From positions 1 through 64,000 of the forward strand of contig ONEW01000009.1 of NCBI GenBank assembly GCA_900316935.1: a stretch of DNA of 64,000 bases. The letters run 5' to 3'. The notes beneath the pieces are model-generated. The model ran no database searches. It was not told where the DNA came from and was given only the letters and a program-made list of their open reading frames with translations. This DNA is from an uncultured Selenomonadales bacterium (GTDB lineage: Bacteria; Bacillota; Negativicutes; Acidaminococcales; Acidaminococcaceae). Position 1 is the stretch's first letter, and every line of letters begins with the position of its first letter. Below, piece after piece: positions 1-64,000 of this stretch. The translations under genes and the position numbers were made by a program.

Positions 1-84
1 TGGCTCAAAAATTCGTGAGCAGGTGGCTCACTTTTTCATGAGCATGAGTGGCTCAAAAATTCGTGAGCAAGTGGCTCACTTTTT
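1..84. repeat. Tandem 48-bp repeat of short GCTCA/TGAGC hairpins, possible insertion-sequence end
   Basis: Two 36-bp copies start at 1 and 49, differ at one base (22 versus 70) and lie 48 bp apart. Within them, units of about 24 bp begin TGGCTCA and end TGAGC, so each can fold into a small hairpin. Multiple short terminal repeats starting TGGCTCA recall the ends of IS21-family elements. That is family knowledge applied by resemblance: no transposase is visible because the window starts here. The repeat ends about 30 bp before the hemB start, at the edge of an AT-rich block. Confidence 0.5.
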
Positions 85-114
85 GGTTGACATTCACACA
101 AGGGAGAATATCAA

Positions 115-1098
115 ATGGCTGGATTTCCCATTTACCGTCCGAGAAGATTGAGAGCTACTGAAAATCTGAGAAGTATGATTCGGGAAGTTGATTTGAGTGT
201 TAAGGATTTGATTTACCCGCTGTTTGTCGGCCCGGGAGAAAAGGTCAAAGCAGAAATCGGCAGTTTACCGGGAACCTATCAATGGTCTGTCGATAGAATT
301 ATGGAACCGGTTGACCAGGTGGTGCAACTGGGGATTACAGCCGTTATCTTATTTGGAATTCCTTCCTACAAAGACGAGGAGGGAAGTAGTGCATGGGATG
401 ACGAACAACCGGTACAAATGGCTGCTAAAATGATTAAGAAGAAGTATCCTGAACTTGTCGTCATTACGGATGCCTGTTTCTGTGAATATACAACGCATGG
501 CCATTGCGGAGTGCTGGATGCGGATGGCAACGTTGATAATGACGAGACGTTGGAAAACTTAAAGAAATTGGCGGTCAGCCAGGCACGCTGTGGTGCAGAC
601 ATCATTGCTCCATCAAATATGATGGACGGATATGTCCAAGTTATGCGGAAGGCCCTGGATGAAGAAGGGTTTGAAAAGACGGCCATTATGGCTTACAGTG
701 CCAAATTTGCTTCCGCTTATTATGGGCCGTTTCGCGATGCCGCCGGGTCGGCTCCTGGCAAAGGGAACCGGAATGGATACCAGATGGATCCATGTAATGG
801 CAACGAGGCTATGCGGGAAATACAGCTGGACATTGAGGAAGGCGCAGATATCATCATTATAAAGCCTGCTATGTCCTACTTGGATATTTGCTGGCGTGCA
901 CATAAAAAATTCAACCGGCCATTGTGCGTTTATAATGTCAGCGGGGAATATGCCATGATTAAAGCGGCATCCCAAAATGGATGGATTGATGAAAAGAAAA
1001 TTGTTTTGGAGACCATGTGTTGTTTTAAACGCGCAGGTGCCAAAATGATAATTACTTATTTCGCCTTGGAAGTGGCACGGTGGCTGCAAGGAAAATGA
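115..1098 (+). CDS. hemB: Porphobilinogen synthase (delta-aminolevulinic acid dehydratase)
   Basis: Condenses two 5-aminolevulinate molecules into porphobilinogen, an early step of haem, sirohaem and cobalamin synthesis in the cytoplasm. The 327-residue protein has the normal family length. The two active-site lysines are visible in AYSAKFASAYYG (Lys197) and IIIKPAMSYLD (Lys250). The cysteine cluster DACFCEYTTHGHCG (Cys121, Cys123, Cys131) marks the zinc-binding subtype. AGGGAG precedes the ATG. No other tetrapyrrole gene is present in the window, and the gene is AT-richer than the bulk of the sequence, which suggests it arrived with its two downstream neighbours. The identification is very secure. 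Confidence 0.96.
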   Translation: MAGFPIYRPRRLRATENLRSMIREVDLSVKDLIYPLFVGPGEKVKAEIGSLPGTYQWSVDRIMEPVDQVVQLGITAVILFGIPSYKDEEGSSAWDDEQPVQMAAKMIKKKYPELVVITDACFCEYTTHGHCGVLDADGNVDNDETLENLKKLAVSQARCGADIIAPSNMMDGYVQVMRKALDEEGFEKTAIMAYSAKFASAYYGPFRDAAGSAPGKGNRNGYQMDPCNGNEAMREIQLDIEEGADIIIIKPAMSYLDICWRAHKKFNRPLCVYNVSGEYAMIKAASQNGWIDEKKIVLETMCCFKRAGAKMIITYFALEVARWLQGK

Positions 1099-1128
1099 AT
1101 TCAGTTATTAGTTGACGGGAAGTAAGCA

Positions 1129-1563
1129 ATGATGGATAAAAAGGAATGCCTGGATCTGTTGCGTAACTTGTTTAAAACATCACCCTTCGTTCAACTATGT
1201 GGCATCAGGATTGACGAAGTTACCTGTGGAAGCGCACGGCTCTCTATGGAGATGGAAAAGAAAAAGTCCAATATAAGCGGATATATGCATGGCGGGGCAC
1301 TGTCAACATTTATTGATAATGCCGCCGGTACCGCGTGTAGAACAATTGGTGCCGAAGTTGTTACATTAAGTGCCACCGTAAACTATGTCAGAGGGGTTAA
1401 AGCAGAGCGGAAAATAAAAGCAGAATCCCGGATAGTGGAAAAAACACATCGCCATGTCTTTGTTGAGGTAGATGTCAGGAATGAACAAAATGAAGTGTTG
1501 GCAAAAGGATTATTAGTGATGTATTGTGTTGGAAAGGATGACAGGGTGCCGGATAAATGGTGA
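1129..1563 (+). CDS. PaaI-type hotdog-fold thioesterase
   Basis: A 144-residue single-domain hotdog protein. The motif GYMHGGALSTFIDNAAG (residues 51-67) carries the HGG turn and the Asp63 region typical of the PaaI/YbgC-like acyl-CoA thioesterase family, and the length fits. The likely reaction is hydrolysis of a small acyl- or aryl-CoA thioester in the cytoplasm; the substrate cannot be told from sequence. It starts 30 bp after hemB on the same strand in the same AT-rich block. The start may be either of two adjacent ATG codons (1129 or 1132) downstream of GGGAAG. Confidence 0.85.
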   Translation: MMDKKECLDLLRNLFKTSPFVQLCGIRIDEVTCGSARLSMEMEKKKSNISGYMHGGALSTFIDNAAGTACRTIGAEVVTLSATVNYVRGVKAERKIKAESRIVEKTHRHVFVEVDVRNEQNEVLAKGLLVMYCVGKDDRVPDKW

Positions 1564-1622
1564 TTGTATGAAACATGCAGGTACGGAAGCTAAAGGACGA
1601 TGGATGAGCGGATTGGTGAAAA

Positions 1623-2513
1623 ATGAAACACAATTTAACCTCTATTTATCTGTTGATGGTTTGCAGTTCGGGCGCTTGGGGATTTCAGTCGACATGCATT
1701 AAATGGCTGACGAACGAATGGAATCCCGTAACGATTACGGCTGTCCGTTACTTGGTTGTCGGTATATTGTTACTGGGCTATAGAAAATTTATGACTCACC
1801 GGCCTATCGTTCCGAAAAAGAGTCTATGGCTGCCATTGAGCCTTATGGGATTAACAGGGATTGCCCTGAACAATATCATTAAATCAACAGGGATTATGTT
1901 TACAAGCGTTACAAATTCCACACTGATATCTGCAACAACCCCGGTAATCACAGCATTTATGGCATTCCTCATAATGAAAAAAGAAATGACACGGGCCTCA
2001 TTTTTGGGGCTCTTTGTGTCATTTATGGGGGTCCTTTTAATTGTGAGTCATGGGACATGGGCGGTCATACGGAACATCAATTTTAATTATGGAGATGTTT
2101 TATGTTTTATATCCCAGTGGATGTGGGCGGCCTATTCGCTCTTAGGTGCCAACGTATTAAAATATATGCCTGCCACTTGGGTAACCGGGTGCTCCGCAAT
2201 TTTTGGTGCCTTTGCCACCTTGTTTTTCGGCCTTCTTACCAATCAGCTTTCTGTTTGTTTGTTGAGTACAAAAGCCATGTTTTCCCTATTATATATAGTT
2301 TTTGGCAGCGGGCTTTTTACTATGATAAGCTGGAATCTGGCTATAAAACGGGTCGGTCCGGGTATTGCTCCCGTTTTTCTTAATATCATGCCCCTTGTGG
2401 GTATGATTTCCGGGCATTTTCTTTTTGGGGAACATATTGGGTTGATACAGATTTGTGGGGCGGCAGCGATTTGCACGGGTGTCCTTTTGACTTCCATGTC
2501 GAAAAGGATTTGA
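1623..2513 (+). CDS. EamA/DMT-family transporter
   Basis: A 296-residue integral membrane protein with about ten hydrophobic segments arranged as two EamA repeats (SGAWGFQSTCIKW near the start; a second repeat from about residue 150). The drug/metabolite transporter superfamily exports or imports small metabolites across the inner membrane; the substrate is unknown. It follows the thioesterase by 60 bp and is the last gene of the AT-rich block. Composition changes abruptly at its end, and the convergent neighbour's stop lies 18 bp away. The internal T-rich coding is unlike the GC-rich genes that follow. Confidence 0.85.
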   Translation: MKHNLTSIYLLMVCSSGAWGFQSTCIKWLTNEWNPVTITAVRYLVVGILLLGYRKFMTHRPIVPKKSLWLPLSLMGLTGIALNNIIKSTGIMFTSVTNSTLISATTPVITAFMAFLIMKKEMTRASFLGLFVSFMGVLLIVSHGTWAVIRNINFNYGDVLCFISQWMWAAYSLLGANVLKYMPATWVTGCSAIFGAFATLFFGLLTNQLSVCLLSTKAMFSLLYIVFGSGLFTMISWNLAIKRVGPGIAPVFLNIMPLVGMISGHFLFGEHIGLIQICGAAAICTGVLLTSMSKRI

Positions 2514-2531
2514 AAAACATTCTGTCTGGCT

Positions 2532-3914
2532 TTACTTCCACGCCGTGGCCAGCCGCGCGACAGCAGGGGCGATGTCCGTTTCGCTGATGCCCGCAAAGGA
2601 CAACAGGATTTCCGTCCGGAACCTGTTTCCGGAACGGGAAAAGGGGACATCCTGCCCGCCGGGGACGGGCAACACCCGCACGCCGGCCGCTTCCGCGCGC
2701 CGCGCCGCCTCCTGCGGATCCCAGGGGCTGTCGACGGAGATGCGCATGTGCAGGCCCGATTCGTAGGCCAGTATCTGCACGCGGCTGCCGAAATGGCGCG
2801 CCAGGGCCTGCTGGAGCAGGTCGGCTTTGCGGCGGTAGAGACGGCGCAGCTTCTTTACGTGGCGCCGCAGGTTTCCCTCACGGATGAACGAGGCCAGGGC
2901 GAGTTGCTCAATGGTGCTCGACGTCTGGTTGTACAGGCGGCCGATGCGCCGGTAGTCAGGCAGGAGTCCCGGCGGCAGCACCATGTAGCTGATGCGCAGG
3001 CTGGGGAAGAGGAGCCGCGAAAAGGACCCCAGATAGACGATGTGCTCTCCGTCTCCCATGCCCTGCAGGGACGAGACGGGCGTCGTAAAGTAGCGGAATT
3101 CGCCGTTGTAATCGTCCTCGAGGATATAGCCGTCCCGCTCCAGGGTCCAGCGCAGGAGGCGGCGCCGCAGGTCCGGGGTCAGGGAGCGTCCCTTGTAAGG
3201 GTTGGAGGGGCTCACGTACAAGAGCCGCGCCTGCACCGTGTCCAGGGTTTCCGTATCAAACCGGGCGATGTCCCATCCCTGCCGGCGGAAAATCTCTTCG
3301 CCCTGGGGAAAGCCCGGCCGTTCCCAGGCAATCTGCGGCGCAGTGTGGAACAGACGGTCCTGCAGGAGGGCCGCCAGGATGACGAACAGGCTCTGCACAC
3401 CGGCGCTGATGACGATCTGGTCCGCCGCGCAGACGACGCCCCGGGCCCGGTGGCTGTAGTCTGCCAGGGCTTCGCGCAGGGCCGGTTCCCCCTGGGGCTC
3501 GCCGTATCCTGTCAGGGCGGCCTTTTCCTTGAGCGCCTGACCGATATGGCGGCGCCAGATAATGGACGGGAACGCCGTCCCGTCGACGTAGTTGTTGGCA
3601 AAATCATAGCGCGCGGCCGGCCGCGTGCTGCCGGACGGCAGTTCCCGCGGCAGCTGTTTCGGCACCTGCAGGTCCGCCACGAAATACCCGCTCTGGGGTT
3701 TGCTGACCAGGTATCCTTCGGCCGTCAGCCTGCTGTAACAGGTTTCCGTCGTCGTGCGGCTCAGGTGCAGCGCCGCGGACAGGTCGCGCACGGAAGGAAG
3801 GCGCATGCCCGGCGTCACCAGGCCGAGGCGGATCTGCTCCTTGATGAAGTCCGCAATCTGCAGGTAGAGCGGTTTTTTCCCGGTCCGGTCCGGCTTGAAG
3901 TTGGTCAGCAGCAT
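2532..3914 (-). CDS. MocR/PdxR-like GntR-family regulator with a class I aminotransferase domain lacking the PLP lysine
   Basis: A 460-residue transcription regulator. Residues 13-80 form a GntR winged helix (GMRLPSVRDLSAALHLSRTT), and residues about 115-458 form a fold-type I aminotransferase domain (YGEPQGEPALREAL at 137, EDDYNGEFRY at 266). In this family the lysine of the FSK motif holds pyridoxal phosphate. Here the same stretch reads YLGSFSRLLFPSLRISY, with Arg300 in the lysine position (codon CGG on the minus strand). It may therefore sense a ligand other than covalently bound PLP. It starts 20 bp after xpt with AAAGGAAGG before the ATG, so the two probably share a transcript. No terminator is visible toward the convergent transporter. 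Confidence 0.88.
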   Translation of the reverse strand: MLLTNFKPDRTGKKPLYLQIADFIKEQIRLGLVTPGMRLPSVRDLSAALHLSRTTTETCYSRLTAEGYLVSKPQSGYFVADLQVPKQLPRELPSGSTRPAARYDFANNYVDGTAFPSIIWRRHIGQALKEKAALTGYGEPQGEPALREALADYSHRARGVVCAADQIVISAGVQSLFVILAALLQDRLFHTAPQIAWERPGFPQGEEIFRRQGWDIARFDTETLDTVQARLLYVSPSNPYKGRSLTPDLRRRLLRWTLERDGYILEDDYNGEFRYFTTPVSSLQGMGDGEHIVYLGSFSRLLFPSLRISYMVLPPGLLPDYRRIGRLYNQTSSTIEQLALASFIREGNLRRHVKKLRRLYRRKADLLQQALARHFGSRVQILAYESGLHMRISVDSPWDPQEAARRAEAAGVRVLPVPGGQDVPFSRSGNRFRTEILLSFAGISETDIAPAVARLATAWK

Positions 3915-3934
3915 GGCATCCTTCCTTTCAACAG

Positions 3935-4507
3935 TCAGCGGAGGAAGACCGGTTTCCCGCCCTCGAAGCGCTCGATGCGGGTCAGGGCGGTTACATCGTA
4001 CCCTTCCTGACGGATCTTTTCCCGGCCCGGGCGGAAGGTCTTTTCAATGGCGACGCCGATGCCGGCCACGGTGGCGCCGGCCTGGCGGCACATCTTGATG
4101 AGGCCGAGGATCGCTTCGCCGTTGGACAGGATGTCGTCCAGGATGAGGACCCGCTCGCCTTCGGGCAGCAGGTGCTTGAGCAGGTACATGTGGTAATGCT
4201 GGCTCTGGCTGCAGGAGTACGCCGCAATGGACAGTTTGCTGCCCTCCAGGATGGGGATGGCCTGCTTGCGCGCATACACGAACGGCACATGCAGGTACGA
4301 CGCCGTCGTCATGGCGATGGGGATGCCTGCCGTCTCCACGGTCAGGATCCGGTCGATATTCTTGTTGCCGAAGCGGCTTTCGAACTCCTTGCCGATTTCG
4401 ACGAGGAGGCCTGTGTCCACCTGCTGGCTGAAAATACGGTCCACATTCAATACTTCGTTGTTGATGACGCATCCGTCTTCGAGAATCCGCTTTTCCAGTA
4501 AGCGCAT
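3935..4507 (-). CDS. xpt: Xanthine phosphoribosyltransferase
   Basis: Transfers phosphoribose from PRPP to xanthine (purine salvage) in the cytoplasm. The protein matches Xpt along its length: it begins MRLLEKRILEDG, and carries the PRPP loop VLILDDILSNGEAILG and the C-terminal GIGVAIEKTFRPGR. I chose the ATG at 4507 because AAAGGAG lies 11 bases before it and it gives 190 residues, the usual family size; a longer upstream reading runs through the tRNA terminator. It lies downstream of tRNA-Gly and just ahead of the MocR-type regulator. I saw no purine riboswitch in the leader. Confidence 0.93.
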   Translation of the reverse strand: MRLLEKRILEDGCVINNEVLNVDRIFSQQVDTGLLVEIGKEFESRFGNKNIDRILTVETAGIPIAMTTASYLHVPFVYARKQAIPILEGSKLSIAAYSCSQSQHYHMYLLKHLLPEGERVLILDDILSNGEAILGLIKMCRQAGATVAGIGVAIEKTFRPGREKIRQEGYDVTALTRIERFEGGKPVFLR

Positions 4508-4568
4508 GATATGTATGACTCCTTTGCGGGGAAAGTTTTGTCGCACGGCCTGAAGCAGTCCGGCATAG

Positions 4569-4603
4569 AAAAACGCCTCCAGACGGGTGGCGGTGGAGGC
4601 GTT
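4569..4603 (-). terminator. Rho-independent terminator after tRNA-Gly
   Basis: On the minus strand a 9-bp stem (ACGCCTCCA at 4602-4594 pairing with TGGAGGCGT at 4581-4573) encloses a 12-base loop and is followed by a run of five U. It lies 8 bases past the tRNA 3' end and before xpt. Confidence 0.85.
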
Positions 4604-4611
4604 GTTTACCA

Positions 4612-4685
4612 TGGAGCGGATGATGGGAATCGAACCCACGTAACTTGCTTGGGAAGCAAGGGCTTTACCATTAAGCTACACCCGC
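4612..4685 (-). tRNA. tRNA-Gly, anticodon CCC
   Basis: A complete 74-nt cloverleaf on the minus strand. The acceptor stem starts GCGGGTG and pairs with CATCCGC, with one G-U pair. The D arm is GCTT/AAGC. The anticodon stem CTTGC/GCAAG encloses the loop TTCCCAA, giving anticodon CCC, which reads GGG glycine codons. The T arm is GTGGG/CCCAT, with loop TTCGATT. The CCA end is encoded in the DNA at 4614-4612. Confidence 0.96.
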
Positions 4686-4698
4686 GGATTACTATAAA

Positions 4699-4727
4699 AT
4701 CATACCATGTTTCAGCGTAATTTGCAA
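4699..4727 (-). promoter_or_regulatory. Sigma-70-type promoter for tRNA-Gly
   Basis: On the minus strand, TTGCAA (4727-4722), a 17-base spacer and TATGAT (4704-4699) lie 14 bases before the mature 5' end. Confidence 0.8.
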
Positions 4728-4756
4728 CCCGCCGGCACGATACATCGTGCAGCGGG
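4728..4756 (-). terminator. Hairpin downstream of the AEC carrier gene
   Basis: A two-part stem, GCACGAT/ATCGTGC around a 2-base loop plus CCCGC/GCGGG, lies 2 bases after the carrier's stop codon. The U-tract is poor, so termination here is likely but not certain. The hairpin sits next to the -35 box of the tRNA promoter. Confidence 0.5.
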
Positions 4757-4758
4757 GG

Positions 4759-5703
4759 TTAAAACACGCCGAAGACCTGGAACAGGACGATCCAGAAGAA
4801 GAGGGTGAAGCAGGACAGGGCCGACGATACGACAACGGCATTGCCGGCCAGTTCCGCGTTGCTGCCGAGCTGCTGGGCCATGGCGAAGGACGCGACGGCG
4901 CAGGGCGTGGCGAAGATGCTGATGAGCGTGACGAATTCGATGCCCCGGATGCCCATCAGCATGGCCAGGGGAAGGATGACGCCGGGCACCACGAGCAGGC
5001 GGCTCGCGACGATGATGGCGAGGTCGCGGACATCGTTCCCCAGCGTGCCGATCTTGAACGAGGCGCCCAGGATCAGGAGGGCCACCGGCGAGGTGCAGTA
5101 GGACAGCTGGGCAATAGGTTTCTCAATGAAATCGGGGATGCGGATGCCCGTGAACAGGAAGAAGAAGCCGAAGATGGCACCGACGATCATGGGGTTCTTC
5201 AGTACGTTGAGCAGGGTCGTTTTAAGGGAAAAAGTGCCGTCGCCCCGGAAGGTTTCCAGGATGAAGACGCCCATGATGTTGAAGATGGGGACCACGATGG
5301 CGATCATCATGGTCGGCACGGCGAGGGCTTCTCGGCCGAAGATGTTCTCCACCATGGGAATGCCGAGCAGGACGAAGTTGCTGCGGTAGATGGCCTGGAT
5401 CATGGCGCCGCGGGTCTTGTTGTCCGGCGTCAGGCGCATCGCGAAGACGGCGGCTATGGCGATGACGGCGAAGACGGCAGCCACGGAGAACAGGATCAGC
5501 TTCGGGCGTACGGCCTGGTCCAGCGACGTGATGTACAGGTTGTGGAACATCATGCAGAAAAAGAAGATTTCGAAGACCATGCCGTTCACGTGCCGGATTT
5601 CCGTGTCCGTGAGCAGTTTGCGCCAGCGGATGTAGGTGCCTGTCAGAATCAGCAGAAACAGCGGCACGATGGCCTTGACGGCCACAAGAAAATATTGTTC
5701 CAT
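4759..5703 (-). CDS. AEC (auxin efflux carrier) family transporter
   Basis: A 314-residue membrane protein with about ten hydrophobic helices and the family's N-terminal pattern (VPLFLLILTGTYIRWRKLL) plus the conserved RSNFVLLGIPMVENIFG stretch. Bacterial AEC proteins move small organic acids such as malate or lactate across the inner membrane; the substrate here is unknown. AGGGAGTG precedes the ATG. It starts 21 bp after the stop of a lipoprotein efflux adaptor on the same strand, so the two form a likely two-gene operon. That pairing is unusual because adaptors normally serve RND, ABC or MFS pumps. Confidence 0.88.
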   Translation of the reverse strand: MEQYFLVAVKAIVPLFLLILTGTYIRWRKLLTDTEIRHVNGMVFEIFFFCMMFHNLYITSLDQAVRPKLILFSVAAVFAVIAIAAVFAMRLTPDNKTRGAMIQAIYRSNFVLLGIPMVENIFGREALAVPTMMIAIVVPIFNIMGVFILETFRGDGTFSLKTTLLNVLKNPMIVGAIFGFFFLFTGIRIPDFIEKPIAQLSYCTSPVALLILGASFKIGTLGNDVRDLAIIVASRLLVVPGVILPLAMLMGIRGIEFVTLISIFATPCAVASFAMAQQLGSNAELAGNAVVVSSALSCFTLFFWIVLFQVFGVF

Positions 5704-5724
5704 GATTTCACTCCCTAGTCCGGG

Positions 5725-6657
5725 TCAGACAGTGGTTTCCATGTCGACGGTGGCGCCGTCCGGCAGGTCTTCCGGTTTCTGGTCACTGAAGATGACGAGC
5801 TCGTTGTCCTTGTTCTCTTTGATGATGCCGATGAAGGGCTTCTGCAGCCCCGGGGCGGATAAGGTCACCGTGCGGCCCGCTTCGAGGCGCGGGTCCTTCG
5901 AGCTCTGGGGAATGCGGATGTAGCATTCCGTCGTGGCGGTAAGGGTCAGGATATCCTGACCTGCCTGGACGGCGGCGCCGTTCTTGACGGCCACGGCGCC
6001 GATGAGTCCCGTGAAGGGCGCCGTGACTTCGTTGCCGGACTGCCGGGCCTCGGCTTCGTAGGCTTCCTTCAATTTGGCTACCTTTTCCTGCAAGGCGGCC
6101 GGGTCTTCCGGGGGCGCCGACTGGGCACGGGCCAGCCGGGCCTGGGCGGCGGCCAGGTTGTTTTGCGCAAGGGCCTGGTTCTGGGCCGCCATGTCGAGCT
6201 GCCGCTTGGAAACACCGCCGATGCTGTACAGGCGGTTCATCTTCTGGTAATTGTTGCTGGCGGCCTGCAGGCTGGCCAGGGCGCTTTGTACGGCGGCTGC
6301 GGCCGAGGCCCGGTCCGCGGCGCCGTTACCGCCCTGGGCGCGGCGCAGTTCCGCCTGGGCCTTCGCCAGTTCCTGCGCTTTGGGGCCCGGTTCCGTTTTC
6401 CCGTTGCCGGCCGCGATGCCGAAGAGGGGTTCGCCCTTGCGGATCCGTTCGCCCTTTTCCACGATCAGCCCCTGTACTTTGCCGGCCGCCGGGGCCTGGA
6501 CCGCGGTCCGGACGAGTTCCACCTTGCCGGACAGGTGCACGGTCTGTCGCGCCGGCCTGCCACAGCCCGCCGTCAGGCAGGCGAAGAGCAGGAGCAGCAC
6601 AAGTACGCCAGGGTAGATACGTTTGTATGTTTGAAAAAGTAACGTAAACGATGTCAT
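5725..6657 (-). CDS. Lipoprotein HlyD/RND-type periplasmic adaptor (membrane fusion protein)
   Basis: A 310-residue adaptor. Residues 12-31 are a hydrophobic export signal ending in a lipobox (CLTAGC), with Cys32 as the lipidated residue. Two half-lipoyl segments (VQAPAAGKVQGL at about 53-64 and VTAPFTGLIGAV at about 211-222) flank an Ala/Gln-rich alpha-helical hairpin. The hairpin tip reads RLYSIGGVSKRQLD, similar to adaptors that dock on TolC-type channels. A beta-barrel part follows to the end. I chose the ATG at 6657 because it opens directly on the signal peptide and has an AGGAAAGGA site; the longer open frame upstream is antisense to the next gene. No pump or TolC partner lies nearby except the AEC carrier. 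Confidence 0.88.
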   Translation of the reverse strand: MTSFTLLFQTYKRIYPGVLVLLLLFACLTAGCGRPARQTVHLSGKVELVRTAVQAPAAGKVQGLIVEKGERIRKGEPLFGIAAGNGKTEPGPKAQELAKAQAELRRAQGGNGAADRASAAAAVQSALASLQAASNNYQKMNRLYSIGGVSKRQLDMAAQNQALAQNNLAAAQARLARAQSAPPEDPAALQEKVAKLKEAYEAEARQSGNEVTAPFTGLIGAVAVKNGAAVQAGQDILTLTATTECYIRIPQSSKDPRLEAGRTVTLSAPGLQKPFIGIIKENKDNELVIFSDQKPEDLPDGATVDMETTV

Positions 6658-6754
6658 ATTACAAATTATCCTTTCCTGTAGGGAATATCTTATCACATCA
6701 GACCCAGCCATTTGTGAATTTTTACAGGGAATTTGTGAAAATATGATGCAGATG

Positions 6755-6783
6755 TTACAATTTGGTCCAAAATGTATTATAAT
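6755..6783 (+). promoter_or_regulatory. Promoter for the radical SAM gene
   Basis: TTACAA (6755-6760), a 17-base spacer and a perfect TATAAT (6778-6783). Transcription would start near 6790, giving a leader of about 130 bases before the ATG at 6919. The 6658-6918 region is AT-rich and must also hold the divergent adaptor promoter, which I could not place. Confidence 0.75.
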
Positions 6784-6918
6784 ATTAGAGAAAAATTGTT
6801 TTATATGTTGCTTTATCTCACGGACGCATATAAAAAGTGTAAAGTTTACAGCAAAGGGCCCGTACGCCCTTTTGCACCCATCCCAGTCTGCAGAGACGTT
6901 GAACGACGGAGGAAGATC

Positions 6919-7812
6919 ATGTTTTTTGACGATTACGATACCCCTGTATTCCGCCCGCCCAGTGAAGCCGAGAGTTTTATACTGAGAGTGACGCGCGGAT
7001 GCGCCCACAACAAGTGCACCTACTGCAATATGTACCGCGGTGTGCCGTTCCAGGTCCTCACGAACGAGGAAATCGCACGGCAGATCGCCATGGCCTATAC
7101 CTATAACAGGGACGGCGTGCGCCGGGTCTTCCTGGCTGACGGCGACGCCCTGTGCCTTGCGACGCCCCGCCTGCTGGGGATCCTGGAAGCACTGCACCGG
7201 GCCTTCCCGAACCTGCAGCGCGTTTCGTCCTACGCGGCGCCGAAAGATATCCTGCGCAAGTCGCCGGAGGAAATGAAACAGCTTTCCGATGCCGGCCTGA
7301 AACTGCTCTATTACGGCATGGAAAGCGGTGATTCCGAAACCCTGAAGGCCATCAACAAAGGGGTGGACGGCCCCCAGTCCATCGAGGCGGGCCGGCGGGT
7401 CATTGCCTCGGGCATGAAGCTGTCCATCATGGTGATTTTGGGCATTGCCGGCAAGGAAGGCTCGGAACGCCATGCCCTGGCGACGGCGGAAGCCATCAGC
7501 GAAATCCGGCCCACCATGCTCAGTGCCCTGTGCCTCATGCTCTACCGCGGCAGCGAACTGAAGGACCAGTTTGAGCGAGGGGAATTCCATCCCCTGTCCC
7601 CGGGCGGCCTGATGCACGAACTGCACACCATGCTCGAACATATCCATCTGCCGGAAGACTGCCATACGCTCTTCCGCAGCAACCACGTCTCCAACTACGT
7701 CAACTTTGCCGGCACCCTGCCGCAAGACCGGGACCGCCTGATCCGGGAAGTGGCCATGGCGGCATCGGAACTGGACAAGCTGAAAACGTGGGACGTCTAT
7801 AATTACGGTTAA
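6919..7812 (+). CDS. Radical SAM protein with a CX4CX2C cluster motif
   Basis: A 297-residue radical S-adenosylmethionine enzyme of unknown substrate. The iron-sulfur cysteines are Cys28, Cys33 and Cys36 in RGCAHNKCTYCNMY, spaced CX4CX2C rather than the common CX3CX2C. The rest follows the Elp3/HemN-like barrel (YYGMESGDSETLKAINKG, then the MVILGIAGKEG segment). I chose the ATG at 6919 because GGAGG lies 6 bases upstream and the promoter at 6755-6783 overlaps the longer reading frame. It is followed by an NlpC/P60 gene with a one-base stop/start overlap. Confidence 0.85.
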   Translation: MFFDDYDTPVFRPPSEAESFILRVTRGCAHNKCTYCNMYRGVPFQVLTNEEIARQIAMAYTYNRDGVRRVFLADGDALCLATPRLLGILEALHRAFPNLQRVSSYAAPKDILRKSPEEMKQLSDAGLKLLYYGMESGDSETLKAINKGVDGPQSIEAGRRVIASGMKLSIMVILGIAGKEGSERHALATAEAISEIRPTMLSALCLMLYRGSELKDQFERGEFHPLSPGGLMHELHTMLEHIHLPEDCHTLFRSNHVSNYVNFAGTLPQDRDRLIREVAMAASELDKLKTWDVYNYG

Positions 7813-8705
7813 TGACGATGATGCAGAAGAAACTCCTTCCCCTGCTGCTGGCGGCGGGGCTGGTCCTCTGGCCCGGGTCAGGCCAGGCGGCCCCCATTGT
7901 GGGGAATGCGCCCCATCGTGCCGACGGCACGGTCATTACGGCCCGGCCGCGCACTCCCAACCGGCAGCCGGCCAGCGCGCCCACGCCGGCCCGACAGCCT
8001 GAAACGGCCCAACCGGCAACGGCGGCCGCGGCCGGGCCGGCAGCTGCGGCGGACAAGCCCAACCGGCAGGCGGCCGTCCTGAAGGACCTGTACCGGGTCG
8101 GGGACCATGCCTGGATGGTGAAGATGGCTCAGGGCTACCTGGAAGACCTGGGGTACGATCCGGGCACCGCCAACGGTGATTTCACCAAGGCCACGCGCAA
8201 GGCGCTGAAAAAGTTCCAGAAAAAGGAAAAAGGCGAAGGGCTGCGGAGCGACGGCAATCTGGATATGGAAACGTACCAGTGCCTGAAGCGCAAGTCCGCG
8301 GAGAAGAAATACGGTAAGGCGTACGGTTCGGCCGACAGCCGCGCCATCCTGGCGACGGCGGCCCGGTACCGCGGCACGCGTTATGTCTTCGGCGGCACGT
8401 CGCCGAGCGGGTTCGACTGCTCCGGCTATGTGCAGTATGTCTTCGCCAGACACGGCATCCAGCTGACCCGTACGGCGGATACGCAGGCCAAAGAAGGCGT
8501 CTTCGTGTCCCGGGCGAAGTTGCAGCCCGGCGACCTGGTCTTCTTCTCGACCTACGCCAAGGGTGCCTCCCACGACGGCATCTACGCCGGCAACGGCAAG
8601 TTCTGGAATGCCACGAGCCACGGCGTCATGCTGAGCGATATGAACGATTCCTATTGGTCTCCCCGCTATTACACGGCACGCCGTATCCTGGGAAAACACA
8701 AATAA
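7812..8705 (+). CDS. Exported NlpC/P60 cell-wall hydrolase with a peptidoglycan-binding domain
   Basis: A 297-residue secreted endopeptidase that probably cuts stem peptides of peptidoglycan in the periplasm. It has a signal peptide (residues 1-26, ending SGQA), a Pro/Ala-rich linker (about 30-85), a PG_binding_1 domain (about 95-160, LEDLGYDPGTANGDFTKAT) and a C-terminal NlpC/P60 domain (about 175-295). The catalytic cysteine is Cys203 in GFDCSGYVQ, and the catalytic histidine is His254 in ASHDGIYAG. The start overlaps the radical SAM stop by one base (TAATG) and no strong ribosome site is visible, which suggests translational coupling; in-frame ATGs at 7818 and 7821 are alternatives. Confidence 0.92.
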   Translation: MTMMQKKLLPLLLAAGLVLWPGSGQAAPIVGNAPHRADGTVITARPRTPNRQPASAPTPARQPETAQPATAAAAGPAAAADKPNRQAAVLKDLYRVGDHAWMVKMAQGYLEDLGYDPGTANGDFTKATRKALKKFQKKEKGEGLRSDGNLDMETYQCLKRKSAEKKYGKAYGSADSRAILATAARYRGTRYVFGGTSPSGFDCSGYVQYVFARHGIQLTRTADTQAKEGVFVSRAKLQPGDLVFFSTYAKGASHDGIYAGNGKFWNATSHGVMLSDMNDSYWSPRYYTARRILGKHK

Positions 8706-8772
8706 ACCCCTTCATGACAAATCCGGATACATGATTCCAGCAAAAATACAGAGGAAAGAGGGATAAATTGAA

Positions 8773-10680
8773 ATGATTCGTGAGAAGCGGAATAAAGAAA
8801 AACTGGCCGCCTACTACAACAAGTTCATGGAAGACGGTGTCGTCGATCCCAATGTCCATCCCTGGGTGGCGGAATCGTGGCAGCGCTGCCGCGCCATGCA
8901 TCTGCCCCACGAGACGATGCCGAAGATCCACAAACTGAGCCGCGAGCAGATTGCGGAACACCAGAAGACGCACGAGTTCATCGTGCGCTACGTGGACGGC
9001 CTGTACGAGCAGAGCAAGCAGAACTTCAACGTGCACAACCTGAGCATGCTCCTCATCGACGACCAGGGCTACGTCATCAAGAATTATGCCATGCCCTTCT
9101 TCCAGCGGGTCATTGAAGACATCGTGGGCATGCGCGTCCTCGAAGAAGATGTCGGGACGAGCAGCATCTCCATCGCCCGGGAACACAATGTGCCTTTCCT
9201 TATGTTCGGGCCGGAAATGTGGATCCGCGAGAGCCACAATGGCGACGCCTGCAGCGCGCCTATCTGCGTGGACGGCAAGCTGCGCTACATCCTGTCCTTC
9301 TGCTCCGTGGAGCAGGAAGACCTGCCGTATGATCTGCTGTTGTCCCTGCTTCTGACTATGAAGTATTCCATCGAGAAACATCTGGAGACACTGGAATATT
9401 GGAATATCTACAAGATGATGACGGAGGAGCTGCCAGTCAGCGTATACTGGCTCGACCGGGGAGAGAACATCAAATACGCCAACGGGAACGGGCTGAAACG
9501 GCTCGGGGGCAAGGAAAAGCTCGCCGACATGTTCCTCAATTACGAGCATATCCCTATCCGGCGTGCTTTGAACGGCGTGCCGACACACCGCCGCGAAATC
9601 ACGTGGATCACCCAGGACCGCACGTACGAGGATATTACGACCGTCCTGCCCGTGAAGGTGGCGAACGAGGTGGAAAGCGCCCTGGTGCTTTCCATGTCCA
9701 TCGAAGACCTGAAGACCACCATCGCCCATGCGACGGGCTACAGCTCCCGCTACAGCCTGTACAGCATGGTCGGCGAGACGGCGGAATTCCTGGCGCTGCA
9801 GCACAAGGCCTCCCGCGTTGCCCGCAGCGACAACGACATCCTGCTGCAGGGTGAACCGGGCACGGGCAAACAGCGCCTGGCCCACGGTATCCATCAGGCT
9901 TCGTCCCGCGCCGCGGCGCCCCTCATCGTCGTCAAGTGCTGCAACGGCCCCCTGGCGGAACTGCAGGAAGAATTCTTCGGCAGCGTCGACGGGGATAACC
10001 AGCCGACGGCGGGTAAACTGGAGCTCGCCATGGGCGGCACCCTGTTCCTGGACGAAGTGGAAAAACTGCCCGTGGATTTCGGCGACAAGCTGGCCGATGT
10101 CCTGCAGAACGGCCTGCCTGCCGGCGAGAACGGCGCCCGCAAGAAGCTGAACATCCGCGTCATTGCGGCCTGCGACTCGAACCTGAAGCGCCTGGCCGAC
10201 AAGGGCCTCTTCAGCCGCAAACTCTACGAGCTGGTCATCGATACGGTGATGCGGATTCCGCCCCTGCGCGAACGTGTCAAGGACATCGAAGTGCTGGCCA
10301 ACCATATTCTGGCCGAAATGTCCGCCCAGCACAACATGCCGGCCAAACATCTGACGCCGCAGGCCCTCCACATGCTGACGGAATGCAGCTGGCCGGGCAA
10401 CATCAAGCAATTGCAGGGCGTCATAGAGCAGGCCTTCTTCCATACGTCGGGCAGCACCATCGAAGCGGAAAACATCAAGCTGCCGGGCAACAAGACGCTG
10501 GAAAAATCCTGGAAATACGATAAGGAATCCTTCATCGCGGCCTGGAAGGCGGCAGGCGGCAACATCTCCAAACTCGCCACCATACTCGACGTCAGCCGCG
10601 TGACGCTGTACCGTTACCTGAAGAAATACGACCTGGGTCCTTCCAAGGCGGCGAAGACCCGCAAAAAGGAAGGCAGATAA
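8773..10680 (+). CDS. AcoR/DhaR-like AAA+ transcriptional regulator lacking the GAFTGA loop
   Basis: A 635-residue regulator. It has an N-terminal AcoR/DhaR-type sensory region (ESWQRCR at 34-40; GAF-like EEDVGTSSISIA at 124-135), a PAS-like part (about 215-310) and an AAA+ domain. Walker A is GEPGTGKQ (360-367) and Walker B is TLFLDEVE (423-430). A Fis-type helix-turn-helix follows (about 587-618, GNISKLATILDVSRVTLYRYL). The sigma-54-contacting GAFTGA motif, expected soon after the FFG at 401-403, is replaced by SVDGDNQPTAGK. Relatives without this motif, such as DhaR and TyrR, act on sigma-70 promoters. An AGAGGAAAGAGGG site precedes the ATG. Nothing next to it names the target. Confidence 0.88.
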   Translation: MIREKRNKEKLAAYYNKFMEDGVVDPNVHPWVAESWQRCRAMHLPHETMPKIHKLSREQIAEHQKTHEFIVRYVDGLYEQSKQNFNVHNLSMLLIDDQGYVIKNYAMPFFQRVIEDIVGMRVLEEDVGTSSISIAREHNVPFLMFGPEMWIRESHNGDACSAPICVDGKLRYILSFCSVEQEDLPYDLLLSLLLTMKYSIEKHLETLEYWNIYKMMTEELPVSVYWLDRGENIKYANGNGLKRLGGKEKLADMFLNYEHIPIRRALNGVPTHRREITWITQDRTYEDITTVLPVKVANEVESALVLSMSIEDLKTTIAHATGYSSRYSLYSMVGETAEFLALQHKASRVARSDNDILLQGEPGTGKQRLAHGIHQASSRAAAPLIVVKCCNGPLAELQEEFFGSVDGDNQPTAGKLELAMGGTLFLDEVEKLPVDFGDKLADVLQNGLPAGENGARKKLNIRVIAACDSNLKRLADKGLFSRKLYELVIDTVMRIPPLRERVKDIEVLANHILAEMSAQHNMPAKHLTPQALHMLTECSWPGNIKQLQGVIEQAFFHTSGSTIEAENIKLPGNKTLEKSWKYDKESFIAAWKAAGGNISKLATILDVSRVTLYRYLKKYDLGPSKAAKTRKKEGR

Positions 10681-10697
10681 GCGAAAGGACCACACCC

Positions 10698-11405
10698 ATG
10701 CGCTTGCGTAAAAAACCCTGGATTGACGAGGCCTTGCCGGAAGTCCGGGACGAATACATCTATCTGGACAGGCTGGACCGCTTCAAAGGGCACTGGCAGT
10801 CCCTGTTCCCCGGCAAAGATCTCTGCCTGGAGATCGGCTGCGGGAAAGGGGCGTTCATCACGGGCATGGCGGCCCTCCATCCGGAAAGGGCGTTCATCGG
10901 CATCGAAAGCCAGATCGGCGTGGCCTACTTTCCGGCCAAAAAGGCCAAGGACGAGGGCTTGACGAACATGACGATGATCTGCGGCGACGCGGCGAAACTC
11001 GACGACTGGTTCGCGCCGGGGGAGGTCCGCACGCTGTATCTCAACTTCAGCGACCCCTGGCCCAAGGCGCGCCATGCCAAGCGCCGCCTGACCCACGTCA
11101 ATTTCCTGGCCCTGTACTTCAAACTCCTGGGGCCCGGCGGCCGGATTTTCTTTAAGACGGACAACCGTCCCCTCTTTGATTTTTCCGTGGAACAGTTCCG
11201 CCTTTTCGGCATGGAGATCCGCGAACTGTCCTACGACCTGCACCACAGTGCGTACCGCAATGAGGTGCAGACCGAGTACGAAAGGAAATTCAGCGGCCGC
11301 GGTACGCCCATCAACTACTGCCATGCCGTTTTCACGGCCGGTTCGGGGAAGGATGTCGTGACCCGGCCGCCCCGCAACATCGGGCCGGCAGTCCCCAAGG
11401 AATGA
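10698..11405 (+). CDS. trmB: tRNA (guanine-N7-)-methyltransferase
   Basis: Methylates G46 in the variable loop of tRNAs using S-adenosylmethionine. The 235-residue protein shows the SAM site LEIGCGKGAFI (44-54), the TrmB signature NFSDPWPKARHAKRRL and the C-terminal TEYERKFSGRG. AAAGGA precedes the ATG 17 bases after the regulator's stop. A short C-terminal extension after the conserved domain (RPPRNIGPAVPKE) has no known role. It is followed by ftsW after 6 bases, so it probably shares transcription with the cell-division pair. Confidence 0.95.
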   Translation: MRLRKKPWIDEALPEVRDEYIYLDRLDRFKGHWQSLFPGKDLCLEIGCGKGAFITGMAALHPERAFIGIESQIGVAYFPAKKAKDEGLTNMTMICGDAAKLDDWFAPGEVRTLYLNFSDPWPKARHAKRRLTHVNFLALYFKLLGPGGRIFFKTDNRPLFDFSVEQFRLFGMEIRELSYDLHHSAYRNEVQTEYERKFSGRGTPINYCHAVFTAGSGKDVVTRPPRNIGPAVPKE

Positions 11406-11411
11406 CGGATT

Positions 11412-12632
11412 ATGCGTGAAAAATTCCTGATTTTTGAAAATGTGCGGCAAGCCATCATCATCTGCGTCGTGCTGCTGCTGGGCTTCGGGCTGGGCAACAA
11501 CCTGAGCGCCAGCTACGCCCGGTCTGAGATGATGACGGGCAGCCAGTATTTCTTTACCCTCCGCTACGTCCTGTATTCGGTGGTGGGTCTTCTTTGCATG
11601 CTTTTCGTCGGCAGCAGGTTTGACTATCACCGGCTCCTGTCGCCCCGTTTCCTGAAACTCAGCGGCACGGGCACCATCCTGCTCCTGATGCTGGTCAGGG
11701 TGGCAGGCCGCGTCGTCAACGGTTCCCGCCGCTGGCTCGGCGCCGGCCCTGTCTCGTTCCAGCCTTCGGAGCTGGCCAAGGTGGTGGCCATCCTGATTGC
11801 CGCCGGCTTTCTGGGGGAATACCTGCGGCGCGGGCAGCGCATTTCCCTGCTGCACTGGCCCAAGGCGGCGCCCCTGGCCTTCGCCCTCGCCGCGAGCGGC
11901 CTGGTCCTGATCCAGCCCGATATGGGCACAGCGGCCATCATTCTGGGGCTTATGCTCTACATGTACATCATCGCCGGCATCCCGAAAGGACAGGTGTTGA
12001 GCATCTTCATCGTCGGACTCGCCGGTGCCGCCGGCATTGCGGTCCTGGCGCCGTACCGCCTGAACCGGCTCAAAGTCTGGCTGGATCCCTTTATCGATCC
12101 GCAGGGCGCGGGGTACCAGATGGTGCAGGCCAAGCTGGCCATCGGTTCCGGCGGCCTCTTCGGCATGCACTGGGGGCAAGGCACCAGCAAGTTCTTCTAC
12201 CTGCCCGAAGCCCATACGGACTTCGCCTTCGCCGTGTTCTGCCAGGAATGGGGCTTTTTGGGCGCCCTGGTGCTCATCTGCCTGTTCGCCCTGCTGGCCG
12301 GTGCGTTCTACCGCCTCGCCATCCGCACGCAAGACAGGAAAGGCTTCCTCCTGACCTGCGGCTGCTCCTTTTTGATCATCGGGCAGTCCGTGGCGAACAT
12401 GGCCATGGTGGCGGGCCTTCTGCCGGTCATCGGCGTGCCCCTCATGTTCATCAGCTACGGGGGTACGTCGCTGGTCATCAATTTCTTCTGCATCGGCCTC
12501 ATCCTCTCGGTCTACCGCCTCGAAGCGGCGCGGGAGATCCGGGAAGAGCGCATGGCCGCGGGCCTGCCTCCGGAAGATCGGAACGGACTGCGGGTGGTGC
12601 ACCGCGGCGAGGACGGGAGGCGGGGCAGATGA
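11412..12632 (+). CDS. ftsW: SEDS-family peptidoglycan glycosyltransferase (FtsW/SpoVE type)
   Basis: A 406-residue polytopic membrane protein that polymerises lipid II into septal glycan. SEDS hallmarks are visible: NGSRRWLGAGPVSFQPSELAKV, LIQPDMGTA, and the PVIGVPLMFISYGGTSL segment near the end. It overlaps the downstream class B penicillin-binding protein by 4 bases (ATGA). This tight pairing of a SEDS polymerase with its cognate transpeptidase supports FtsW/SpoVE rather than RodA, though the subtype is partly inferred from context. The cytosolic C-terminal tail is charged. Confidence 0.9.
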   Translation: MREKFLIFENVRQAIIICVVLLLGFGLGNNLSASYARSEMMTGSQYFFTLRYVLYSVVGLLCMLFVGSRFDYHRLLSPRFLKLSGTGTILLLMLVRVAGRVVNGSRRWLGAGPVSFQPSELAKVVAILIAAGFLGEYLRRGQRISLLHWPKAAPLAFALAASGLVLIQPDMGTAAIILGLMLYMYIIAGIPKGQVLSIFIVGLAGAAGIAVLAPYRLNRLKVWLDPFIDPQGAGYQMVQAKLAIGSGGLFGMHWGQGTSKFFYLPEAHTDFAFAVFCQEWGFLGALVLICLFALLAGAFYRLAIRTQDRKGFLLTCGCSFLIIGQSVANMAMVAGLLPVIGVPLMFISYGGTSLVINFFCIGLILSVYRLEAAREIREERMAAGLPPEDRNGLRVVHRGEDGRRGR

Positions 12633-14635
12633 AACGACCTAAATTCCGGCTCTCCGACGCCCGCAAACGGTACCATATCTTTTACCTCCTGACGCTGTTC
12701 CTCATGCTTGTGCTGGCCGGCAGGCTCTTCCAGGTGCAGGTCCTCGAAGGGACGAAATGGGCCCGGATCGCGGAAGACCAGATGACGAACAGCATCCGCC
12801 GCAACACGCCCCGCGGCCGCATTGTGGACCGCAATGGGGAAGAGCTGGCCGTCAGCATCATGGTCCATTCCCTCTATGTCAATCCCAAGGAAATGAACGA
12901 AACGCCTGCGGCACTCAAGGGGAAGAAGGACGGCCGCGGCACGGCGGAAGTGGCCGCGGAAAAACTGGCCCCGGTCCTCCATATGGACCGGGACGGGCTG
13001 TACAAAGACTTCACGCTGAAAGGCCAGTTCCTGTGGATCAAGCGCATGCTCGAACCGCCGGAATACGAGGCGGTCCAGAAGGTCATCAAGGAAAACGACC
13101 TGCCGGGCCTGCATTTCATCGAAGAAAGCAAACGCTATTATACCAAGAAATCCATGGCTGCCCAGGTCCTGGGCTTTGTCGGCACCGACGACAGCGGCCT
13201 GTCGGGCCTGGAACTGGCCCTGGACAGTGTCCTGAAGGGCGCCGAGACCCGCCAGGTGAAACGCGTGGATGCCATGGGCCGCACCCTGGCCGGCAGCGAG
13301 GGCGATCCTTCCGATACGAAGGAAAAGCCCATGGTGGCCACGGTCTATCTGACCATTGACAGCAAGATGCAGTTCGTCATCGAGGATGCACTGGATGACG
13401 CCATGAAGCGCACCCACGCGCAGGGCGCCGCCATCATCATCATGGATCCCCATACGGGGGCCGTGTTGGCCATGGGCAGCCGTCCCACCTTCGATCCGAA
13501 CAACTTCGGCCAATTCCCGGCGAAAAACTGGCTGAACCGGGCCGTTTCCATGATTTACGAACCGGGGTCGGTCTTCAAGCCCATCGTCGGCTGCATGGGC
13601 TTGTCGGAAGGCATCATCACCCCGACGACGCCCATCCGTGACGACGGCCGCATCCAGATTGCGGACCGCGTCATCCAGAACTGGGACGGCACGGGCATGG
13701 GCACCGTACCGTTCGAAGACGTCATCAAATACTCCATTAACACGGGTATGGTCCAGGTAGGCATGCAGCTCGGCGCCCAGCGGGAAATCGACTGGGCCAG
13801 GAAGTTCGGCTTCGGCAAGGCGACGGGCATCGAACTGCCCAGTGAAGAAGACGGCATCCTCTACAATCCGAAGGATATGTACAAGCCGGATATCGCCACC
13901 TTCGCCATCGGACAGGGCATCGCCGTGACGCCCCTGCAGGAGCTGCGGGCCATCTGCGCCATCGCCAACGGTGGCGAGCTGCTGCAGCCCTACATCATCG
14001 ACCGCATCGTCGCGCCGAACGGCGAAGTCATCCGCAAGGGCGAAAAGAAGGTCGTGCGCAATGTCATCACGCCCGAAGTGGCCGCCCAGATGCGCGCCAT
14101 GATGGAAAAGGTGGTCAGCGAAGGCGGCGGCAAGACCGCCCGCATCAAGGGCTACCGCATCGCCGGCAAGACCGGTACGGCCCAGAAGATTTCCGAATAC
14201 GGCGGATACGCCGCGGGACAGTACATCGCGTCATTTGTCGGCTTCGTGCCGGCGGACAAGCCGCAGTACGCCATGCTCGTCGTCCTCGACAACCCGCGGG
14301 GCGCCTTTTACGGTTCCCAGGTTTCGGCTCCTGTCTTCCGCGACACGCTGCAGCAGATTCTGGTCGCCAAAGGCATCCAGCCGTCGAACAGCGAGGGACT
14401 GCCTTCCTTTGAAGGCGGCGCAACCCGTGACAGGGATCTGCCCTCCCTCATGCCGCAGGACGGCAGCTGGATCCTGCCGGAATTCAAAGGCCTGGATGCC
14501 CGCACCATCGCCAAGATCCTGGCAACGGGCCGGCTGACCCTGGAACCCTACGGCAGCGGTACGGCGTATGAACAGGAACCGGCGGCGGGGACAGCCGTCA
14601 AACCGGGCTCGAAAGTGGAAGTCTGGTTCCGCTAG
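12629..14635 (+). CDS. Class B penicillin-binding protein with a PASTA domain (FtsI/SpoVD type)
   Basis: A 668-residue septal transpeptidase that cross-links peptidoglycan. There is one N-terminal membrane helix (about 15-33), a dimerisation domain with TPRGRIVDRNGEELA (60-74), and the transpeptidase domain with SxxK at Ser314-Lys317 (GSVFK), SxN at Ser369-Asn371 and KTG at Lys514-Gly516. A single C-terminal PASTA repeat ends at residue 668 (GSKVEVWF). The start at 12629 overlaps the ftsW stop (ATGA); upstream codons in this frame are antisense-like and not real. The PASTA tail favours SpoVD/PBP2x-like placement. It acts with the preceding SEDS partner. Confidence 0.92.
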   Translation: MKRPKFRLSDARKRYHIFYLLTLFLMLVLAGRLFQVQVLEGTKWARIAEDQMTNSIRRNTPRGRIVDRNGEELAVSIMVHSLYVNPKEMNETPAALKGKKDGRGTAEVAAEKLAPVLHMDRDGLYKDFTLKGQFLWIKRMLEPPEYEAVQKVIKENDLPGLHFIEESKRYYTKKSMAAQVLGFVGTDDSGLSGLELALDSVLKGAETRQVKRVDAMGRTLAGSEGDPSDTKEKPMVATVYLTIDSKMQFVIEDALDDAMKRTHAQGAAIIIMDPHTGAVLAMGSRPTFDPNNFGQFPAKNWLNRAVSMIYEPGSVFKPIVGCMGLSEGIITPTTPIRDDGRIQIADRVIQNWDGTGMGTVPFEDVIKYSINTGMVQVGMQLGAQREIDWARKFGFGKATGIELPSEEDGILYNPKDMYKPDIATFAIGQGIAVTPLQELRAICAIANGGELLQPYIIDRIVAPNGEVIRKGEKKVVRNVITPEVAAQMRAMMEKVVSEGGGKTARIKGYRIAGKTGTAQKISEYGGYAAGQYIASFVGFVPADKPQYAMLVVLDNPRGAFYGSQVSAPVFRDTLQQILVAKGIQPSNSEGLPSFEGGATRDRDLPSLMPQDGSWILPEFKGLDARTIAKILATGRLTLEPYGSGTAYEQEPAAGTAVKPGSKVEVWFR

Positions 14636-14655
14636 CAACCAATGGTAAATACTGC

Positions 14656-14686
14656 TATAATAGGGAAAAACAGGAGCGGCTCCTGT
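14656..14686 (+). promoter_or_regulatory. fhs promoter -10 with an adjacent perfect palindrome
   Basis: TATAAT lies at 14656-14661. Nine bases on is a perfect inverted repeat, ACAGGAGC-G-GCTCCTGT (14670-14686), covering the expected transcription start. No good -35 box is visible, which suggests an activator or a weak basal promoter. The palindrome is placed like a repressor operator, and no U-run follows it, so it is not a terminator. Confidence 0.5.
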
Positions 14687-14729
14687 TCCCGGAAACGGTA
14701 TCGGAACAAAAAGAGACGGAGGGAATACC

Positions 14730-16400
14730 ATGCTTACGGACATTGAAATCGCGCAGCAGTGTAAAATGCTTCCCATCACGGACATCGCGGCCAAACTGGG
14801 CATTGCGCCGGATGACCTGGAAATGTACGGTCAGTACAAGGCCAAATTGTCCTACGGCCTGCTTGACAAAATCAGCAAGAACAAACCGGGCAAACTGGTC
14901 CTGGTGACGGCCATTACGCCGACGCCGGCCGGCGAAGGCAAGTCCACGACGACCGTCGGCCTGGCCCAGGGCCTCGCCAAGATCGGCAAGAAGGCCATCG
15001 TCGCCCTGCGCGAACCTTCCCTGGGACCCTGCTTCGGCGTCAAAGGCGGCGCGGCCGGCGGCGGATACTCCCAGGTCGTCCCCATGGAAGACATCAACCT
15101 GCACTTTACGGGCGATTTCCATGCCATCACGTCAGCCCACATGCTGCTGGCAGCCATGACCGACAACTCCATCCAGCAGGGCAATCCCCTTAACATCGAT
15201 CCGCGCCGCGTCGTCTGGAAACGCGTCGTCGATATGAACGACCGCCAGCTGCGGCATATCATTTCCGGTCTCGGCGGCAAAGCCTCGGGCGTGCCCCGCG
15301 AAGACGGCTTCGATATCACCGTCGCCTCCGAAGTCATGGCCATCCTCTGCCTGTGCACGAGCCTCCATGACCTTAAGGAACGGCTGAAACGCATCGTCGT
15401 GGCCTACACCTGTGACGGCAGCCCCGTCACGGCCGACGACGTCCACGCCGCAGGCGCCATGGCGGCCCTGCTGAAGGACGCCATCAAGCCGAACCTGGTC
15501 CAGACGCTGGAACACGTCCCGGCCCTGGTCCACGGCGGCCCCTTCGCCAACATCGCCCACGGCTGCAACAGCGTCATGGCGACGCAGGCAGCCCTCCGTC
15601 TGGCCGATTACACCATCACGGAGGCCGGCTTCGGTGCCGATCTGGGCGCGGAAAAATTCTTCGACATCAAGAGCCGCTTTGCCGGCCTCCATCCGGATGC
15701 CTGCGTCATCGTGGCTACGGTCCGTGCCCTCAAGATGCACGGCGGCGTGCCGAAAGACCGGCTGAAGGAACCTAATGTGGCCGCCGTCCAGGCAGGCCTG
15801 TGCAACCTGGGCAGACACATTGGGAACGTGTTCAAATTCGGGGTGCCGGTCGTCGTGGCCATCAACATCTTCGCACAGGACACAGAGGAGGAACTGCAGG
15901 CCGTCTATGAGTACTGCCGGGGCATGGGCGTCGAAGTCGCCCTCAGCGACGTGTTCGCCAAAGGCGGCGAAGGCGGCGTGGCACTGGCTAAGGAGGTCGT
16001 CAAACTGGCTGAGAGTGGCACGAGCCATTTCACGCCGGTTTATCCGCTCGACCTGCCGTTGAAGCAGAAGGTGGAAACCATCGCCAAGGAGATCTACGGT
16101 GCCGGCAAGGTCCAGTTCGAGAAGAAGGCGGAGCAGATGCTCGACCAGTACGAAAAGGAAGGCTACGGCAACATGCCCGTCTGCATGGCCAAGACCCAGA
16201 ACTCCCTGTCGGATGATCCGAACCTGAAAGGGGCCCCCGCGGACTTCACGCTCCACGTGAGCGATGCCAAAGTCAGCGCCGGCGCAGGCTTCGTAGTCGT
16301 CTACACAGGCAGCATCCTGACGATGCCCGGCCTTCCCGGACATCCGGCCGCTGAAAACATCGACGTGACGGACGACGGAAAGATCACCGGCCTGTTCTGA
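14730..16400 (+). CDS. fhs: Formate--tetrahydrofolate ligase
   Basis: Makes 10-formyltetrahydrofolate from formate, THF and ATP, feeding one-carbon units to purines or an acetogenic/fermentative folate pathway. The 556-residue protein has the family length, the P-loop-like [19 protein letters not shown] (63-81) and [20 protein letters not shown] further on. GGAGGG precedes the ATG. The gene ends 12 bases before a terminator that separates it from folD. Upstream is a promoter with an overlapping palindrome. Confidence 0.97.
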
Positions 16401-16412
16401 GAATTGAAAATC

Positions 16413-16448
16413 ACGGGTGAGGCCGGCTCCAGTGCTTCACCCGTTTTT
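16413..16448 (+). terminator. Intergenic terminator/attenuator between fhs and folD
   Basis: An 8-bp stem (ACGGGTGA at 16413-16420 with TCACCCGT at 16437-16444), a GC-rich loop and a U-run at 16444-16448. It ends about 18 bases before the folD start codon and would lower read-through from fhs. Confidence 0.8.
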
Positions 16449-16466
16449 CGTCAAGGAGGTATTTCA

Positions 16467-17297
16467 TTGGAACCCATCTGCATGGCAGGGCAACCGGTCG
16501 CCGAGGCGTACCGGGCACAGATTGCCGCCAAAGTCGCGGCCGCAAAAGGACGGGGCGTCACGGTGACGCTGGCCATCGTCACGGCAGGCCGCGACCCGGC
16601 CTCGTTCGTCTACCGCAGGCGGCTCCTGAAGATGACCGAAAGCATCGGCGCCGCCCACCGCTGCGTCGAACTGCCTGAAACCGCATCCACGGAAGAGGTC
16701 CTGGCCGCCATCGGCAACCTGAATGACGACGCGTCGGTCACGGGCATCCTGCCCATGATGCCCATGCCGCGGCACATTGACAGCCAGGCCGTAGGCGCGG
16801 CCCTGGCCCCCGCCAAGGACATGGACTGCCTGAACCCCGTCAACATGGGCGCCCTGCTCTTGGGGGACGGCCGCCGGGCCGCCTGTACGCCCCGGGCCTG
16901 CCTTGCCGTCCTGCATCACTACGGCATCGCCCTGGACGGGAAGAAAGCTGTCGTCCTGGGTCGCAGCAACGTCGTCGGCAAACCGGCCGCCCTGCTCCTG
17001 CTCCAGGAAAACTGCACCGTCACCATCTGCCATTCCCATACGGAAAACCTGCCTGCCATCCTGCGGGACGCCGACATCGTCGTCGCTGCCATAGGCAGGG
17101 CCTGCTTCGTGAAAGCAGACATGGTCAAGCCCGGCGCCGTCCTCGTCGACGTAGGCATCAACGTGACGGAACAAGGCATCTGCGGCGACATCGACCCTGC
17201 CGCCTGCGCCGGATCCCTGGCTTACACGCCGGTGCCCGGCGGCATCGGCACGGTCAGCAACATGATGATGATGGACGCCCTCACGCGGGACCTGTGA
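16467..17297 (+). CDS. folD: FolD-family methylenetetrahydrofolate dehydrogenase with altered cyclohydrolase residues
   Basis: FolD normally oxidises methylene-THF and hydrolyses methenyl-THF. I chose the TTG at 16467 because AAGGAGG lies 7 bases before it and an upstream start would run through the fhs terminator; this gives 276 residues. The dinucleotide site GRSNVVGKPAALLLL (166-180) and the C-terminal TPVPGGIGTVSNMM are normal. The catalytic YxxxK motif reads YRRRL, with Tyr49 kept and Leu53 in place of lysine. The usual VQLPLP reads PMMPMP, with Met97 in place of glutamine. Asp120 is kept. In studied FolD proteins that lysine and glutamine are central to catalysis, so cyclohydrolase activity may be lost. 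Confidence 0.9.
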   Translation: MEPICMAGQPVAEAYRAQIAAKVAAAKGRGVTVTLAIVTAGRDPASFVYRRRLLKMTESIGAAHRCVELPETASTEEVLAAIGNLNDDASVTGILPMMPMPRHIDSQAVGAALAPAKDMDCLNPVNMGALLLGDGRRAACTPRACLAVLHHYGIALDGKKAVVLGRSNVVGKPAALLLLQENCTVTICHSHTENLPAILRDADIVVAAIGRACFVKADMVKPGAVLVDVGINVTEQGICGDIDPAACAGSLAYTPVPGGIGTVSNMMMMDALTRDL

Positions 17298-17315
17298 CGG
17301 TCCAAGGAAACCAAG

Positions 17316-17744
17316 ATGCGTAAATTCATATGGACGGCCGTGTACATCGTCTTCACGGTCCTGATCTTCTATAACTCCAGCCTGCCCGGTGCCCAGTCGC
17401 ACCAGACCAGCTGGCTCCTTGCGGAACTGGCGGAACGCTTTGGAAGCGTCTTCACCGGTCTGCCGCCGGTCGGCGTACTGGAACAGGTGCTCCGCAAACT
17501 GGCTCATTTCTTCGAGTATTTCGTGCAGGCCCTGCTATGCTGCCGGATGTTCGCCGTGAACGGCTGGTCCCGGGGCGCATCCCGCGGGTACATCCTCTTC
17601 CTGAGCCTGTTGACGGCCGTCCTCGACGAATACCTGCAGCTCACCGTTCCCGCCCGCAACGGCGCTATCGGCGACATCCTGCTCGACTTTACGGGCAGCC
17701 TGACGGCGTGGACGACCTGGGAAGTGCTGCACTGGAACCGTTGA
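17316..17744 (+). CDS. VanZ-like family membrane protein
   Basis: A 142-residue protein with four hydrophobic segments and the VanZ-like signature: RKLAHFFEYFVQALL in the second helix and DEYLQLTVPARNGAIGDILLDFTG near the end. The role of most family members is unknown; VanZ itself gives low teicoplanin resistance. It follows folD by 18 bases and may share its transcript, but no functional link to folate is evident. Confidence 0.85.
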   Translation: MRKFIWTAVYIVFTVLIFYNSSLPGAQSHQTSWLLAELAERFGSVFTGLPPVGVLEQVLRKLAHFFEYFVQALLCCRMFAVNGWSRGASRGYILFLSLLTAVLDEYLQLTVPARNGAIGDILLDFTGSLTAWTTWEVLHWNR

Positions 17745-17819
17745 ACCGGCGGACCCCTCTGCCATGAATCTGTCTAAAATGTGTGTTACACTGAAAAGTG
17801 GACAATGGAGGTGAGCGAC

Positions 17820-18665
17820 ATGTTCTTTCCATCGGAAAACAGAAAAAACAAATGGCTGGCCGGCCTTCTGCTGGCGGCCATGGTGACGGCCGGCGCCCTG
17901 GCCGCCGCGCCGTCCGTACAGGCGGCGGAAACGGCCGTCAAGGAAGGCGTGACGACGGCGGCGGAAGCGCAAAAAGCCCGCCAGGCCGCCAAAAAGCAGG
18001 CTCTGTCGGAGTACTATGTCACGGAAGGGCGGAAGCTGGACGAGACCGTCGCCCGGCTGACCGCCGTGGACAGCGCCAAGACGGGCCTTGCGGCGGACCA
18101 GGCCTATTCATACCGCATGGACAAGGAACTGACGGGGGACTTCTTCCGCCATGTGCGGGCCTTCCGCAAAGGGACGGACGAACTTGTCGGGGATTACCTT
18201 GTCGCCAAAGACGGCAGCTGTGTCTACCGCCGCCGTTCCGAAGACGGGAACCGCGCAGAAATGCTGGACGGCACCACGGAAAGCCTCGTCGGGAAAACCG
18301 AAATCTACAACCTTTACCGGAAAGTGCCCGTCAAGGGCGCCGGCAAAGTCTTTGTCCGCGTCCCCGGCAACGTGCCCTGCAAGCTGACCCTGACCAGCCT
18401 GGACGAAAGCATTGCCAGGGCCGATTCCGAACAGGGCCGGGTGCTCGGCGTCTCCCGCGGCAAAGTCGACATCATTGCCGAAGCGGAAATCGGGGGCTAC
18501 GTGAAGACCCAGAAACTGAAATTCCAGGTCGTGGACGAACAGGATGTAGCCCGCGAAGAACGGTCCGGCGGCGGCATGCCCATCAGCATCGGCATCGGCT
18601 GGGGCTGGGGCTGGGGCTGGGGCTGGGACCATGACCGCGGCGGCGGGATCATAATAGGGACCTGA
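17820..18665 (+). CDS. Exported protein of unknown function with a Gly-Trp repeat tail
   Basis: A 281-residue protein that I do not recognise. A signal peptide (about 1-35, cleaved after VQA) is followed by a lysine/alanine-rich helix (about 40-70), a mixed region, and a C-terminal segment (about 175-250) that resembles a bacterial Ig-like/BIG2 repeat (VPCKLTLTSLDESIARAD, then GVSRGKVDIIAEA). The end is a tail of repeated Gly-Trp pairs followed by DHDRGGG. The tail is encoded by a perfect GGCTGG hexamer repeat near 18598-18627. I chose the ATG at 17820 because GGAGGTG lies just upstream. It probably sits in the envelope; the function is unknown. Confidence 0.7.
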   Translation: MFFPSENRKNKWLAGLLLAAMVTAGALAAAPSVQAAETAVKEGVTTAAEAQKARQAAKKQALSEYYVTEGRKLDETVARLTAVDSAKTGLAADQAYSYRMDKELTGDFFRHVRAFRKGTDELVGDYLVAKDGSCVYRRRSEDGNRAEMLDGTTESLVGKTEIYNLYRKVPVKGAGKVFVRVPGNVPCKLTLTSLDESIARADSEQGRVLGVSRGKVDIIAEAEIGGYVKTQKLKFQVVDEQDVAREERSGGGMPISIGIGWGWGWGWGWDHDRGGGIIIGT

Positions 18666-18684
18666 ATGCCGCCATGAAAAGGAA

Positions 18685-18749
18685 AATCCCCGCACAATTT
18701 TCACACACCGGGAGCGCTTGCCGACGTGGTGCAGAATTGTGCGGGGATT
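18685..18749 (-). terminator. Long-stem terminator of the response-regulator gene
   Basis: A perfect 15-bp stem (AATCCCCGCACAATT at 18685-18699 with its complement at 18735-18749) and a 35-base loop. On the minus strand it is followed by TTCCTTTT, so it serves the regulator. It may also stop transcripts of the convergent upstream gene. Confidence 0.75.
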
Positions 18750-18768
18750 GATTATTACAAGGCTGCTT

Positions 18769-19461
18769 TTACGCCTCAGTCACCTCGAACCGGTACCCGA
18801 CACCCCAGATCGTCTTGATGGCCCAGCCGGGATGGTGAAAGGCTTCCAGTTTGGCACGGAGCCGCTTGATGTGCGAGTCGACGGTCCGGCTGTCGCCGTA
18901 GTAGTCGTAGCCCCAGAGGCTGTCGAGCAGGTTGTCCCGGGAGAAGACTTTCGTCGGGTTGGAGGCCAGGAGCCACAGCAGTTCTTTTTCGCGTTTGGTG
19001 AGGGCGACTTCTTTCCCGTCGATGCGGACCAGGTAGTTGTCGATGTCGACGAAGAGGTTGGAGATTTCCACCGTGCGGTCCTCTTTTTCTTCCTGCGGGA
19101 TACGGCGCAGGATGGCGCGGGCGCGGGCCATGACTTCGGCCGGGCTGAAGGGTTTGACGATGTAGTCGTCGGCCCCTGTGTCGAGGCCGAGGATCTTGTC
19201 GGCGTCTTCGCCGCGGGCCGTGATCATGATGATGGGGACCATGGATTTGGCGCGGATGGCGCGGCAAACTTCGAACCCGTCCTTCTTCGGCATCATTACG
19301 TCGAGGAAGACCATGATGATCTCTTTTTCATAGCGCGAGAAGAGCTGCAGGGCTTCCTCGCCGTCATGGGCGGTGAAACACTGCCAGCCTTCTTTTTTGA
19401 TGTATTCAGTCAATACTTGAGTAATTTGAAGATTGTCGTCTGCAATTAAGATTCTTGCCAT
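18769..19461 (-). CDS. OmpR/PhoB-family response regulator
   Basis: A 230-residue two-component regulator. The receiver domain (1-118) has the phospho-acceptor Asp54 (MVFLDVMMPKKDGFEV), acidic Asp8/Asp9, Thr81 and Lys103 (YIVKPF). The C-terminal winged helix (about 130-228) contains ALTKREKELLWLLASNP and SRTVDSHIKRLRAKLE. No kinase gene adjoins it on this strand. The nearest histidine kinase is at 20926-22560 on the opposite strand, beyond HU, and is a reasonable but unproven partner. The gene has its own terminator downstream. Confidence 0.93.
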   Translation of the reverse strand: MARILIADDNLQITQVLTEYIKKEGWQCFTAHDGEEALQLFSRYEKEIIMVFLDVMMPKKDGFEVCRAIRAKSMVPIIMITARGEDADKILGLDTGADDYIVKPFSPAEVMARARAILRRIPQEEKEDRTVEISNLFVDIDNYLVRIDGKEVALTKREKELLWLLASNPTKVFSRDNLLDSLWGYDYYGDSRTVDSHIKRLRAKLEAFHHPGWAIKTIWGVGYRFEVTEA

Positions 19462-19614
19462 AATTTATTTCTCCTCTGCCGCCGATGTCAATACGGTTTT
19501 CCGTACCGGGGTATTTTTCCATACACCATTATACCTTGAAAACATAAAATTGACAAAAAAACCATGAAATAAGCCTTTTTTTTAATAATTTTTTTAAAAA
19601 TCTTGAAAACCCGC

Positions 19615-19643
19615 TTGTAAAGCGGAAAACAAGGTTGTATAAT
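19615..19643 (+). promoter_or_regulatory. Promoter for the HU gene
   Basis: TTGTAA (19615-19620), a 17-base spacer and TATAAT (19638-19643). The surrounding 19500-19700 stretch is very A/T-rich, as for a highly expressed gene. The leader contains an AAGGCC/GGCCTT hairpin before the GGAGG site. Confidence 0.8.
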
Positions 19644-19705
19644 AAGCGTAAGCAAGGCCAGTGCTATATTTCCGGGCCTTAAAAATTTTTTTGGAGGATT
19701 GCATT

Positions 19706-20017
19706 ATGAACAAAAAGGAATTAATCGATGTTGCTGCAAAAGAAGCTGAACTGTCCAAAAAAGACGTCGAAAAAGCTCTGAAAGCTCTGACCGGCGCCAT
19801 CGTAGCTGAAGTTGCCAAGAAGGGCAAAGTACAGCTGATCGGTTTCGGCACCTTCGAAGCCCGCCAGCGCGCCGCCCGCAAAGGCAAGAATCCTCAGACC
19901 AAGAAAGAAATCACCATTCCGGCAGCTACCGTTCCTGCTTTCAAGGCAGGCAAAGCTTTCAAGGACGCCGTCAACGCCAAAAAACCCGCTAAGAAGGCTA
20001 AGAAATCCAAGAAGTAA
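19706..20017 (+). CDS. hup: HU-type histone-like DNA-binding protein
   Basis: A 103-residue nucleoid protein that bends DNA as a dimer. It begins [20 protein letters not shown] and has the beta-arm core [20 protein letters not shown] and [19 protein letters not shown]. It is about 13 residues longer than standard HU because of a C-terminal Lys/Ala tail ([12 protein letters not shown]) that resembles histone-H1-like tails and probably adds non-specific DNA binding. TTGGAGG precedes the ATG at 19706. It has its own promoter and terminator. Codon choice is less G/C-biased than its neighbours, as expected for very high expression. Confidence 0.96.
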
Positions 20018-20041
20018 TCCATGCTGAGATGCCAGAACAGC

Positions 20042-20073
20042 AAGGCCCGGATTCGTTGAATCCGGGCCTTTTT
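20042..20073 (+). terminator. Terminator after the HU gene
   Basis: A 13-bp stem AAGGCCCGGATTC/GAATCCGGGCCTT with a 3-base loop, followed by TTTTT at 20069-20073. Confidence 0.9.
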
Positions 20074-20114
20074 CAAAGCCTTGCAAGGGCAAGGTGCTTT
20101 TTGTAGGAGACACC

Positions 20115-20900
20115 ATGGACACGTTGCAGAAGAGCCAGCGGAACGGGCAAAGGGAACCGGGGACAAGGGGCGGAAGACTGCGTGCCGCGGGGACGGCAGG
20201 CGTCCTGACCGGAATGGCGGCCGGCCTGCTTGTGCTGCTGCCGGGGCTGCTGCCCCGGGCGGATGCACTGCCGCGGGCTGAGGCAGGAATCATCGCCTAC
20301 CGCACATACCTGGATCTGCATCTGCCGCGGCCAGGCGAACCGGGATTCCGGGAGCCGGCGGTTGCAGAAGATAAGACAAACAATACAGCAAACGGAATAA
20401 AAAGTGATGCCGTGAGCAAAGGGGCGAAAAGGGCGGCCCGCAAAAAGCAGGCGCCGGCTTCGGGCAAACTGACGCTGGACCAGCGGGCAAAGCTGGCCGA
20501 CGAACGGAACCGCATCCTGCAGCAGTGGGACACCCTGTCCGAGGAGGAGCTGCGGCAGGCCATGACGGCGTTTCAGGAGCATGTGCGCGCGGAACGCATG
20601 AAGAACATGACCGCTGCGGAGCAGAAGGCCTACCGGAAACAGCTGGAAGCCCGGGAAAAGGAACGGGAACAGGTCGGCCGCATGACCGGGGAACAGCGCC
20701 GTGCCTACTTCCAGAAGAAGCAGGCAGCCCTGATGAAGCAGAAAGTGAAGACGATGTCGAAAGAGGAACGCCAGGTCTGGCTGGAGCGTGAAAAACGGCG
20801 CGAGGCCCGCATGGAGGCTTTCCGGGAACAATGGAAGAACATGACACCGGAGGAACAGAAGGCCTGGCGCAGGGACCACCCCATGCCCGGTGGCATTTAA
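20115..20900 (+). CDS. Exported alpha-helical protein with LTxxQ-like repeats (CpxP/Spy-like candidate)
   Basis: A 261-residue protein with no family I can name with certainty. Residues 24-50 are a signal or anchor segment (LLVLLPGLLPRADA). The rest is charged and almost wholly helical. Six short motifs of the form [LM][ST]xx[EQ] recur at 119 (LTLDQ), 141 (LSEEE), 165 (MTAAE), 190 (MTGEQ), 214 (MSKEE) and 243 (MTPEE), spaced about 22-29 residues apart. This resembles the LTxxQ motifs of periplasmic CpxP/Spy proteins. I chose the ATG at 20115 because AGGAGA lies just upstream. The gene ends 25 bases before the sensor kinase ATG, so it may modulate that kinase (inference). Confidence 0.65.
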   Translation: MDTLQKSQRNGQREPGTRGGRLRAAGTAGVLTGMAAGLLVLLPGLLPRADALPRAEAGIIAYRTYLDLHLPRPGEPGFREPAVAEDKTNNTANGIKSDAVSKGAKRAARKKQAPASGKLTLDQRAKLADERNRILQQWDTLSEEELRQAMTAFQEHVRAERMKNMTAAEQKAYRKQLEAREKEREQVGRMTGEQRRAYFQKKQAALMKQKVKTMSKEERQVWLEREKRREARMEAFREQWKNMTPEEQKAWRRDHPMPGGI

Positions 20901-20925
20901 GGCCGTAGGAAAGCAAGGTGCAACT

Positions 20926-22560
20926 ATGCTGGAAAAAATCCGCGCCCTGAGGGACAGCCGGCTGGTCCGTACGCTGGCAGGCCGTTTGGGCAGCAACCGG
21001 ATCGGGATGCGCCTGCTGAAGTATTTCGGCATGGCCCTCCTGGCCCTGGCCGCCATCATGACGCTGACCTTCAACTATTTTTTTGAAGAGAACTATGTGG
21101 AACGCACCCAGCTGCAGATGTACCGCCGTGCCCTGAGCGTGGCTGACATCGTGCGGGAAAAAGACATCGTGACGCATGACCAGGCGGAAATGGCCCGCAT
21201 CATGCGCAATGTCAACCGGGTGACGGACGATGACATCTGGATCGCCTACCGGGACGGCACGGTCGTCTTCTGCAACCATGTCCCGCCCCCGCAGGAGGAC
21301 ATGGAACATATGCGCCGCGTGGCGGCCCGCATGGGCCGCAGCCTGCATTCGGAACTGGAATCCATCCAGTCGGGGCGGGAGCGGCGCAGGACCCGCACGG
21401 CATCCGTCGTGTTTTCCCGCAAAAGTGTCTATGAACTGCCCCGTGACTACCAGGACATCATCCGCAAAGGGCTGAAGGGGGAAACGGCCATCCGGGCAGG
21501 CTATGACAGCCATATCGAGGAGGCCACGAGTTACGTGACGGCCCCTGTCTACAGCAAGGACGGCGGCATCCAGGCCGTCGTGGTGCTGCGTCAGCCCGTG
21601 TTCGGCCTGAACCAGTCCCTCCATGAAATCGCGAAAATCTACGCGCTCTGCCTGATTGCGGCCGTCATTGCGGCCTTCGTCATTGCGGCGGCGCTCTCCC
21701 TCAAGTTCACGGACCCCCTGCGGCGCATGGAGTCCGTGGCATCGGAAATCGCGTCGGGGAACTACAAGGCGCGCAGCTACATCACGCAGCAAGACGAAAT
21801 CGGCCAGCTGGCCCAGACCATAGACGGCATGGCGGCCCGGCTGGAAAAGGCCGACAACGAGACGAAGCAGATGGAGAGGAGCCGCAAGATCTTCATCTCC
21901 AACATCTCCCACGAGCTGCGGACACCGGTTACGGTGGTGCGCGGCAGCCTGGAAGCGCTGCGCGACAAGGTCGTGACCGACCCGGCCGAAGTGGGGCGGT
22001 ATTACGACACCATGTACAACGAGGTGCTTTTCCAGCAGCGGCTCATCAATGACCTGCTCGAACTGACGCGCCTCCAGAATCCGGAATTTTCCATTGAAAA
22101 GAAGCCGCTGAATTTCTGCAGCGTCATCCGCGACGCCGTGCGGAGCAGCCGGCATATTGCCCGCAGCAGGCAGGTGACGGTGTCGGCGGACCTGGACACG
22201 GCAATGTACAAGCTGACCGGTGATTACGGCCGGCTGAACCAGATGCTGCTCATCTTCCTTGACAATGCCATCAAGTTCTCCCAGGAAGGCGGTTCCATCG
22301 AGGTTTCCCTGAAGGACCGCGTACTGCGCATTGCAGACCACGGGACAGGCATCCGGTCGGAAGATCTGGAACATGTCTTCGAGCGGTTCTACCACACGTG
22401 GGATGTGCAGAACAAGAGCGGCTCGGGCCTGGGCCTGACCATCGCCCGCAGCATTTGCGAACGCCATAACATCGTCTGCAGCATCATGAGCGAGTACGGC
22501 AAGGGGACAACGATCATCCTGAGCCTGCCGGCGCCGGAACCGCTGGACGGGACGATGTAA
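20926..22560 (+). CDS. Membrane sensor histidine kinase (HAMP, HisKA, HATPase)
   Basis: A 544-residue two-component kinase. TM1 lies at about 35-53, then a PDC-like extracytoplasmic sensor (55-235), TM2 at about 238-259, HAMP (about 260-312), HisKA with phospho-acceptor His329 (FISNISHELRTPVTVVRG) and HATPase_c with Asn447 in FLDNAIKFSQ, a G1 box DHGTGI and a G2 box GSGLGLTIA. I chose the ATG at 20926 after AAGGTG; a GTG at 20890 overlapping the upstream gene is an alternative. It is coupled to the LTxxQ-like protein upstream. The OmpR-type regulator at 18769-19461 is the nearest candidate partner. Confidence 0.93.
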   Translation: MLEKIRALRDSRLVRTLAGRLGSNRIGMRLLKYFGMALLALAAIMTLTFNYFFEENYVERTQLQMYRRALSVADIVREKDIVTHDQAEMARIMRNVNRVTDDDIWIAYRDGTVVFCNHVPPPQEDMEHMRRVAARMGRSLHSELESIQSGRERRRTRTASVVFSRKSVYELPRDYQDIIRKGLKGETAIRAGYDSHIEEATSYVTAPVYSKDGGIQAVVVLRQPVFGLNQSLHEIAKIYALCLIAAVIAAFVIAAALSLKFTDPLRRMESVASEIASGNYKARSYITQQDEIGQLAQTIDGMAARLEKADNETKQMERSRKIFISNISHELRTPVTVVRGSLEALRDKVVTDPAEVGRYYDTMYNEVLFQQRLINDLLELTRLQNPEFSIEKKPLNFCSVIRDAVRSSRHIARSRQVTVSADLDTAMYKLTGDYGRLNQMLLIFLDNAIKFSQEGGSIEVSLKDRVLRIADHGTGIRSEDLEHVFERFYHTWDVQNKSGSGLGLTIARSICERHNIVCSIMSEYGKGTTIILSLPAPEPLDGTM

Positions 22561-22614
22561 CGGATCCATCAGGCGGCAGCCTTGGCCGGTGAAGGAGGGG
22601 GGAAGGGGATTACC

Positions 22615-23394
22615 ATGGAGTACGGATGTAAAGGTAAGGTCGTCGTCCTGGCGGGCGGCACGAGCGGCATCGGCCTGGCGGCGGCAAAACGGTTCCGCAA
22701 GGACGGCGCCATGGTCTTTCTGCTGGGGCGTTCGCCGGACCGCGGCATGGCGGCCCTGCGGGAGCTTCCGGGCAGTGCGCCGGCTTCCGGGCAGGAACGG
22801 CCGGGAGCCTTGTTCGTGCGCTGCGACGTACGGGATCCCAATGCCTGCCGCTTTGCCGCGGCCGTGATCCAGGCCTATGTGCCACAGGTGGATATCCTCG
22901 TCAACGGTGCCGGCATCTATCGGGAAGCCTCCTTGGAAGACACGACACCCGGGCTGTACGGGGACATCATGGACACGAATGTGAAGGGGGCGTTTTTCCT
23001 GACCCAGGCCTGCCGGCCCCTGATGCGGCCCGGATCCTGCATCGTCAATATTTCTTCCGATGCGGGCATCGCCGGCAATACGGGCTGCGCCGCCTACTGC
23101 GCCTCCAAAGGGGCGCTGGTGGCCCTGACGAAGGCCCTGGCCCTCGACCTGGCACCGGACATCCGGGTCAACTGCCTCTGCCCGGGCGATGTGGATACGC
23201 CGCTGCTGGACCGGCAGATCGAGGCGGCCGGCGGCAGCTACACCAAAGAGGACCTGGCGCGGGCCTATCCGCTGGGACGCATCGCCACGGCGGACGAAGT
23301 GGCCCATGTCCTTGTGTCCGTCGCCTCCCCGGCCAATTCCTTCATGACGGGGGCGGTGATTCCCGTGGACGGCGGCATCACGGCGCAGGGATAA
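22615..23394 (+). CDS. Short-chain dehydrogenase/reductase (SDR)
   Basis: A 259-residue classical SDR oxidoreductase. The NAD(P) motif GGTSGIGLAAAKRF lies near residue 14, NGAGIYRE near 98, and the catalytic YxxxK is in AAYCASKGALVALTKAL. The sequence ends with the family pattern FMTGAVIPVDGGITA. The substrate is unknown; the closest general types are 3-oxoacyl-ACP reductases and sugar or alcohol dehydrogenases. I chose the ATG at 22615 over one at 22582 because a purine-rich GGAGGGGGGAAGGGG tract precedes it. It lies 54 bases after the kinase and may be co-transcribed. Confidence 0.9.
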   Translation: MEYGCKGKVVVLAGGTSGIGLAAAKRFRKDGAMVFLLGRSPDRGMAALRELPGSAPASGQERPGALFVRCDVRDPNACRFAAAVIQAYVPQVDILVNGAGIYREASLEDTTPGLYGDIMDTNVKGAFFLTQACRPLMRPGSCIVNISSDAGIAGNTGCAAYCASKGALVALTKALALDLAPDIRVNCLCPGDVDTPLLDRQIEAAGGSYTKEDLARAYPLGRIATADEVAHVLVSVASPANSFMTGAVIPVDGGITAQG

Positions 23395-23466
23395 AAAAAT
23401 TCACGAATTTGCCATACTTTGCAGGAAAACAATCTGCAACTGTCGAATACTCCCAGAGCGAAATTG

Positions 23467-23485
23467 GGCAAGGTTTGCCTTTTTT
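23467..23485 (+). terminator. Short terminator after the SDR gene
   Basis: A 5-bp stem GGCAA/TTGCC with a 3-base loop and six T at 23480-23485. The stem is short but well placed. The rest of 23395-23580 is AT-rich and holds the next operon's promoter. Confidence 0.5.
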
Positions 23486-23543
23486 CGGGCCGGGAGTTTT
23501 TTTATTTGCCGAAATGCCGCGGGTTATGCGGTTCTGTGCAACT

Positions 23544-23572
23544 TTGCACCCAAAAAACATATAAAATATTAT
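23544..23572 (+). promoter_or_regulatory. Promoter of the Mrp/Mbh antiporter operon
   Basis: TTGCAC (23544-23549), a 17-base spacer and TATTAT (23567-23572), immediately before the first antiporter gene. Confidence 0.65.
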
Positions 23573-23589
23573 AAAGAAAGGTGGTTCAA

Positions 23590-24168
23590 GTGACAAACTC
23601 AAGCGTATTGCGTGACAAAAGCATTGTAGGCGCGCCGATCGTCCACATGGTCTGCATGGCTGTGCTGCTGTTCGCGTTCTGGATGCTCTTGTCCGGAAAC
23701 ACCGAAGTCAAGTTCATTACCTACGGGGTCCTGACATCCATCATCGCTTCCTGGGTCTGCTACCCCCTGCTCCTCGTGAGCAACCTGGCCGGAACGAAAA
23801 AGTATTTCATTTTCGGGATCAATCCCTTCAAATTGATCTGCTATTTCTTCTGGCTCATGGGGCAGCTGATCCTGGCGAACATCGACGTCATCAAGGCGAC
23901 GGTGCGGCCGGAACTCCAGATCAACCCGTGCGTCGTGCGGTTCCGCTACAAGGCCGACAATCCGATGGCGGAGGTCATCCTGGCCAATTCCATCACCCTG
24001 ACGCCCGGTACGGTCACCATGAACGTGACGCCGGAAGGCGTCTTCGAAGTCCATGCCCTGACGGACGGCGCTGCCGCAGGCCTGGAAGATCCTTCCGGCA
24101 TGCCCGGCAAAGTTGCCTGGCTGCTGGGGCAGGACTTCACCTTTGAAAAGATGGGGAGGGACTACTGA
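23590..24168 (+). CDS. mrpE: Mrp antiporter subunit E
   Basis: First gene of an eleven-gene operon for a multisubunit cation/proton antiporter of the inner membrane. The 192-residue protein has two or three N-terminal helices and then the MrpE hydrophilic domain (VKATVRPELQINPCVVRF and NSITLTPGTVTMNV). I chose the GTG at 23590 because AAAGG lies about 9 bases upstream, whereas the GTG at 23581 abuts that site. The stop overlaps the next start by one base. Subunits E, F and G match MbhA-C of archaeal hydrogenase operons. Confidence 0.9.
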   Translation: MTNSSVLRDKSIVGAPIVHMVCMAVLLFAFWMLLSGNTEVKFITYGVLTSIIASWVCYPLLLVSNLAGTKKYFIFGINPFKLICYFFWLMGQLILANIDVIKATVRPELQINPCVVRFRYKADNPMAEVILANSITLTPGTVTMNVTPEGVFEVHALTDGAAAGLEDPSGMPGKVAWLLGQDFTFEKMGRDY

Positions 24169-24431
24169 TGCATACCTTTTTGCTGATCCTCACGGCAGTC
24201 CTGCTGCTGACCATCTTTTTGATGCTGCAGCGGCTCTTCCGCGGCCCCACGATCTTTGACCGGATGAATGGATTGGGCGTCATCACGGCGGATACGATCC
24301 TGCTGATCGTGATTTACGGATTCCTGGACGGACAGCCCGGCATGTATGTCGACCTGGCGCTGGCATATGCCATGATGGGCTGCCTCGGCTCGGTCATCCT
24401 GGCGAAATATCTGGGAGGGAGGAAATTATGA
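24168..24431 (+). CDS. mrpF: Mrp antiporter subunit F
   Basis: An 87-residue protein with three membrane helices and the MrpF pattern RLFRGPTIFDRMNGLGVITADT, followed by DLALAYAMMGCLGSVILAKYL. It is a small core subunit of the antiporter module. Its start overlaps mrpE by one base and its stop overlaps mrpG by four, showing strict translational coupling. Confidence 0.92.
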   Translation: MHTFLLILTAVLLLTIFLMLQRLFRGPTIFDRMNGLGVITADTILLIVIYGFLDGQPGMYVDLALAYAMMGCLGSVILAKYLGGRKL

Positions 24432-24793
24432 TTTTCGGCATCCCTGTGCGGGAATTCATCGCCTTCGTGCTGATGGGCCTGGGGCTGATCTTCCTCGTCG
24501 GTTCCGCCATCGGCATGCTGCGCCTGCCTGATTTTTACAGCCGGGTGCATGCTTCGGGCAACAGCGAGACCCTGGGAACGGCACTGGTCTTCCTGGGTCT
24601 GGCGGTCTACAACGGGTTCACCGATGCATCGTTCAAGATCATCGTCATCTTCCTCTTCGTGTTCCTTGGCAACCCCATCGGGTCGCACATCCTCTCCAAG
24701 GCAGCCTATAAGACGGGCCATCCGGTCTGGACGCGGAAGCACGCGGACGAAGTGGAGGAATTTGAGAAACAGGCCGGGGAGGAGGAGAACTGA
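24428..24793 (+). CDS. mrpG: Mrp antiporter subunit G
   Basis: A 121-residue subunit with three helices and the MrpG signature IGMLRLPDFYSRVHASGNSETLG, followed by NPIGSHILSKAAYK. The C-terminus is charged and cytoplasmic. It overlaps both neighbours (ATGA before, TGATG after). Confidence 0.92.
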   Translation: MIFGIPVREFIAFVLMGLGLIFLVGSAIGMLRLPDFYSRVHASGNSETLGTALVFLGLAVYNGFTDASFKIIVIFLFVFLGNPIGSHILSKAAYKTGHPVWTRKHADEVEEFEKQAGEEEN

Positions 24794-25035
24794 TGCAGAT
24801 ATATACGATTGAAGCAGTGCTCCTGGTCTTCCTGATCTTCATTACGGCCAGCATCATCTACTGCCGCGACATTTTGAGCGCCGTCTACATTTACAGCGCT
24901 TTCAGTTTCTGTGCCGTGCTGCTGTATCTGATGATGGGCTCGCCGGACGTGGCCTTTACGGAAGTCGTGGTAGGCACTGTATCTACCATCTTCTATGTCA
25001 TCTCGTTGAAGAAAATCGATAGGTGGTGTAAGTAA
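24793..25035 (+). CDS. MbhD-like antiporter subunit (DUF4040; MrpA C-terminal part 1)
   Basis: An 80-residue protein with about three helices. The sequence LSAVYIYSAFSFCAVLLYL followed by GSPDVAFTEVVVG is the segment that forms part of the C-terminal region of MrpA in standard Mrp operons, or the separate subunit MbhD in archaeal membrane hydrogenases. Here MrpA is split, as in Mbh-type operons. Each end overlaps a neighbouring gene by one base. Confidence 0.82.
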   Translation: MQIYTIEAVLLVFLIFITASIIYCRDILSAVYIYSAFSFCAVLLYLMMGSPDVAFTEVVVGTVSTIFYVISLKKIDRWCK

Positions 25036-25340
25036 TGCGAGGCTTTGTTATCACTGTGCTGGCGCTGCTGACGGGTCTGTTCTGCAGCAGCGTGACCTAT
25101 CTGCCCGTCATCGGCAGTCCCTATTCCGTACCGAACCAGCATATTACACCGGTCTATATCGCCCGCAGCGAGGTCGATACGGGCTCCCCGAACATCGTTA
25201 CGGGCACCCTGGCCGACTACAGAGGGTTCGATACCATGTGGGAAACAACGGTCATGTTCCTGTCAGGACTGACGGCGACGCTGATCCTGAGCAAATCGAC
25301 GATGGGACGCCGTCCGGAGAAGGAGGATGATTACGAATGA
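25035..25340 (+). CDS. MbhE-like antiporter subunit (MrpA C-terminal part 2)
   Basis: A 101-residue subunit with an N-terminal helix, a periplasmic stretch (YIARSEVDTGSPNIVTGTLADYRGFDTMWETTV) and a second helix. The motif combining xGSPNIV with DYRGFDTxxE matches MbhE and the corresponding end of MrpA. It overlaps the previous gene by one base and mrpB by four. The split MrpA C-terminus (two genes) supports an Mbh/Mrp-type origin. Confidence 0.82.
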   Translation: MRGFVITVLALLTGLFCSSVTYLPVIGSPYSVPNQHITPVYIARSEVDTGSPNIVTGTLADYRGFDTMWETTVMFLSGLTATLILSKSTMGRRPEKEDDYE

Positions 25341-25792
25341 TGAAAGATCCTTTCGGGGGCATCATCCTGAACATCGCCTTCCGGATGCTGGTCCCCTTCT
25401 CCGTGGTCTATGCCGTGTATGTGCTGCTGCTCGGCGAATCGAGCCCCGGCGGCGGCTTCCAGGCCGGCGTCGTCATGGGTTTCGGTATCGTCCTGGCGCG
25501 GCTGATCCTCGGGGAAGATTCCATCCTGTTCAATATCAAGGCGAAGAACAGCCTGGCCCTGGCGGGCTTCGGCACGTTCATCTATGCGCTGGCCGGCTGG
25601 CTGACCCTGTTCGGCGGCGGCAAGTTCCTGGATTACAGCTTCCTGCCTTTTACGGCGGAACATGCGAACGAACTGCACGCCCTGGGCATCCTGATGATTG
25701 AGACCGGCGTCACGATCTGCGTCATGATGACCATCCTGAACATCATGGATGCACTGGTGAAAAGGAGTGAAGACGATGGAAGCATTGAATGA
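25337..25792 (+). CDS. mrpB: Mrp antiporter subunit B (MnhB domain)
   Basis: A 151-residue subunit with four helices. The MnhB signature LLGESSPGGGFQAGVVMGF sits between helices, preceded by the first helix (FRMLVPFSVVYAVYVLLLG). In Mrp complexes MrpB packs next to MrpC at the lateral cation path. The start overlaps the MbhE-like gene (ATGA), and the 3' end covers the ribosome site of mrpC. Confidence 0.92.
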   Translation: MMKDPFGGIILNIAFRMLVPFSVVYAVYVLLLGESSPGGGFQAGVVMGFGIVLARLILGEDSILFNIKAKNSLALAGFGTFIYALAGWLTLFGGGKFLDYSFLPFTAEHANELHALGILMIETGVTICVMMTILNIMDALVKRSEDDGSIE

Positions 25793-26150
25793 GTTTCTGG
25801 CCCGCCGCGGCCTCTACACCCTCGTCATGATCCTCTTTTTCCTGGGTGTCTACGGTATGGTCCTGAGCAAGAACTATTTCAAGAAACTGATGGCGATGAA
25901 CGTCATGCAGGTCGCCGTCATCTTCTTCTACCTCTGCTTCGCGCAGAAGGAAGGCGGCATGATCCCTATCCTGGTTCCGGGCAATGTGGATCCTGCAGCC
26001 TACATCAACCCCCTCCCGCACGCCCTGATGCTGACGGCCATCGTAGTCAGCATGGGTACCAGCGGCGTGGCAATCGCCCTGCTGATGCGGATCAAGGAAA
26101 GCTATGGATCCGTGGAGGAGCCGGAGGTACTAAGGAGGGCTAGCAAATGA
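25776..26150 (+). CDS. mrpC: Mrp antiporter subunit C (NuoK-like)
   Basis: A 124-residue NuoK-type subunit with three helices: LYTLVMILFFLGVYGMVL, then KLMAMNVMQVAVIFFYL, then a third with PHALMLTAIVVSMGTSGVAIALL. I chose the ATG at 25776 because AAGGAG lies 8 bases upstream; a GTG at 25767 falls inside that site. It overlaps mrpB by 17 bases and mrpD1 by four. Confidence 0.92.
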   Translation: MEALNEFLARRGLYTLVMILFFLGVYGMVLSKNYFKKLMAMNVMQVAVIFFYLCFAQKEGGMIPILVPGNVDPAAYINPLPHALMLTAIVVSMGTSGVAIALLMRIKESYGSVEEPEVLRRASK

Positions 26151-27646
26151 GCATTAGTACACATGCTCCCGTGTTCATCGTGCTGCTGCCCCTGACAGCG
26201 TCCCTGCTGTGCCTGTGCTTCAGCCGTCTGAACCGCAAGCTGGGGGCCTGGATTGTGCAGGCCGCCATCGCCGGTTCTTTCGTGGCGGCACTCCTTACGA
26301 TGTACCAGGTACTCAACAGCGGCAGCCACAATCTCCACTACTGGATGGGCAACTGGGAGCCCCCTATCGGCATTGAGTTCGCCGTGGATCCCCTCAATGC
26401 GGCCGTGCTTTGCATGATCACCTTCCTTTCGCTGGTCATCAGCTTCTACGGCAAGCCGTTCCTCGTCAGCGAGGACTGGCTGCACTACGGCGGTTACTAC
26501 ACGTTGTACGGCCTTCTGACCGTCGGCCTTTGCGGCATGGTGGTCACGGGCGACGTGTTCAACATGTACGTCTATCTCGAAATCATGTCCCTGTCCGGCT
26601 ACGGCCTCATCGCCCTGGGCGGGAAGAAGTCCATGATTGCGGCGTTCCGCTATCTGCTTGTCGGAACCATTGCCGCGTCGTTATATCTGATCGGCATCGG
26701 GTATGTCTACAGCATGACCGGGTCCCTGAACATGGCGGACATCAGCGTCCGCATCCAGCCTTTCGTGCACACGCCGCTGTTTGCATTTGCCGTGGCGTGC
26801 TTCCTGATCGCCTTCGGCATCAAGATGGCCCTGTTCCCGCTGCACGGCTGGCAGCCTGACGCCTACACCTACGCCCATCCCGGCGCGGCAGGCCTCATTT
26901 CGGGCTGCATGTCCAAAGTACCGGCTTACGCCATGCTGCGTTTCTTCTTCTACATCTTCGGTGTCACCAGTCCTGTCATGTCGGCCCTGCTGGACGTGCT
27001 CGGCATCATGGGCATCGGCGGGATCCTCATCGGGTCCGTCATGGCCCTGGCCCAGTACGACTTCCGCCGCATGCTGGCGTATTCTTCCGTGGCCCAGCTC
27101 GGCTATATCGCCGTCGGCATGGCCATGGGCAACATGTACGGCTTCATCGGTGCCGTACTGCACCTCATCAACCACGCCTTCATGAAGAGCTGCCTGTTCC
27201 TTGTGGTAGGTGGCATCTCCTACCGGTTCGGCGAAGTCAACCTGTACCGTCTGGGCGGTCTGAACAAGAAGATGACCGTTTCCTCCGTGGCGCTGTGCTT
27301 TGCCGTCCTGTCCATGGTCGGCATCCCGCCCACCTGCGGATTCTTCTCCAAGTGGTACCTGATGCTGGGCGCCTACGAAGGCAAAGAATACATCTTTATC
27401 GCCATCCTCGTCATCAGTTCGTTGCTGAACGCAATCTACTACTTCCGCATCGTGGAGCAGATGTTCGTCCAGCGCGAAGCGTCCTTGACGGAACTCCACA
27501 AACCGGCCACGAAGTTCGGCCTGCCCATGAGCATGGTACTGCCGATCGGCATTACGGGCCTGGGCATCCTGGTGCTCGGCATCTACAGCTACGACATCGT
27601 GGTAGGAGTGCTTAAACTAGGGTTACCGGAGGTGTTCCTGAGATGA
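26147..27646 (+). CDS. mrpD: MrpD-like antiporter subunit, copy 1
   Basis: A 499-residue proton-pumping-type subunit of the MrpD/NuoN/NuoL family with about 14 helices. The key charged residues are present: the glutamate of helix 5 (YVYLEIMSLSGYG), the lysine before PLH (FGIKMALFPLHGWQPDAY) and HAFMKSCLFLVVGG further on. It is the most canonical MrpD of the three copies. It overlaps mrpC and the next copy by four bases each. Confidence 0.92.
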   Translation: MSISTHAPVFIVLLPLTASLLCLCFSRLNRKLGAWIVQAAIAGSFVAALLTMYQVLNSGSHNLHYWMGNWEPPIGIEFAVDPLNAAVLCMITFLSLVISFYGKPFLVSEDWLHYGGYYTLYGLLTVGLCGMVVTGDVFNMYVYLEIMSLSGYGLIALGGKKSMIAAFRYLLVGTIAASLYLIGIGYVYSMTGSLNMADISVRIQPFVHTPLFAFAVACFLIAFGIKMALFPLHGWQPDAYTYAHPGAAGLISGCMSKVPAYAMLRFFFYIFGVTSPVMSALLDVLGIMGIGGILIGSVMALAQYDFRRMLAYSSVAQLGYIAVGMAMGNMYGFIGAVLHLINHAFMKSCLFLVVGGISYRFGEVNLYRLGGLNKKMTVSSVALCFAVLSMVGIPPTCGFFSKWYLMLGAYEGKEYIFIAILVISSLLNAIYYFRIVEQMFVQREASLTELHKPATKFGLPMSMVLPIGITGLGILVLGIYSYDIVVGVLKLGLPEVFLR

Positions 27647-29148
27647 TAGTGAATGATCCGAGACCTTTCCTTGCTGTCGGAACCGCGTTCCTGGCAGCGC
27701 TGCTCGTGTCGTGCAGCCGCAAGCATCCCAATGTCCGCGAAACGTGGAGCACCGTTGCCTCGTTCCTCATGTTCGGCCTCATCATCAGCATGGTCGGCGG
27801 CGTGTTGAACGGCAATGTGTACCAGTGGACCTTGTTCCAGCTGACCGACACGGTGGGATTCACCCTGCGTACCGATACGGCGGGCATGATCTTCGCCTGC
27901 CTGTCGTCCCTGCTGTGGATTCCCATCAACTTCTATTCCATCGGCTATATGCGGAATAACCACGAAACGGAACAGACCGGGTACTTTGCGTCCTTCGCCG
28001 TCTGCCTGGGCGCGACGGTGGGTGTTTCCCTCGCCAGCAACCTGCTGACCTTCTTCGTGTTCTACGAAATCCTGACCATCTTCTCGTATCCGCTTGTGCT
28101 GCACGAACGGGACGAGGAAGCCCTGGACGCCAGCCGCAAATACCTGGCCTACACACTGGTTTCCGGCCAGCTCTTCCTGGCAGGCACCGTTGGGGTGTAC
28201 TGCATCAGCGGCACCATGGACTTCCGGGCCGGCGGGTTCCTCGATTCCGGCATGGCCCCCATCTGGGTGCTGCAGCTGCTCTTCCTCCTCATGATCATGG
28301 CCGGCAGCGTCAAGGCGGCCGTGATGCCGCTGCATGGCTGGCTGCCCGCCGCCATGGTGGCGCCGACCCCTGTCAGCGCCCTGCTGCACGCCGTAGCCGT
28401 CGTCAAGACCGGTGCTTTCGCCGTCCTCCGCGTCATCTGCTTCGTCTTCGGACCGAAGCTGCTGAGTGAACTGGGAACGGCCGATGTCCTGGCCTGGCTC
28501 GCCGCGGCAACCATCCTCATGAGTTCCTTCATCGCCCTCAAGCAGGACAACCTGAAACGCCGTCTTGCTTTCTCGACCATCGGCCAGTTGAGTTACATCG
28601 TCCTCGGTGCTTCGCTCCTGACCCCGCTGGCCATCAAAGGCGCCTACCTCCATCTGGTGGCCCACGCCGTGATGAAGATCACCCTCTTTATGTGCGCCGG
28701 TGTCATCATCGTCCGGACGCACCTGCATGAAATCAGCGAGATGGACGGCATCGGCCGCCGCATGCCCGTGACGATGGGCTGTTTCGCCATCGCCTCCCTG
28801 GGCATCGCCGGGACGCCGTTCCTGATCGGTTTCATCAGCAAATGGAACCTGGCCATGGGGGCCATCCAGGCCGGCAAACCGCTGTTTGTCGCCGTCTGGA
28901 TCGCGTCGGCCCTGCTGGCCATCGGGTATCTGATGCCGGTCGTCCGCATGGCCTTCTTCAAGCCTGAACCGAAGGAAGACCCGCGGCACTACGGTTCCAT
29001 CAGCTACTCCATGCTGATCCCCATCTGCTTCACTGCGGTCCTGGCCCTTGTACTGGGCTGCGACCCCGAAATCTTCCCGCCGGACTTCTATAAGCTGGCG
29101 ACCGTGACGGCCGACGCCGTTTGCGCCGGATGGGGAGGTGGCTGGTGA
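27643..29148 (+). CDS. MrpD/NuoL-like antiporter subunit, copy 2
   Basis: A 501-residue subunit of the same family, with the helix-5 glutamate (FFVFYEILTIFSYP), the lysine before PLH (SVKAAVMPLHGWLPAAM) and HAVMKITLFMCAG. It could take the place of the MrpA N-terminal domain missing from this operon, but sequence alone does not decide this. Four-base overlap upstream; its stop overlaps the next small gene by one base. Confidence 0.9.
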   Translation: MIVNDPRPFLAVGTAFLAALLVSCSRKHPNVRETWSTVASFLMFGLIISMVGGVLNGNVYQWTLFQLTDTVGFTLRTDTAGMIFACLSSLLWIPINFYSIGYMRNNHETEQTGYFASFAVCLGATVGVSLASNLLTFFVFYEILTIFSYPLVLHERDEEALDASRKYLAYTLVSGQLFLAGTVGVYCISGTMDFRAGGFLDSGMAPIWVLQLLFLLMIMAGSVKAAVMPLHGWLPAAMVAPTPVSALLHAVAVVKTGAFAVLRVICFVFGPKLLSELGTADVLAWLAAATILMSSFIALKQDNLKRRLAFSTIGQLSYIVLGASLLTPLAIKGAYLHLVAHAVMKITLFMCAGVIIVRTHLHEISEMDGIGRRMPVTMGCFAIASLGIAGTPFLIGFISKWNLAMGAIQAGKPLFVAVWIASALLAIGYLMPVVRMAFFKPEPKEDPRHYGSISYSMLIPICFTAVLALVLGCDPEIFPPDFYKLATVTADAVCAGWGGGW

Positions 29149-29414
29149 TGATCGATCTCGTAAATGATAAGGGAAAACGCCGTAAAGTCATCGGCGCGGC
29201 CTTCGTCATCGCCCTGATCTGTTTCGCCATCGCCTACGCGGCGGGCGCCTACAGCGGCCACGTGGAGGAATGGCTGGAACGACCTTTCATGATCCTGCTC
29301 TTCGGGTTTGTCGGCTGCTGGATCCTCATCATCCTGGCCAAGATCATCATGACGCCGCTCCTGCAGCGCGACGAAGACTACTATCAGAAAGGAGATGACG
29401 ACAAAGATGTTTGA
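29148..29414 (+). CDS. Small two-helix membrane protein of the antiporter operon
   Basis: An 88-residue protein of unknown function with two hydrophobic helices (about 23-42 and 53-74) and a charged C-terminus (RDEDYYQKGDDDKDV). It is embedded between two MrpD-like subunits with overlapping stop/start codons on both sides, so it is very likely a subunit or assembly factor of the complex. GGGGAGGTG precedes the ATG at 29148. I do not recognise a named Mrp subunit in it. Confidence 0.75.
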   Translation: MIDLVNDKGKRRKVIGAAFVIALICFAIAYAAGAYSGHVEEWLERPFMILLFGFVGCWILIILAKIIMTPLLQRDEDYYQKGDDDKDV

Positions 29415-31143
29415 AAACTTCCATCCCGGGTTCATCTTCTTCCTGGTCGGCCTGTTCGCCTGCGTCGGCTCCGACAAACTCCGTAAAATGATTTTGGCCT
29501 GCGGCCCCTTCCTGGCCCTGGTGGCCATCTTCAACCTGCCGCTGGGTCTGGAGCAGAACTTCACGTTCCTGCAGGACTGGACCAGCCATTACATGTACGT
29601 CGACAAACTCAGCTGGGTCTTCGGCCTGGTCTTCTGCATCATGGGCTGCATCGGCGGCGTCTTCAGCTGCCATAACAAGAGTCCCCTGGAGGCCATCTGC
29701 AGCATGGGTTACGTGGGGGCTTCCATTTGCTGCACCTTCGCCCATGACTGGATCACCTTCCTGTTCTTCTGGGAACTGATGGCCGCCACCAGCCTGTTCC
29801 TCGTCTGGAACGACCCGCGTCCCACGAGCCGCGGTGCCGGCACGCGTTATATCCTGATGCATACGCTGAGCGGCAACTGCATCCTCTTCGGCGTCATCCT
29901 GAAACTGTCCCAGGGCCAGTACCTGGTGCAGAACCTCGTCAACGGACCGCATGACGCGGCCTTCTGGCTGATCCTCGCCGGCGTGGCCATCAACGTCGCC
30001 ATGGTGCCCCTGCACGCATGGATCGTCGATGCCTATCCGGCTGCGACCATCACGGGCAGCGTCTTCATGAGCTCCTACACGACGAAAGTCGCCGTCTACG
30101 CCATGCTGCGCATCTTCGGCGGCACGGAACTGCTCATTGCGGCCGGCGTGCTCATGGCCCTGTACGGCGCCCTCTACGCCGTCATGGAAAACGATATGCT
30201 GCGCCTGCTCAGCTACCATATCGTCAGCCAGGTCGGCTACATGGTGGCCGGCGCCGGCATCGGCACTGTCATGAGCATGAACGGCGCCACGGCCCATGCC
30301 TTTTGCGACATCCTCTTCAAATCGCTGCTCTTCATGTGCTGCAACGCCATCATCTACGCGACGGGCGTACGGCGCATCAACCAGCTGGGCGGCATGGCCA
30401 GACGCTATCCCACGGCCTTCTTCTGCTTCGTGATCGGGGCCTTCTCCATTTCGGGTATCCCCCTGTTCAACGGCTTCGTGTCCAAGACCATGACCATCGC
30501 CGCAGCCGGCCAGGCCGGGTACGCCATGACGGCCACACTGCTTGAACTCGCCAGCGTCGGTACATTATTGTCCATCTGCTTCAAGATGATGTACTTCATC
30601 TTCCTGGCTCCGGACAAAGGGGAAGCACCGGAAATACGGCCTGTCCCGACCAACATGAAGGCCGGCATGATCATGGGTGCGGTCTGCTGCACCGTCATCG
30701 GCTGCTTCCCGCAGTTGCTGTACCAGTACCTGCCGTTCGGGCCCGTCGAATACGTCCCGTATACGATGCCGCACGTCCTGCAGATGCTGCAGATGGCGTT
30801 CATGTCCGTCATCCCGTTCCTGATGTTCCTGCCGCGCATGGAACCCCATACGGCCCTGTCGCTGGATACGGACTGGTTCTACCGCCGTCCGCTGAAGTGG
30901 CTGTGGTCCGGCATCAGCAACCTGTGCTTCGGCCTGTGCCGCAGCCTGGGCCATGCCTGGGGCGTCGGAACCAACCAATTCATGGAACTGTGCGCAAATC
31001 CCATGAAGCTGATGGACGCGCGTCCGTTCCGGCAAAAGAAACGCTACAGTCCCGATAACTACCGGACCAGCATCGCCGATACAATCATGATCATCCTGAC
31101 GGTGCTCTTCATCTGCATCTTCGCATTCCGTACCATCGGGTAA
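29407..31143 (+). CDS. MrpD/NuoN-like antiporter subunit, copy 3, lacking the PLH-adjacent lysine
   Basis: A 578-residue third proton-channel-like subunit with a longer C-terminus (about residues 490-578, with one final helix). The helix-5 glutamate is present (LFFWELMAATS), and a later lysine is kept in SSYTTKVAVYAML. The lysine that precedes PLH in the other two copies is asparagine here (AINVAMVPLHAWIVDAYP). I chose the ATG at 29407, 12 bases after AAAGGAG, over an ATG directly adjoining that site. It is the last gene of the operon and is followed by a terminator. Confidence 0.88.
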   Translation: MFENFHPGFIFFLVGLFACVGSDKLRKMILACGPFLALVAIFNLPLGLEQNFTFLQDWTSHYMYVDKLSWVFGLVFCIMGCIGGVFSCHNKSPLEAICSMGYVGASICCTFAHDWITFLFFWELMAATSLFLVWNDPRPTSRGAGTRYILMHTLSGNCILFGVILKLSQGQYLVQNLVNGPHDAAFWLILAGVAINVAMVPLHAWIVDAYPAATITGSVFMSSYTTKVAVYAMLRIFGGTELLIAAGVLMALYGALYAVMENDMLRLLSYHIVSQVGYMVAGAGIGTVMSMNGATAHAFCDILFKSLLFMCCNAIIYATGVRRINQLGGMARRYPTAFFCFVIGAFSISGIPLFNGFVSKTMTIAAAGQAGYAMTATLLELASVGTLLSICFKMMYFIFLAPDKGEAPEIRPVPTNMKAGMIMGAVCCTVIGCFPQLLYQYLPFGPVEYVPYTMPHVLQMLQMAFMSVIPFLMFLPRMEPHTALSLDTDWFYRRPLKWLWSGISNLCFGLCRSLGHAWGVGTNQFMELCANPMKLMDARPFRQKKRYSPDNYRTSIADTIMIILTVLFICIFAFRTIG

Positions 31144-31166
31144 CGGCACGCTGTATCAACATAACG

Positions 31167-31204
31167 GACCGGAACCTCCCTTGGAGGTTTCGGTCTTGTT
31201 GTTT
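31167..31204 (+). terminator. Terminator of the antiporter operon
   Basis: A 13-bp imperfect stem, GACCGGAACCTCC (31167-31179) with GGAGGTTTCGGTC (31183-31195), followed by TTGTTGTTT. Confidence 0.8.
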
Positions 31205-31224
31205 ACTACGTAAAATGATAAAAT
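31196..31224 (+). promoter_or_regulatory. Promoter of the O-antigen ligase-like gene
   Basis: TTGTTG (31196-31201), a 17-base spacer and TAAAAT (31219-31224). The -35 box overlaps the U-tract of the preceding terminator. The leader to the ATG at 31309 is purine-rich with repeated GGGGAAGG. Confidence 0.55.
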
Positions 31225-31308
31225 CAGACAAGATATATATTTACCAGAAACTGCGGGAAGGGGAATCCCGTCAGCAGGGGAAGGAATTCAGGGGAAGGAA
31301 TTGATGAA

Positions 31309-32466
31309 ATGAAATATAACGAATGGTGCCTGGCAGCGCTGACGCTCGCCATGTGCACACAGCGTATGTCCATTGCCGCAGGGAACATATTCTACGGACT
31401 GGCCATCCTGTTCTTCTTGCTGCACCTGTATCAGCGCCATCAGGCCGGGGAAACGTTCACCGTACCGAAGGACTGCAAACGGTATTTCCTGGTATACGGC
31501 CTCTATGCGCTGCTGCTCCTGCCGTCCGTCTTTTTCAGTGTCGATCCGGGCCGCTCCCTGTCCAAGTTTGCGGATTATTTCATCGGCCGCATCTGGGTGC
31601 TGCCCATCCTGCTGTTCCTGAAAATCGATGCGGAAGCAATCAAGAAGGCCCTGCTGGTATATATCGGCTTCCTTGCCTTTGACGGCCTGTGGACCTTTGG
31701 GGAACGGATCTACACGCACGGCTTCCGTTCGAACGGCCTGGGCGACGGCTGGCTGCGGGCTGCCAGCATTGTGGCGACCGTATTCCCGGCCACCCTGGTG
31801 CTGTGGCTGACCAAAAAAGTTTCCTTCCCCGGCAGGAAATACCTGATCGGGTGTGCCGTCCTCATGGTGCTGGGCGCCCTTGGCAGCGGCACCCGCAGTT
31901 CCTGGGTCGGCATGCTGGCCGTGCTGCCCTTCATCCTATATGAAGGGTTTGTTTCCAGCCCGAAGAAGGCGGCGGCCATTGTGGCCATCCTGTGCTGCTT
32001 CGGTATGTTCATGTATCAGACTCCGGCGCTGCACGAACGGTTTATCTCCATCGCCAACATCACGACCAACCGTTCCAACGGAGACCGCGTGGAGGCATGG
32101 AAAGTCGGCGCCGAAATGGTGAAGGCACGGCCTCTGACCGGGTTCGGGATTCTGGAAGGCGGCCGCGTTTATCTGGCCCATTACCGTACCAAGGCGGATA
32201 CGCAGGGCTTGAACCACTTCCACAGCAATTACGTGCAGACGGCTGTGGACAGCGGGCTGCCCGGATTAACCGGCCTGCTGGTGTTCCTGCTGTACAATTT
32301 CTGGAATTTCCGTCATCTCGGGAATCCCTATGAACTCATCGGATTCTGTGCCTGGGTCGGATTCTGTGCCGTCGGCCTCTTCGACTACACACTGGGGATG
32401 TCGGCCGCCGTCAAGGCGCTCTGGTTTATGACGGGCTGCTGCATGCGGCTGAGGGAGACGGTTTGA
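31309..32466 (+). CDS. O-antigen ligase/polymerase family membrane protein (WaaL/Wzy-like)
   Basis: A 385-residue polytopic inner-membrane protein. Hydrophobic helices surround a periplasmic loop with the family pattern GSGTRSSWVGML at about 186-197 and NHFHSNYVQTAVDSGLPG near 305-322. Such proteins either join O-antigen or another glycan to lipid A-core or polymerise repeat units; the two cannot be separated by sequence here. It opens the surface-sugar region and supports a lipopolysaccharide-bearing envelope. Confidence 0.85.
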   Translation: MKYNEWCLAALTLAMCTQRMSIAAGNIFYGLAILFFLLHLYQRHQAGETFTVPKDCKRYFLVYGLYALLLLPSVFFSVDPGRSLSKFADYFIGRIWVLPILLFLKIDAEAIKKALLVYIGFLAFDGLWTFGERIYTHGFRSNGLGDGWLRAASIVATVFPATLVLWLTKKVSFPGRKYLIGCAVLMVLGALGSGTRSSWVGMLAVLPFILYEGFVSSPKKAAAIVAILCCFGMFMYQTPALHERFISIANITTNRSNGDRVEAWKVGAEMVKARPLTGFGILEGGRVYLAHYRTKADTQGLNHFHSNYVQTAVDSGLPGLTGLLVFLLYNFWNFRHLGNPYELIGFCAWVGFCAVGLFDYTLGMSAAVKALWFMTGCCMRLRETV

Positions 32467-32542
32467 ATGGATTGATCTTTTAGTTTTAGAAAAAATAAAA
32501 ATAATCTCGGGGTAAAATTTAGGGGAAACAGGGGAATCAAAA

Positions 32543-33587
32543 TTGAAAATCCTTTTAGTGAATCGCTGGGGGAGTTTGAATGTAGCAGGTGGGGCAGAGC
32601 AGGTTTTTTTTGCCATGGCGTCGGCTTTATCGGCTAAGTACGATGTGACGGCCCTTGCCATGACACAGCGTGGCGGCAAGCCCTTCTTCTACATGTCACC
32701 GAAAGTTCATTTCATCCATATGGATCACTGCTACGGGAAGCAGAAGAACCTTGTCCACAAAATTCTACGCTCTTTTCGAATCCGCAAACTGCAAAGGCGG
32801 AGTTACGACCAGCAATACGAAGACCCTATCTGGGGCGCGATGATGGAACCGGTTATCCGGCAGACAAATCCCGACGTCATCGTGGCATTCAGTCTCGACC
32901 TGGCCAGGATGATTCTGCAGTGGACAGATACGTGTAAACCGGTCATTGTCATGTTTCACCAATCTTCGGAAACAGTATTGAAAAATCTTACGCCTGCCAG
33001 TAAACGGGCACTCGAGGAGGCTGCCTGTGTCCAGGTTCTGATGAAAAGCGATCTTCCTGTCGTTCAGAAACGGGCAGCCTGCCGCCGGCTGGTATGCATT
33101 CCGGCTGCTCCATCCAGCTTTTCCCGGCTGGAAACTGGAGCTTTGGGGGGACGGGGACCCAGACCATGACACGTACACGAAATACTGTTATGACCTTGTG
33201 AAGCAGGCAGGGTTGGAACACGAGATATCTTTCTGTGGCACGACCCGGCAGGTCGAAGAAGTCTTGTCGGAAGGTTCGATTTTTGCGTTCCCCAGTTCAG
33301 AGGAAGGAATGGGAATCTGCCTTGCAGAGGCGATGGCCGTCGGCCTTCCGGCGGTTGGCTATAGAAGCTGTCATGCAGTGAATGAAATTATCCGGGATAA
33401 GGGCAACGGATTTTTATGCGAAGACGGGGTGGAGCCTTTTGCGGAGGCCCTGCGTCGCCTTATGTCGGATGAAGGACTGCGCAAAAAGATGGGGTACGAG
33501 GCAAAGCGTACAGCGGAAGCATATGAGGCTTCAAAAATTTGGGGAAAATGGGGGATACTGCTTGAAGAAACGGCATCTGGAAGGTGA
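32543..33587 (+). pseudogene. Broken GT4-family glycosyltransferase (internal deletion and frameshift)
   Basis: Two parts of one GT-B glycosyltransferase lie in different frames. The N-terminal part (32543-33169, TTG start after AGGGGAA) begins KILLVNRWGSLNVAGGAEQVF and runs to VCIP near 33104. The C-terminal part is readable in another frame from about 33113 (FPGWKLELWGDGDPD) and ends at 33587 with the donor-site motif SSEEGMGICLAEAMAVGLP. The usual stretch between them (VGRL...KG...LI.AF, about 45 residues) is missing, so about 135 bases were lost together with a frameshift. It is AT-richer than its neighbours. It is probably inactive, which would remove one sugar from the surface glycan. 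Confidence 0.85.
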
Positions 33588-33627
33588 GCGCCGAATCCGG
33601 CTTTGGAATCCATGAAAGAGGTCATCC

Positions 33628-34518
33628 ATGAACACAAATACGGCAGGTATCCTGCTCCTGATATTTTCCACGGCCATGTGGGGCGTATCCGGGGTCTGTG
33701 GACAATACCTGTTTGAAAACTTCCACACTGATCCGACGTGGCTCATCATGGTCCGGCAGGTGATTGCCGGAACCCTCTTCCTGGGGCTGATCGCCATCCG
33801 GGGAAAGGAGCCTTTCTTCGGCGTCTGGCGGTCCGGCCGGGTCATTGTCCGGGAAATGATCCTTTTCTCCCTGGGACTGTTGGGCGGCCAGTATGGCTTC
33901 TACATGGCCATCAGCCTGTCCAACGCACCTACGGCGACCGTGCTGATTTATACGGAACCGGTCTATATCCTGCTCTATCAGCTGCTGATTCTGCGCAGCC
34001 GCCCCGAAGGGCGGGAATTGCTGGGTATCGTCCTGGCCCTTACCGGTGTATTCCTCGTCTGTACCCATGGCAATCCCGACACCATGGTCCTTTCCCCGGA
34101 AGCCCTGTTCTGGACGATGGTGTCCGCCGTTTCCATGGCGCTTTACTCCATTTGTCCGACACACCTGCTGCAAGCCTGGTCCAGCCCGTACGTCAGCGGC
34201 TGGGGCCAGATCCTGGCCGGCCTGGTCCTGGTGCCGTTCTGCAGCCCCTTCGATTCCGGGGCTTCCGCCTGGCCCCCTTCTGCGTTGGGAGCCATGTCCT
34301 ACATCATCGTGCTGGGTACGGTCGTTCCGTTCCTGACCTACCTGATGGGCCTCAAAATCGTCGGCCCGGTCAAGGCGGCCCTCATCAGCTGCTGCGAACC
34401 CCTGTGCTCCATCCTCTTTGCCGTACTCTTTCTGGGGACGCGGCTCGTGTTCCTGGACTATATCGGCATGGCCTGCATCATCGTGACAGTGCTGATGCTG
34501 TCCATCCGCAAGGTGTGA
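33628..34518 (+). CDS. EamA/DMT-family transporter
   Basis: A 296-residue membrane protein with ten helices and two EamA repeats (STAMWGVSGVCGQYLF near the start; SAVSMALYSICPTHLL and GLKIVGPVKAALISCCEPL in the second half). The exported or imported metabolite is unknown. It is a different lineage from the EamA gene at 1623-2513. AAGAGG precedes the ATG. It lies between a broken glycosyltransferase and a LarA-family gene, with no clear functional tie to either. Confidence 0.88.
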   Translation: MNTNTAGILLLIFSTAMWGVSGVCGQYLFENFHTDPTWLIMVRQVIAGTLFLGLIAIRGKEPFFGVWRSGRVIVREMILFSLGLLGGQYGFYMAISLSNAPTATVLIYTEPVYILLYQLLILRSRPEGRELLGIVLALTGVFLVCTHGNPDTMVLSPEALFWTMVSAVSMALYSICPTHLLQAWSSPYVSGWGQILAGLVLVPFCSPFDSGASAWPPSALGAMSYIIVLGTVVPFLTYLMGLKIVGPVKAALISCCEPLCSILFAVLFLGTRLVFLDYIGMACIIVTVLMLSIRKV

Positions 34519-34544
34519 CGGCAGTGCTCCGGTTTCGGTACATA

Positions 34545-34553
34545 TGGTATAAT
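34545..34553 (+). promoter_or_regulatory. Extended -10 promoter for the LarA-family gene
   Basis: TGG followed by a perfect TATAAT (34548-34553). No convincing -35 box is present, as is common for extended -10 promoters. Confidence 0.6.
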
Positions 34554-34605
34554 GAAACTGCAGGATTCTTGATTTTATCGGAAATGAAATAAGGAGGTCG
34601 TCATC

Positions 34606-35901
34606 ATGAAAGAATATACCTTCCATTACGGTCACGGCACCAAAACGTTCGCCCTGGACGAAAAGCGCGTCCTTGGTGAAATCGAGATGCCCGAAACGCC
34701 GGTCATGGAAAATGTGGAACAGGGCGTCCTTGATGCCATCAATCATCCTATCGGCTGCAAGCCCCTGGCTGAACTGGTGAAGCCCGGGGACACGGTGACC
34801 TTCGTGTGCAACGACCCGACCCGCGTCGCGAACAGTTTCGCCTTCATGCCGGTCCTGGTCGATGAATTGAACAAACTGGGCGTCCCGGACGAAAACATGC
34901 AGATTGTCTTCTCCCTGGGCACGCACCGCCTCATGACGCGCGAGGAAATGGCCGAAGGCGTCGGGGCCGCCGTAGCCGGCCGTCTCAAGATGTACAACAG
35001 CGACTGCAATGTAGCGGAAGACTTCGAATATTTCGGCACTACGGGCCGCTTTACGCCGGTCCTCATCAACAAGCGCATCTGCCACAGCGACCATGTCATT
35101 TTGACGGGTACCATCGTGCATCATTATTTCAGCGGCTACGGCGGGGGACGCAAGGCCGTTCTGCCGGGCTGCGCGGCCATGGAGACCGTGCGGCACAACC
35201 ACAGCTTCATGATGGATCCCCGTTCGGGGCTCGGCAAAACGACAGGGAATCCTGTGTACGAGGACCAGATGGAGGGCGTCAGACTGTGGGCGGACGCCAT
35301 GCAGAAGCGGGGCTGCAACGTGTTCCTGTTCAATGCCATCCTGGATGCGGAACACCGGTTCCTGCGCATGTTCGCCGGGGATTACGTGGCGGCCCATCAC
35401 GAAGCCTGCAAGTTCGTCGATGCGGTCTACGGCGTGAAGATCCGGCAAAAGGCCGATGTCGTCATCGTGTCCTGCGGCGGCTATCCGAAGGACATCAACG
35501 TCTACCAGATGCAGAAGACCATGGACAACTCCGTCTTGGCCTGCCGGCAGGGCGGCGTCGTCATCCTTCTGGCCGAATGCGAGGAAGGCAGCGGCAGCAA
35601 GGTCCTGGAAGAAACGTGCCGGCGCCTGAAGACGGCCGACGCTATCGAGGCGGAGCTCGGGAAGCGCTTCGTAATCGGTGCCAACAAAGCTTATGCCGTG
35701 ACGCGGCTGACCAAAAAGGCGCATTTCATCCTGGTGACGGGCCTGGACAAGCAGCTCGCCAGGGATATGCTCTTCACAGATGCCGTCTCTTCCGTGGAAG
35801 AGGCGCTCCAGGAAGCGGAACAGTTCGTGGGCAAGGATTACAGCGTCATCCTCATGCCGACAGGCAGCCTGACTGTGCCCCTGTACGACGGCGAAGAATA
35901 A
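34606..35901 (+). CDS. larA: LarA-family nickel-pincer racemase (lactate racemase-like)
   Basis: A 431-residue protein of the LarA family, whose founder interconverts D- and L-lactate using a nickel pincer nucleotide. Family residues align: VCNDPTR at 67-73, GTHR with His107, HHYFSGYGGGRKAVLPG with His173 and Lys183 (the cofactor-anchoring lysine), and His199. The substrate may be another alpha-hydroxy acid, since the family is broad. The larB, larC and larE genes that build the cofactor are not in the window, so they must be elsewhere. TAAGGAGGTCG precedes the ATG. Confidence 0.88.
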   Translation: MKEYTFHYGHGTKTFALDEKRVLGEIEMPETPVMENVEQGVLDAINHPIGCKPLAELVKPGDTVTFVCNDPTRVANSFAFMPVLVDELNKLGVPDENMQIVFSLGTHRLMTREEMAEGVGAAVAGRLKMYNSDCNVAEDFEYFGTTGRFTPVLINKRICHSDHVILTGTIVHHYFSGYGGGRKAVLPGCAAMETVRHNHSFMMDPRSGLGKTTGNPVYEDQMEGVRLWADAMQKRGCNVFLFNAILDAEHRFLRMFAGDYVAAHHEACKFVDAVYGVKIRQKADVVIVSCGGYPKDINVYQMQKTMDNSVLACRQGGVVILLAECEEGSGSKVLEETCRRLKTADAIEAELGKRFVIGANKAYAVTRLTKKAHFILVTGLDKQLARDMLFTDAVSSVEEALQEAEQFVGKDYSVILMPTGSLTVPLYDGEE

Positions 35902-35929
35902 ATCCGGGCTGCTGCGGAAACGGTTGGAA

Positions 35930-35960
35930 TCAAAAAGGCTCCCGCTCTGGCGGGAGCCTT
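35930..35960. terminator. Bidirectional terminator between larA and the GT9 gene
   Basis: An 11-bp stem AAGGCTCCCGC (35935-35945) with GCGGGAGCCTT (35950-35960) and a 4-base loop. The U-run is strong on the minus strand (TTTTT) and weak on the plus strand, so it mainly serves the minus-strand glycosyltransferase. Confidence 0.85.
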
Positions 35961-35968
35961 TCGTCGTC

Positions 35969-37047
35969 TTAACGAGGTCGGAAATCCAGGCTTTGAATGG
36001 CCTGCCAGACCATGTCGACCGTAATGAAGTCGAAACAGTCCGTTTTCGGGCACTTGTGGGGCCCGATGCAGATGTGCTTGCCGGAGCACGGCAGACAGGC
36101 GCTCACGGTACGGCAGTTTTCCGAAGAACCGCCGTAGATGGATGGCGAATTGTAAGAAAAGAGGGTGACCACCGGGCAGCCGGCCGCGGCGGCGATATGC
36201 GTGTTCCCGGTATCGAGCGTCACGTACAGGTTGACGCGGCGGCACAGGGCCACCGCCTGTTTGAACGTCGTTTTGCCAATCAGGTCGACGGCATATTCCT
36301 TGTGTTTCATCCGGCTGATGACCTGACGGACCCGTCCGGCATGGGCGGGGATACCGGTCAGGACGATGGCGGCACCATACGTTTCCACCAGTCGGTCCGC
36401 CAGTTCCGCGAACCGTTCCGGCCTCCAGTCTTTGCGTCCGTTCGTAGTCTGCACGCAGAATGCAGCCCGTTTGGCAGGCCTGATGCCCTGCTTGCGGAAA
36501 GCTTCCTGCAGCAGGGTTTCCACGGCATCCAGATCCGCCTTGTCCGAAGGGTTCAGGACCGGCGGCAGATAGGTGCCGTCCGTGTCATGGAAATAGCGGC
36601 GGAAGATTTCATAAAAACTTTCCGCCATGCGGTGTTCGTGGTAATCCCACCCGTCCAGCGGCAGATCGTCGGTGTAGAACAGCCGCTCCCACTTCAACTC
36701 CCAGCCCAGGGCGCGCTCCGCACTGATGCGGACCGGGATGCGGGCCAGCCATTTGATGAGGGTGACCCGTTCCCGCGGATCCAGGGAAATGCCTGTATCG
36801 AAGTGTTCCCTGCGCAGCCGCGACGCAATCTGGAAGGCCTGCTTCACGCCTCCCTTGCTGACATAATCATAAGGGATGAAATGGTCGACATCCGGCAGCA
36901 GGGACACGACATCCCGCATGTTTCCCGTGGAAAATAGGTGATTTCCGAATCAGGACGCATCTTTTTGATTTCCCGGATGGCGGACGACGTGATGATGATA
37001 TCTCCCAGATGCATCAATCCGTCGATGAATATCTTTTCTTTGACCAT
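35969..37047 (-). pseudogene. GT9 heptosyltransferase-like gene interrupted by a one-base frameshift
   Basis: The gene reads from ATG at 37047 (MVKEKIFIDGLMHLGDIIITS) in one frame to about 36930 and continues in another frame to 35969 (NMRDVVSLLPDVDHFIPYDYV and so on). Together they would give about 359 residues, a normal ADP-heptose:LPS heptosyltransferase (GT9) with the C-terminal LDTGNTHIAAAAGCPVV. The join lies in minus-strand TATTTTCC: one extra T would restore EITYF-STGNMRD. It may be a true mutation, a phase-variable site or a sequence error. GT9 enzymes add heptose to the LPS inner core in the cytoplasm. Confidence 0.85.
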
Positions 37048-37071
37048 GAGCTTCCTTTCCCGGCCGTCTTT

Positions 37072-38100
37072 TCACAGACGGCTTTTATAGATGATCCGCA
37101 GGACGCTGTACCAGAACATGCCCTGCAGGAACCCGGCGTAGTTTCCCTGACTGCGCTGGAACAGGCCCCATTCCTTGAAATCGTGGTAGTTTTCCGGGGT
37201 CCGCACCGGCGCCGTGTTGGCCAGGCTGTCCCAGGGGGACAGGTCCAGGTAGTGGCGCCACAGGGCGTCGTAGCGTGTCAAGACCATCTGCCACGGTTTG
37301 CGCCGTCCCGTCCAGTGGATGAACAGGGCGCTGTCGTCGGCTGCTTTGCCGCCGCCGTATTCGTTGCATCTTTTAGGTAAAAAGTAGTTGGACCCATCGA
37401 AAACCAGGTTCAGGATGTCCTGGCTCTGGCCCAGGAAACGGGTCTTCGGCTCCTTCTGGTAGGCGAAGGCGCGTTCCGTAATATGCTGCGCCAGCCAGGC
37501 CGGCACATCGACGACCATGATGCCGTCGTTGAAGTACTTGCCGCTTTTCAGTTTCAGGTAGCCCGCCCGGCGCGGGACTTCGTGCGGGACTTCGGAGCAG
37601 GCCCCCATGGCGGCCCCGTGCAGATCGAGCAGGAGCAGGGGCTTCAAGGAAGCCACGTTCATGGCGTCGGCGTCGATATAGATAAACCGGTCCGTGTAAG
37701 GCTGCAGAAGCAGCGGCATGACCATGCGCCCGTAGGTGATGCGGGAAAACCGTTCCACCTTGATATGGAAATCCTGGAACGGTTTCATGTCCAGCAGGCA
37801 GACGCGGCAGCGGCAGCGGAGGCGCCGTGCCAGTTCCTTTACTTTTTCCAGGTTGTCCTGTGTCGCCTCGTCGGTGAGGATGTGGGCCGTCACGGCAAGG
37901 TCCGGATTGTTCTGCACAACGGAAACGACGGATACCCCCATCATGCGGAAGAAGGGGGGATTCACGTTATACGCGATGTGACAGGGGGGCCTCGTATCGC
38001 CTGACGGCAGGAAATCGAAGTCCTTGACATCCAGAAGGAAGGTGTCCGTCCGGAAAAAATCAGGTGCGAATGTCTTCACAATGTGAAACTTCCTTTTCAT
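37072..38100 (-). CDS. GT8-family glycosyltransferase (LPS core type)
   Basis: A 342-residue galactosyl/glucosyltransferase of family GT8, with HIAYNVNPPFFRMMGVSVVSVVQNN near residue 40, the metal-binding DxD motif in FIYIDADAMNVASL and the conserved FNDGIMVVDVPAW. C-terminal lengths fit WaaI/WaaJ/WaaO-type LPS core enzymes. It precedes the broken GT9 gene on the same strand by about 25 bases, so the two form an operon. AAAGGAAG lies before the ATG. The acceptor is unknown. Confidence 0.9.
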   Translation of the reverse strand: MKRKFHIVKTFAPDFFRTDTFLLDVKDFDFLPSGDTRPPCHIAYNVNPPFFRMMGVSVVSVVQNNPDLAVTAHILTDEATQDNLEKVKELARRLRCRCRVCLLDMKPFQDFHIKVERFSRITYGRMVMPLLLQPYTDRFIYIDADAMNVASLKPLLLLDLHGAAMGACSEVPHEVPRRAGYLKLKSGKYFNDGIMVVDVPAWLAQHITERAFAYQKEPKTRFLGQSQDILNLVFDGSNYFLPKRCNEYGGGKAADDSALFIHWTGRRKPWQMVLTRYDALWRHYLDLSPWDSLANTAPVRTPENYHDFKEWGLFQRSQGNYAGFLQGMFWYSVLRIIYKSRL

Positions 38101-38205
38101 ATGTTAAAATATAGTAAATTGAAAGCAAAATCCAACATCCTAATTATACCATGATTTCCGGAAGAGTAAAAAAGGGCAATGTTAAACCTTTCTTTAAATA
38201 ATCTG

Positions 38206-38214
38206 TGATATAAT
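38206..38214 (+). promoter_or_regulatory. Extended -10 promoter of the epimerase gene
   Basis: TGA followed by TATAAT (38209-38214), with no clear -35 box. The predicted start of transcription (about 38221) lies after the first in-frame ATG at 38218, which supports a downstream start codon. Confidence 0.6.
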
Positions 38215-38265
38215 GTTATGACCACGATGTTTTCTTCAGACAGAACGGTGAAAAGGGTGAATCTA

Positions 38266-39267
38266 TTGAAACCATTTGATGCTTCGAAACGTATCCTTGT
38301 GACCGGCGCGGCCGGCTTTATCGGTTTCCACCTGTCCAAACGGCTGCTGGAGGCCGGGGTGCAGGTTGCAGGTATTGACAATTTAAATGATTATTATGAT
38401 CCGGCGTTGAAGGAGAGCCGCCTGGCGATCCTGCGGCAGTTCCCGCAGTTCACGTTTGTGAAGGGCGACATCGCCGATTGTGACGTGGTGGAAAAACTGT
38501 TCAGGGAATCCGCCCCGGATATCGTCGTCAATCTGGCGGCCCAGGCGGGCGTGCGCTACAGCATCGACCATCCCCGGTCCTACATCGACTCCAACATCAT
38601 CGGCTTCTTCAACGTGCTGGAAGCCTGCCGGCACCATCCGGTGGAGCATCTGCTTTTTGCGTCCAGCTCGTCCGTGTACGGCAACCAGGAAAAGACGCCC
38701 TTTGCCACGACGGACCCTGTCGACCATCCCATCAGCCTCTACGCGGCCACGAAAAAGTCCGATGAACTGATGGCCTTCACCTACAGCCACCTGTACGGCA
38801 TCCCTGCCACGGGCCTGCGCTTCTTTACGGTCTACGGTCCCTACGGCCGCCCCGATATGGCCTACTTCAAATTCGCCGACCTGATCCGTCAGGGGCAGCC
38901 CATCAAGGTCTACAACCACGGCGACATGCTGCGCGACTTCACCTACGTCGACGACATCGTCCAGGGCATCGTGAACATGCTCTGCAATCCGCCGGCCCCC
39001 ATGGGCGGCAAGGAAACGGCGCGCTACAAGCTCTACAACATCGGCAACAACAAGCCGGTCCGCCTCCTGGACTTCATCACCACCCTGGAGAAGGTCCTGG
39101 GCCGCACGGCGGAAAAGGAGTTCCTGCCCATGCAGCCCGGCGACGTGTACCAGACCTGCGCCGACGTGAGCGGACTGGAACGGGACTTCGGCTTCCGCCC
39201 GGCGACGGATATCGCGACGGGCCTGGCCTGCTTCGCACAATGGTATAAGGAATATTACAGACTGTAA
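38266..39267 (+). CDS. NAD-dependent UDP-sugar epimerase (UDP-glucuronate 4-epimerase-like)
   Basis: An extended SDR of about 333 residues with the NAD motif LVTGAAGFIGFHLSKRL, the UDP-uronate epimerase-type segment IDNLNDYYDPALKESRL, catalytic SSSSVYG and the YxxxK of LYAATKKSDEL. It likely converts UDP-glucuronate to UDP-galacturonate for surface glycans. I prefer the TTG at 38266 (MKPFDASKRILV), which follows AAAAGGG by about 9 bases. The ATG at 38218 lies upstream of the predicted transcription start, and GTG codons at 38248 and 38257 are further alternatives. Confidence 0.88.
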   Translation: MKPFDASKRILVTGAAGFIGFHLSKRLLEAGVQVAGIDNLNDYYDPALKESRLAILRQFPQFTFVKGDIADCDVVEKLFRESAPDIVVNLAAQAGVRYSIDHPRSYIDSNIIGFFNVLEACRHHPVEHLLFASSSSVYGNQEKTPFATTDPVDHPISLYAATKKSDELMAFTYSHLYGIPATGLRFFTVYGPYGRPDMAYFKFADLIRQGQPIKVYNHGDMLRDFTYVDDIVQGIVNMLCNPPAPMGGKETARYKLYNIGNNKPVRLLDFITTLEKVLGRTAEKEFLPMQPGDVYQTCADVSGLERDFGFRPATDIATGLACFAQWYKEYYRL

Positions 39268-39305
39268 ACGGCAGAGCGGAAACGCAAAACCGGACACCAT
39301 GCTGC

Positions 39306-39356
39306 CAGTAAAAAACGGCGGGCGCCTTTCATGACAAAGCGCCCGCCGTTTTTACT
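39306..39356. terminator. Bidirectional terminator between the epimerase and phosphoethanolamine transferase genes
   Basis: A long stem: CAGTAAAAA plus CGGCGGGCGC pairs with GCGCCCGCCG plus TTTTTACTG around a 13-base loop. Both strands end in a U-run, suiting the two convergent genes. Confidence 0.92.
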
Positions 39357-39398
39357 GTAACGGGCCTTAGCGGGAGGAAAGGCCCTTATTCCGTTTGT

Positions 39399-41216
39399 CT
39401 ATCCTTTCGTGTCGTCTTTGATCCAGGCACGGCCTGCGTTCGTCTTCAGCATGTCGCGCGTGAACCGGAACCGCGGCGAGGCCAGGCAGTTTTCTTCCTT
39501 GAAGCGGTCCGACCGGATGTCGAAGATCCCGCAGACCAGCTCATAGGCCAGATCCGTCGTAAAGTAGAGGTCCTTGTGGTCCCGCAGCGTTTTCACGATG
39601 TGGCCGTGCTTTTCCCGGTATTCATCGGAAAACCAGGCGAAAAGGGGGACGCGCACCGTGGCGAACCCGTCGAAATTGGCCGAACGGCGCTTGTCCGGAA
39701 TGGTGCCGTGGTCCGAAAAGTAGAGCATGGCCTGCAGATTCAGGTGTTCCTGGCAGTAGTCGTGGATGGATTGCAGGATATGGTCTGTATAGGCCACGGT
39801 GTTTTCATAGTTCGGGATCAGGTCGTACTTACCGGGCTCACCGAATTTCGTGAAGGCCGGCGGGTAACGGTTCTCGAAATTGAAGTGGCTGCCTATCAGG
39901 TGGACGACGACGAAATTATCCTGGTTTTGCGGCACTTCCTTCAGGTAGGCCAGCAGGGACTCGTCGTACTGTACTTCGTTCAGGTTCTGCTTCGTCCACT
40001 TGGCCACGTCGCTCGTGTTTGCGACCAGCGTGACCGGCGTATCCGCCGAACCCAGGTGGCCCTGGTTGCTGTACCAGTACACGCGGTAGCCCGCCTTGTG
40101 CGCTATATCGACGATGGACGCCGACGTGTAGAACTTCGTTCCTTCGTCGTACTGGTTGAATTCCGTCAGGGCACGCTCCAGGCTCGTCACGGTCTGGTCC
40201 GCGCTGGCATAGGCGTGGGGGAACAGGATGTAGTGGTCGTCCTGTTTGCAACGGGACAGCCAGGGCGTGGTCTCTTCCGGATAGTCTTCCGTGAACGCCT
40301 TCATGTAGTCCCTCGACTCCGATTCGCCGATGACGAGGACGATGGACGACGGTTTGGCGAAGCCCGGTCTGGCGGGCGTAACGTGCAGGTCCTTCAGGAT
40401 TTCCGCCCGGGAGTCGGCATAGAGCTTCGTCGTCCGGAAATAGTCCTTCACGTCGAGGTAGAGCTCCACGATGCCCGTGCGGGGGAAGAGGGGCTTGCGC
40501 CCGCAGAAGAAGTACGACGTCAGGAAGAGGAACGTCCCTGCCGCCAGAACGACCGTGACCGGATTCACGCGGATGAGGCGGGGCGCTGTCACGGCAGCGC
40601 CGCAGAAGGCGGCAGCCACCACAACCAGGAGGGCCGCCGTGCCGAAGACGGCCTTTTTCGGCATGGATTTGAAGAACTCGATGATTTCATTGTAGTCTGT
40701 TTCCTGGAGGAGCATCATGGCCCCGTCGTTTACGCAGGTGCCGTAGACGGCATAATAAGCGAACTGCAGGAGGGGCACGGCCAGAAAGGCCGCCTCAAGC
40801 AGGGCCGTCAGTACGAGCAGCACCGTCACGGCGGCGCGGGGCAGGAACGGCGCCGACAGGACCAGTACCTGGAACGATGTGAACCAGCCCGTCAGATAGA
40901 GGCCGAAGACCACGTCCAGATGAAATCCGAAATCACTGGACACCTTGTGGTTCGTGATAAAGTACAGCAGGGGGTAGGCTGTAATCCAGCCCAGTCCGGT
41001 GAGAAAGGCCGGCACAAAGAGGCTGCCCGTCAGGGGCAGGCCTGCCAGGGCAGCCGGCAGGACGGACAGGACGGCGCAAGGGACAAACCGCCGCAGCTGC
41101 AGGTATTCGGCTTTATGTCCCAGTCCGTGGGACGCTTTGACATAAAACAGGTAGGAGAGTACGTAGAAAACCGCCATGGCCAGCAGATAGACCGGGCGGA
41201 TAGCGAAATCTTGCAT
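39399..41216 (-). CDS. Phosphoethanolamine transferase/sulfatase-family membrane enzyme (EptA/CptA-like)
   Basis: A 605-residue inner-membrane enzyme with five or six N-terminal helices (about 1-225) and a periplasmic alkaline-phosphatase-like domain. The nucleophile region reads VLVIGESESRDYMKAF, with Ser in place of the Thr of EptA, as in CptA-type enzymes. The metal site YFSDHGTIPDKRR and HLIGSHFNFENRYP are visible. Such enzymes add phosphoethanolamine to lipid A or LPS core heptose, often affecting polymyxin sensitivity. I chose the ATG at 41216 because GGAAAGGAA lies just upstream; one at 41243 lacks a site. Confidence 0.85.
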   Translation of the reverse strand: MQDFAIRPVYLLAMAVFYVLSYLFYVKASHGLGHKAEYLQLRRFVPCAVLSVLPAALAGLPLTGSLFVPAFLTGLGWITAYPLLYFITNHKVSSDFGFHLDVVFGLYLTGWFTSFQVLVLSAPFLPRAAVTVLLVLTALLEAAFLAVPLLQFAYYAVYGTCVNDGAMMLLQETDYNEIIEFFKSMPKKAVFGTAALLVVVAAAFCGAAVTAPRLIRVNPVTVVLAAGTFLFLTSYFFCGRKPLFPRTGIVELYLDVKDYFRTTKLYADSRAEILKDLHVTPARPGFAKPSSIVLVIGESESRDYMKAFTEDYPEETTPWLSRCKQDDHYILFPHAYASADQTVTSLERALTEFNQYDEGTKFYTSASIVDIAHKAGYRVYWYSNQGHLGSADTPVTLVANTSDVAKWTKQNLNEVQYDESLLAYLKEVPQNQDNFVVVHLIGSHFNFENRYPPAFTKFGEPGKYDLIPNYENTVAYTDHILQSIHDYCQEHLNLQAMLYFSDHGTIPDKRRSANFDGFATVRVPLFAWFSDEYREKHGHIVKTLRDHKDLYFTTDLAYELVCGIFDIRSDRFKEENCLASPRFRFTRDMLKTNAGRAWIKDDTKG

Positions 41217-41372
41217 AAAACTGTTCCTTTCCAATGGTTCCATTTTGTTCCGTATCCTTTATTTTAACATGATTTGCCTGCTTTGGGCAGGCGGTTTTCC
41301 ATCCTGTTGCGAAAATTCGGACAGGGGACACGGGCAAAGGACCGGTTCCGGTTGTTTCCTGTCACGTAAAAA

Positions 41373-41381
41373 TGATATAAT
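41373..41381 (+). promoter_or_regulatory. Extended -10 promoter for the GT8-GT2-sugar transferase operon
   Basis: TGA followed by TATAAT (41376-41381), 32 bases before the ATG at 41413; no good -35 box. The 41244-41400 region also holds a small GCCTGC/GCAGGC hairpin near 41277-41291. Confidence 0.6.
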
Positions 41382-41412
41382 GATTCAATAATGCAGAGAA
41401 CAGGAGGCCATC

Positions 41413-42360
41413 ATGGGCGAAGAGAGAACGAACCGGATATCCGTCGTCCTGGCGGCCGACGACAACTATGCCCAGCATGCCGCCGTGGCCATGGCTTCGG
41501 TCCTGGCCAACACGGCCGTACCGGAACAGGTGGCATTCTGGCTGATTGATGACGGCATCTCATCCCGCAACAAGGACAAGGTACGGCAGACCGTGGCGCG
41601 CTGGCACAGCCGTGTTTCTTTCCTGACCATCAAGAACAAGGAACTGGAACAGGGGTTCGTAAGCGGCCCCATCTCCCGGACGGCCTATTTCCGGCTGGAC
41701 ATTCCGGACATCGTGCCGGCAGACGTGGAACGGGTCATCTATCTCGACTGCGACCTGCTGGTCCTCGACGATATCCGCCTCCTCTGGCAGACGGACTTGG
41801 CGGGAAATCCCCTGGGCGCGGCGGAGGATCCGGGCATCCTCACGTCGGCCGGGAAAAAGCGGAACAAAACGGAGGCCTTCGGCTGGAGGGAAGAAGATTC
41901 CTATTTCAATTCCGGCGTCCTGGTGATCGATGTGGCGCAGTGGCGCGTCCGGGATTACGCGAAACAGCTGCGGGCCCTGTTGGCGAAGAACCGGTACCGC
42001 CATCATGACCAGGATGCCCTGAATGAGCTTTTCGAGGGGCATTGGACACCCATTCCGCTGCGCTGGAACGTCATTCCGCCGGTCTTCCACCTGGGGTGGG
42101 GCGTGCTGAAGGACACCCGTGCCCGCCGGCAGGCCCTGGAGGCCCTGCGGGACGCGGCCATCGTGCACTATGCCGGTGGGTATAAGCCTTGGGAATACGA
42201 CTGTAAGCCGGGGTTCAATGAAAAATATTACGGATATCTGCACCTGTCCGGCTTCAAGGATGCGGTGATGCCCCAGCCGGGCAAAAACAAGAGCCATTCG
42301 TGGAGCCATGAAGCGGCACGGCTGCGCTGGGCCGCCTTCTGGAACAAGGTGCTGCCCTGA
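41413..42360 (+). CDS. GT8-family glycosyltransferase
   Basis: A 315-residue GT8 enzyme with the N-terminal ADDNYAQHAAVAMASVLANT, the DxD motif VIYLDCDLLVLDDI and the NSGVLVIDVAQWR and HHDQDALNELF motifs. It probably transfers glucose or galactose from a UDP-sugar to LPS or capsule in the cytoplasm. It differs from the GT8 at 37072-38100. AGGAGGCC precedes the ATG. It begins a four-gene run with GT2, an initiating transferase and GtrA. Confidence 0.92.
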   Translation: MGEERTNRISVVLAADDNYAQHAAVAMASVLANTAVPEQVAFWLIDDGISSRNKDKVRQTVARWHSRVSFLTIKNKELEQGFVSGPISRTAYFRLDIPDIVPADVERVIYLDCDLLVLDDIRLLWQTDLAGNPLGAAEDPGILTSAGKKRNKTEAFGWREEDSYFNSGVLVIDVAQWRVRDYAKQLRALLAKNRYRHHDQDALNELFEGHWTPIPLRWNVIPPVFHLGWGVLKDTRARRQALEALRDAAIVHYAGGYKPWEYDCKPGFNEKYYGYLHLSGFKDAVMPQPGKNKSHSWSHEAARLRWAAFWNKVLP

Positions 42361-42382
42361 AAAAGGCGCCGGAGGACTGTCT

Positions 42383-43150
42383 ATGACACGGTTATGCGTC
42401 ATCATCCTGACGATGAATGAAGAAAAGAATATCGGGGCGGCCATCGCCAATGCGCAGCAGGTGGCGGACGATGTCCTGCTCATCGACAGCGGCAGTACGG
42501 ACCGGACGCTGGAAATCGCGCAGGCGGCAGGGGCCCGGGCGGTGTATCATGCCCTGGACGGGGATTTCGCGGCCCAGCGGGATTTCGCCCTGACGCAGAC
42601 CGATGCGGACTGGGTGCTCTATCTGGATGCGGACGAGCAGCTGAACGACGCACTGCAGGCGGCCGTCCGCAAAGCGGTGGCAGGCGCCCCGTCAAAACAG
42701 TACGTGCTGCAGCGCAAAACCGTGGCCTTCGGGCGCACATACAACCACGGCGCCATGCGGCCGGACTATGTGCCCCGCCTGTTCCCGCGCGGTACCGTGC
42801 ACTGGACCGGCAAGGTCCACGAACGGCCCGTGTGCGGCCTGCCGGCCGTGACACTGCCCGGGTATGTGGAACATTACACGTATGAGAGCTGGCAGGCCTG
42901 GGCCCGGAAGGCGAACCATTACACGACCATCTGGGCGGAAGACAGCTACGCCCGGGGAAAACGCGTCGGCGGAAGCGCCGCCGTGACGCACAGCCTGGCG
43001 GGCTTCGTGAAGGTGTTCTTCCTGCGCGCCGGCTTCCTCGACGGCTGGCCCGGCATCTACCTGTGTTTCTGCCACTGGTTCTATACGATGCTGAAATACA
43101 TGAAGCTTTACCATCTGCAGCAAAAAGAAGACAGACGCAAGGGGGAGTAA
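42383..43150 (+). CDS. GT2-family glycosyltransferase (WaaE/LgtF-like)
   Basis: A 255-residue GT-A glycosyltransferase with LCVIILTMNEEKNI at the start, DSGSTDRTLEIA, the metal-binding LYLDADEQL and the downstream HWTGKVHERPV typical of LPS core beta-1,4-glucosyltransferases such as WaaE. GGAGGA precedes the ATG at 42383. It begins 22 bases after the GT8 gene and is followed 12 bases later by the initiating sugar transferase. Confidence 0.9.
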   Translation: MTRLCVIILTMNEEKNIGAAIANAQQVADDVLLIDSGSTDRTLEIAQAAGARAVYHALDGDFAAQRDFALTQTDADWVLYLDADEQLNDALQAAVRKAVAGAPSKQYVLQRKTVAFGRTYNHGAMRPDYVPRLFPRGTVHWTGKVHERPVCGLPAVTLPGYVEHYTYESWQAWARKANHYTTIWAEDSYARGKRVGGSAAVTHSLAGFVKVFFLRAGFLDGWPGIYLCFCHWFYTMLKYMKLYHLQQKEDRRKGE

Positions 43151-43162
43151 GGAGTTTTTGCA

Positions 43163-44611
43163 ATGAAGGAACAAAATTTGAAAACAAGGAAGATTCCGTG
43201 GAATTCCAATAGCGACCTCCTGATCACGATGATCATCCTTGCCGTCGATTACCTGGCCGTCCTGGCCTCCGAGCAGGCGGCGTTTGCCGTGCGCAACTGC
43301 ATCATGCTGCCCGGCGGCGGCCACCTGCATGTGTCGTGGCTGGATCTCTATGTCATCTGCCCCCTGATCTATTTCGTGTTCCTGCACATCAACGGCCTCT
43401 ATGCGGGAGGACGGCAGTTCTGGCGCGTCATTGCGGATTTTTTCAACAGCAGCATCTATTTTATCTGTATGGTCGTCATCCTCATGTACGCCGCCAAGAT
43501 TACGGCGTCCACGTCGCGCCTGTATGTATTTCTGCTCTGGGGCTTCTCCTTCTTCTTCCTCGTCCTGTTCCGGTACCTCCTGAAGCGGCTCTTCCTGAAG
43601 ATGCACCTTGTGGGGGAACCGATCCTGCTCATGGGCGCCGGCAAGACGGCGGAAGTCGTGCTGCGCCATTTGCATAGCGAACATACAGGGTACTGGTTCG
43701 TGGGCTACCTGGAAGATAACGAGCCCAATCCGTACGTGGCGGGTCATCTGCGCCTCCTGGGACGGTTCCGGGATGCCCAGCGCGTCATCAACATCACGGG
43801 GGTCCAGCGCGTCCTCGTCATTGCCCCGGGCCTTTCCAAAGAAGCGACCCAGGACATCGTATACGACCTGCAGCCCCTGGTGAAGAGCATCGCCTTCATC
43901 CCCGACATGGGCAACATCCCCCTGGCGACGATGGACCTGGAGAGCCTCATCGACGGCCACATCGTCATGTTCCGTATGCGGAACAACCTCAAGAACCGCT
44001 GGAACCGGCTGCTGAAATTCGTCTTTGACTGGGTGCTGACCTTTTTCGGCACCATGGCCATCTCTCCCGTCCTGCTTGTGATTGCCCTGTGGATCTATCA
44101 CGATTCGCCGGGGCCGGTGATTTTCAAGCACCGCCGCGTCGGCCGCAATGGCAAGGCATTCAACTGCTACAAGTTCCGCAGCATGTGTGTTGACGCCGAT
44201 GTCAGGCTGAAGGAACTGCTGGAAAAGGATCCAGCGGCCCGGGAAGAGTGGAACCGGGACTTTAAGCTGAAGGACGACCCGCGCATCACGAAGAGCGGCC
44301 ATTTCCTGCGCCGGACGAGCCTGGACGAGCTGCCCCAGATCTTCAACGTCCTGAAAGGGGAAATGAGCCTCGTCGGCCCGCGGCCCATCGTGGAGGCCGA
44401 AGTGCCCCGTTACGGCAAGTTCATCCAGGATTACTACATGGTGCGCCCGGGCATCACCGGTATGTGGCAGACCAGCGGCCGCAGCGATATCGATTATCCG
44501 GAGCGCGTCGCCATGGATTCGTGGTACGTGCGCAACTGGAACGTCTGGTTCGACGTGGTCCTGCTGTGGCGTACGTTCTCCGTCGTATTCAGTAAAAAAG
44601 GAGCCTATTGA
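43163..44611 (+). CDS. Polyprenyl-phosphate sugar-1-phosphate transferase (WbaP/WcaJ type)
   Basis: A 482-residue initiating enzyme that loads a hexose-1-phosphate onto undecaprenyl phosphate for O-antigen or exopolysaccharide. There are four N-terminal helices (about 18-140), a CoA-binding-like domain ([14 protein letters not shown]), one further helix, and the catalytic C-terminal domain with [39 protein letters not shown] and [10 protein letters not shown]. Length and layout fit WbaP/WcaJ. Its presence shows that a polyprenyl-linked surface glycan is made here. Confidence 0.93.
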
Positions 44612-44620
44612 GGAGGATGT

Positions 44621-45010
44621 ATGTCCAGTAAACGTTTTTGGGAAGTCTTCCGCTTCGTCCTCGTCGGCGGCGGCTGTTTCCTCCTCGAATACGGCCTGCT
44701 CTACACACTGACGGAGTACGCCGGCCTGCACTATCTGTGGTCCTCGGCCATTGCCTTCGTGGTGTCCCTGCTGGTCAACTACTGGCTGTGCGTGGCCGTC
44801 GTCTTCCAAGGTGCTGGAAAGCAGAGCTTTTCGCAGCGCTTCCTCTTCATCGGGTCCAGCATCGCCGGTCTCGCCATCAACCAGGCCTGCATGTGGCTCC
44901 TCGTAGACAAAGCCGGCCTGTACTACATGGTCGCCAAACTGATTACGTCGGCCATCGTCATGGTCTGGAACTACATATTGAAGCGCAAGGCCGTGACGGG
45001 GACGATGTAG
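44621..45010 (+). CDS. GtrA-family membrane protein
   Basis: A 129-residue protein with four helices and the GtrA pattern RFVLVGGGCFLLEYGLLYTL and FVVSLLVNYWLCVAVVF near the middle. GtrA-like proteins are thought to flip polyprenyl-linked sugars across the membrane. It starts 9 bases after the initiating sugar transferase with GAGGAGG upstream, so the two are co-transcribed. It closes the surface-sugar region and is followed by terminators for both strands. Confidence 0.9.
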   Translation: MSSKRFWEVFRFVLVGGGCFLLEYGLLYTLTEYAGLHYLWSSAIAFVVSLLVNYWLCVAVVFQGAGKQSFSQRFLFIGSSIAGLAINQACMWLLVDKAGLYYMVAKLITSAIVMVWNYILKRKAVTGTM

Positions 45011-45042
45011 GGCGCATCCCGTTCCGCAAACGGCAGGACAGA

Positions 45043-45096
45043 AAAATAAAAAGACGGCGGGCGCCCCGGCAGGTGCCGGAGGGTCCGTCGTCCTTC
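45043..45096 (-). terminator. Terminator of the trimeric autotransporter gene
   Basis: On the minus strand GACGG...CCGGC pairs with GCCGG...CCGTC, followed by TTTTTATTTTT (45054-45043). The stem has an internal mismatch region, so the exact pairing is uncertain. Confidence 0.6.
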
Positions 45097-45098
45097 CC

Positions 45099-45146
45099 GG
45101 GAATCCGGTCCGTACCGATTGGTGCGGGCCGGATCCCTTTTTTATT
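45099..45146 (+). terminator. Terminator of the surface-sugar operon
   Basis: The stem GGGAATCCGGTCCG (45099-45112) pairs with CGGGCCGGATCCC (45125-45137), followed by a U-rich TTTTTTATTTTT. It overlaps the 3' end of the convergent autotransporter gene by about 5 bases. Confidence 0.75.
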
Positions 45147-48100
45147 TTTCTTTGGCAATCACATTCCGGTGTTCCGGATAATCCTTGTTCACGCGTACGC
45201 GCTCCATCGTGGGGTTGCCGTTCTTGTCATGCGCCAGGGCATCGACACGGATACGGGACAGTTCCGGTTCGAATTCCGTAACCAGACGTTCCGCTACATC
45301 GGCCCCGCCCTGGATGGCGCGGTACACAATCATGGCGAACTCATAGCGGGTGAGGAGGCGGTCGCCGCCGAACGTGCCGTCCGGGTACCCTTCCACCAGG
45401 CCCTGCTGCGAAAGTTCCTTGACGGCCTCGTAGGCCCAATGGTTCTTGGCAATATCGGGGAAGAGCTTTTCCGTCTGCACGCGGGTCACGTTGGCGCCAG
45501 CCATGTGGTTGATGACGCCCTTGAGTTCTTCGACCTGCAGGCGCAGATCCAGGATTTCCTTGCCCATGGCGATGCGGGAACGGGATACGTGGTTGTTCTG
45601 GCCGAACCGTACGGTCAGGCCGGCATTGACCATGTTCTCGCCGCCGCCCGTGCTGCCGCTGACGCTGAGCATCGTGTCTTCGTTCGGATGATAGAAGGCG
45701 CCGACTGCCACGGCATCGGCACTGCGGTAATTGCCGTAGCCGGCTGCGAACTCCAGCTTGTCGTCGGGATCGAAATTCAGCGGATGCAGGGCCGCCAAGG
45801 CAGCGGCACCGGCACCGACCCGGTCCAGGCGGCTGTCCAGTTTGTTGAGGGAGCCGTCCATCCGGGCGATGGCCTGGTTGGTGCGGTAGAGCTGGCTGCC
45901 GTTCACGGCATCCTTCGAATCCGGGGCAACCGTGCCGTCCGCCACGTTGGTGACCTTGTTGCCGCCGACATCGACCTTGTCCCCGCCGATGGTCACCTGC
46001 TTGCTGCTATCCGTCGGGCTGTTGAAGGTGATACTGCTGACGTCCGTAATATCTTTGGCCAGCTTGATGGCCAGCCCATCGTCGCCGTCCTTGACGACAC
46101 CGATGTTCTTTCCATCGGACAGTTTGGCGGCATCCGTTTCGCCGCCTTTGATGGCGAGGGTGCTGCCGAGTTCCTTGTTGACGACCTGTCCGTCGTCTCC
46201 CTGGAAGTTCAGCCCGCCGTCCATCTTTGCATTGAGGGAGGCAAGCTGGTCTTCCGTGGCGGCCCGGCCGCTGACGAAGCCCTTGTCCTCCGGGTTCCAG
46301 GTCTTGTTCTCAAGACCCGTGACATAGTTCCCCGTTTCCTCGGTGTGATTCGAACTCTGTACGGTCTGGCTGGCAATGTAGATGCTGTCCGTCCAGGTAC
46401 CGTCATCGTTCTTTGTGCCGCCGATGCGGACGGAATGGAGTCCGGCCAGGTCTGCGGCGAGTTTCACACGGAGACTGCCGTTATCATTGACGACGCCGAT
46501 GTTGTTGTCCGTCAATGTTCCGGTCGCTCCGCCAAGGATATTCAGCTGCTCGTTCAGTTTCTTGGAAATGACAGTTCCGGAATCGCCTTTGAACTTCAGG
46601 CCGTCGTCCAAAGTGGCAACTTCGTGCGTCACAGGGGTTTCGCCGTCTTTGGTTTCATAGACGATCCGGGTGGTGGTTGTACCGTCCGCGCCGTCGACAC
46701 CTGGTTCCCCGGCGGCGCCTTTCAGGGTGAGGCCGTTCGCACCGTCTTTGCCATTCAGGCCGATGGAGCCGTCTTTCCCGTTGAGGACGACGGCAGAACC
46801 GTCCTTGCCGTTGACGCCGATCGTTCCATCCGTGCCGGCAAGGGGATTCCCATCCCCGTCAGTGCTGTCGGCGGTACCGACCTCAATGTCGTCGCCCAGC
46901 TTCAGGTCATAGGTATCCGCACCGGTCGTGCTGTCGGAGATCACCTTCAGTTTCAGGTTGCCGCCGGCGTATTCTGTCGAACCGGCAGGGGTCCCGCCTT
47001 CTACGGTGACTTTTGTATGGGCGCCGGTCACCGTCTCGCCCAGTTTCTTCAGCTGTGCCACGTTGACGGCATCCGTATCTTCCGTGCCGGCCGCGACGCC
47101 AGTGATCTGGCGCGTGGCCGTTGTTCCATTGCCTACAGCGATTCCATTGGCAGTGGCCACCCAAACCGCATGATCCGTATCCGTACTGGCTGCCGTGCTT
47201 GCCTTGCCGGTCAGGGGGTCATAGCCTGCCGTACCGCTTGGGCAATCCGCTACGGAGCCGGAACCGAGGGCCACCGTATCGGCAAGGGTGGCTCTGGCGC
47301 CATTCCCGATAGCGGCGGAATTGGAGGCTGCAGATTCCACGACACCGCCGAGGGCGGCGAAGGAGTTTTCGGCTTCGGCATCGGAATCTGCTCCCAATGC
47401 GACGGAGTTCTTGCCGGCCGCTTTGGAATTTTCCCCGAAGGCTGTGGAATTTTCCCCGCTGGCAACGGTACCATTGCCAAAAGCAGTGGCGTTGGCGTTT
47501 CCCTGAATGGTATAGCCATCTGCTGTAGTGGCAGCCTTTTCAAGTGTTACCTCCGTGTTGACGTTCCCAACCGTTACGCTTCCTTCTTCGCCGATTGTGA
47601 CTTCCCGGATATTGCCGCGGTAATCACGGATATATGTTTTCCCGTCGGTACCCTGCAGAACCAGGTACTTATGGGTCTCTCCCCCTGGAATTGTGTAGGT
47701 GACGGAATAATCCTTGCCGTCCCCATCCACATAGGCCTTATTCCCAAAGGCATCCATTTTTTCGGAGCCGGCAGTGATATCCGTATAGGCGCCGTTTTCA
47801 TCGAGGATGGCGCCGGCCGAGGTATCGGTACCGAAAGCCAGGGAATAGGCTCCGGCGGCTACAGTATAGTTGCCAAAGGAAGTGGCATAGGCGCCGGAGG
47901 AAACGGTGCGGTTGCCAAAGGAGGTAGACCCGTAATGGGAGGCGGTTGTCTCATTGCCAAAAGCGGTAGCCTGCTGGCCGGAAGCAGAGGTTTTCAGACC
48001 AAATGCCGTCCCCCTGGCGCTGGTCACGCTGGTATTTACCCCAAAGGCTGTGCCGTATTTGGCCGATTCCCCAACGACTGTATCTTTCCCGAAAGCAGTG

Positions 48101-49401
48101 GAATCATTACCCAAGGCCTGAGCGTGTTCCCCGTACGCAAAGGAATTGGTGCCGCCTGCCATGTTTTTCAGCTGCGGTGTCGACATGTCTGTTTCCACAT
48201 AACCGAACGCCACGGCATGGGAGCCGGACGCGTCCGCGTTTTCGCCAATCGAGGTGGCAGCAAATCCGGAAGCCTCTGCGTTAGCCCCCAAAGCAACAGA
48301 CTTGAACCCTTTTGCGTGGGCGGCGGTGCCGATGGCAACAGAATCGTTTTCCCCGTCGTCGGCTTGAGCGCCCACACCGATTACGACGGACCCTGCAGCA
48401 ATCGCCTGGGCCCCACGGCCTACGCTGATGGCACCGTGCCCTTGTGCTACGGATTTTGTGCCCACTGCCACATTGTCCACGTTTGTCGCTCTGGCTTCCG
48501 TCCCAAAGGCAATGGCACCCGCATTTTTGGCATACGCGCCTGTGCCGATGGCCAGGGCATTGTCTGAGTTGGCCTCCACTTTGGCATTCACGCCGATGGC
48601 AATGCTTTTGAACCCTTTGGCTTCCGTATATTCCGTATCGGTATATTCATCACGGGAGCCGAGGGCGATGGCGTATTCGCCGCTTGCCGTTGCCTGGTCG
48701 CCGATTGCGATTCCACGGCCGTGTACATCGCTCTGGATGTTGTTTGCATCATCGTAAGCCGCATCGACATGCGTCGAGGCATTTTTGCCGATTGCGATGC
48801 CGGATTCCCCTTCGGCAGAAGCATTGGTCCCTATGGCAATGGCATCGCTGTTATTCAGATCGATATCTTTGATTTCCGCTATTCCCGGTGTGGTATTTGC
48901 CTTATCCCCGGTTTCGGATTCGGAATTTGTGTTTACGATGACGGAGCCGTCAGTCCGGACATGCGTATAAAGCTGGCCCGGCGTATTTAAAAATTCATCA
49001 GGTACTTTCGCCCAATGCTGATCATCGATTTTGTAATATTTCTGTATGGCGGTGCCGACGCCCGCCCCCTTCCCGATGACGACGTCATTTGTTGCGCCAG
49101 CGGAAGCATTTACGCCAATGGCGACGGAATCAGCACCGGTTGCGCCACTGTTATCATAGTTTGTATCGGTTGTGGAATCCGTCGAATTGATGCTTACATC
49201 ATGCACTTCGTCTGCGGCAAAGGTGCCGGCCGGTGCCGCCGTCAGCAGCAGCGCGGCCGTCAGTACGGCCGCCGCGCCGGCCGTGCCCTTTTGCGCCAGG
49301 GCCTTGCGGCTCTTCGGTTTGCTGTGACTTTTGGCCAGCTCCGATACACATACATAGCAGTTACGTACTTCGCTCCAGATGACTTTGTAGATTTTGTTCA
49401 T
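45142..49401 (-). CDS. Trimeric autotransporter adhesin with a C-terminal SLH domain
   Basis: A 1419-residue surface adhesin. Residues 1-25 carry the extended signal region of trimeric autotransporters (MNKIYKVIWSEVRN), followed by a cleavable signal to about 62. Residues 88-760 hold about 30 YadA-head repeats (AIG/AFG blocks). HANS-type connectors are at 766-787 and 1150-1172, and a collagen-like Gly-x-y stretch at about 858-907 (NGKDGSIGLNGKDG). The YadA membrane anchor is at about 1190-1268. After the barrel come a coiled coil (1270-1300) and an SLH domain (1313-1363, LFPDIAKNHWAYEAVKEL), which would lie in the periplasm and may bind peptidoglycan. I chose the ATG at 49401 with GGGAGG upstream. 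Confidence 0.93.
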   Translation of the reverse strand: MNKIYKVIWSEVRNCYVCVSELAKSHSKPKSRKALAQKGTAGAAAVLTAALLLTAAPAGTFAADEVHDVSINSTDSTTDTNYDNSGATGADSVAIGVNASAGATNDVVIGKGAGVGTAIQKYYKIDDQHWAKVPDEFLNTPGQLYTHVRTDGSVIVNTNSESETGDKANTTPGIAEIKDIDLNNSDAIAIGTNASAEGESGIAIGKNASTHVDAAYDDANNIQSDVHGRGIAIGDQATASGEYAIALGSRDEYTDTEYTEAKGFKSIAIGVNAKVEANSDNALAIGTGAYAKNAGAIAFGTEARATNVDNVAVGTKSVAQGHGAISVGRGAQAIAAGSVVIGVGAQADDGENDSVAIGTAAHAKGFKSVALGANAEASGFAATSIGENADASGSHAVAFGYVETDMSTPQLKNMAGGTNSFAYGEHAQALGNDSTAFGKDTVVGESAKYGTAFGVNTSVTSARGTAFGLKTSASGQQATAFGNETTASHYGSTSFGNRTVSSGAYATSFGNYTVAAGAYSLAFGTDTSAGAILDENGAYTDITAGSEKMDAFGNKAYVDGDGKDYSVTYTIPGGETHKYLVLQGTDGKTYIRDYRGNIREVTIGEEGSVTVGNVNTEVTLEKAATTADGYTIQGNANATAFGNGTVASGENSTAFGENSKAAGKNSVALGADSDAEAENSFAALGGVVESAASNSAAIGNGARATLADTVALGSGSVADCPSGTAGYDPLTGKASTAASTDTDHAVWVATANGIAVGNGTTATRQITGVAAGTEDTDAVNVAQLKKLGETVTGAHTKVTVEGGTPAGSTEYAGGNLKLKVISDSTTGADTYDLKLGDDIEVGTADSTDGDGNPLAGTDGTIGVNGKDGSAVVLNGKDGSIGLNGKDGANGLTLKGAAGEPGVDGADGTTTTRIVYETKDGETPVTHEVATLDDGLKFKGDSGTVISKKLNEQLNILGGATGTLTDNNIGVVNDNGSLRVKLAADLAGLHSVRIGGTKNDDGTWTDSIYIASQTVQSSNHTEETGNYVTGLENKTWNPEDKGFVSGRAATEDQLASLNAKMDGGLNFQGDDGQVVNKELGSTLAIKGGETDAAKLSDGKNIGVVKDGDDGLAIKLAKDITDVSSITFNSPTDSSKQVTIGGDKVDVGGNKVTNVADGTVAPDSKDAVNGSQLYRTNQAIARMDGSLNKLDSRLDRVGAGAAALAALHPLNFDPDDKLEFAAGYGNYRSADAVAVGAFYHPNEDTMLSVSGSTGGGENMVNAGLTVRFGQNNHVSRSRIAMGKEILDLRLQVEELKGVINHMAGANVTRVQTEKLFPDIAKNHWAYEAVKELSQQGLVEGYPDGTFGGDRLLTRYEFAMIVYRAIQGGADVAERLVTEFEPELSRIRVDALAHDKNGNPTMERVRVNKDYPEHRNVIAKEK

Positions 49402-49479
49402 ATCCCCATTTTTCCTCCCCATGATTTGCCGCTCCCCGTTTTCCCCAACTTTCATTTCCCAAGAGAGAGACATAATGCA

Positions 49480-49508
49480 ATGATAGCACTCAACATAGCA
49501 AGTTACAA
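49480..49508 (-). promoter_or_regulatory. Promoter of the trimeric autotransporter gene
   Basis: On the minus strand TTGTAA (49508-49503), a 17-base spacer and TATCAT (49485-49480), about 80 bases before the ATG. Confidence 0.6.
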
Positions 49509-49565
49509 TGCTTGAGAGGTGGCTTACCAGCTACTGGATATAGCTGTGCTTACAGTAAGTGTAGC

Positions 49566-49619
49566 AATACAAAACGCGGCCCCCTGCCGGATTGTTCCCA
49601 ATCCGGCAGGACAGCCGCG
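49566..49619 (-). terminator. Terminator of the dicarboxylate/amino-acid symporter gene
   Basis: A perfect 12-bp stem (CCTGCCGGATTG at 49583-49594 with 49599-49610) is extended by an outer CGCGGC/GCCGCG pairing. On the minus strand it is followed by TTTTGTATT. Confidence 0.85.
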
Positions 49620-49671
49620 CTGTCAGGACTCTATGTTGTTTTACAATGGGCTTTCCCCGAAGCCCGGGAAG

Positions 49672-51009
49672 TTACAGCACCGCCGGAACTTCCTCCTCTT
49701 CCGGCGTGGGGGGGAGCTGTTCCCTGAGGTCGTTCTGGGTCATGCTGCAGACGCACGAGTCGGACCACACGTTTTCGGCGGTCTCAATCATGTCGATGAT
49801 CGTGTAGATCGGCAGGATGATGCCCATGAGGCCGATGGGGGCGCCGATACCGCTCATCAGGGACAGGGTCAGGAAATAGCAGCCCATGGGGACGCCGGCG
49901 TTGCCGATGGCCGAAAGGACGGCCACGAAGAGCCAGGCAACCATACCGCCCGGGGTCAGCGGAATGCCTGCGTTCTGCATGACGAAGAGGCTCGTGACCA
50001 GGATGAAGGCCGCGCAGCCGTTCATGTTGATGGTGCAGCAGATCGGCAGCAGGAAGCGCGCGATGGACGGGTTGATACGCATGTTCTGTTCCGCCGACGC
50101 GATGGTGACGGGCAGGGTCGCCGCCGAGGACTTGGTGAAGAGGGCGACGGCCAGGGCCGGGGACATGCGTTTGAAGACTTTGACCGGGTTCAGGCCGCGG
50201 GCCAGGAGGAAGAGCGGCAGTACCACGAAGAACTGGATGATGTTGCCGCCGATGACGACCGCCGTGTATTTACCCAGGGCGCCGACGATGACGCCGGCCG
50301 CCACCTGCGCGGACAGCTGGGCCGCAAAGGCCAGGATGCCCAGGGGCAGGACCCAGAGCAGGGCCCGGATCAGGGTGAAGAGGACTTCCTGCGCACCGTA
50401 GATGCCCTTGAGCAGGACCCCGCGGTTTTCCGTCTTCGGCATAAAGGCCAGGGCCAGGCCGACGGCGGCCGCAATGAACAGGATGGACAGCACGTTGCCT
50501 GTCAGGAAGGGCTGTAAGATGTTATTGGGCACGACGCTCAGGAAATGGTCGTAGTAACTTGTATGCTGCACCAGATTCTGGGGCACCTTGGCGGCCCCGG
50601 CACCGATGATGTCGGAGGGCAGGTTGCCCGGCGCAATCCACAGGTACAGGGCCAGGCCGACGGCGGCGGCGCAGATCGTGGTCAGCAGGGTGTAGACGAG
50701 GGCGTGGCCGAAGATCTGGCGGGTCTCCTTCTTCGTGCCCAGGGCGGCCAGGGTCGTGATGACGGCCAGGGCGATGGTCGGCACGGCCACGAACTGGAAG
50801 AGCCGCGTGAAGATGGTGGCGATGAAGTTGAACAGCGCATTCAGGAACGGGACGTTCATCCAGCCCAGGATGCCGCCCAGGATGAGGGCTGCAATCCACA
50901 GGGCGAACTGGCGCCCCTGGCGCAGCGGGTTGTTTTCCTTCAGGACGGCTGCCGCTGTGGCCTGTACATCCGTCTGCTTCTTAGTGTTCTGCTTGTTTCC
51001 GGCATTCAT
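49672..51009 (-). CDS. Dicarboxylate/amino acid:cation symporter (DAACS family)
   Basis: A 445-residue inner-membrane symporter of the GltP/DctA/SstT superfamily that takes up glutamate, aspartate, serine or C4-dicarboxylates with Na+ or H+. Family motifs are visible: FVAVPTIALAVITTL, the serine-rich hairpin ALFTKSSAATLPVT and the substrate/cation helix CTINMNGCAAFI. The hydrophilic N-terminal 30 residues and acidic C-terminus (PPTPEEEEVPAVL) are longer than typical. With the Na+-coupled symporter at 53679 it suggests amino-acid uptake as an energy source (inference). It is transcribed alone, with a terminator downstream and a promoter with an inverted repeat upstream. Confidence 0.9.
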   Translation of the reverse strand: MNAGNKQNTKKQTDVQATAAAVLKENNPLRQGRQFALWIAALILGGILGWMNVPFLNALFNFIATIFTRLFQFVAVPTIALAVITTLAALGTKKETRQIFGHALVYTLLTTICAAAVGLALYLWIAPGNLPSDIIGAGAAKVPQNLVQHTSYYDHFLSVVPNNILQPFLTGNVLSILFIAAAVGLALAFMPKTENRGVLLKGIYGAQEVLFTLIRALLWVLPLGILAFAAQLSAQVAAGVIVGALGKYTAVVIGGNIIQFFVVLPLFLLARGLNPVKVFKRMSPALAVALFTKSSAATLPVTIASAEQNMRINPSIARFLLPICCTINMNGCAAFILVTSLFVMQNAGIPLTPGGMVAWLFVAVLSAIGNAGVPMGCYFLTLSLMSGIGAPIGLMGIILPIYTIIDMIETAENVWSDSCVCSMTQNDLREQLPPTPEEEEVPAVL

Positions 51010-51045
51010 ATTCCTTACCCCTCTTTTTCTTGTTTTTCAGACAAT

Positions 51046-51104
51046 CCCTGCCTGTTGCAGAAATGGTATACCCCATCTTACCACAGGCAGGGGTTGAAAA
51101 TCAA
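51046..51104 (-). promoter_or_regulatory. Symporter promoter bracketed by an inverted repeat
   Basis: On the minus strand TTGATT (51104-51099), an 18-base spacer and TAAGAT (51080-51075). A perfect 10-bp inverted repeat, CCCTGCCTGT (51046-51055) and ACAGGCAGGG (51083-51092), flanks the -10 box. This could be an operator or, in part, a leader hairpin. Confidence 0.5.
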
Positions 51105-51134
51105 TTAATTTATAGGGAAATACTATGAATTAAG

Positions 51135-51155
51135 GGCCGGCGCCTTCCGCCGGCC
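51135..51155 (-). terminator. Hairpin after the sigma-factor gene
   Basis: An 8-bp GC-rich stem GGCCGGCG/CGCCGGCC with a 5-base loop, 1 base after the stop codon on the minus strand. Only a weak U-tract (CTTAATTC) follows. Confidence 0.55.
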
Positions 51156-51156
51156 G

Positions 51157-51795
51157 TCACTCCCGGTACGGCTGCAGGGTGCCGCGCAGTTTCTGCAAGG
51201 CGGCGCGGTGATGCTTGTAGATGGTGTTGATGTGCCGCCCCGTCTGGTCGGCGATTGCGCGCAGCGTCAGGCCGTCGCGGTAGTGGAGCAGGAGGATCCG
51301 CTGTTCTTCCGCGGGCAGGCTGCGGACCTTCTGCCAGAGGACTTCTTTTTGTTCCCGGCGGAGCAGCTCCGTTTCCGGCGTGTCCCCGACGGGCGCGTTC
51401 CGGTTCCACAGCGCTCTGCCCTGTCCATCTTTAAAGTCTACGGGCCGTTCCTGCCGCAGGTACTTTCCGTCTTTGCGCAGCTGGGAAATCAGGTAGCGGG
51501 AGAGGCAGGTCCTGACCAGCCCGTAAAAGGTCCGGTTCCGGATGTCTCCTTTAAAGGTGAACAGGAATTGCAGCAGGCCGGCCCGCGCGATGCCGTAACT
51601 GTCGGCGGCGCCCCAGGCCCTGTAGAAACATTCTTTGCGCGCCAGGGAACGGGCGATGGCGTCGGTCCGCCGCAGCAGGCAGTGCAGGGCCTTTCCATCC
51701 CCGTGCCGCGCCTTCCGCATGAGTTGTCCGAAATCCGGTTCCGTGTCCCCGGCGCCGTGTCTGGCCGGGGCTGTCGTTTTTTCCGTTGTTTCCAT
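51157..51795 (-). CDS. Sigma-70 family RNA polymerase sigma factor, orphan
   Basis: A 212-residue alternative sigma factor. A divergent region 2 lies at about 55-105 (ADSYGIARAGLLQFLFTF, then RNRTFYGLVRTCLSRYLISQLRK). Region 4 (about 160-208) contains RSLPAEEQRILLLHYRDGLTLRAIADQTGRH, a clear sigma helix-turn-helix. The ATG at 51795 after GGGGTG gives a compact protein; the longer reading frame upstream is Arg/Pro-rich and unlikely. No anti-sigma gene adjoins it, so its regulon and signal are unknown. The 51796-51990 region before it holds nothing I can name. Confidence 0.82.
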   Translation of the reverse strand: METTEKTTAPARHGAGDTEPDFGQLMRKARHGDGKALHCLLRRTDAIARSLARKECFYRAWGAADSYGIARAGLLQFLFTFKGDIRNRTFYGLVRTCLSRYLISQLRKDGKYLRQERPVDFKDGQGRALWNRNAPVGDTPETELLRREQKEVLWQKVRSLPAEEQRILLLHYRDGLTLRAIADQTGRHINTIYKHHRAALQKLRGTLQPYRE

Positions 51796-51992
51796 GCAAG
51801 CACCCCTTTTTCTTGGATTTGGTGTCCGGGTTCCCGTTCTGCGGGCTGGCTGCCACCGCGTTTTGCCTCTGCCTCCTTTCCGGCGTCCCTCCCGGTTGGC
51901 GGGGAACTCTCCGTTCCACCATAACAAACGGGGCAGGACATGTCAACATAAAATTCTGAAAAATTAGAAAATAAAGGCAAAGATGTGCTCTG

Positions 51993-52046
51993 GAAACACA
52001 AAGAAGGTTCACCGTCACGGAGGAAGCGCCGTTTCAGGAACCTTCT
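51993..52046 (-). terminator. Terminator of mutY
   Basis: On the minus strand AGAAGGTTC (52046-52038) pairs with GAACCTTCT (52010-52002) around a 27-base loop that contains a smaller ACGG/CCGT pairing. TTGTGTTT follows. Confidence 0.65.
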
Positions 52047-52059
52047 GTAAGGAAGCTTA

Positions 52060-53229
52060 TTACGGGGAGGGGAAGAGTTTCTGCTGCAGTTTTCCGTAGG
52101 GGCCGGCCCACAGGATCTGGCCCGCATCGGCCGGGGCGAGCCATTGCCACGTGTCGCCGGGCAGGGCGGCCGGGGCCTCCGGAGGGCCGGGCAGGACGGC
52201 TTCGCAGACCTCGATCTGCCAGATGCGGCCGGAAAAGGTATGCTTTATGGCGGCCAGCGCCGGCGTTTTGGCTGTCACGGGCCGGCCGAGCAGCTTCTTC
52301 AGCTTGCGGCAGGCTTTATCCAGGGCCTGGCGGCGGACGGCGGAGGCATTTTTTGTGCCCGTCGGCACGACGACGCTGGCGCCGGGCAGTTCCCACATAC
52401 CGGCCAGAAGGCCTTCGGCCGGGCGCCGGTGGATTAAAAGGCGGCCGTCAGGGCCGGTCACAAAGAGGGCGGCGACCGTTTCCACGGGAACCTCTTTTTT
52501 TGTGATGCGCCGGGGCAGCTGCGTTTCCAGGTGCAGGGCCCGGGCCCTGCAGATGGCTGCCAGAGGGCAGTCCCCGCAGTGCGGGGTGCCGGGGATGCAG
52601 ACCGTGGCGCCCAGGTCCATGAGGGCCTCGTTGAAGTCCCCCGGGCGGCCGGCCGGCATCTGCGCGAGGACGAGCTCCGTGACTGTGCGTCGGACAGGGG
52701 CGGAGAGCACGTTGTCCGTAATTTTGCAGAGCCGGGCGAAGACGCGCAGCACGTTGCCGTCCACGGCGGGTTCGCGGCGGCCGAAGGCGAAGCTGGCGAT
52801 GGCGCCGGCCGTGTAGTCGCCGATGCCTTTGAGGGTGCGGATGGCGTCGCGCGTGTCAGGCATGCGGCCGCCGTAGCGCGTCATGATCTCCTGTGCGGCG
52901 GTCTGCAGGTTGCGGGCCCGCGAGTAGTAGCCCAGACCCTGCCACTGGCGCAGTACGTCGTCCGGGTCGGCCGCGGCCAGGCTGGCGATGTCGGGGAAGT
53001 GTTCCATCCAGCGCAGGTAGTACCCGCGGGCGGTTTCGACCCTGGTCTGCTGAAGCATGATTTCGGACACCCAGACGCGGTAGGGGTCGCGGGGCGCCGG
53101 CGTGCGCCACGGCAGGTCGCGGCGGTGCGCGTCGTACCAGGCCAGCAGGAGCGGCGCCCAGCTGCCGGCGGACAGGTCCGGTTCCGCTGCCGCCGCCGGC
53201 AGCGGCAGTTTGCGTTTCGTCTTTTTCAA
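52060..53229 (-). CDS. mutY: A/G-specific adenine DNA glycosylase
   Basis: Removes adenine mispaired with 8-oxoguanine in base-excision repair. The 389-residue protein has the HhH-GPD core with the catalytic Glu in SEIMLQQTRVET, the hairpin LKGIGDYTAGAIASFAFG with the catalytic Asp in AVDGNVLRV, and the [4Fe-4S] loop CIPGTPHCGDCPLAAIC (CX6CX2CX5C). A C-terminal NUDIX-like domain (from about 250, LLIHRRPAEGLLAGMWELPG) recognises 8-oxoG. The start is TTG at 53229, with AAAGGTGG 6 bases upstream. It is monocistronic, with its own terminator. Confidence 0.95.
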   Translation of the reverse strand: MKKTKRKLPLPAAAAEPDLSAGSWAPLLLAWYDAHRRDLPWRTPAPRDPYRVWVSEIMLQQTRVETARGYYLRWMEHFPDIASLAAADPDDVLRQWQGLGYYSRARNLQTAAQEIMTRYGGRMPDTRDAIRTLKGIGDYTAGAIASFAFGRREPAVDGNVLRVFARLCKITDNVLSAPVRRTVTELVLAQMPAGRPGDFNEALMDLGATVCIPGTPHCGDCPLAAICRARALHLETQLPRRITKKEVPVETVAALFVTGPDGRLLIHRRPAEGLLAGMWELPGASVVVPTGTKNASAVRRQALDKACRKLKKLLGRPVTAKTPALAAIKHTFSGRIWQIEVCEAVLPGPPEAPAALPGDTWQWLAPADAGQILWAGPYGKLQQKLFPSP

Positions 53230-53307
53230 AGGGAACCACCTTTACAAAATTAATAATGAAGTTTGTTACATCTTAGCAATTTTCCGGCTTAATTACAATG
53301 GAGGGGT

Positions 53308-53335
53308 TGCATTATTTTGTGGTTTGTGTATAATG
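53308..53335 (+). promoter_or_regulatory. Promoter of the glycine-riboswitch transcript
   Basis: TTGCAT (53308-53313), a 16-base spacer and a perfect TATAAT (53330-53335). Transcription would begin near 53342, about 30 bases before the riboswitch. Confidence 0.75.
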
Positions 53336-53370
53336 AAAAAGTCTTTATAATTTAAAATTTGTGGATGAAC

Positions 53371-53535
53371 CGTATGGGAGAACGATGTATATCTGCCGAA
53401 GGAGTCAAACTCTCAGGTGCTTCCCGTCAGGAAGCGGAACCATACGCGGACACAACTCTGGAGAGTCCCGCAAGGGCGCCGAAGGTGCACGACGGCTGGA
53501 AGGCCGGTCTTATCTCTCAGGCAAAAGGACAGAGT
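53371..53535 (+). ncRNA. Tandem glycine riboswitch (gcvT type)
   Basis: Two consecutive glycine aptamers lie in the leader of the symporter gene. Aptamer 1 (53371-53446) is closed by CGTATGG/CCATACG and contains GGGAGA, GCCGAAGGAG and AACTCTCAGG. Aptamer 2 (53455-53535) is closed by ACTCT/AGAGT and contains GGAGAG, GCGCCGAAGGTGC and ATCTCTCAGGCAAAAGGAC. The linker is 8 bases. This is the classic cooperative glycine sensor. Together with the terminator that follows, it controls transcription of a predicted glycine/alanine transporter. Confidence 0.93.
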
Positions 53536-53604
53536 CAGACACAGGATGGAATCCGCCCCTCGCAGCAGTGCGCGGGGACCTGGTCCCGTGTCCGCCTTGC
53601 AACC

Positions 53605-53640
53605 AACTTATCTCCGGAGCACCGGCGGTAAGTTTTTTTT
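53605..53640 (+). terminator. Riboswitch expression-platform terminator
   Basis: A stem AACTTA...TAAGTT (53605-53610 with 53629-53634), with an inner CCG/CGG pairing, followed by eight T. It lies 70 bases after the second aptamer and 39 bases before the symporter ATG. Whether glycine opens or closes it cannot be read with certainty from sequence. Confidence 0.75.
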
Positions 53641-53678
53641 ATTGCTGCCGCAGAACACCACAGGAGGTTAGGGAAAGA

Positions 53679-55070
53679 ATGGACATTTTACCGTTACTGA
53701 ATGCAATCGACAGCTTCGTCTGGGGACCGCCGCTGCTGGTCCTGCTGGTGGGCACGGGCATATACCTGAGCCTGCGCCTGGGCCTGCTGCAGGTACGCCA
53801 GCTGCCGCGCGCCCTGGGACTGATCTTCAAGGCGAAGAGCAACGGCGAGGGCGACACGTCGTCCTTCCGCGCCCTGTGCACGGCCCTGGCCGCCACCATC
53901 GGCACGGGCAACATCGTCGGCGTCGCCACGGCGGTCAAGGCCGGCGGCCCCGGCGCCCTGTTCTGGATGTGGGTGGCTGCCTTCTTCGGCATGGCCACGA
54001 AATATGCCGAAGGCCTGCTGGCGGTCCGCTACCGCAGCTACGATGAGAAAGGGGAAGTCGTCGGCGGCCCCATGTTCTACATTGAAAACGGCATGGGCAG
54101 GAAATGGCGCCCCCTGGCAATCTTCTTCTCCATCGCCGGCGTGCTCGTCGCCTACTTCGGCATCGGCACCTTCGCCCAGGTGAACTCCATCGTCGATATC
54201 ACGAAGCTGTCCATCGGGCTGGACCCCGTCTACACGGCCATCATCCTGACGGTCGTCGTCGCGGCTGTCACCCTGGGCGGCCTGAAGAGCATCGCCGCGG
54301 TTGCCGGTAAGGTTGTGCCGGCCATGGCGGTCATCTACTTCTTGTCCACTGTCGGCTTTTTGATCATTTTCGCTGACAAGGTGCCCGGCGCTGTGATGGA
54401 AGTCATCCATGACGCGTTCAACTCGACGGCCGCCATGGGCGGGTTCGCAGGTGCCACGGTCATGCTGGCCATGCGGTCCGGCGTCGCCCGCGGCGTCTTC
54501 TCCAATGAATCCGGCCTGGGCTCCGCCCCGATTGTCGCGGCAGCGGCCAAGACCAAATGGCCGGCCGAACAGGGCCTGGTCTCCATGACGGGCACTTTCA
54601 TCGACACCATCATCATCTGCACCCTCACGGGCCTGACCCTGGTCGTCAGCGGTCTGTGGACCGGCGACCTGAACGGCGCCGCCCTGACGCAGGCAGCCTT
54701 CCTGCAGGCCTATCCTGAGTTCGGCAAGATCATCCTCATGGTCGGCCTTGTGCTGTTCGCCTTCACGACGATCCTCGGCTGGAACTACTACGGCGAGCGC
54801 TGCATCGTCTACCTGGCCGGCGTCAAGGCCATCCTGCCGTACCGCGTGGTCTTCATCGTGCTCATCGCCTGCGGCGCCTTCCTGAAACTGGAATCCATCT
54901 GGGTCCTGGCCGATATTGTCAACGGCCTCATGGCCATCCCGAACCTGATTGCCTTGCTCGCGTTGAGCGGCGTCGTCGCCAGGGAAACGAAGCGGTACTT
55001 CAAGCATGCCGCCATCGGGGACCTGGCGGAAACGGACGGACTGCATCCCGAACCGGGCGAAGCGGACTGA
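53679..55070 (+). CDS. Amino-acid:cation symporter (AGCS/AlsT family, glycine or alanine)
   Basis: A 463-residue sodium:alanine symporter-family protein with about eleven helices. Family motifs are GTGIYLSLRLGLLQVRQLP, ALAATIGTGNIVGVATA, GGPGALFWMWVAAFFGMATKY, FSNESGLGSAPI and FTTILGWNYYGERC. Family members take up glycine or alanine with Na+. The tandem glycine riboswitch in its leader makes glycine the likely substrate (or alanine with cross-regulation). The true start is the ATG at 53679, downstream of AGGAGG; longer in-frame reading would pass through the riboswitch. It has a strong terminator downstream. Confidence 0.94.
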   Translation: MDILPLLNAIDSFVWGPPLLVLLVGTGIYLSLRLGLLQVRQLPRALGLIFKAKSNGEGDTSSFRALCTALAATIGTGNIVGVATAVKAGGPGALFWMWVAAFFGMATKYAEGLLAVRYRSYDEKGEVVGGPMFYIENGMGRKWRPLAIFFSIAGVLVAYFGIGTFAQVNSIVDITKLSIGLDPVYTAIILTVVVAAVTLGGLKSIAAVAGKVVPAMAVIYFLSTVGFLIIFADKVPGAVMEVIHDAFNSTAAMGGFAGATVMLAMRSGVARGVFSNESGLGSAPIVAAAAKTKWPAEQGLVSMTGTFIDTIIICTLTGLTLVVSGLWTGDLNGAALTQAAFLQAYPEFGKIILMVGLVLFAFTTILGWNYYGERCIVYLAGVKAILPYRVVFIVLIACGAFLKLESIWVLADIVNGLMAIPNLIALLALSGVVARETKRYFKHAAIGDLAETDGLHPEPGEAD

Positions 55071-55079
55071 ACGGAATGG

Positions 55080-55112
55080 GATAGGGATAAGATAGGGATA
55101 AGATAGGGATAA
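55080..55112 (+). repeat. Three perfect 11-bp tandem repeats (GATAGGGATAA)
   Basis: Three head-to-tail identical copies (55080-55090, 55091-55101, 55102-55112) fill the gap between the symporter stop codon and its terminator. The copies are identical, so the expansion is recent. No role is evident. Confidence 0.9.
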
Positions 55113-55115
55113 GAT

Positions 55116-55146
55116 GCCCTGGAACTGTCAGTTCCAGGGCGTTTTT
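55116..55146 (+). terminator. Terminator of the glycine/alanine symporter gene
   Basis: A perfect 11-bp stem GCCCTGGAACT/AGTTCCAGGGC with a 3-base loop, followed by GTTTTT. Confidence 0.92.
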
Positions 55147-55162
55147 CTGCCATTTTGGGTTT

Positions 55163-56935
55163 TCAGTGGAGGATGGGGGAGCCGCCGTCTTCTCCGGCCG
55201 CCTCTTCGCCGGGCTCGTCGTCCGGTCCGTCCTCGTCCGCATCCTCTTCGAAAGGCTCGTCGTCCGGGAGAGGGAAAGGCTCGTATTTTCCTGACAGAAG
55301 GGTCTGCAGCATCTCCCGGGTTTCCGGGTCGTTCGGCAGCGCGAGGGCCTGCCGCAGGGCCTGCTGCAGTTCCGCATCAAGACAGCGGGGCGGCCAGTGC
55401 CGGAGTACGATGGCGGCCCCGGACCGTTGCCCGCTGTCCGTCGCAGTCAGGAAGGCCGCCAGGATGGGGATGCCCTTGCCAAAGGCCGTGGCCAGAAAGG
55501 CGTTCAGGTGGAAGCAGAGTTCCTTCTGCCTCATGTATGGTTTCAGGTGCCGCTGGAAAAAGTCCAGGAACAGGCTGCTGCGCCGTTCCAGATCCGGCCC
55601 CGTGATTCCGTAAATCAAATAGTGGAGCCCCGCCATGTTCTGCGGATGGGTTTTCACGTATGCCATGACCTCGTCCCAGATGTCGATGTTCAAGTCCTGC
55701 GCCAGGTTGAGAAGCTTCTCCGGCAGACGTTTACGGGTATGGAGGGCCTGCAGGATTTCCGCTTTCCGGTCCTTTGCATAAAGCAGGGCGTCGCACTGTG
55801 CCATGAACTCTTCGCAGCGGTTCGGCGAAAGCTCGCTCCACGTACCCTGTTCCGACAGGCTTTCCAACGCCATGCGCAGCATGTTCAGGAAGGTCAGGTC
55901 CTCCGGATGGCGGCAATGGGTGCGGGCGTGGCGCAGCAGCTGTGTCAGGAGCGGCTCCAGGGGGACATGCACCGCGGGCGGCTTGATCACGTCCGGTGAG
56001 GGGGCGGAGGGCATCATTTCCGCCGGCACGCCCTGTCGCGGCAGGAGCGACGTGATGTAGCCCAAAACCAGGTTGCCGGCCTTGGCATAGTCTGCCTCGT
56101 TCAGGGAAGGCCGCGAAAGGATTTGGAGCAGGCCGCACTGTTCGATGAGGAACCCCTGCTCGTCGAGCCACAACACACTGTCGGCGTTGTCACTGTGGCG
56201 GAAGAGCCACTCCTTTTTGCGCGGCGTGTCGTATTCGAGCAGCGAGGTGACGAGGACGCGGCCCCACTGGGAGGTGTGCCGCGCCACCTTCCACAGGTCT
56301 TCCTGCGGGGCCTCGTCGCTCAGACGGCAGGCCAGGCACAGGTACAGCGTGAATTCTTCACAGCGGGCAAGGGTGAAGAGGTCGTCGTAGAAGTTGCGCG
56401 AAAAAACCGTGCGGATCTGCCGGAGGCCGATGAGGCCGCACAACAGGTACACGAATTTCAGGACTTCGCGGTCCGATGCGGTATAGAGCCATTCCTGGGC
56501 CAGGTCCAGCAGGGTGTAGGGCAGCTTTTCCCTGCGCAGCAGGGACGCCAGGGGCTGGAAGAAGAGCGCCATGGGCGACGTGGCCACCAGGCGGTACAGT
56601 TCCCGTTCCGTCCGGGCTTCAGGATGCTGCATCCAGCTGCGCAGCAGCAAGTAGATGCGGGACGCCTGCTGCACGTCGTCCTGCTGTACCAGGACGTTGG
56701 TCAGCATCACGTCTTCCTGGCCGCCCGAATAGGGCCTGTACGGCGCGTCGGGCAGGGAGAGGCCCCGGTAGGAGCCCCGGCTGTTCAAATGATCCACGAC
56801 ATAGAGGAAGAGGCTGTGATCCAGGATCTTCTTTTTCCGGGCTTCCCGCCGTGCCTGCTGCCGGGCATCGTGCCCCGCTTCCTGACGGCGGGCGTCCCCG
56901 GTCCGTATCGTTCTGTTCATATCGGTGTCATTCAT
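55163..56935 (-). CDS. Unrecognised 590-residue helical protein
   Basis: I do not recognise a family. The protein has no signal peptide or membrane helix. It starts with a basic, Arg/Gln/Ala-rich segment (about 12-36, ARRQEAGHDARQQARREARK) and continues as an alpha-helical, Leu-rich array (about 100-530) that could form HEAT- or TPR-like repeats. It ends in a very acidic tail (about 550-583, Asp/Glu/Gly-rich). GGAAGGAA precedes the ATG by 9 bases, and an extended -10 promoter (TGG TATAAT on the minus strand, 56978-56970) lies upstream. Consistent coding bias supports a real gene. The basic head and acidic tail suggest protein or nucleic-acid contacts, but this is speculative. Confidence 0.75.
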   Translation of the reverse strand: MNDTDMNRTIRTGDARRQEAGHDARQQARREARKKKILDHSLFLYVVDHLNSRGSYRGLSLPDAPYRPYSGGQEDVMLTNVLVQQDDVQQASRIYLLLRSWMQHPEARTERELYRLVATSPMALFFQPLASLLRREKLPYTLLDLAQEWLYTASDREVLKFVYLLCGLIGLRQIRTVFSRNFYDDLFTLARCEEFTLYLCLACRLSDEAPQEDLWKVARHTSQWGRVLVTSLLEYDTPRKKEWLFRHSDNADSVLWLDEQGFLIEQCGLLQILSRPSLNEADYAKAGNLVLGYITSLLPRQGVPAEMMPSAPSPDVIKPPAVHVPLEPLLTQLLRHARTHCRHPEDLTFLNMLRMALESLSEQGTWSELSPNRCEEFMAQCDALLYAKDRKAEILQALHTRKRLPEKLLNLAQDLNIDIWDEVMAYVKTHPQNMAGLHYLIYGITGPDLERRSSLFLDFFQRHLKPYMRQKELCFHLNAFLATAFGKGIPILAAFLTATDSGQRSGAAIVLRHWPPRCLDAELQQALRQALALPNDPETREMLQTLLSGKYEPFPLPDDEPFEEDADEDGPDDEPGEEAAGEDGGSPILH

Positions 56936-56993
56936 GTGAAAAGATTCCTTCCAAAAGATGGTATTTTACATTATACCACACTGCCGCGGCGGG

Positions 56994-57028
56994 ACAAAAA
57001 AGGAACCCGGCCATGGGCCGGATTCCTC
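56994..57028 (-). terminator. Terminator of pyc
   Basis: On the minus strand a 12-bp stem with one mismatch (AGGAATCCGGCC with GGCCGGGTTCCT) and a 3-base loop is followed by TTTTTTG. Confidence 0.85.
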
Positions 57029-57046
57029 GCTGAAACAGACTGGAAC

Positions 57047-60000
57047 TCAGTTCTTAGTGTCGATGGTGAGCAGGCAGTCGCCGTTCTCGATACGGCTCCC
57101 GGCCTGGACCAGGATCTGGCTGATGATGCCCGAAATGGGCGCCGCGATGGTGGTCTCCATCTTCATGGCTTCCGTCACAATCAGGGGCATGCCCTTCGTC
57201 ACGGACTGACCCTTTTCCACCAGGATCTTGACAACGGACCCTGCCAGGGTGGCTCCGATTTCGCCGGGGTTCGACTTGTCGGCCTTCCGGCGGGTCACGT
57301 TGGTGTGCTTGGCATTGCGGTCGAAGATCGTGATTTCACGCGGCATCCCGTTGAATTCGAAGCTGACGACGCGGTTGCCGTTGTCGTCGGCGCCGCTGAT
57401 ATGGATCAGCTTGATGATGACGACTTTGCCCTTTTCAATCTCGACGTCGATTTCCTCGCCGGGAACCATGCCGAAGAAGAAGGTCGGCGTATCGAGGACG
57501 GACACATCGCCGAATTCCTCGTGGCGTGCCACCCATTTGCGGAACACGTCGGGGTACAGGCAGTAGGAGGAAACGGCTTCGTCCGTCACGGGCGCGTTCA
57601 TTTCCTTCAGATCCTGGCGCTTGGCTTCGAAGTCGGCCGGCGGCAGGACGGCGCCGGGACGCTGGGTGATCGGTTTTTCCCCGCGCAGGATGATCTGCTG
57701 CAGGCGTTTCGGGAAGCCGCCGTACGGCGTGCCGATACCGCCGCGGAAGAAGTTGATGACCGACGCGGGGAAGTCCATGGTGTCGCCTTTGGCGTAGACA
57801 TCTTCCTCCGTCAGTTCGTTCTGGACCATGAAGAGGGTCATGTCGCCGACGACTTTGGACGACGGCGTGACTTTGATGACATCGCCGAACATCATGGAGA
57901 CGCGGTGGTACATGTCCTTGATCTCTTCCCAGCGGTCCAACAGGCCCAGGGCGGCGGCCTGCTGTTTCAGGTTCGTGTACTGGCCGCCGGGCATTTCGTG
58001 GATGTAGACTTCGGGGTTCGGGAAGTTTTCCGTCTTGTCCGCCGCTTTGTAGTACGGGCGGATGGTCTCCCAGTAGCGGGACATCTCGTTCAGGGCGTCC
58101 ACATCGAGCTTCGGCTGGCGCGGATGTCCTTCCAGGGCGTAATACAGGCCGGCCGTCGAAGGCTGCGACGTGCCGCAGCTCATGGCGCTCATGGCCGTGT
58201 CCACAATGTCGACGCCGGCGTCGATGGCGCGGGCGTACGTATAGATGCTGTTGCCGCTGCCGTCATGGCTGTGCAGGTGGATGGGCACGCCGACGGCGTC
58301 CTTGAGGGCGCTGATCAGGCGGTAGGCCGCTTCCGGCTTCAACAGACCCGCCATATCCTTGATGGCGATGATGTTGGCGCCGGCCTTCTCCAATTCTTTG
58401 GCCATGTCGACATAGTATTTCAGGTTGTATTTGTCCCGTTCCGGGTCGAGGATGTCCCCCGTATAGCACAGGGCCGCTTCCGCCACTTTGTTGCATCCGC
58501 GGACGGTCTCAATGGAGAGGCGCATGTTGTCCAGGCTGTTCAGGGAATCGAAGATACGGAACACGTCGATGCCGTTCCTGGCGGACAGGCGGATGAATTC
58601 CTTGACCACGTTGTCCGGGTAGCCTGTGTAACCGACGGCGTTGGCACCGCGCAGGAGCATCTGGTGCAGGATGTTCGGCGCCGCTTCGTTGAACTGCTGC
58701 AGGCGGGCCCAGGGGCTTTCGTCGAGGAACCGGTAGGCCACGTCGAAGGTGGCGCCGCCCCAGTCCTCGAAGGAGAACAGGCCAGGCAGTTTGCCGGCCG
58801 TGTCGCGGATGACGCGCAGCATGTCGGCTGTGCGCAGACGCGTCGCAAACAGGGACTGGTGGGCATCGCGGAACGTCGTGTCCGTAATGAGGACTTCCTT
58901 CTGGTCCTGGACCCACTTGGCCAGGCCTTCGGGACCGCGGGCCTCCAGAATCTGTTTGCTGCCGTTCGGCAGGGGGCCTTCAAAGTGTTTCGGCAGGTTC
59001 ATGGGCGCGAATTCCGGTTTCGGCACGACACCCACATTGGCATAGCCGTTGACCGTGATGTCCCCGATATAGTGCAGCAGCTTCGTGCCACGGTCGCGGC
59101 TTTCGGGGAACTCGAACAGTTCCGGCGTCGTATCGATGAAGTTCGTCGTATAGGAACCGTCGGTGAATTTCGGGTTCTGCAGCACCTTTTCCAGGAAGGC
59201 GATGTTCGTCTTGACGCCGCGGATGCGGAATTCCCGCAGGCAGCGCAGCATCTTCGTGACGGCGATCTGGTGGGTCAGGCCCCAGGTCGTGGCCTTGACC
59301 AGCAGGGAATCGTAGTACGGCGTGATGACGGACCCCGTGAATGCATTGCCTGCATCAAGGCGGATCCCCATGCCGCCGCCGGAACGGTAGGCAATCAGTT
59401 TGCCCGTGTCCGGCATGAAATGGTTCAGCGGGTCTTCCGTCGTAATCCGGCACTGGATGGCTTCGCCGCGGTAGCGGATGTCTTCCTGCTTCGGAACGCC
59501 CACTTCGGGGGAATGCATGTCCAGGCCTTCGGCGATATGGATCTGGGCCTGCACGATATCGATCCCCGTAATGGCTTCCGTCACGGTGTGTTCCACCTGG
59601 ATGCGGGGGTTGACTTCAATGAAGTAGAAATTGCCGTCCGGCGTGACGAGGAACTCGCACGTGCCGGCGCTTACGTAATGGACATTGCCCATGAGGTGCA
59701 GGGCCGCGTCGCAGATCTTCTGGCGCAGTTCCTGCGGCACAAACGTGGCCGGCGCCATTTCGATGACCTTCTGGTGACGGCGCTGGACGGAGCAGTCCCG
59801 CTCGAACAGGTGCACCAGGTTGCCGTGCTCGTCGCCCAGGACCTGGACCTCGATGTGCTTCGGGTCCTTCAGGTATTTTTCCACGTAGATTTCGTCACTG
59901 CCGAAAGCCTTCAGGGCTTCCGATTTGGCCAGGTCATAGGCCGTGTCCAGTTCCTCTTCGGACTGGACGGCGCGCATCCCGCGCCCGCCGCCGCCATTGA

Positions 60001-60487
60001 CGGCCTTGATGATGAGGGGATAGCCGAATTTGCGGCCGAACGCCTTGACTTCTTCCAGAGACTGGACCGGCCCGTCGCTGCCGGGAATCATGGGGATGCC
60101 GGCCCGCTTCGCCTGGTTGCGCGCATTGACCTTGTCACCGAACATGATGAGGTGGTCCACATGGGGGCCGATGAAGAGGATGTCCTCTTCTTCGCAGCGC
60201 TTGGCCAGATCGGCGTTTTCCGACAGGAACCCGTAGCCGGGATGGATGGCGTCCACATCGTGTTCCTTCGCGATGCGGATGATGTCGTCGATGTCAAGGT
60301 ATGCTTCCACCGGGCCCTTGCCGCGGCCTACCAGGTAAGCTTCGTCCGCCTTGTTGCGGTGCAGGGACAGGGTGTCCTCCTTCGAGAAAATGGCGATGGT
60401 GCGGATGCCCAGCTCAGCGCAGGCACGGAAAACACGGATGGCGATTTCGCCGCGGTTCGCGACAAGTACGGTCTTGATCTTCTTCAT
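57047..60487 (-). CDS. pyc: Pyruvate carboxylase
   Basis: Carboxylates pyruvate to oxaloacetate using ATP and biotin. It is a complete single-chain enzyme of 1146 residues: biotin carboxylase (about 1-450, VLVANRGEIAIRVFRA and the ATP-grasp loop NGGGGRGMR), carboxyltransferase (about 530-800, TTFRDAHQSLFATRLRT), a PYC allosteric/tetramerisation domain, and the biotinyl domain with Lys1109 in EAMKMET. I chose the ATG at 60487 (MKKIKTVL) because AAAGGAGG lies 10 bases upstream; an upstream ATG lacks a site. It is probably the main anaplerotic route to C4 acids here. It is monocistronic, with its own promoter and terminator. Confidence 0.97.
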   Translation of the reverse strand: MKKIKTVLVANRGEIAIRVFRACAELGIRTIAIFSKEDTLSLHRNKADEAYLVGRGKGPVEAYLDIDDIIRIAKEHDVDAIHPGYGFLSENADLAKRCEEEDILFIGPHVDHLIMFGDKVNARNQAKRAGIPMIPGSDGPVQSLEEVKAFGRKFGYPLIIKAVNGGGGRGMRAVQSEEELDTAYDLAKSEALKAFGSDEIYVEKYLKDPKHIEVQVLGDEHGNLVHLFERDCSVQRRHQKVIEMAPATFVPQELRQKICDAALHLMGNVHYVSAGTCEFLVTPDGNFYFIEVNPRIQVEHTVTEAITGIDIVQAQIHIAEGLDMHSPEVGVPKQEDIRYRGEAIQCRITTEDPLNHFMPDTGKLIAYRSGGGMGIRLDAGNAFTGSVITPYYDSLLVKATTWGLTHQIAVTKMLRCLREFRIRGVKTNIAFLEKVLQNPKFTDGSYTTNFIDTTPELFEFPESRDRGTKLLHYIGDITVNGYANVGVVPKPEFAPMNLPKHFEGPLPNGSKQILEARGPEGLAKWVQDQKEVLITDTTFRDAHQSLFATRLRTADMLRVIRDTAGKLPGLFSFEDWGGATFDVAYRFLDESPWARLQQFNEAAPNILHQMLLRGANAVGYTGYPDNVVKEFIRLSARNGIDVFRIFDSLNSLDNMRLSIETVRGCNKVAEAALCYTGDILDPERDKYNLKYYVDMAKELEKAGANIIAIKDMAGLLKPEAAYRLISALKDAVGVPIHLHSHDGSGNSIYTYARAIDAGVDIVDTAMSAMSCGTSQPSTAGLYYALEGHPRQPKLDVDALNEMSRYWETIRPYYKAADKTENFPNPEVYIHEMPGGQYTNLKQQAAALGLLDRWEEIKDMYHRVSMMFGDVIKVTPSSKVVGDMTLFMVQNELTEEDVYAKGDTMDFPASVINFFRGGIGTPYGGFPKRLQQIILRGEKPITQRPGAVLPPADFEAKRQDLKEMNAPVTDEAVSSYCLYPDVFRKWVARHEEFGDVSVLDTPTFFFGMVPGEEIDVEIEKGKVVIIKLIHISGADDNGNRVVSFEFNGMPREITIFDRNAKHTNVTRRKADKSNPGEIGATLAGSVVKILVEKGQSVTKGMPLIVTEAMKMETTIAAPISGIISQILVQAGSRIENGDCLLTIDTKN

Positions 60488-60543
60488 ATGTGGAATGCCT
60501 CCTTTGGCGTATACTTCTTGATTCAAGCATAGGGCATATGTTC

Positions 60544-60572
60544 ATTGTAGTATACGGATGGACACAATTCAA
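60544..60572 (-). promoter_or_regulatory. Promoter of pyc
   Basis: On the minus strand TTGAAT (60572-60567), a 17-base spacer and TACAAT (60549-60544), about 57 bases before the ATG. Confidence 0.6.
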
Positions 60573-60632
60573 CTGCTGGAGCACAAGTATACATAATTCT
60601 TGTTTTTTTCACACTTATGGCCCGGCATACAC

Positions 60633-60661
60633 TTGCTACCCTCTAATTGAAGGTTTAAAAT
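60633..60661 (+). promoter_or_regulatory. Promoter of ftsH
   Basis: TTGCTA (60633-60638), a 17-base spacer and TAAAAT (60656-60661). It is divergent from the pyc promoter; the 60488-60743 region between the two genes is AT-rich and holds both. Confidence 0.55.
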
Positions 60662-60743
60662 AAGGAAAAGTGTCACTGCACCCAGTGGCCTGAAACAAAA
60701 CTGTCCCCGGCCCGGACCGGGTACGGATACAAGGAGGAAGAGG

Positions 60744-62861
60744 ATGAATAATCAGAACAACCGGAACAGCAACGGCCGGCGGCCTCTGTATTTTTATTAT
60801 ATACTGGCTTTCGTCGTCATCATGTTGTTGAATGCCTACGTGTTCCCCACCATGTTCAAGCCCCAGGTGGAAAACATTCCCTACAGCACATTCCTGCAGA
60901 TGGTGGATGAGGGCAAGTTCTCGAAAGTTGAAATCAGTGACAAGCGGCTGGCAGCCACCGCCTCCGACACGAACGACAAAAAGATCTACATCACAGGCCG
61001 TGCCGAAGACCCGCAGCTGCTGACGCGGCTGGAAAAGAGCAAAGTCACGTTCTCGCAGGTCATTCCCCGCGAAGCGTCGCCCTTGGAAAGCTTCTTTACG
61101 AACTGGATCCTGCCGATCCTGATCTTTTTCCTGATCGGGCAGCTCATTATGCGCTTTATGGCCGGTAAAGGCGGATTCGGCGGCATCGGCGGCATGGGCA
61201 ACTTCGGCAAGAGCAATGCCAAAGTGTACATGCAGGCCAACACCGGCGTCACCTTTGCCGATGTAGCGGGCCAGGACGAGGCAAAGGAAGCCCTCGTCGA
61301 GCTGGTCGATTTCCTGCATCATCCCGGCAAATACCAGAAGATCGGCGCCACCATGCCGAAAGGCGCCCTGCTGGTCGGCCCTCCGGGTACCGGCAAGACC
61401 CTGCTCGCCAAAGCCATCGCCGGCGAAGCGAAGGTCCCCTTCTTCAGCATTTCCGGGTCTGAATTCATTGAAATGTTCGTCGGCATGGGCGCAGCCCGTG
61501 TGCGCGACCTTTTCGACCAGGCCCAGAAAAAGGCGCCGTGCATCGTCTTCATCGATGAAATCGACGCCATCGGCAAAAAACGGGATACCGGTGCCTTCGG
61601 CAGCAACGACGAACGGGAACAGACCCTGAACCAGCTGCTGTCCGAAATGGACGGCTTCGACGGCAGCAAAGGCGTCATCATCCTGGCCGCCACGAACCGC
61701 CCCGAATCCCTGGACAAGGCCCTGCTCCGTCCGGGCCGTTTCGACCGCCGCATTCCGGTCGAACTGCCGGACCTGAAAGGCCGTGAAGCCATCCTCAAAG
61801 TGCATTCCAAAGATGTGCGCATGGAAGACGACATCGACCTGAACGCCATTGCCCGCGCCACGGCCGGCGCTTCCGGCGCCGAACTGGCGAACATCGTCAA
61901 TGAGGCCGCCCTGCGCGCCGTGCGGATGGGCCGCGACAAAGTCAACCAGCAGGACCTGGAAGAATCGGTCGAAGTCATCATCGCCGGCTACCAGCGCAAA
62001 GGCGCCGTCATCGCCCCCGAAGAAAAGAAGGTCATCGCCTACCATGAAATCGGCCATGCCCTGGTGGCGGCCCTGCAGAGCAACTCCGCACCGGTCCACA
62101 AGATCACCATCGTACCGCGTACCAGCGGTGCCCTGGGGTACACCATGCAGGTCGACAAACAGGAAAAGGTGCTCCAGAGCAAAGAGGAGCTCTTCAACCG
62201 CATCGTGACCATCACCGGCGGCCGTTCCGCCGAAGAAGTCGTGTTCAACCTCGTCACCGGCGGGGCAGCCAACGACATCGAGCAGGCGACCCGCCTGGCC
62301 CGCGCCATGGTGGCCCGTCTCGGTATGACCGAGGAATTCGACATGATGGGCATGGAAACGATCCAGAACGCCTACCTGGGCGGCGACGCTTCCATGACCT
62401 GCAGCGAAGCCACGGCCGCCCGCATTGACGCCAAAGTCGTGGAAATCATCAAAGCGGCCCACCGGAAGGCCATCTCCCTCCTGAAGGAACACCGCGACGA
62501 CATGGACCGCCTTGCAGCCTATCTGCTGGAAAAGGAAACCATCACCGGCGAAGAATTCATGGCCATCCTTCATCACGAGGATCCGGAAGAAGCCCTGCGC
62601 CGTGCTTCGGAAGAAGCAACGGAAAAGAACGAGCGGGAACGGGAAGCCGACGCGGAAAAAGCTGCCGAAGACGCGGCCCGCGAAGCCGCCCGCTCCGCCG
62701 CCTGGGAAGCAGCTGCCAAACGCGAAGCCGCGGCCCGCGGTGAAAACGTCGACGGCACGCCTCTGACCGACGGACAGAAAGACGGCCTGGACAAGGGCGG
62801 CACCGGCACCGCCGGCGGGGACGCCCCGTCTGACGCGGATTCCACCAACCCGCAGGCATAA
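60744..62861 (+). CDS. ftsH: ATP-dependent zinc metalloprotease FtsH
   Basis: A membrane-bound AAA+ protease that degrades misfolded membrane and short-lived regulatory proteins. Of its 705 residues, two helices (about 14-34 and 117-139) flank a periplasmic domain. The AAA domain has Walker A GPPGTGKT (212-219), Walker [12 protein letters not shown] and the second region of homology with [19 protein letters not shown]. The zinc site is HEIGH (434-438; HEAGH is usual) with Asp511 in AANDIEQAT. The C-terminal 85 residues are an Ala/Glu/Arg-rich helix and a Gly/Asp-rich tail, longer than in most FtsH proteins. CAAGGAGGAAGA precedes the ATG. Confidence 0.96.
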
Positions 62862-62898
62862 CGTAAAACAGGCACTCCCATGAAACGGTTTGTGTTTG

Positions 62899-62937
62899 GT
62901 GCGCCGGGCTGCCTGCTGACCCTGGTGCCCGGCGCAC
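62899..62937 (+). other. Perfect 11-bp GC-rich inverted repeat downstream of ftsH
   Basis: GTGCGCCGGGC (62899-62909) and GCCCGGCGCAC (62927-62937) enclose 17 bases. Only TTCTCT follows, so it is at best a weak terminator; it may stabilise the ftsH mRNA 3' end. A better terminator lies 27 bases on. Confidence 0.6.
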
Positions 62938-62963
62938 TTCTCTATCAATCCTGTATAAAAAAC

Positions 62964-62998
62964 GAAATTCCCCTTTCCCAACCGGAAAGGGGAATTTT
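62964..62998. terminator. Bidirectional terminator between ftsH and the YitT-like gene
   Basis: A stem AAATTCCCCTTTCC/GGAAAGGGGAATTT with a 5-base loop is followed by TTTTT on the plus strand and by a T-rich run on the minus strand, so it can serve both convergent genes. Confidence 0.85.
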
Positions 62999-63084
62999 TC
63001 AGCATGGGACGAAAATCAGGCGGCCTGCCCCTGGAACTGGCAGGACCCCGCCCGCTTTCTCATTCCCTATATCCTTGCCGTTAT

Positions 63085-64000
63085 TTACGCCTGCCGTTCC
63101 GGCTTCTTTTCCGCAACCTCCATTTCCTCCCAATCCATGCGCAGTTCCGGCGGACGTTTGACGGTGTGGTTTGCCTTTTGCGTGAAGCCGCGGCCAAATA
63201 CATCGTTTGCGTCCTGGATGATCATGAAGGCGTAGGGGTCGTATTCTTTGACGAGCTGTTTGACTTTGGCAACCTGCGTGAGTTTGACGACGCAGAAGAT
63301 CATTTTGCGATGCTGGTGCGTGAAGGCGCCTTCGCCTTCGATGTAGGTGACGCCGCGGCCGACGATTTTGATGATGGCTTCGGCGATGGCCTCGTTCTGT
63401 TCACTGATGATGAAGACGTTCTTTTTGTAGTCGAAGCCGTCCGTGAAGGCGTTGCTCACCTTGGCCACGGCGAAATAGGCGACCAGGGTGTACAGGGCCG
63501 GCTCGAGGCCGAAGAAGAAGGCGCCGCTGCAGAGCAGGACGAAGTTGATGGCGAAGCCCGTCGTGCCGATGCTGATGGAATAGAACTTCTGCACGATGGC
63601 ACCGATGATGTCCGTGCCGCCCGTGCTGCCGCCGACACGGTAGAGCGTGCCCAGGCCGATGCCGTGCAGGACGCCGCCGGCAATACAGCTGAGCATGGCG
63701 TCATGGACGGGCACCATGCCGTTCAGCGGGGAAAACACGTGCAGCCAGAAGGACAGGGCCACCGTGCCGTAAATGCCGCTAAGGAAATAGTTGCGGCTCA
63801 TGAGCTTGTAGGCCAGGATGAAAAGGGGGATGTTGAAGAGGATGTTTGTGATGCTGACCTGCCAGCCGGACAGGTAGTACAGGATCATGCCCAGGCCCGT
63901 GATGCCGCCGCTCAGTAAATGGTGGGGCAGGAAGAAGGCATTCAGGGCGATGCCTGAAACGCACGTGCCAAGGGTGATGGTCAGGTACCGTCTGACCTGG
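63085..64000 (-). CDS. YitT/DUF161-DUF2179 family membrane protein, 5' end outside the window
   Basis: The reading frame stays open to the window edge: upstream of the internal ATG at 63888 it continues with family-typical residues (GIALNAFFLPHHLLSGGITGLGMI), so the true start lies beyond 64000. The visible 304 residues hold about five helices, GGSTGGTDIIGAIVQKFYSISIG, and the soluble C-terminal DUF2179 domain (NVFIISEQNEAIAEAIIKIVGRGVTYIEG). YitT proteins are integral membrane proteins of unclear function. The C-terminal extension past DUF2179 (VKRPPELRMDWEEME) is not conserved in my memory of the family. Confidence 0.9.
   Translation of the reverse strand, partial: QVRRYLTITLGTCVSGIALNAFFLPHHLLSGGITGLGMILYYLSGWQVSITNILFNIPLFILAYKLMSRNYFLSGIYGTVALSFWLHVFSPLNGMVPVHDAMLSCIAGGVLHGIGLGTLYRVGGSTGGTDIIGAIVQKFYSISIGTTGFAINFVLLCSGAFFFGLEPALYTLVAYFAVAKVSNAFTDGFDYKKNVFIISEQNEAIAEAIIKIVGRGVTYIEGEGAFTHQHRKMIFCVVKLTQVAKVKQLVKEYDPYAFMIIQDANDVFGRGFTQKANHTVKRPPELRMDWEEMEVAEKKPERQA

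Follow-up and report, generated by a model that had tools for sequence, protein, structure and literature searches.

The window, a stretch of 64,000 nucleotides (positions 1 to 64,000 of contig ONEW01000009.1, assembly GCA_900316935.1) from an uncultured Selenomonadales bacterium of the family Acidaminococcaceae, carries a folD gene directly behind the gene for formate-tetrahydrofolate ligase. The neighbourhood is laid out as follows.

14730..16400, forward strand: fhs, formate-tetrahydrofolate (THF) ligase, directly upstream of folD (NCBIfam NF010030, 926 bits; PF01268)
16413-16448: terminator-like hairpin ACGGGTGA...TCACCCGTTTTT between fhs and folD (fold z-score -3.7)
16453..16459, forward strand: AAGGAGG ribosome-binding site 5' of the folD TTG start (sequence reading)
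16467..17297, forward strand: folD of the lysine-less type, encoding 276 aa from a TTG start; product predicted to be a monofunctional 5,10-methylene-THF dehydrogenase

We placed the start of folD at TTG 16467; the ORF list prolongs the frame to an upstream TTG at 16404. The product is a full-length FolD in which a Pfam domain search matched both domains end to end (PF00763, 97.9 bits; PF02882, 177 bits). It shares about 31–40% identity with solved FolDs, including 36% with E. coli FolD (1b0a, 5o22), and its AlphaFold model (mean pLDDT 95.7) reaches TM scores of 0.84–0.96 to these structures. The order fhs-folD is the same in most relatives of the family. The hairpin between the two genes is retained in RUG113 (L006), while G207 (L102) has a different hairpin in the same gap; a consensus scan with a short-loop rule did not contain the window hairpin. 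Expression of folD may be partly uncoupled from that of fhs.

Active-site residues of the window FolD

Residue equivalences were set by alignment to E. coli FolD (Y50, K54, Q98, and D121), which places the corresponding codons as listed here.

16611..16613, forward strand: Tyr49 codon TAC (E. coli Tyr50), kept; invariant in all 132 aligned Negativicutes FolDs
16623..16625, forward strand: Leu53 codon CTC, replacing catalytic Lys54 (codon reading, E. coli alignment)
16629..16631, forward strand: Lys55 codon (E. coli Lys56), common to both FolD types (class alignment)
16755..16757, forward strand: Met97 codon ATG, replacing Gln98 (codon reading, E. coli alignment)
16824..16826, forward strand: Asp120 codon GAC (E. 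coli Asp121), kept (codon reading, E. coli alignment)

The pair that marks a bifunctional FolD, Lys54 and Gln98, is missing, with Leu53 and Met97 in its place, while the dehydrogenase site (Tyr50, Asp121, and the NAD(P) motif) is complete. The original prediction had described a FolD at 16467-17297 that lost the YxxxK lysine and the VQLPLP glutamine and kept Tyr49, Asp120, and the NAD(P) site; the ORF, the domains, the CTC and ATG codons, the E. coli alignment, and the retained cofactor motifs GRSNVVGKP (GRSN) and CHS bear out each of these points. By analogy with human MTHFD1, these cofactor motifs suggest that the window FolD probably uses NADP. The change at Gln98 is one of several linked changes: the strand GILVQLPLP reads GILPMMPMP in the window FolD, and the motif following the aspartate is DCLN instead of DGFH.

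Comparison of the window folD with five relatives gave dN/dS values of 0.16–0.21, i.e., purifying selection, which indicates that the gene is maintained. Because the nearest relatives, with identities of 89%, 78%, and about 70%, share the same Leu/Met pair and dN/dS is this low, the substitutions are not a sequencing slip, and we ruled out both a pseudogene and a sequencing error.

Distribution of the lysine-less FolD and its association with FchA

The genome that contains the window (1.95 Mb in 46 contigs, 92.5% complete) encodes exactly one FolD; a weak PF02882 match on another contig (C10, 20.6 bits) was rejected as a second copy, having no catalytic-domain match. It also encodes one MetF-family reductase and one FchA-family protein, a stand-alone domain of 218 aa whose gene occupies 27510-28166 on the minus strand of contig C34, convergent to glyA and unlinked to folD, which lies on a different contig. 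The original prediction had called for a search for fchA or a second folD, and this is what that search returned. Among solved structures, the C34 protein matches the methenyl-THF cyclohydrolase 7vg4 (2.4e-35) better than it does cyclodeaminases of the FTCD kind (5e-19 and 1e-18). Because its 167 bits lie below the equivalog cut-off of 275 of NCBIfam NF045657, its sole NCBIfam match, the sequence makes it at best a divergent FchA member. A formiminotransferase (PF02971) was not found in this genome, an absence that is not certain because the assembly is 92.5% complete; the FchA is therefore unlikely to serve histidine breakdown, and we rejected histidine catabolism as the explanation for its presence.

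We then sampled FolDs from 123 further Negativicutes genomes and one named relative. The lysine is missing from 88 of 132 sequences, where position 54 is occupied by Leu (54 sequences), Met (21), Ala (6), Ile (3), Val (3), or Gln (1), and in 87 of these 88 the glutamine is lost as well, being replaced by Met, Leu, Phe, or Thr. Among the 44 lysine-type FolDs, position 98 is Gln in 40, Glu in three, and masked in one. On the gene tree, 86 of 87 lysine-less sequences group together in a single clade, separate from the lysine type, so a loss local to one species was rejected. What had been presented as the peculiarity of one enzyme, with an alignment of relatives proposed as the check, proves to extend across the whole family and a large part of the class, and by alignment and tree the lysine-less FolD is an old, widespread type in this group of gut and rumen bacteria. 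Other residues that differ between the two FolD classes are V38I, F123L, H124N, and G145A. Two genomes of the window's family carry a second lysine-less FolD (L088:9935-10840 and L126:2470-3420) with Ala or Ile at position 54, Phe at 98, and an RPFP motif; they are located a few kb from a cluster of formiminotransferase, fhs, and fchA.

FchA accompanies this FolD type with few exceptions. Within the Negativicutes, it was found in 79 of 82 genomes whose only FolDs are lysine-less; the three genomes without it are 72%, 81%, and 92% complete, and incompleteness alone would be expected to cause 4.1 misses. Strong FchA matches occur in 11 of 39 lysine-only genomes, five of which have a formiminotransferase and three of which have a FolD with Lys54 and Glu98 (the Lys/Glu type). 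A second sample, taken across the wider phylum, gave the same pattern, and for class and phylum combined FchA is present in 110 of 113 genomes lacking an intact Lys/Gln FolD, compared with 17 of 69 genomes that have only intact FolD, 13 of these 17 also encoding a formiminotransferase. Furthermore, fchA adjoins folD in the lysine-less lineages f26, f16, and f4 and in many phylum-level genomes, as well as in f30 and other Lys/Glu lineages. No Lys/Gln locus among those examined, some of them with only 1–1.5 kb of flank, showed fchA beside folD. As the FolD gene tree holds only a few change events, these genome counts are not independent trials: a phylogeny-corrected, pair-based test of FolD type against FchA yielded one independent contrast and no p-value, and we place no weight on the Fisher p of 2e-15 for the class, which counts related genomes as if they were independent. 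The strength of the coupling is the neighbourhood link together with the near absence of exceptions.

Two further FolD variants were observed. The Lys/Glu type, in which Lys54 is kept and Gln98 is replaced by Glu, occurs in L037, L040, and L030 (f30) and also in L212, L217, L216, L209, L174, L200, and others; FchA is encoded in every one of the 14 genomes that carry no other FolD type, often immediately next to folD, and the Lys/Glu pair may represent another way in which the cyclohydrolase was weakened or lost. Paralogs in which Lys54 is replaced by Gln and Asp121 by Glu (L166, L167, L139, L141, L168, L149, L147, and L052) often sit next to a normal folD in tandem arrangement and have no link to FchA; their change at Asp121 suggests altered folate binding.

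Proposed role of the window FolD and alternative explanations

In the cyclohydrolase step, Lys54 acts as general acid/base and Gln98 positions the lysine (PMC3338484). In E. coli FolD, the K54N substitution renders cyclohydrolase activity undetectable and leaves about 19% of the dehydrogenase activity, while Q98H leaves about 1% of the cyclohydrolase activity (PMC5688156); for human MTHFD2, the catalytic role of the lysine was left unsettled (PMC9173628). The window FolD is very probably a monofunctional 5,10-methylene-THF dehydrogenase, with an FchA encoded elsewhere in the genome carrying out the cyclohydrolase step. This is the arrangement that had originally been proposed, and gene content and lineage-wide co-occurrence both favor it. 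Tyr49, Asp120, and the Rossmann-type cofactor site would hold substrate and cofactor for the hydride transfer that interconverts methylene- and methenyl-THF, and with leucine and methionine in place of the acid/base lysine and the positioning glutamine, no FolD-catalyzed hydrolysis to 10-formyl-THF would take place. Methenyl-THF would be hydrolyzed by the separate FchA-type cyclohydrolase, and Fhs, encoded just upstream of folD, would make 10-formyl-THF from formate. Given that dehydrogenase activity is also about five-fold lower in E. coli K54N, other residues of the window FolD would have to compensate.

It is very unlikely that the enzyme is still bifunctional, with another residue or a bound water having taken over the role of Lys54. 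The obvious candidate, Lys55, lies two residues downstream of Leu53 and had been named beforehand as the lysine that might occupy the catalytic position. It aligns with E. coli Lys56, however, and a K or R occupies this position in 42 of the 44 lysine-type FolDs and in 87 of the 88 lysine-less ones; being conserved in both types, Lys55 is an old family residue rather than a replacement for Lys54, and we rejected it as a stand-in. Neither has a newly gained lysine come near fixation among the 88 lysine-less sequences; the only candidate is column 22, which is Lys in about half of them. Spontaneous hydrolysis of methenyl-THF also occurs (PMC5688156), but retained bifunctionality would sit poorly with the joint loss of Gln98 and the lysine and with an FchA in nearly every lysine-less genome. 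The same spontaneous reaction enters a different account, in which the FchA-family protein is a formimino-THF cyclodeaminase of histidine breakdown, unrelated to FolD, and spontaneous hydrolysis and Fhs suffice. The PF04961 family does include cyclodeaminases, and Fhs alone could supply 10-formyl-THF. Against this, 64 lysine-less-only genomes have FchA without a formiminotransferase, and both the failure to find PF02971 in the 92.5% complete genome and the much better match of the C34 protein to 7vg4 than to FTCD make such a role highly improbable.

Least probable of all is that the protein has left one-carbon metabolism for a new substrate or role, an option that the original prediction had held out and that the analysis does not support. 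The four further class differences noted above could be read in this way, but Tyr50, Asp121, and Thr142 are conserved along with the NAD(P) motifs, folD adjoins fhs in most family members, and the genome has no other methylene-THF dehydrogenase of the FolD family. A dehydrogenase-only FolD partnered by FchA remains the best explanation.

Implications and relation to known systems

Every one of the NCBIfam matches listed for the window FolD is labelled bifunctional, and a study of Sporomusa likewise labels the folD beside fchA bifunctional (PMC12003927). Inspection of two sequence positions would set right the annotation and metabolic models of much of the Negativicutes and many other Bacillota. 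FolD type predicts which bacteria need FchA and, as binding of the FolD inhibitor carolacton needs Lys54 (PMC5688156), which should be carolacton-insensitive. A broader proposal, to which we give somewhat less than even credence, is that the state of Lys54 and Gln98 acts throughout Bacillota as a general switch that can be read from the sequence: apart from the Asp121-to-Glu paralogs, any FolD without the intact pair, the Lys/Glu type included, would have given up efficient cyclohydrolase activity, depend on FchA, be misannotated as bifunctional, and be insensitive to carolacton where the lysine is gone. A literature search, with most subscription journals beyond its reach, found nothing on a lineage-wide loss in Negativicutes or on the Lys/Glu type.

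FchA and FolD are also separate genes in the methyl-branch clusters fhs-fchA-folD-metVF of the acetogens Acetobacterium woodii (PMC10472528), Eubacterium limosum (PMC5651825), and Sporomusa (PMC12003927), although fchA adjoins folD there, whereas the window folD follows fhs and fchA lies elsewhere. The fchA-folD loci in f26 and the wider phylum carry mostly a lysine-less FolD of the Ala/Phe type. According to the titles cited in PMC11064299, Mtd1 of Saccharomyces cerevisiae (PDB 1edz) is a monofunctional NAD-dependent methylene-THF dehydrogenase; it resembles the proposed enzyme as a FolD-fold dehydrogenase without cyclohydrolase, but is remote in sequence (E 5e-8), eukaryotic, and NAD-dependent. 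The bifunctional FolD of E. coli shares the fold and the dehydrogenase residues of the window FolD and differs in having Lys54, Gln98, and both activities.

The FolD of Clostridium perfringens has reportedly been shown to be monofunctional. As cited in PMC7219735, a separate FchA in this organism was documented by Aluri et al. 2016 (doi 10.1099/mic.0.000209). C. perfringens, although from another class of bacteria than the window organism, is likewise one of the anaerobic Bacillota and has a separate FolD dehydrogenase and FchA cyclohydrolase along with Fhs. It is well supported that a dehydrogenase-only FolD with FchA represents a largely understood division of labour, of a kind already reported for C. 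perfringens.
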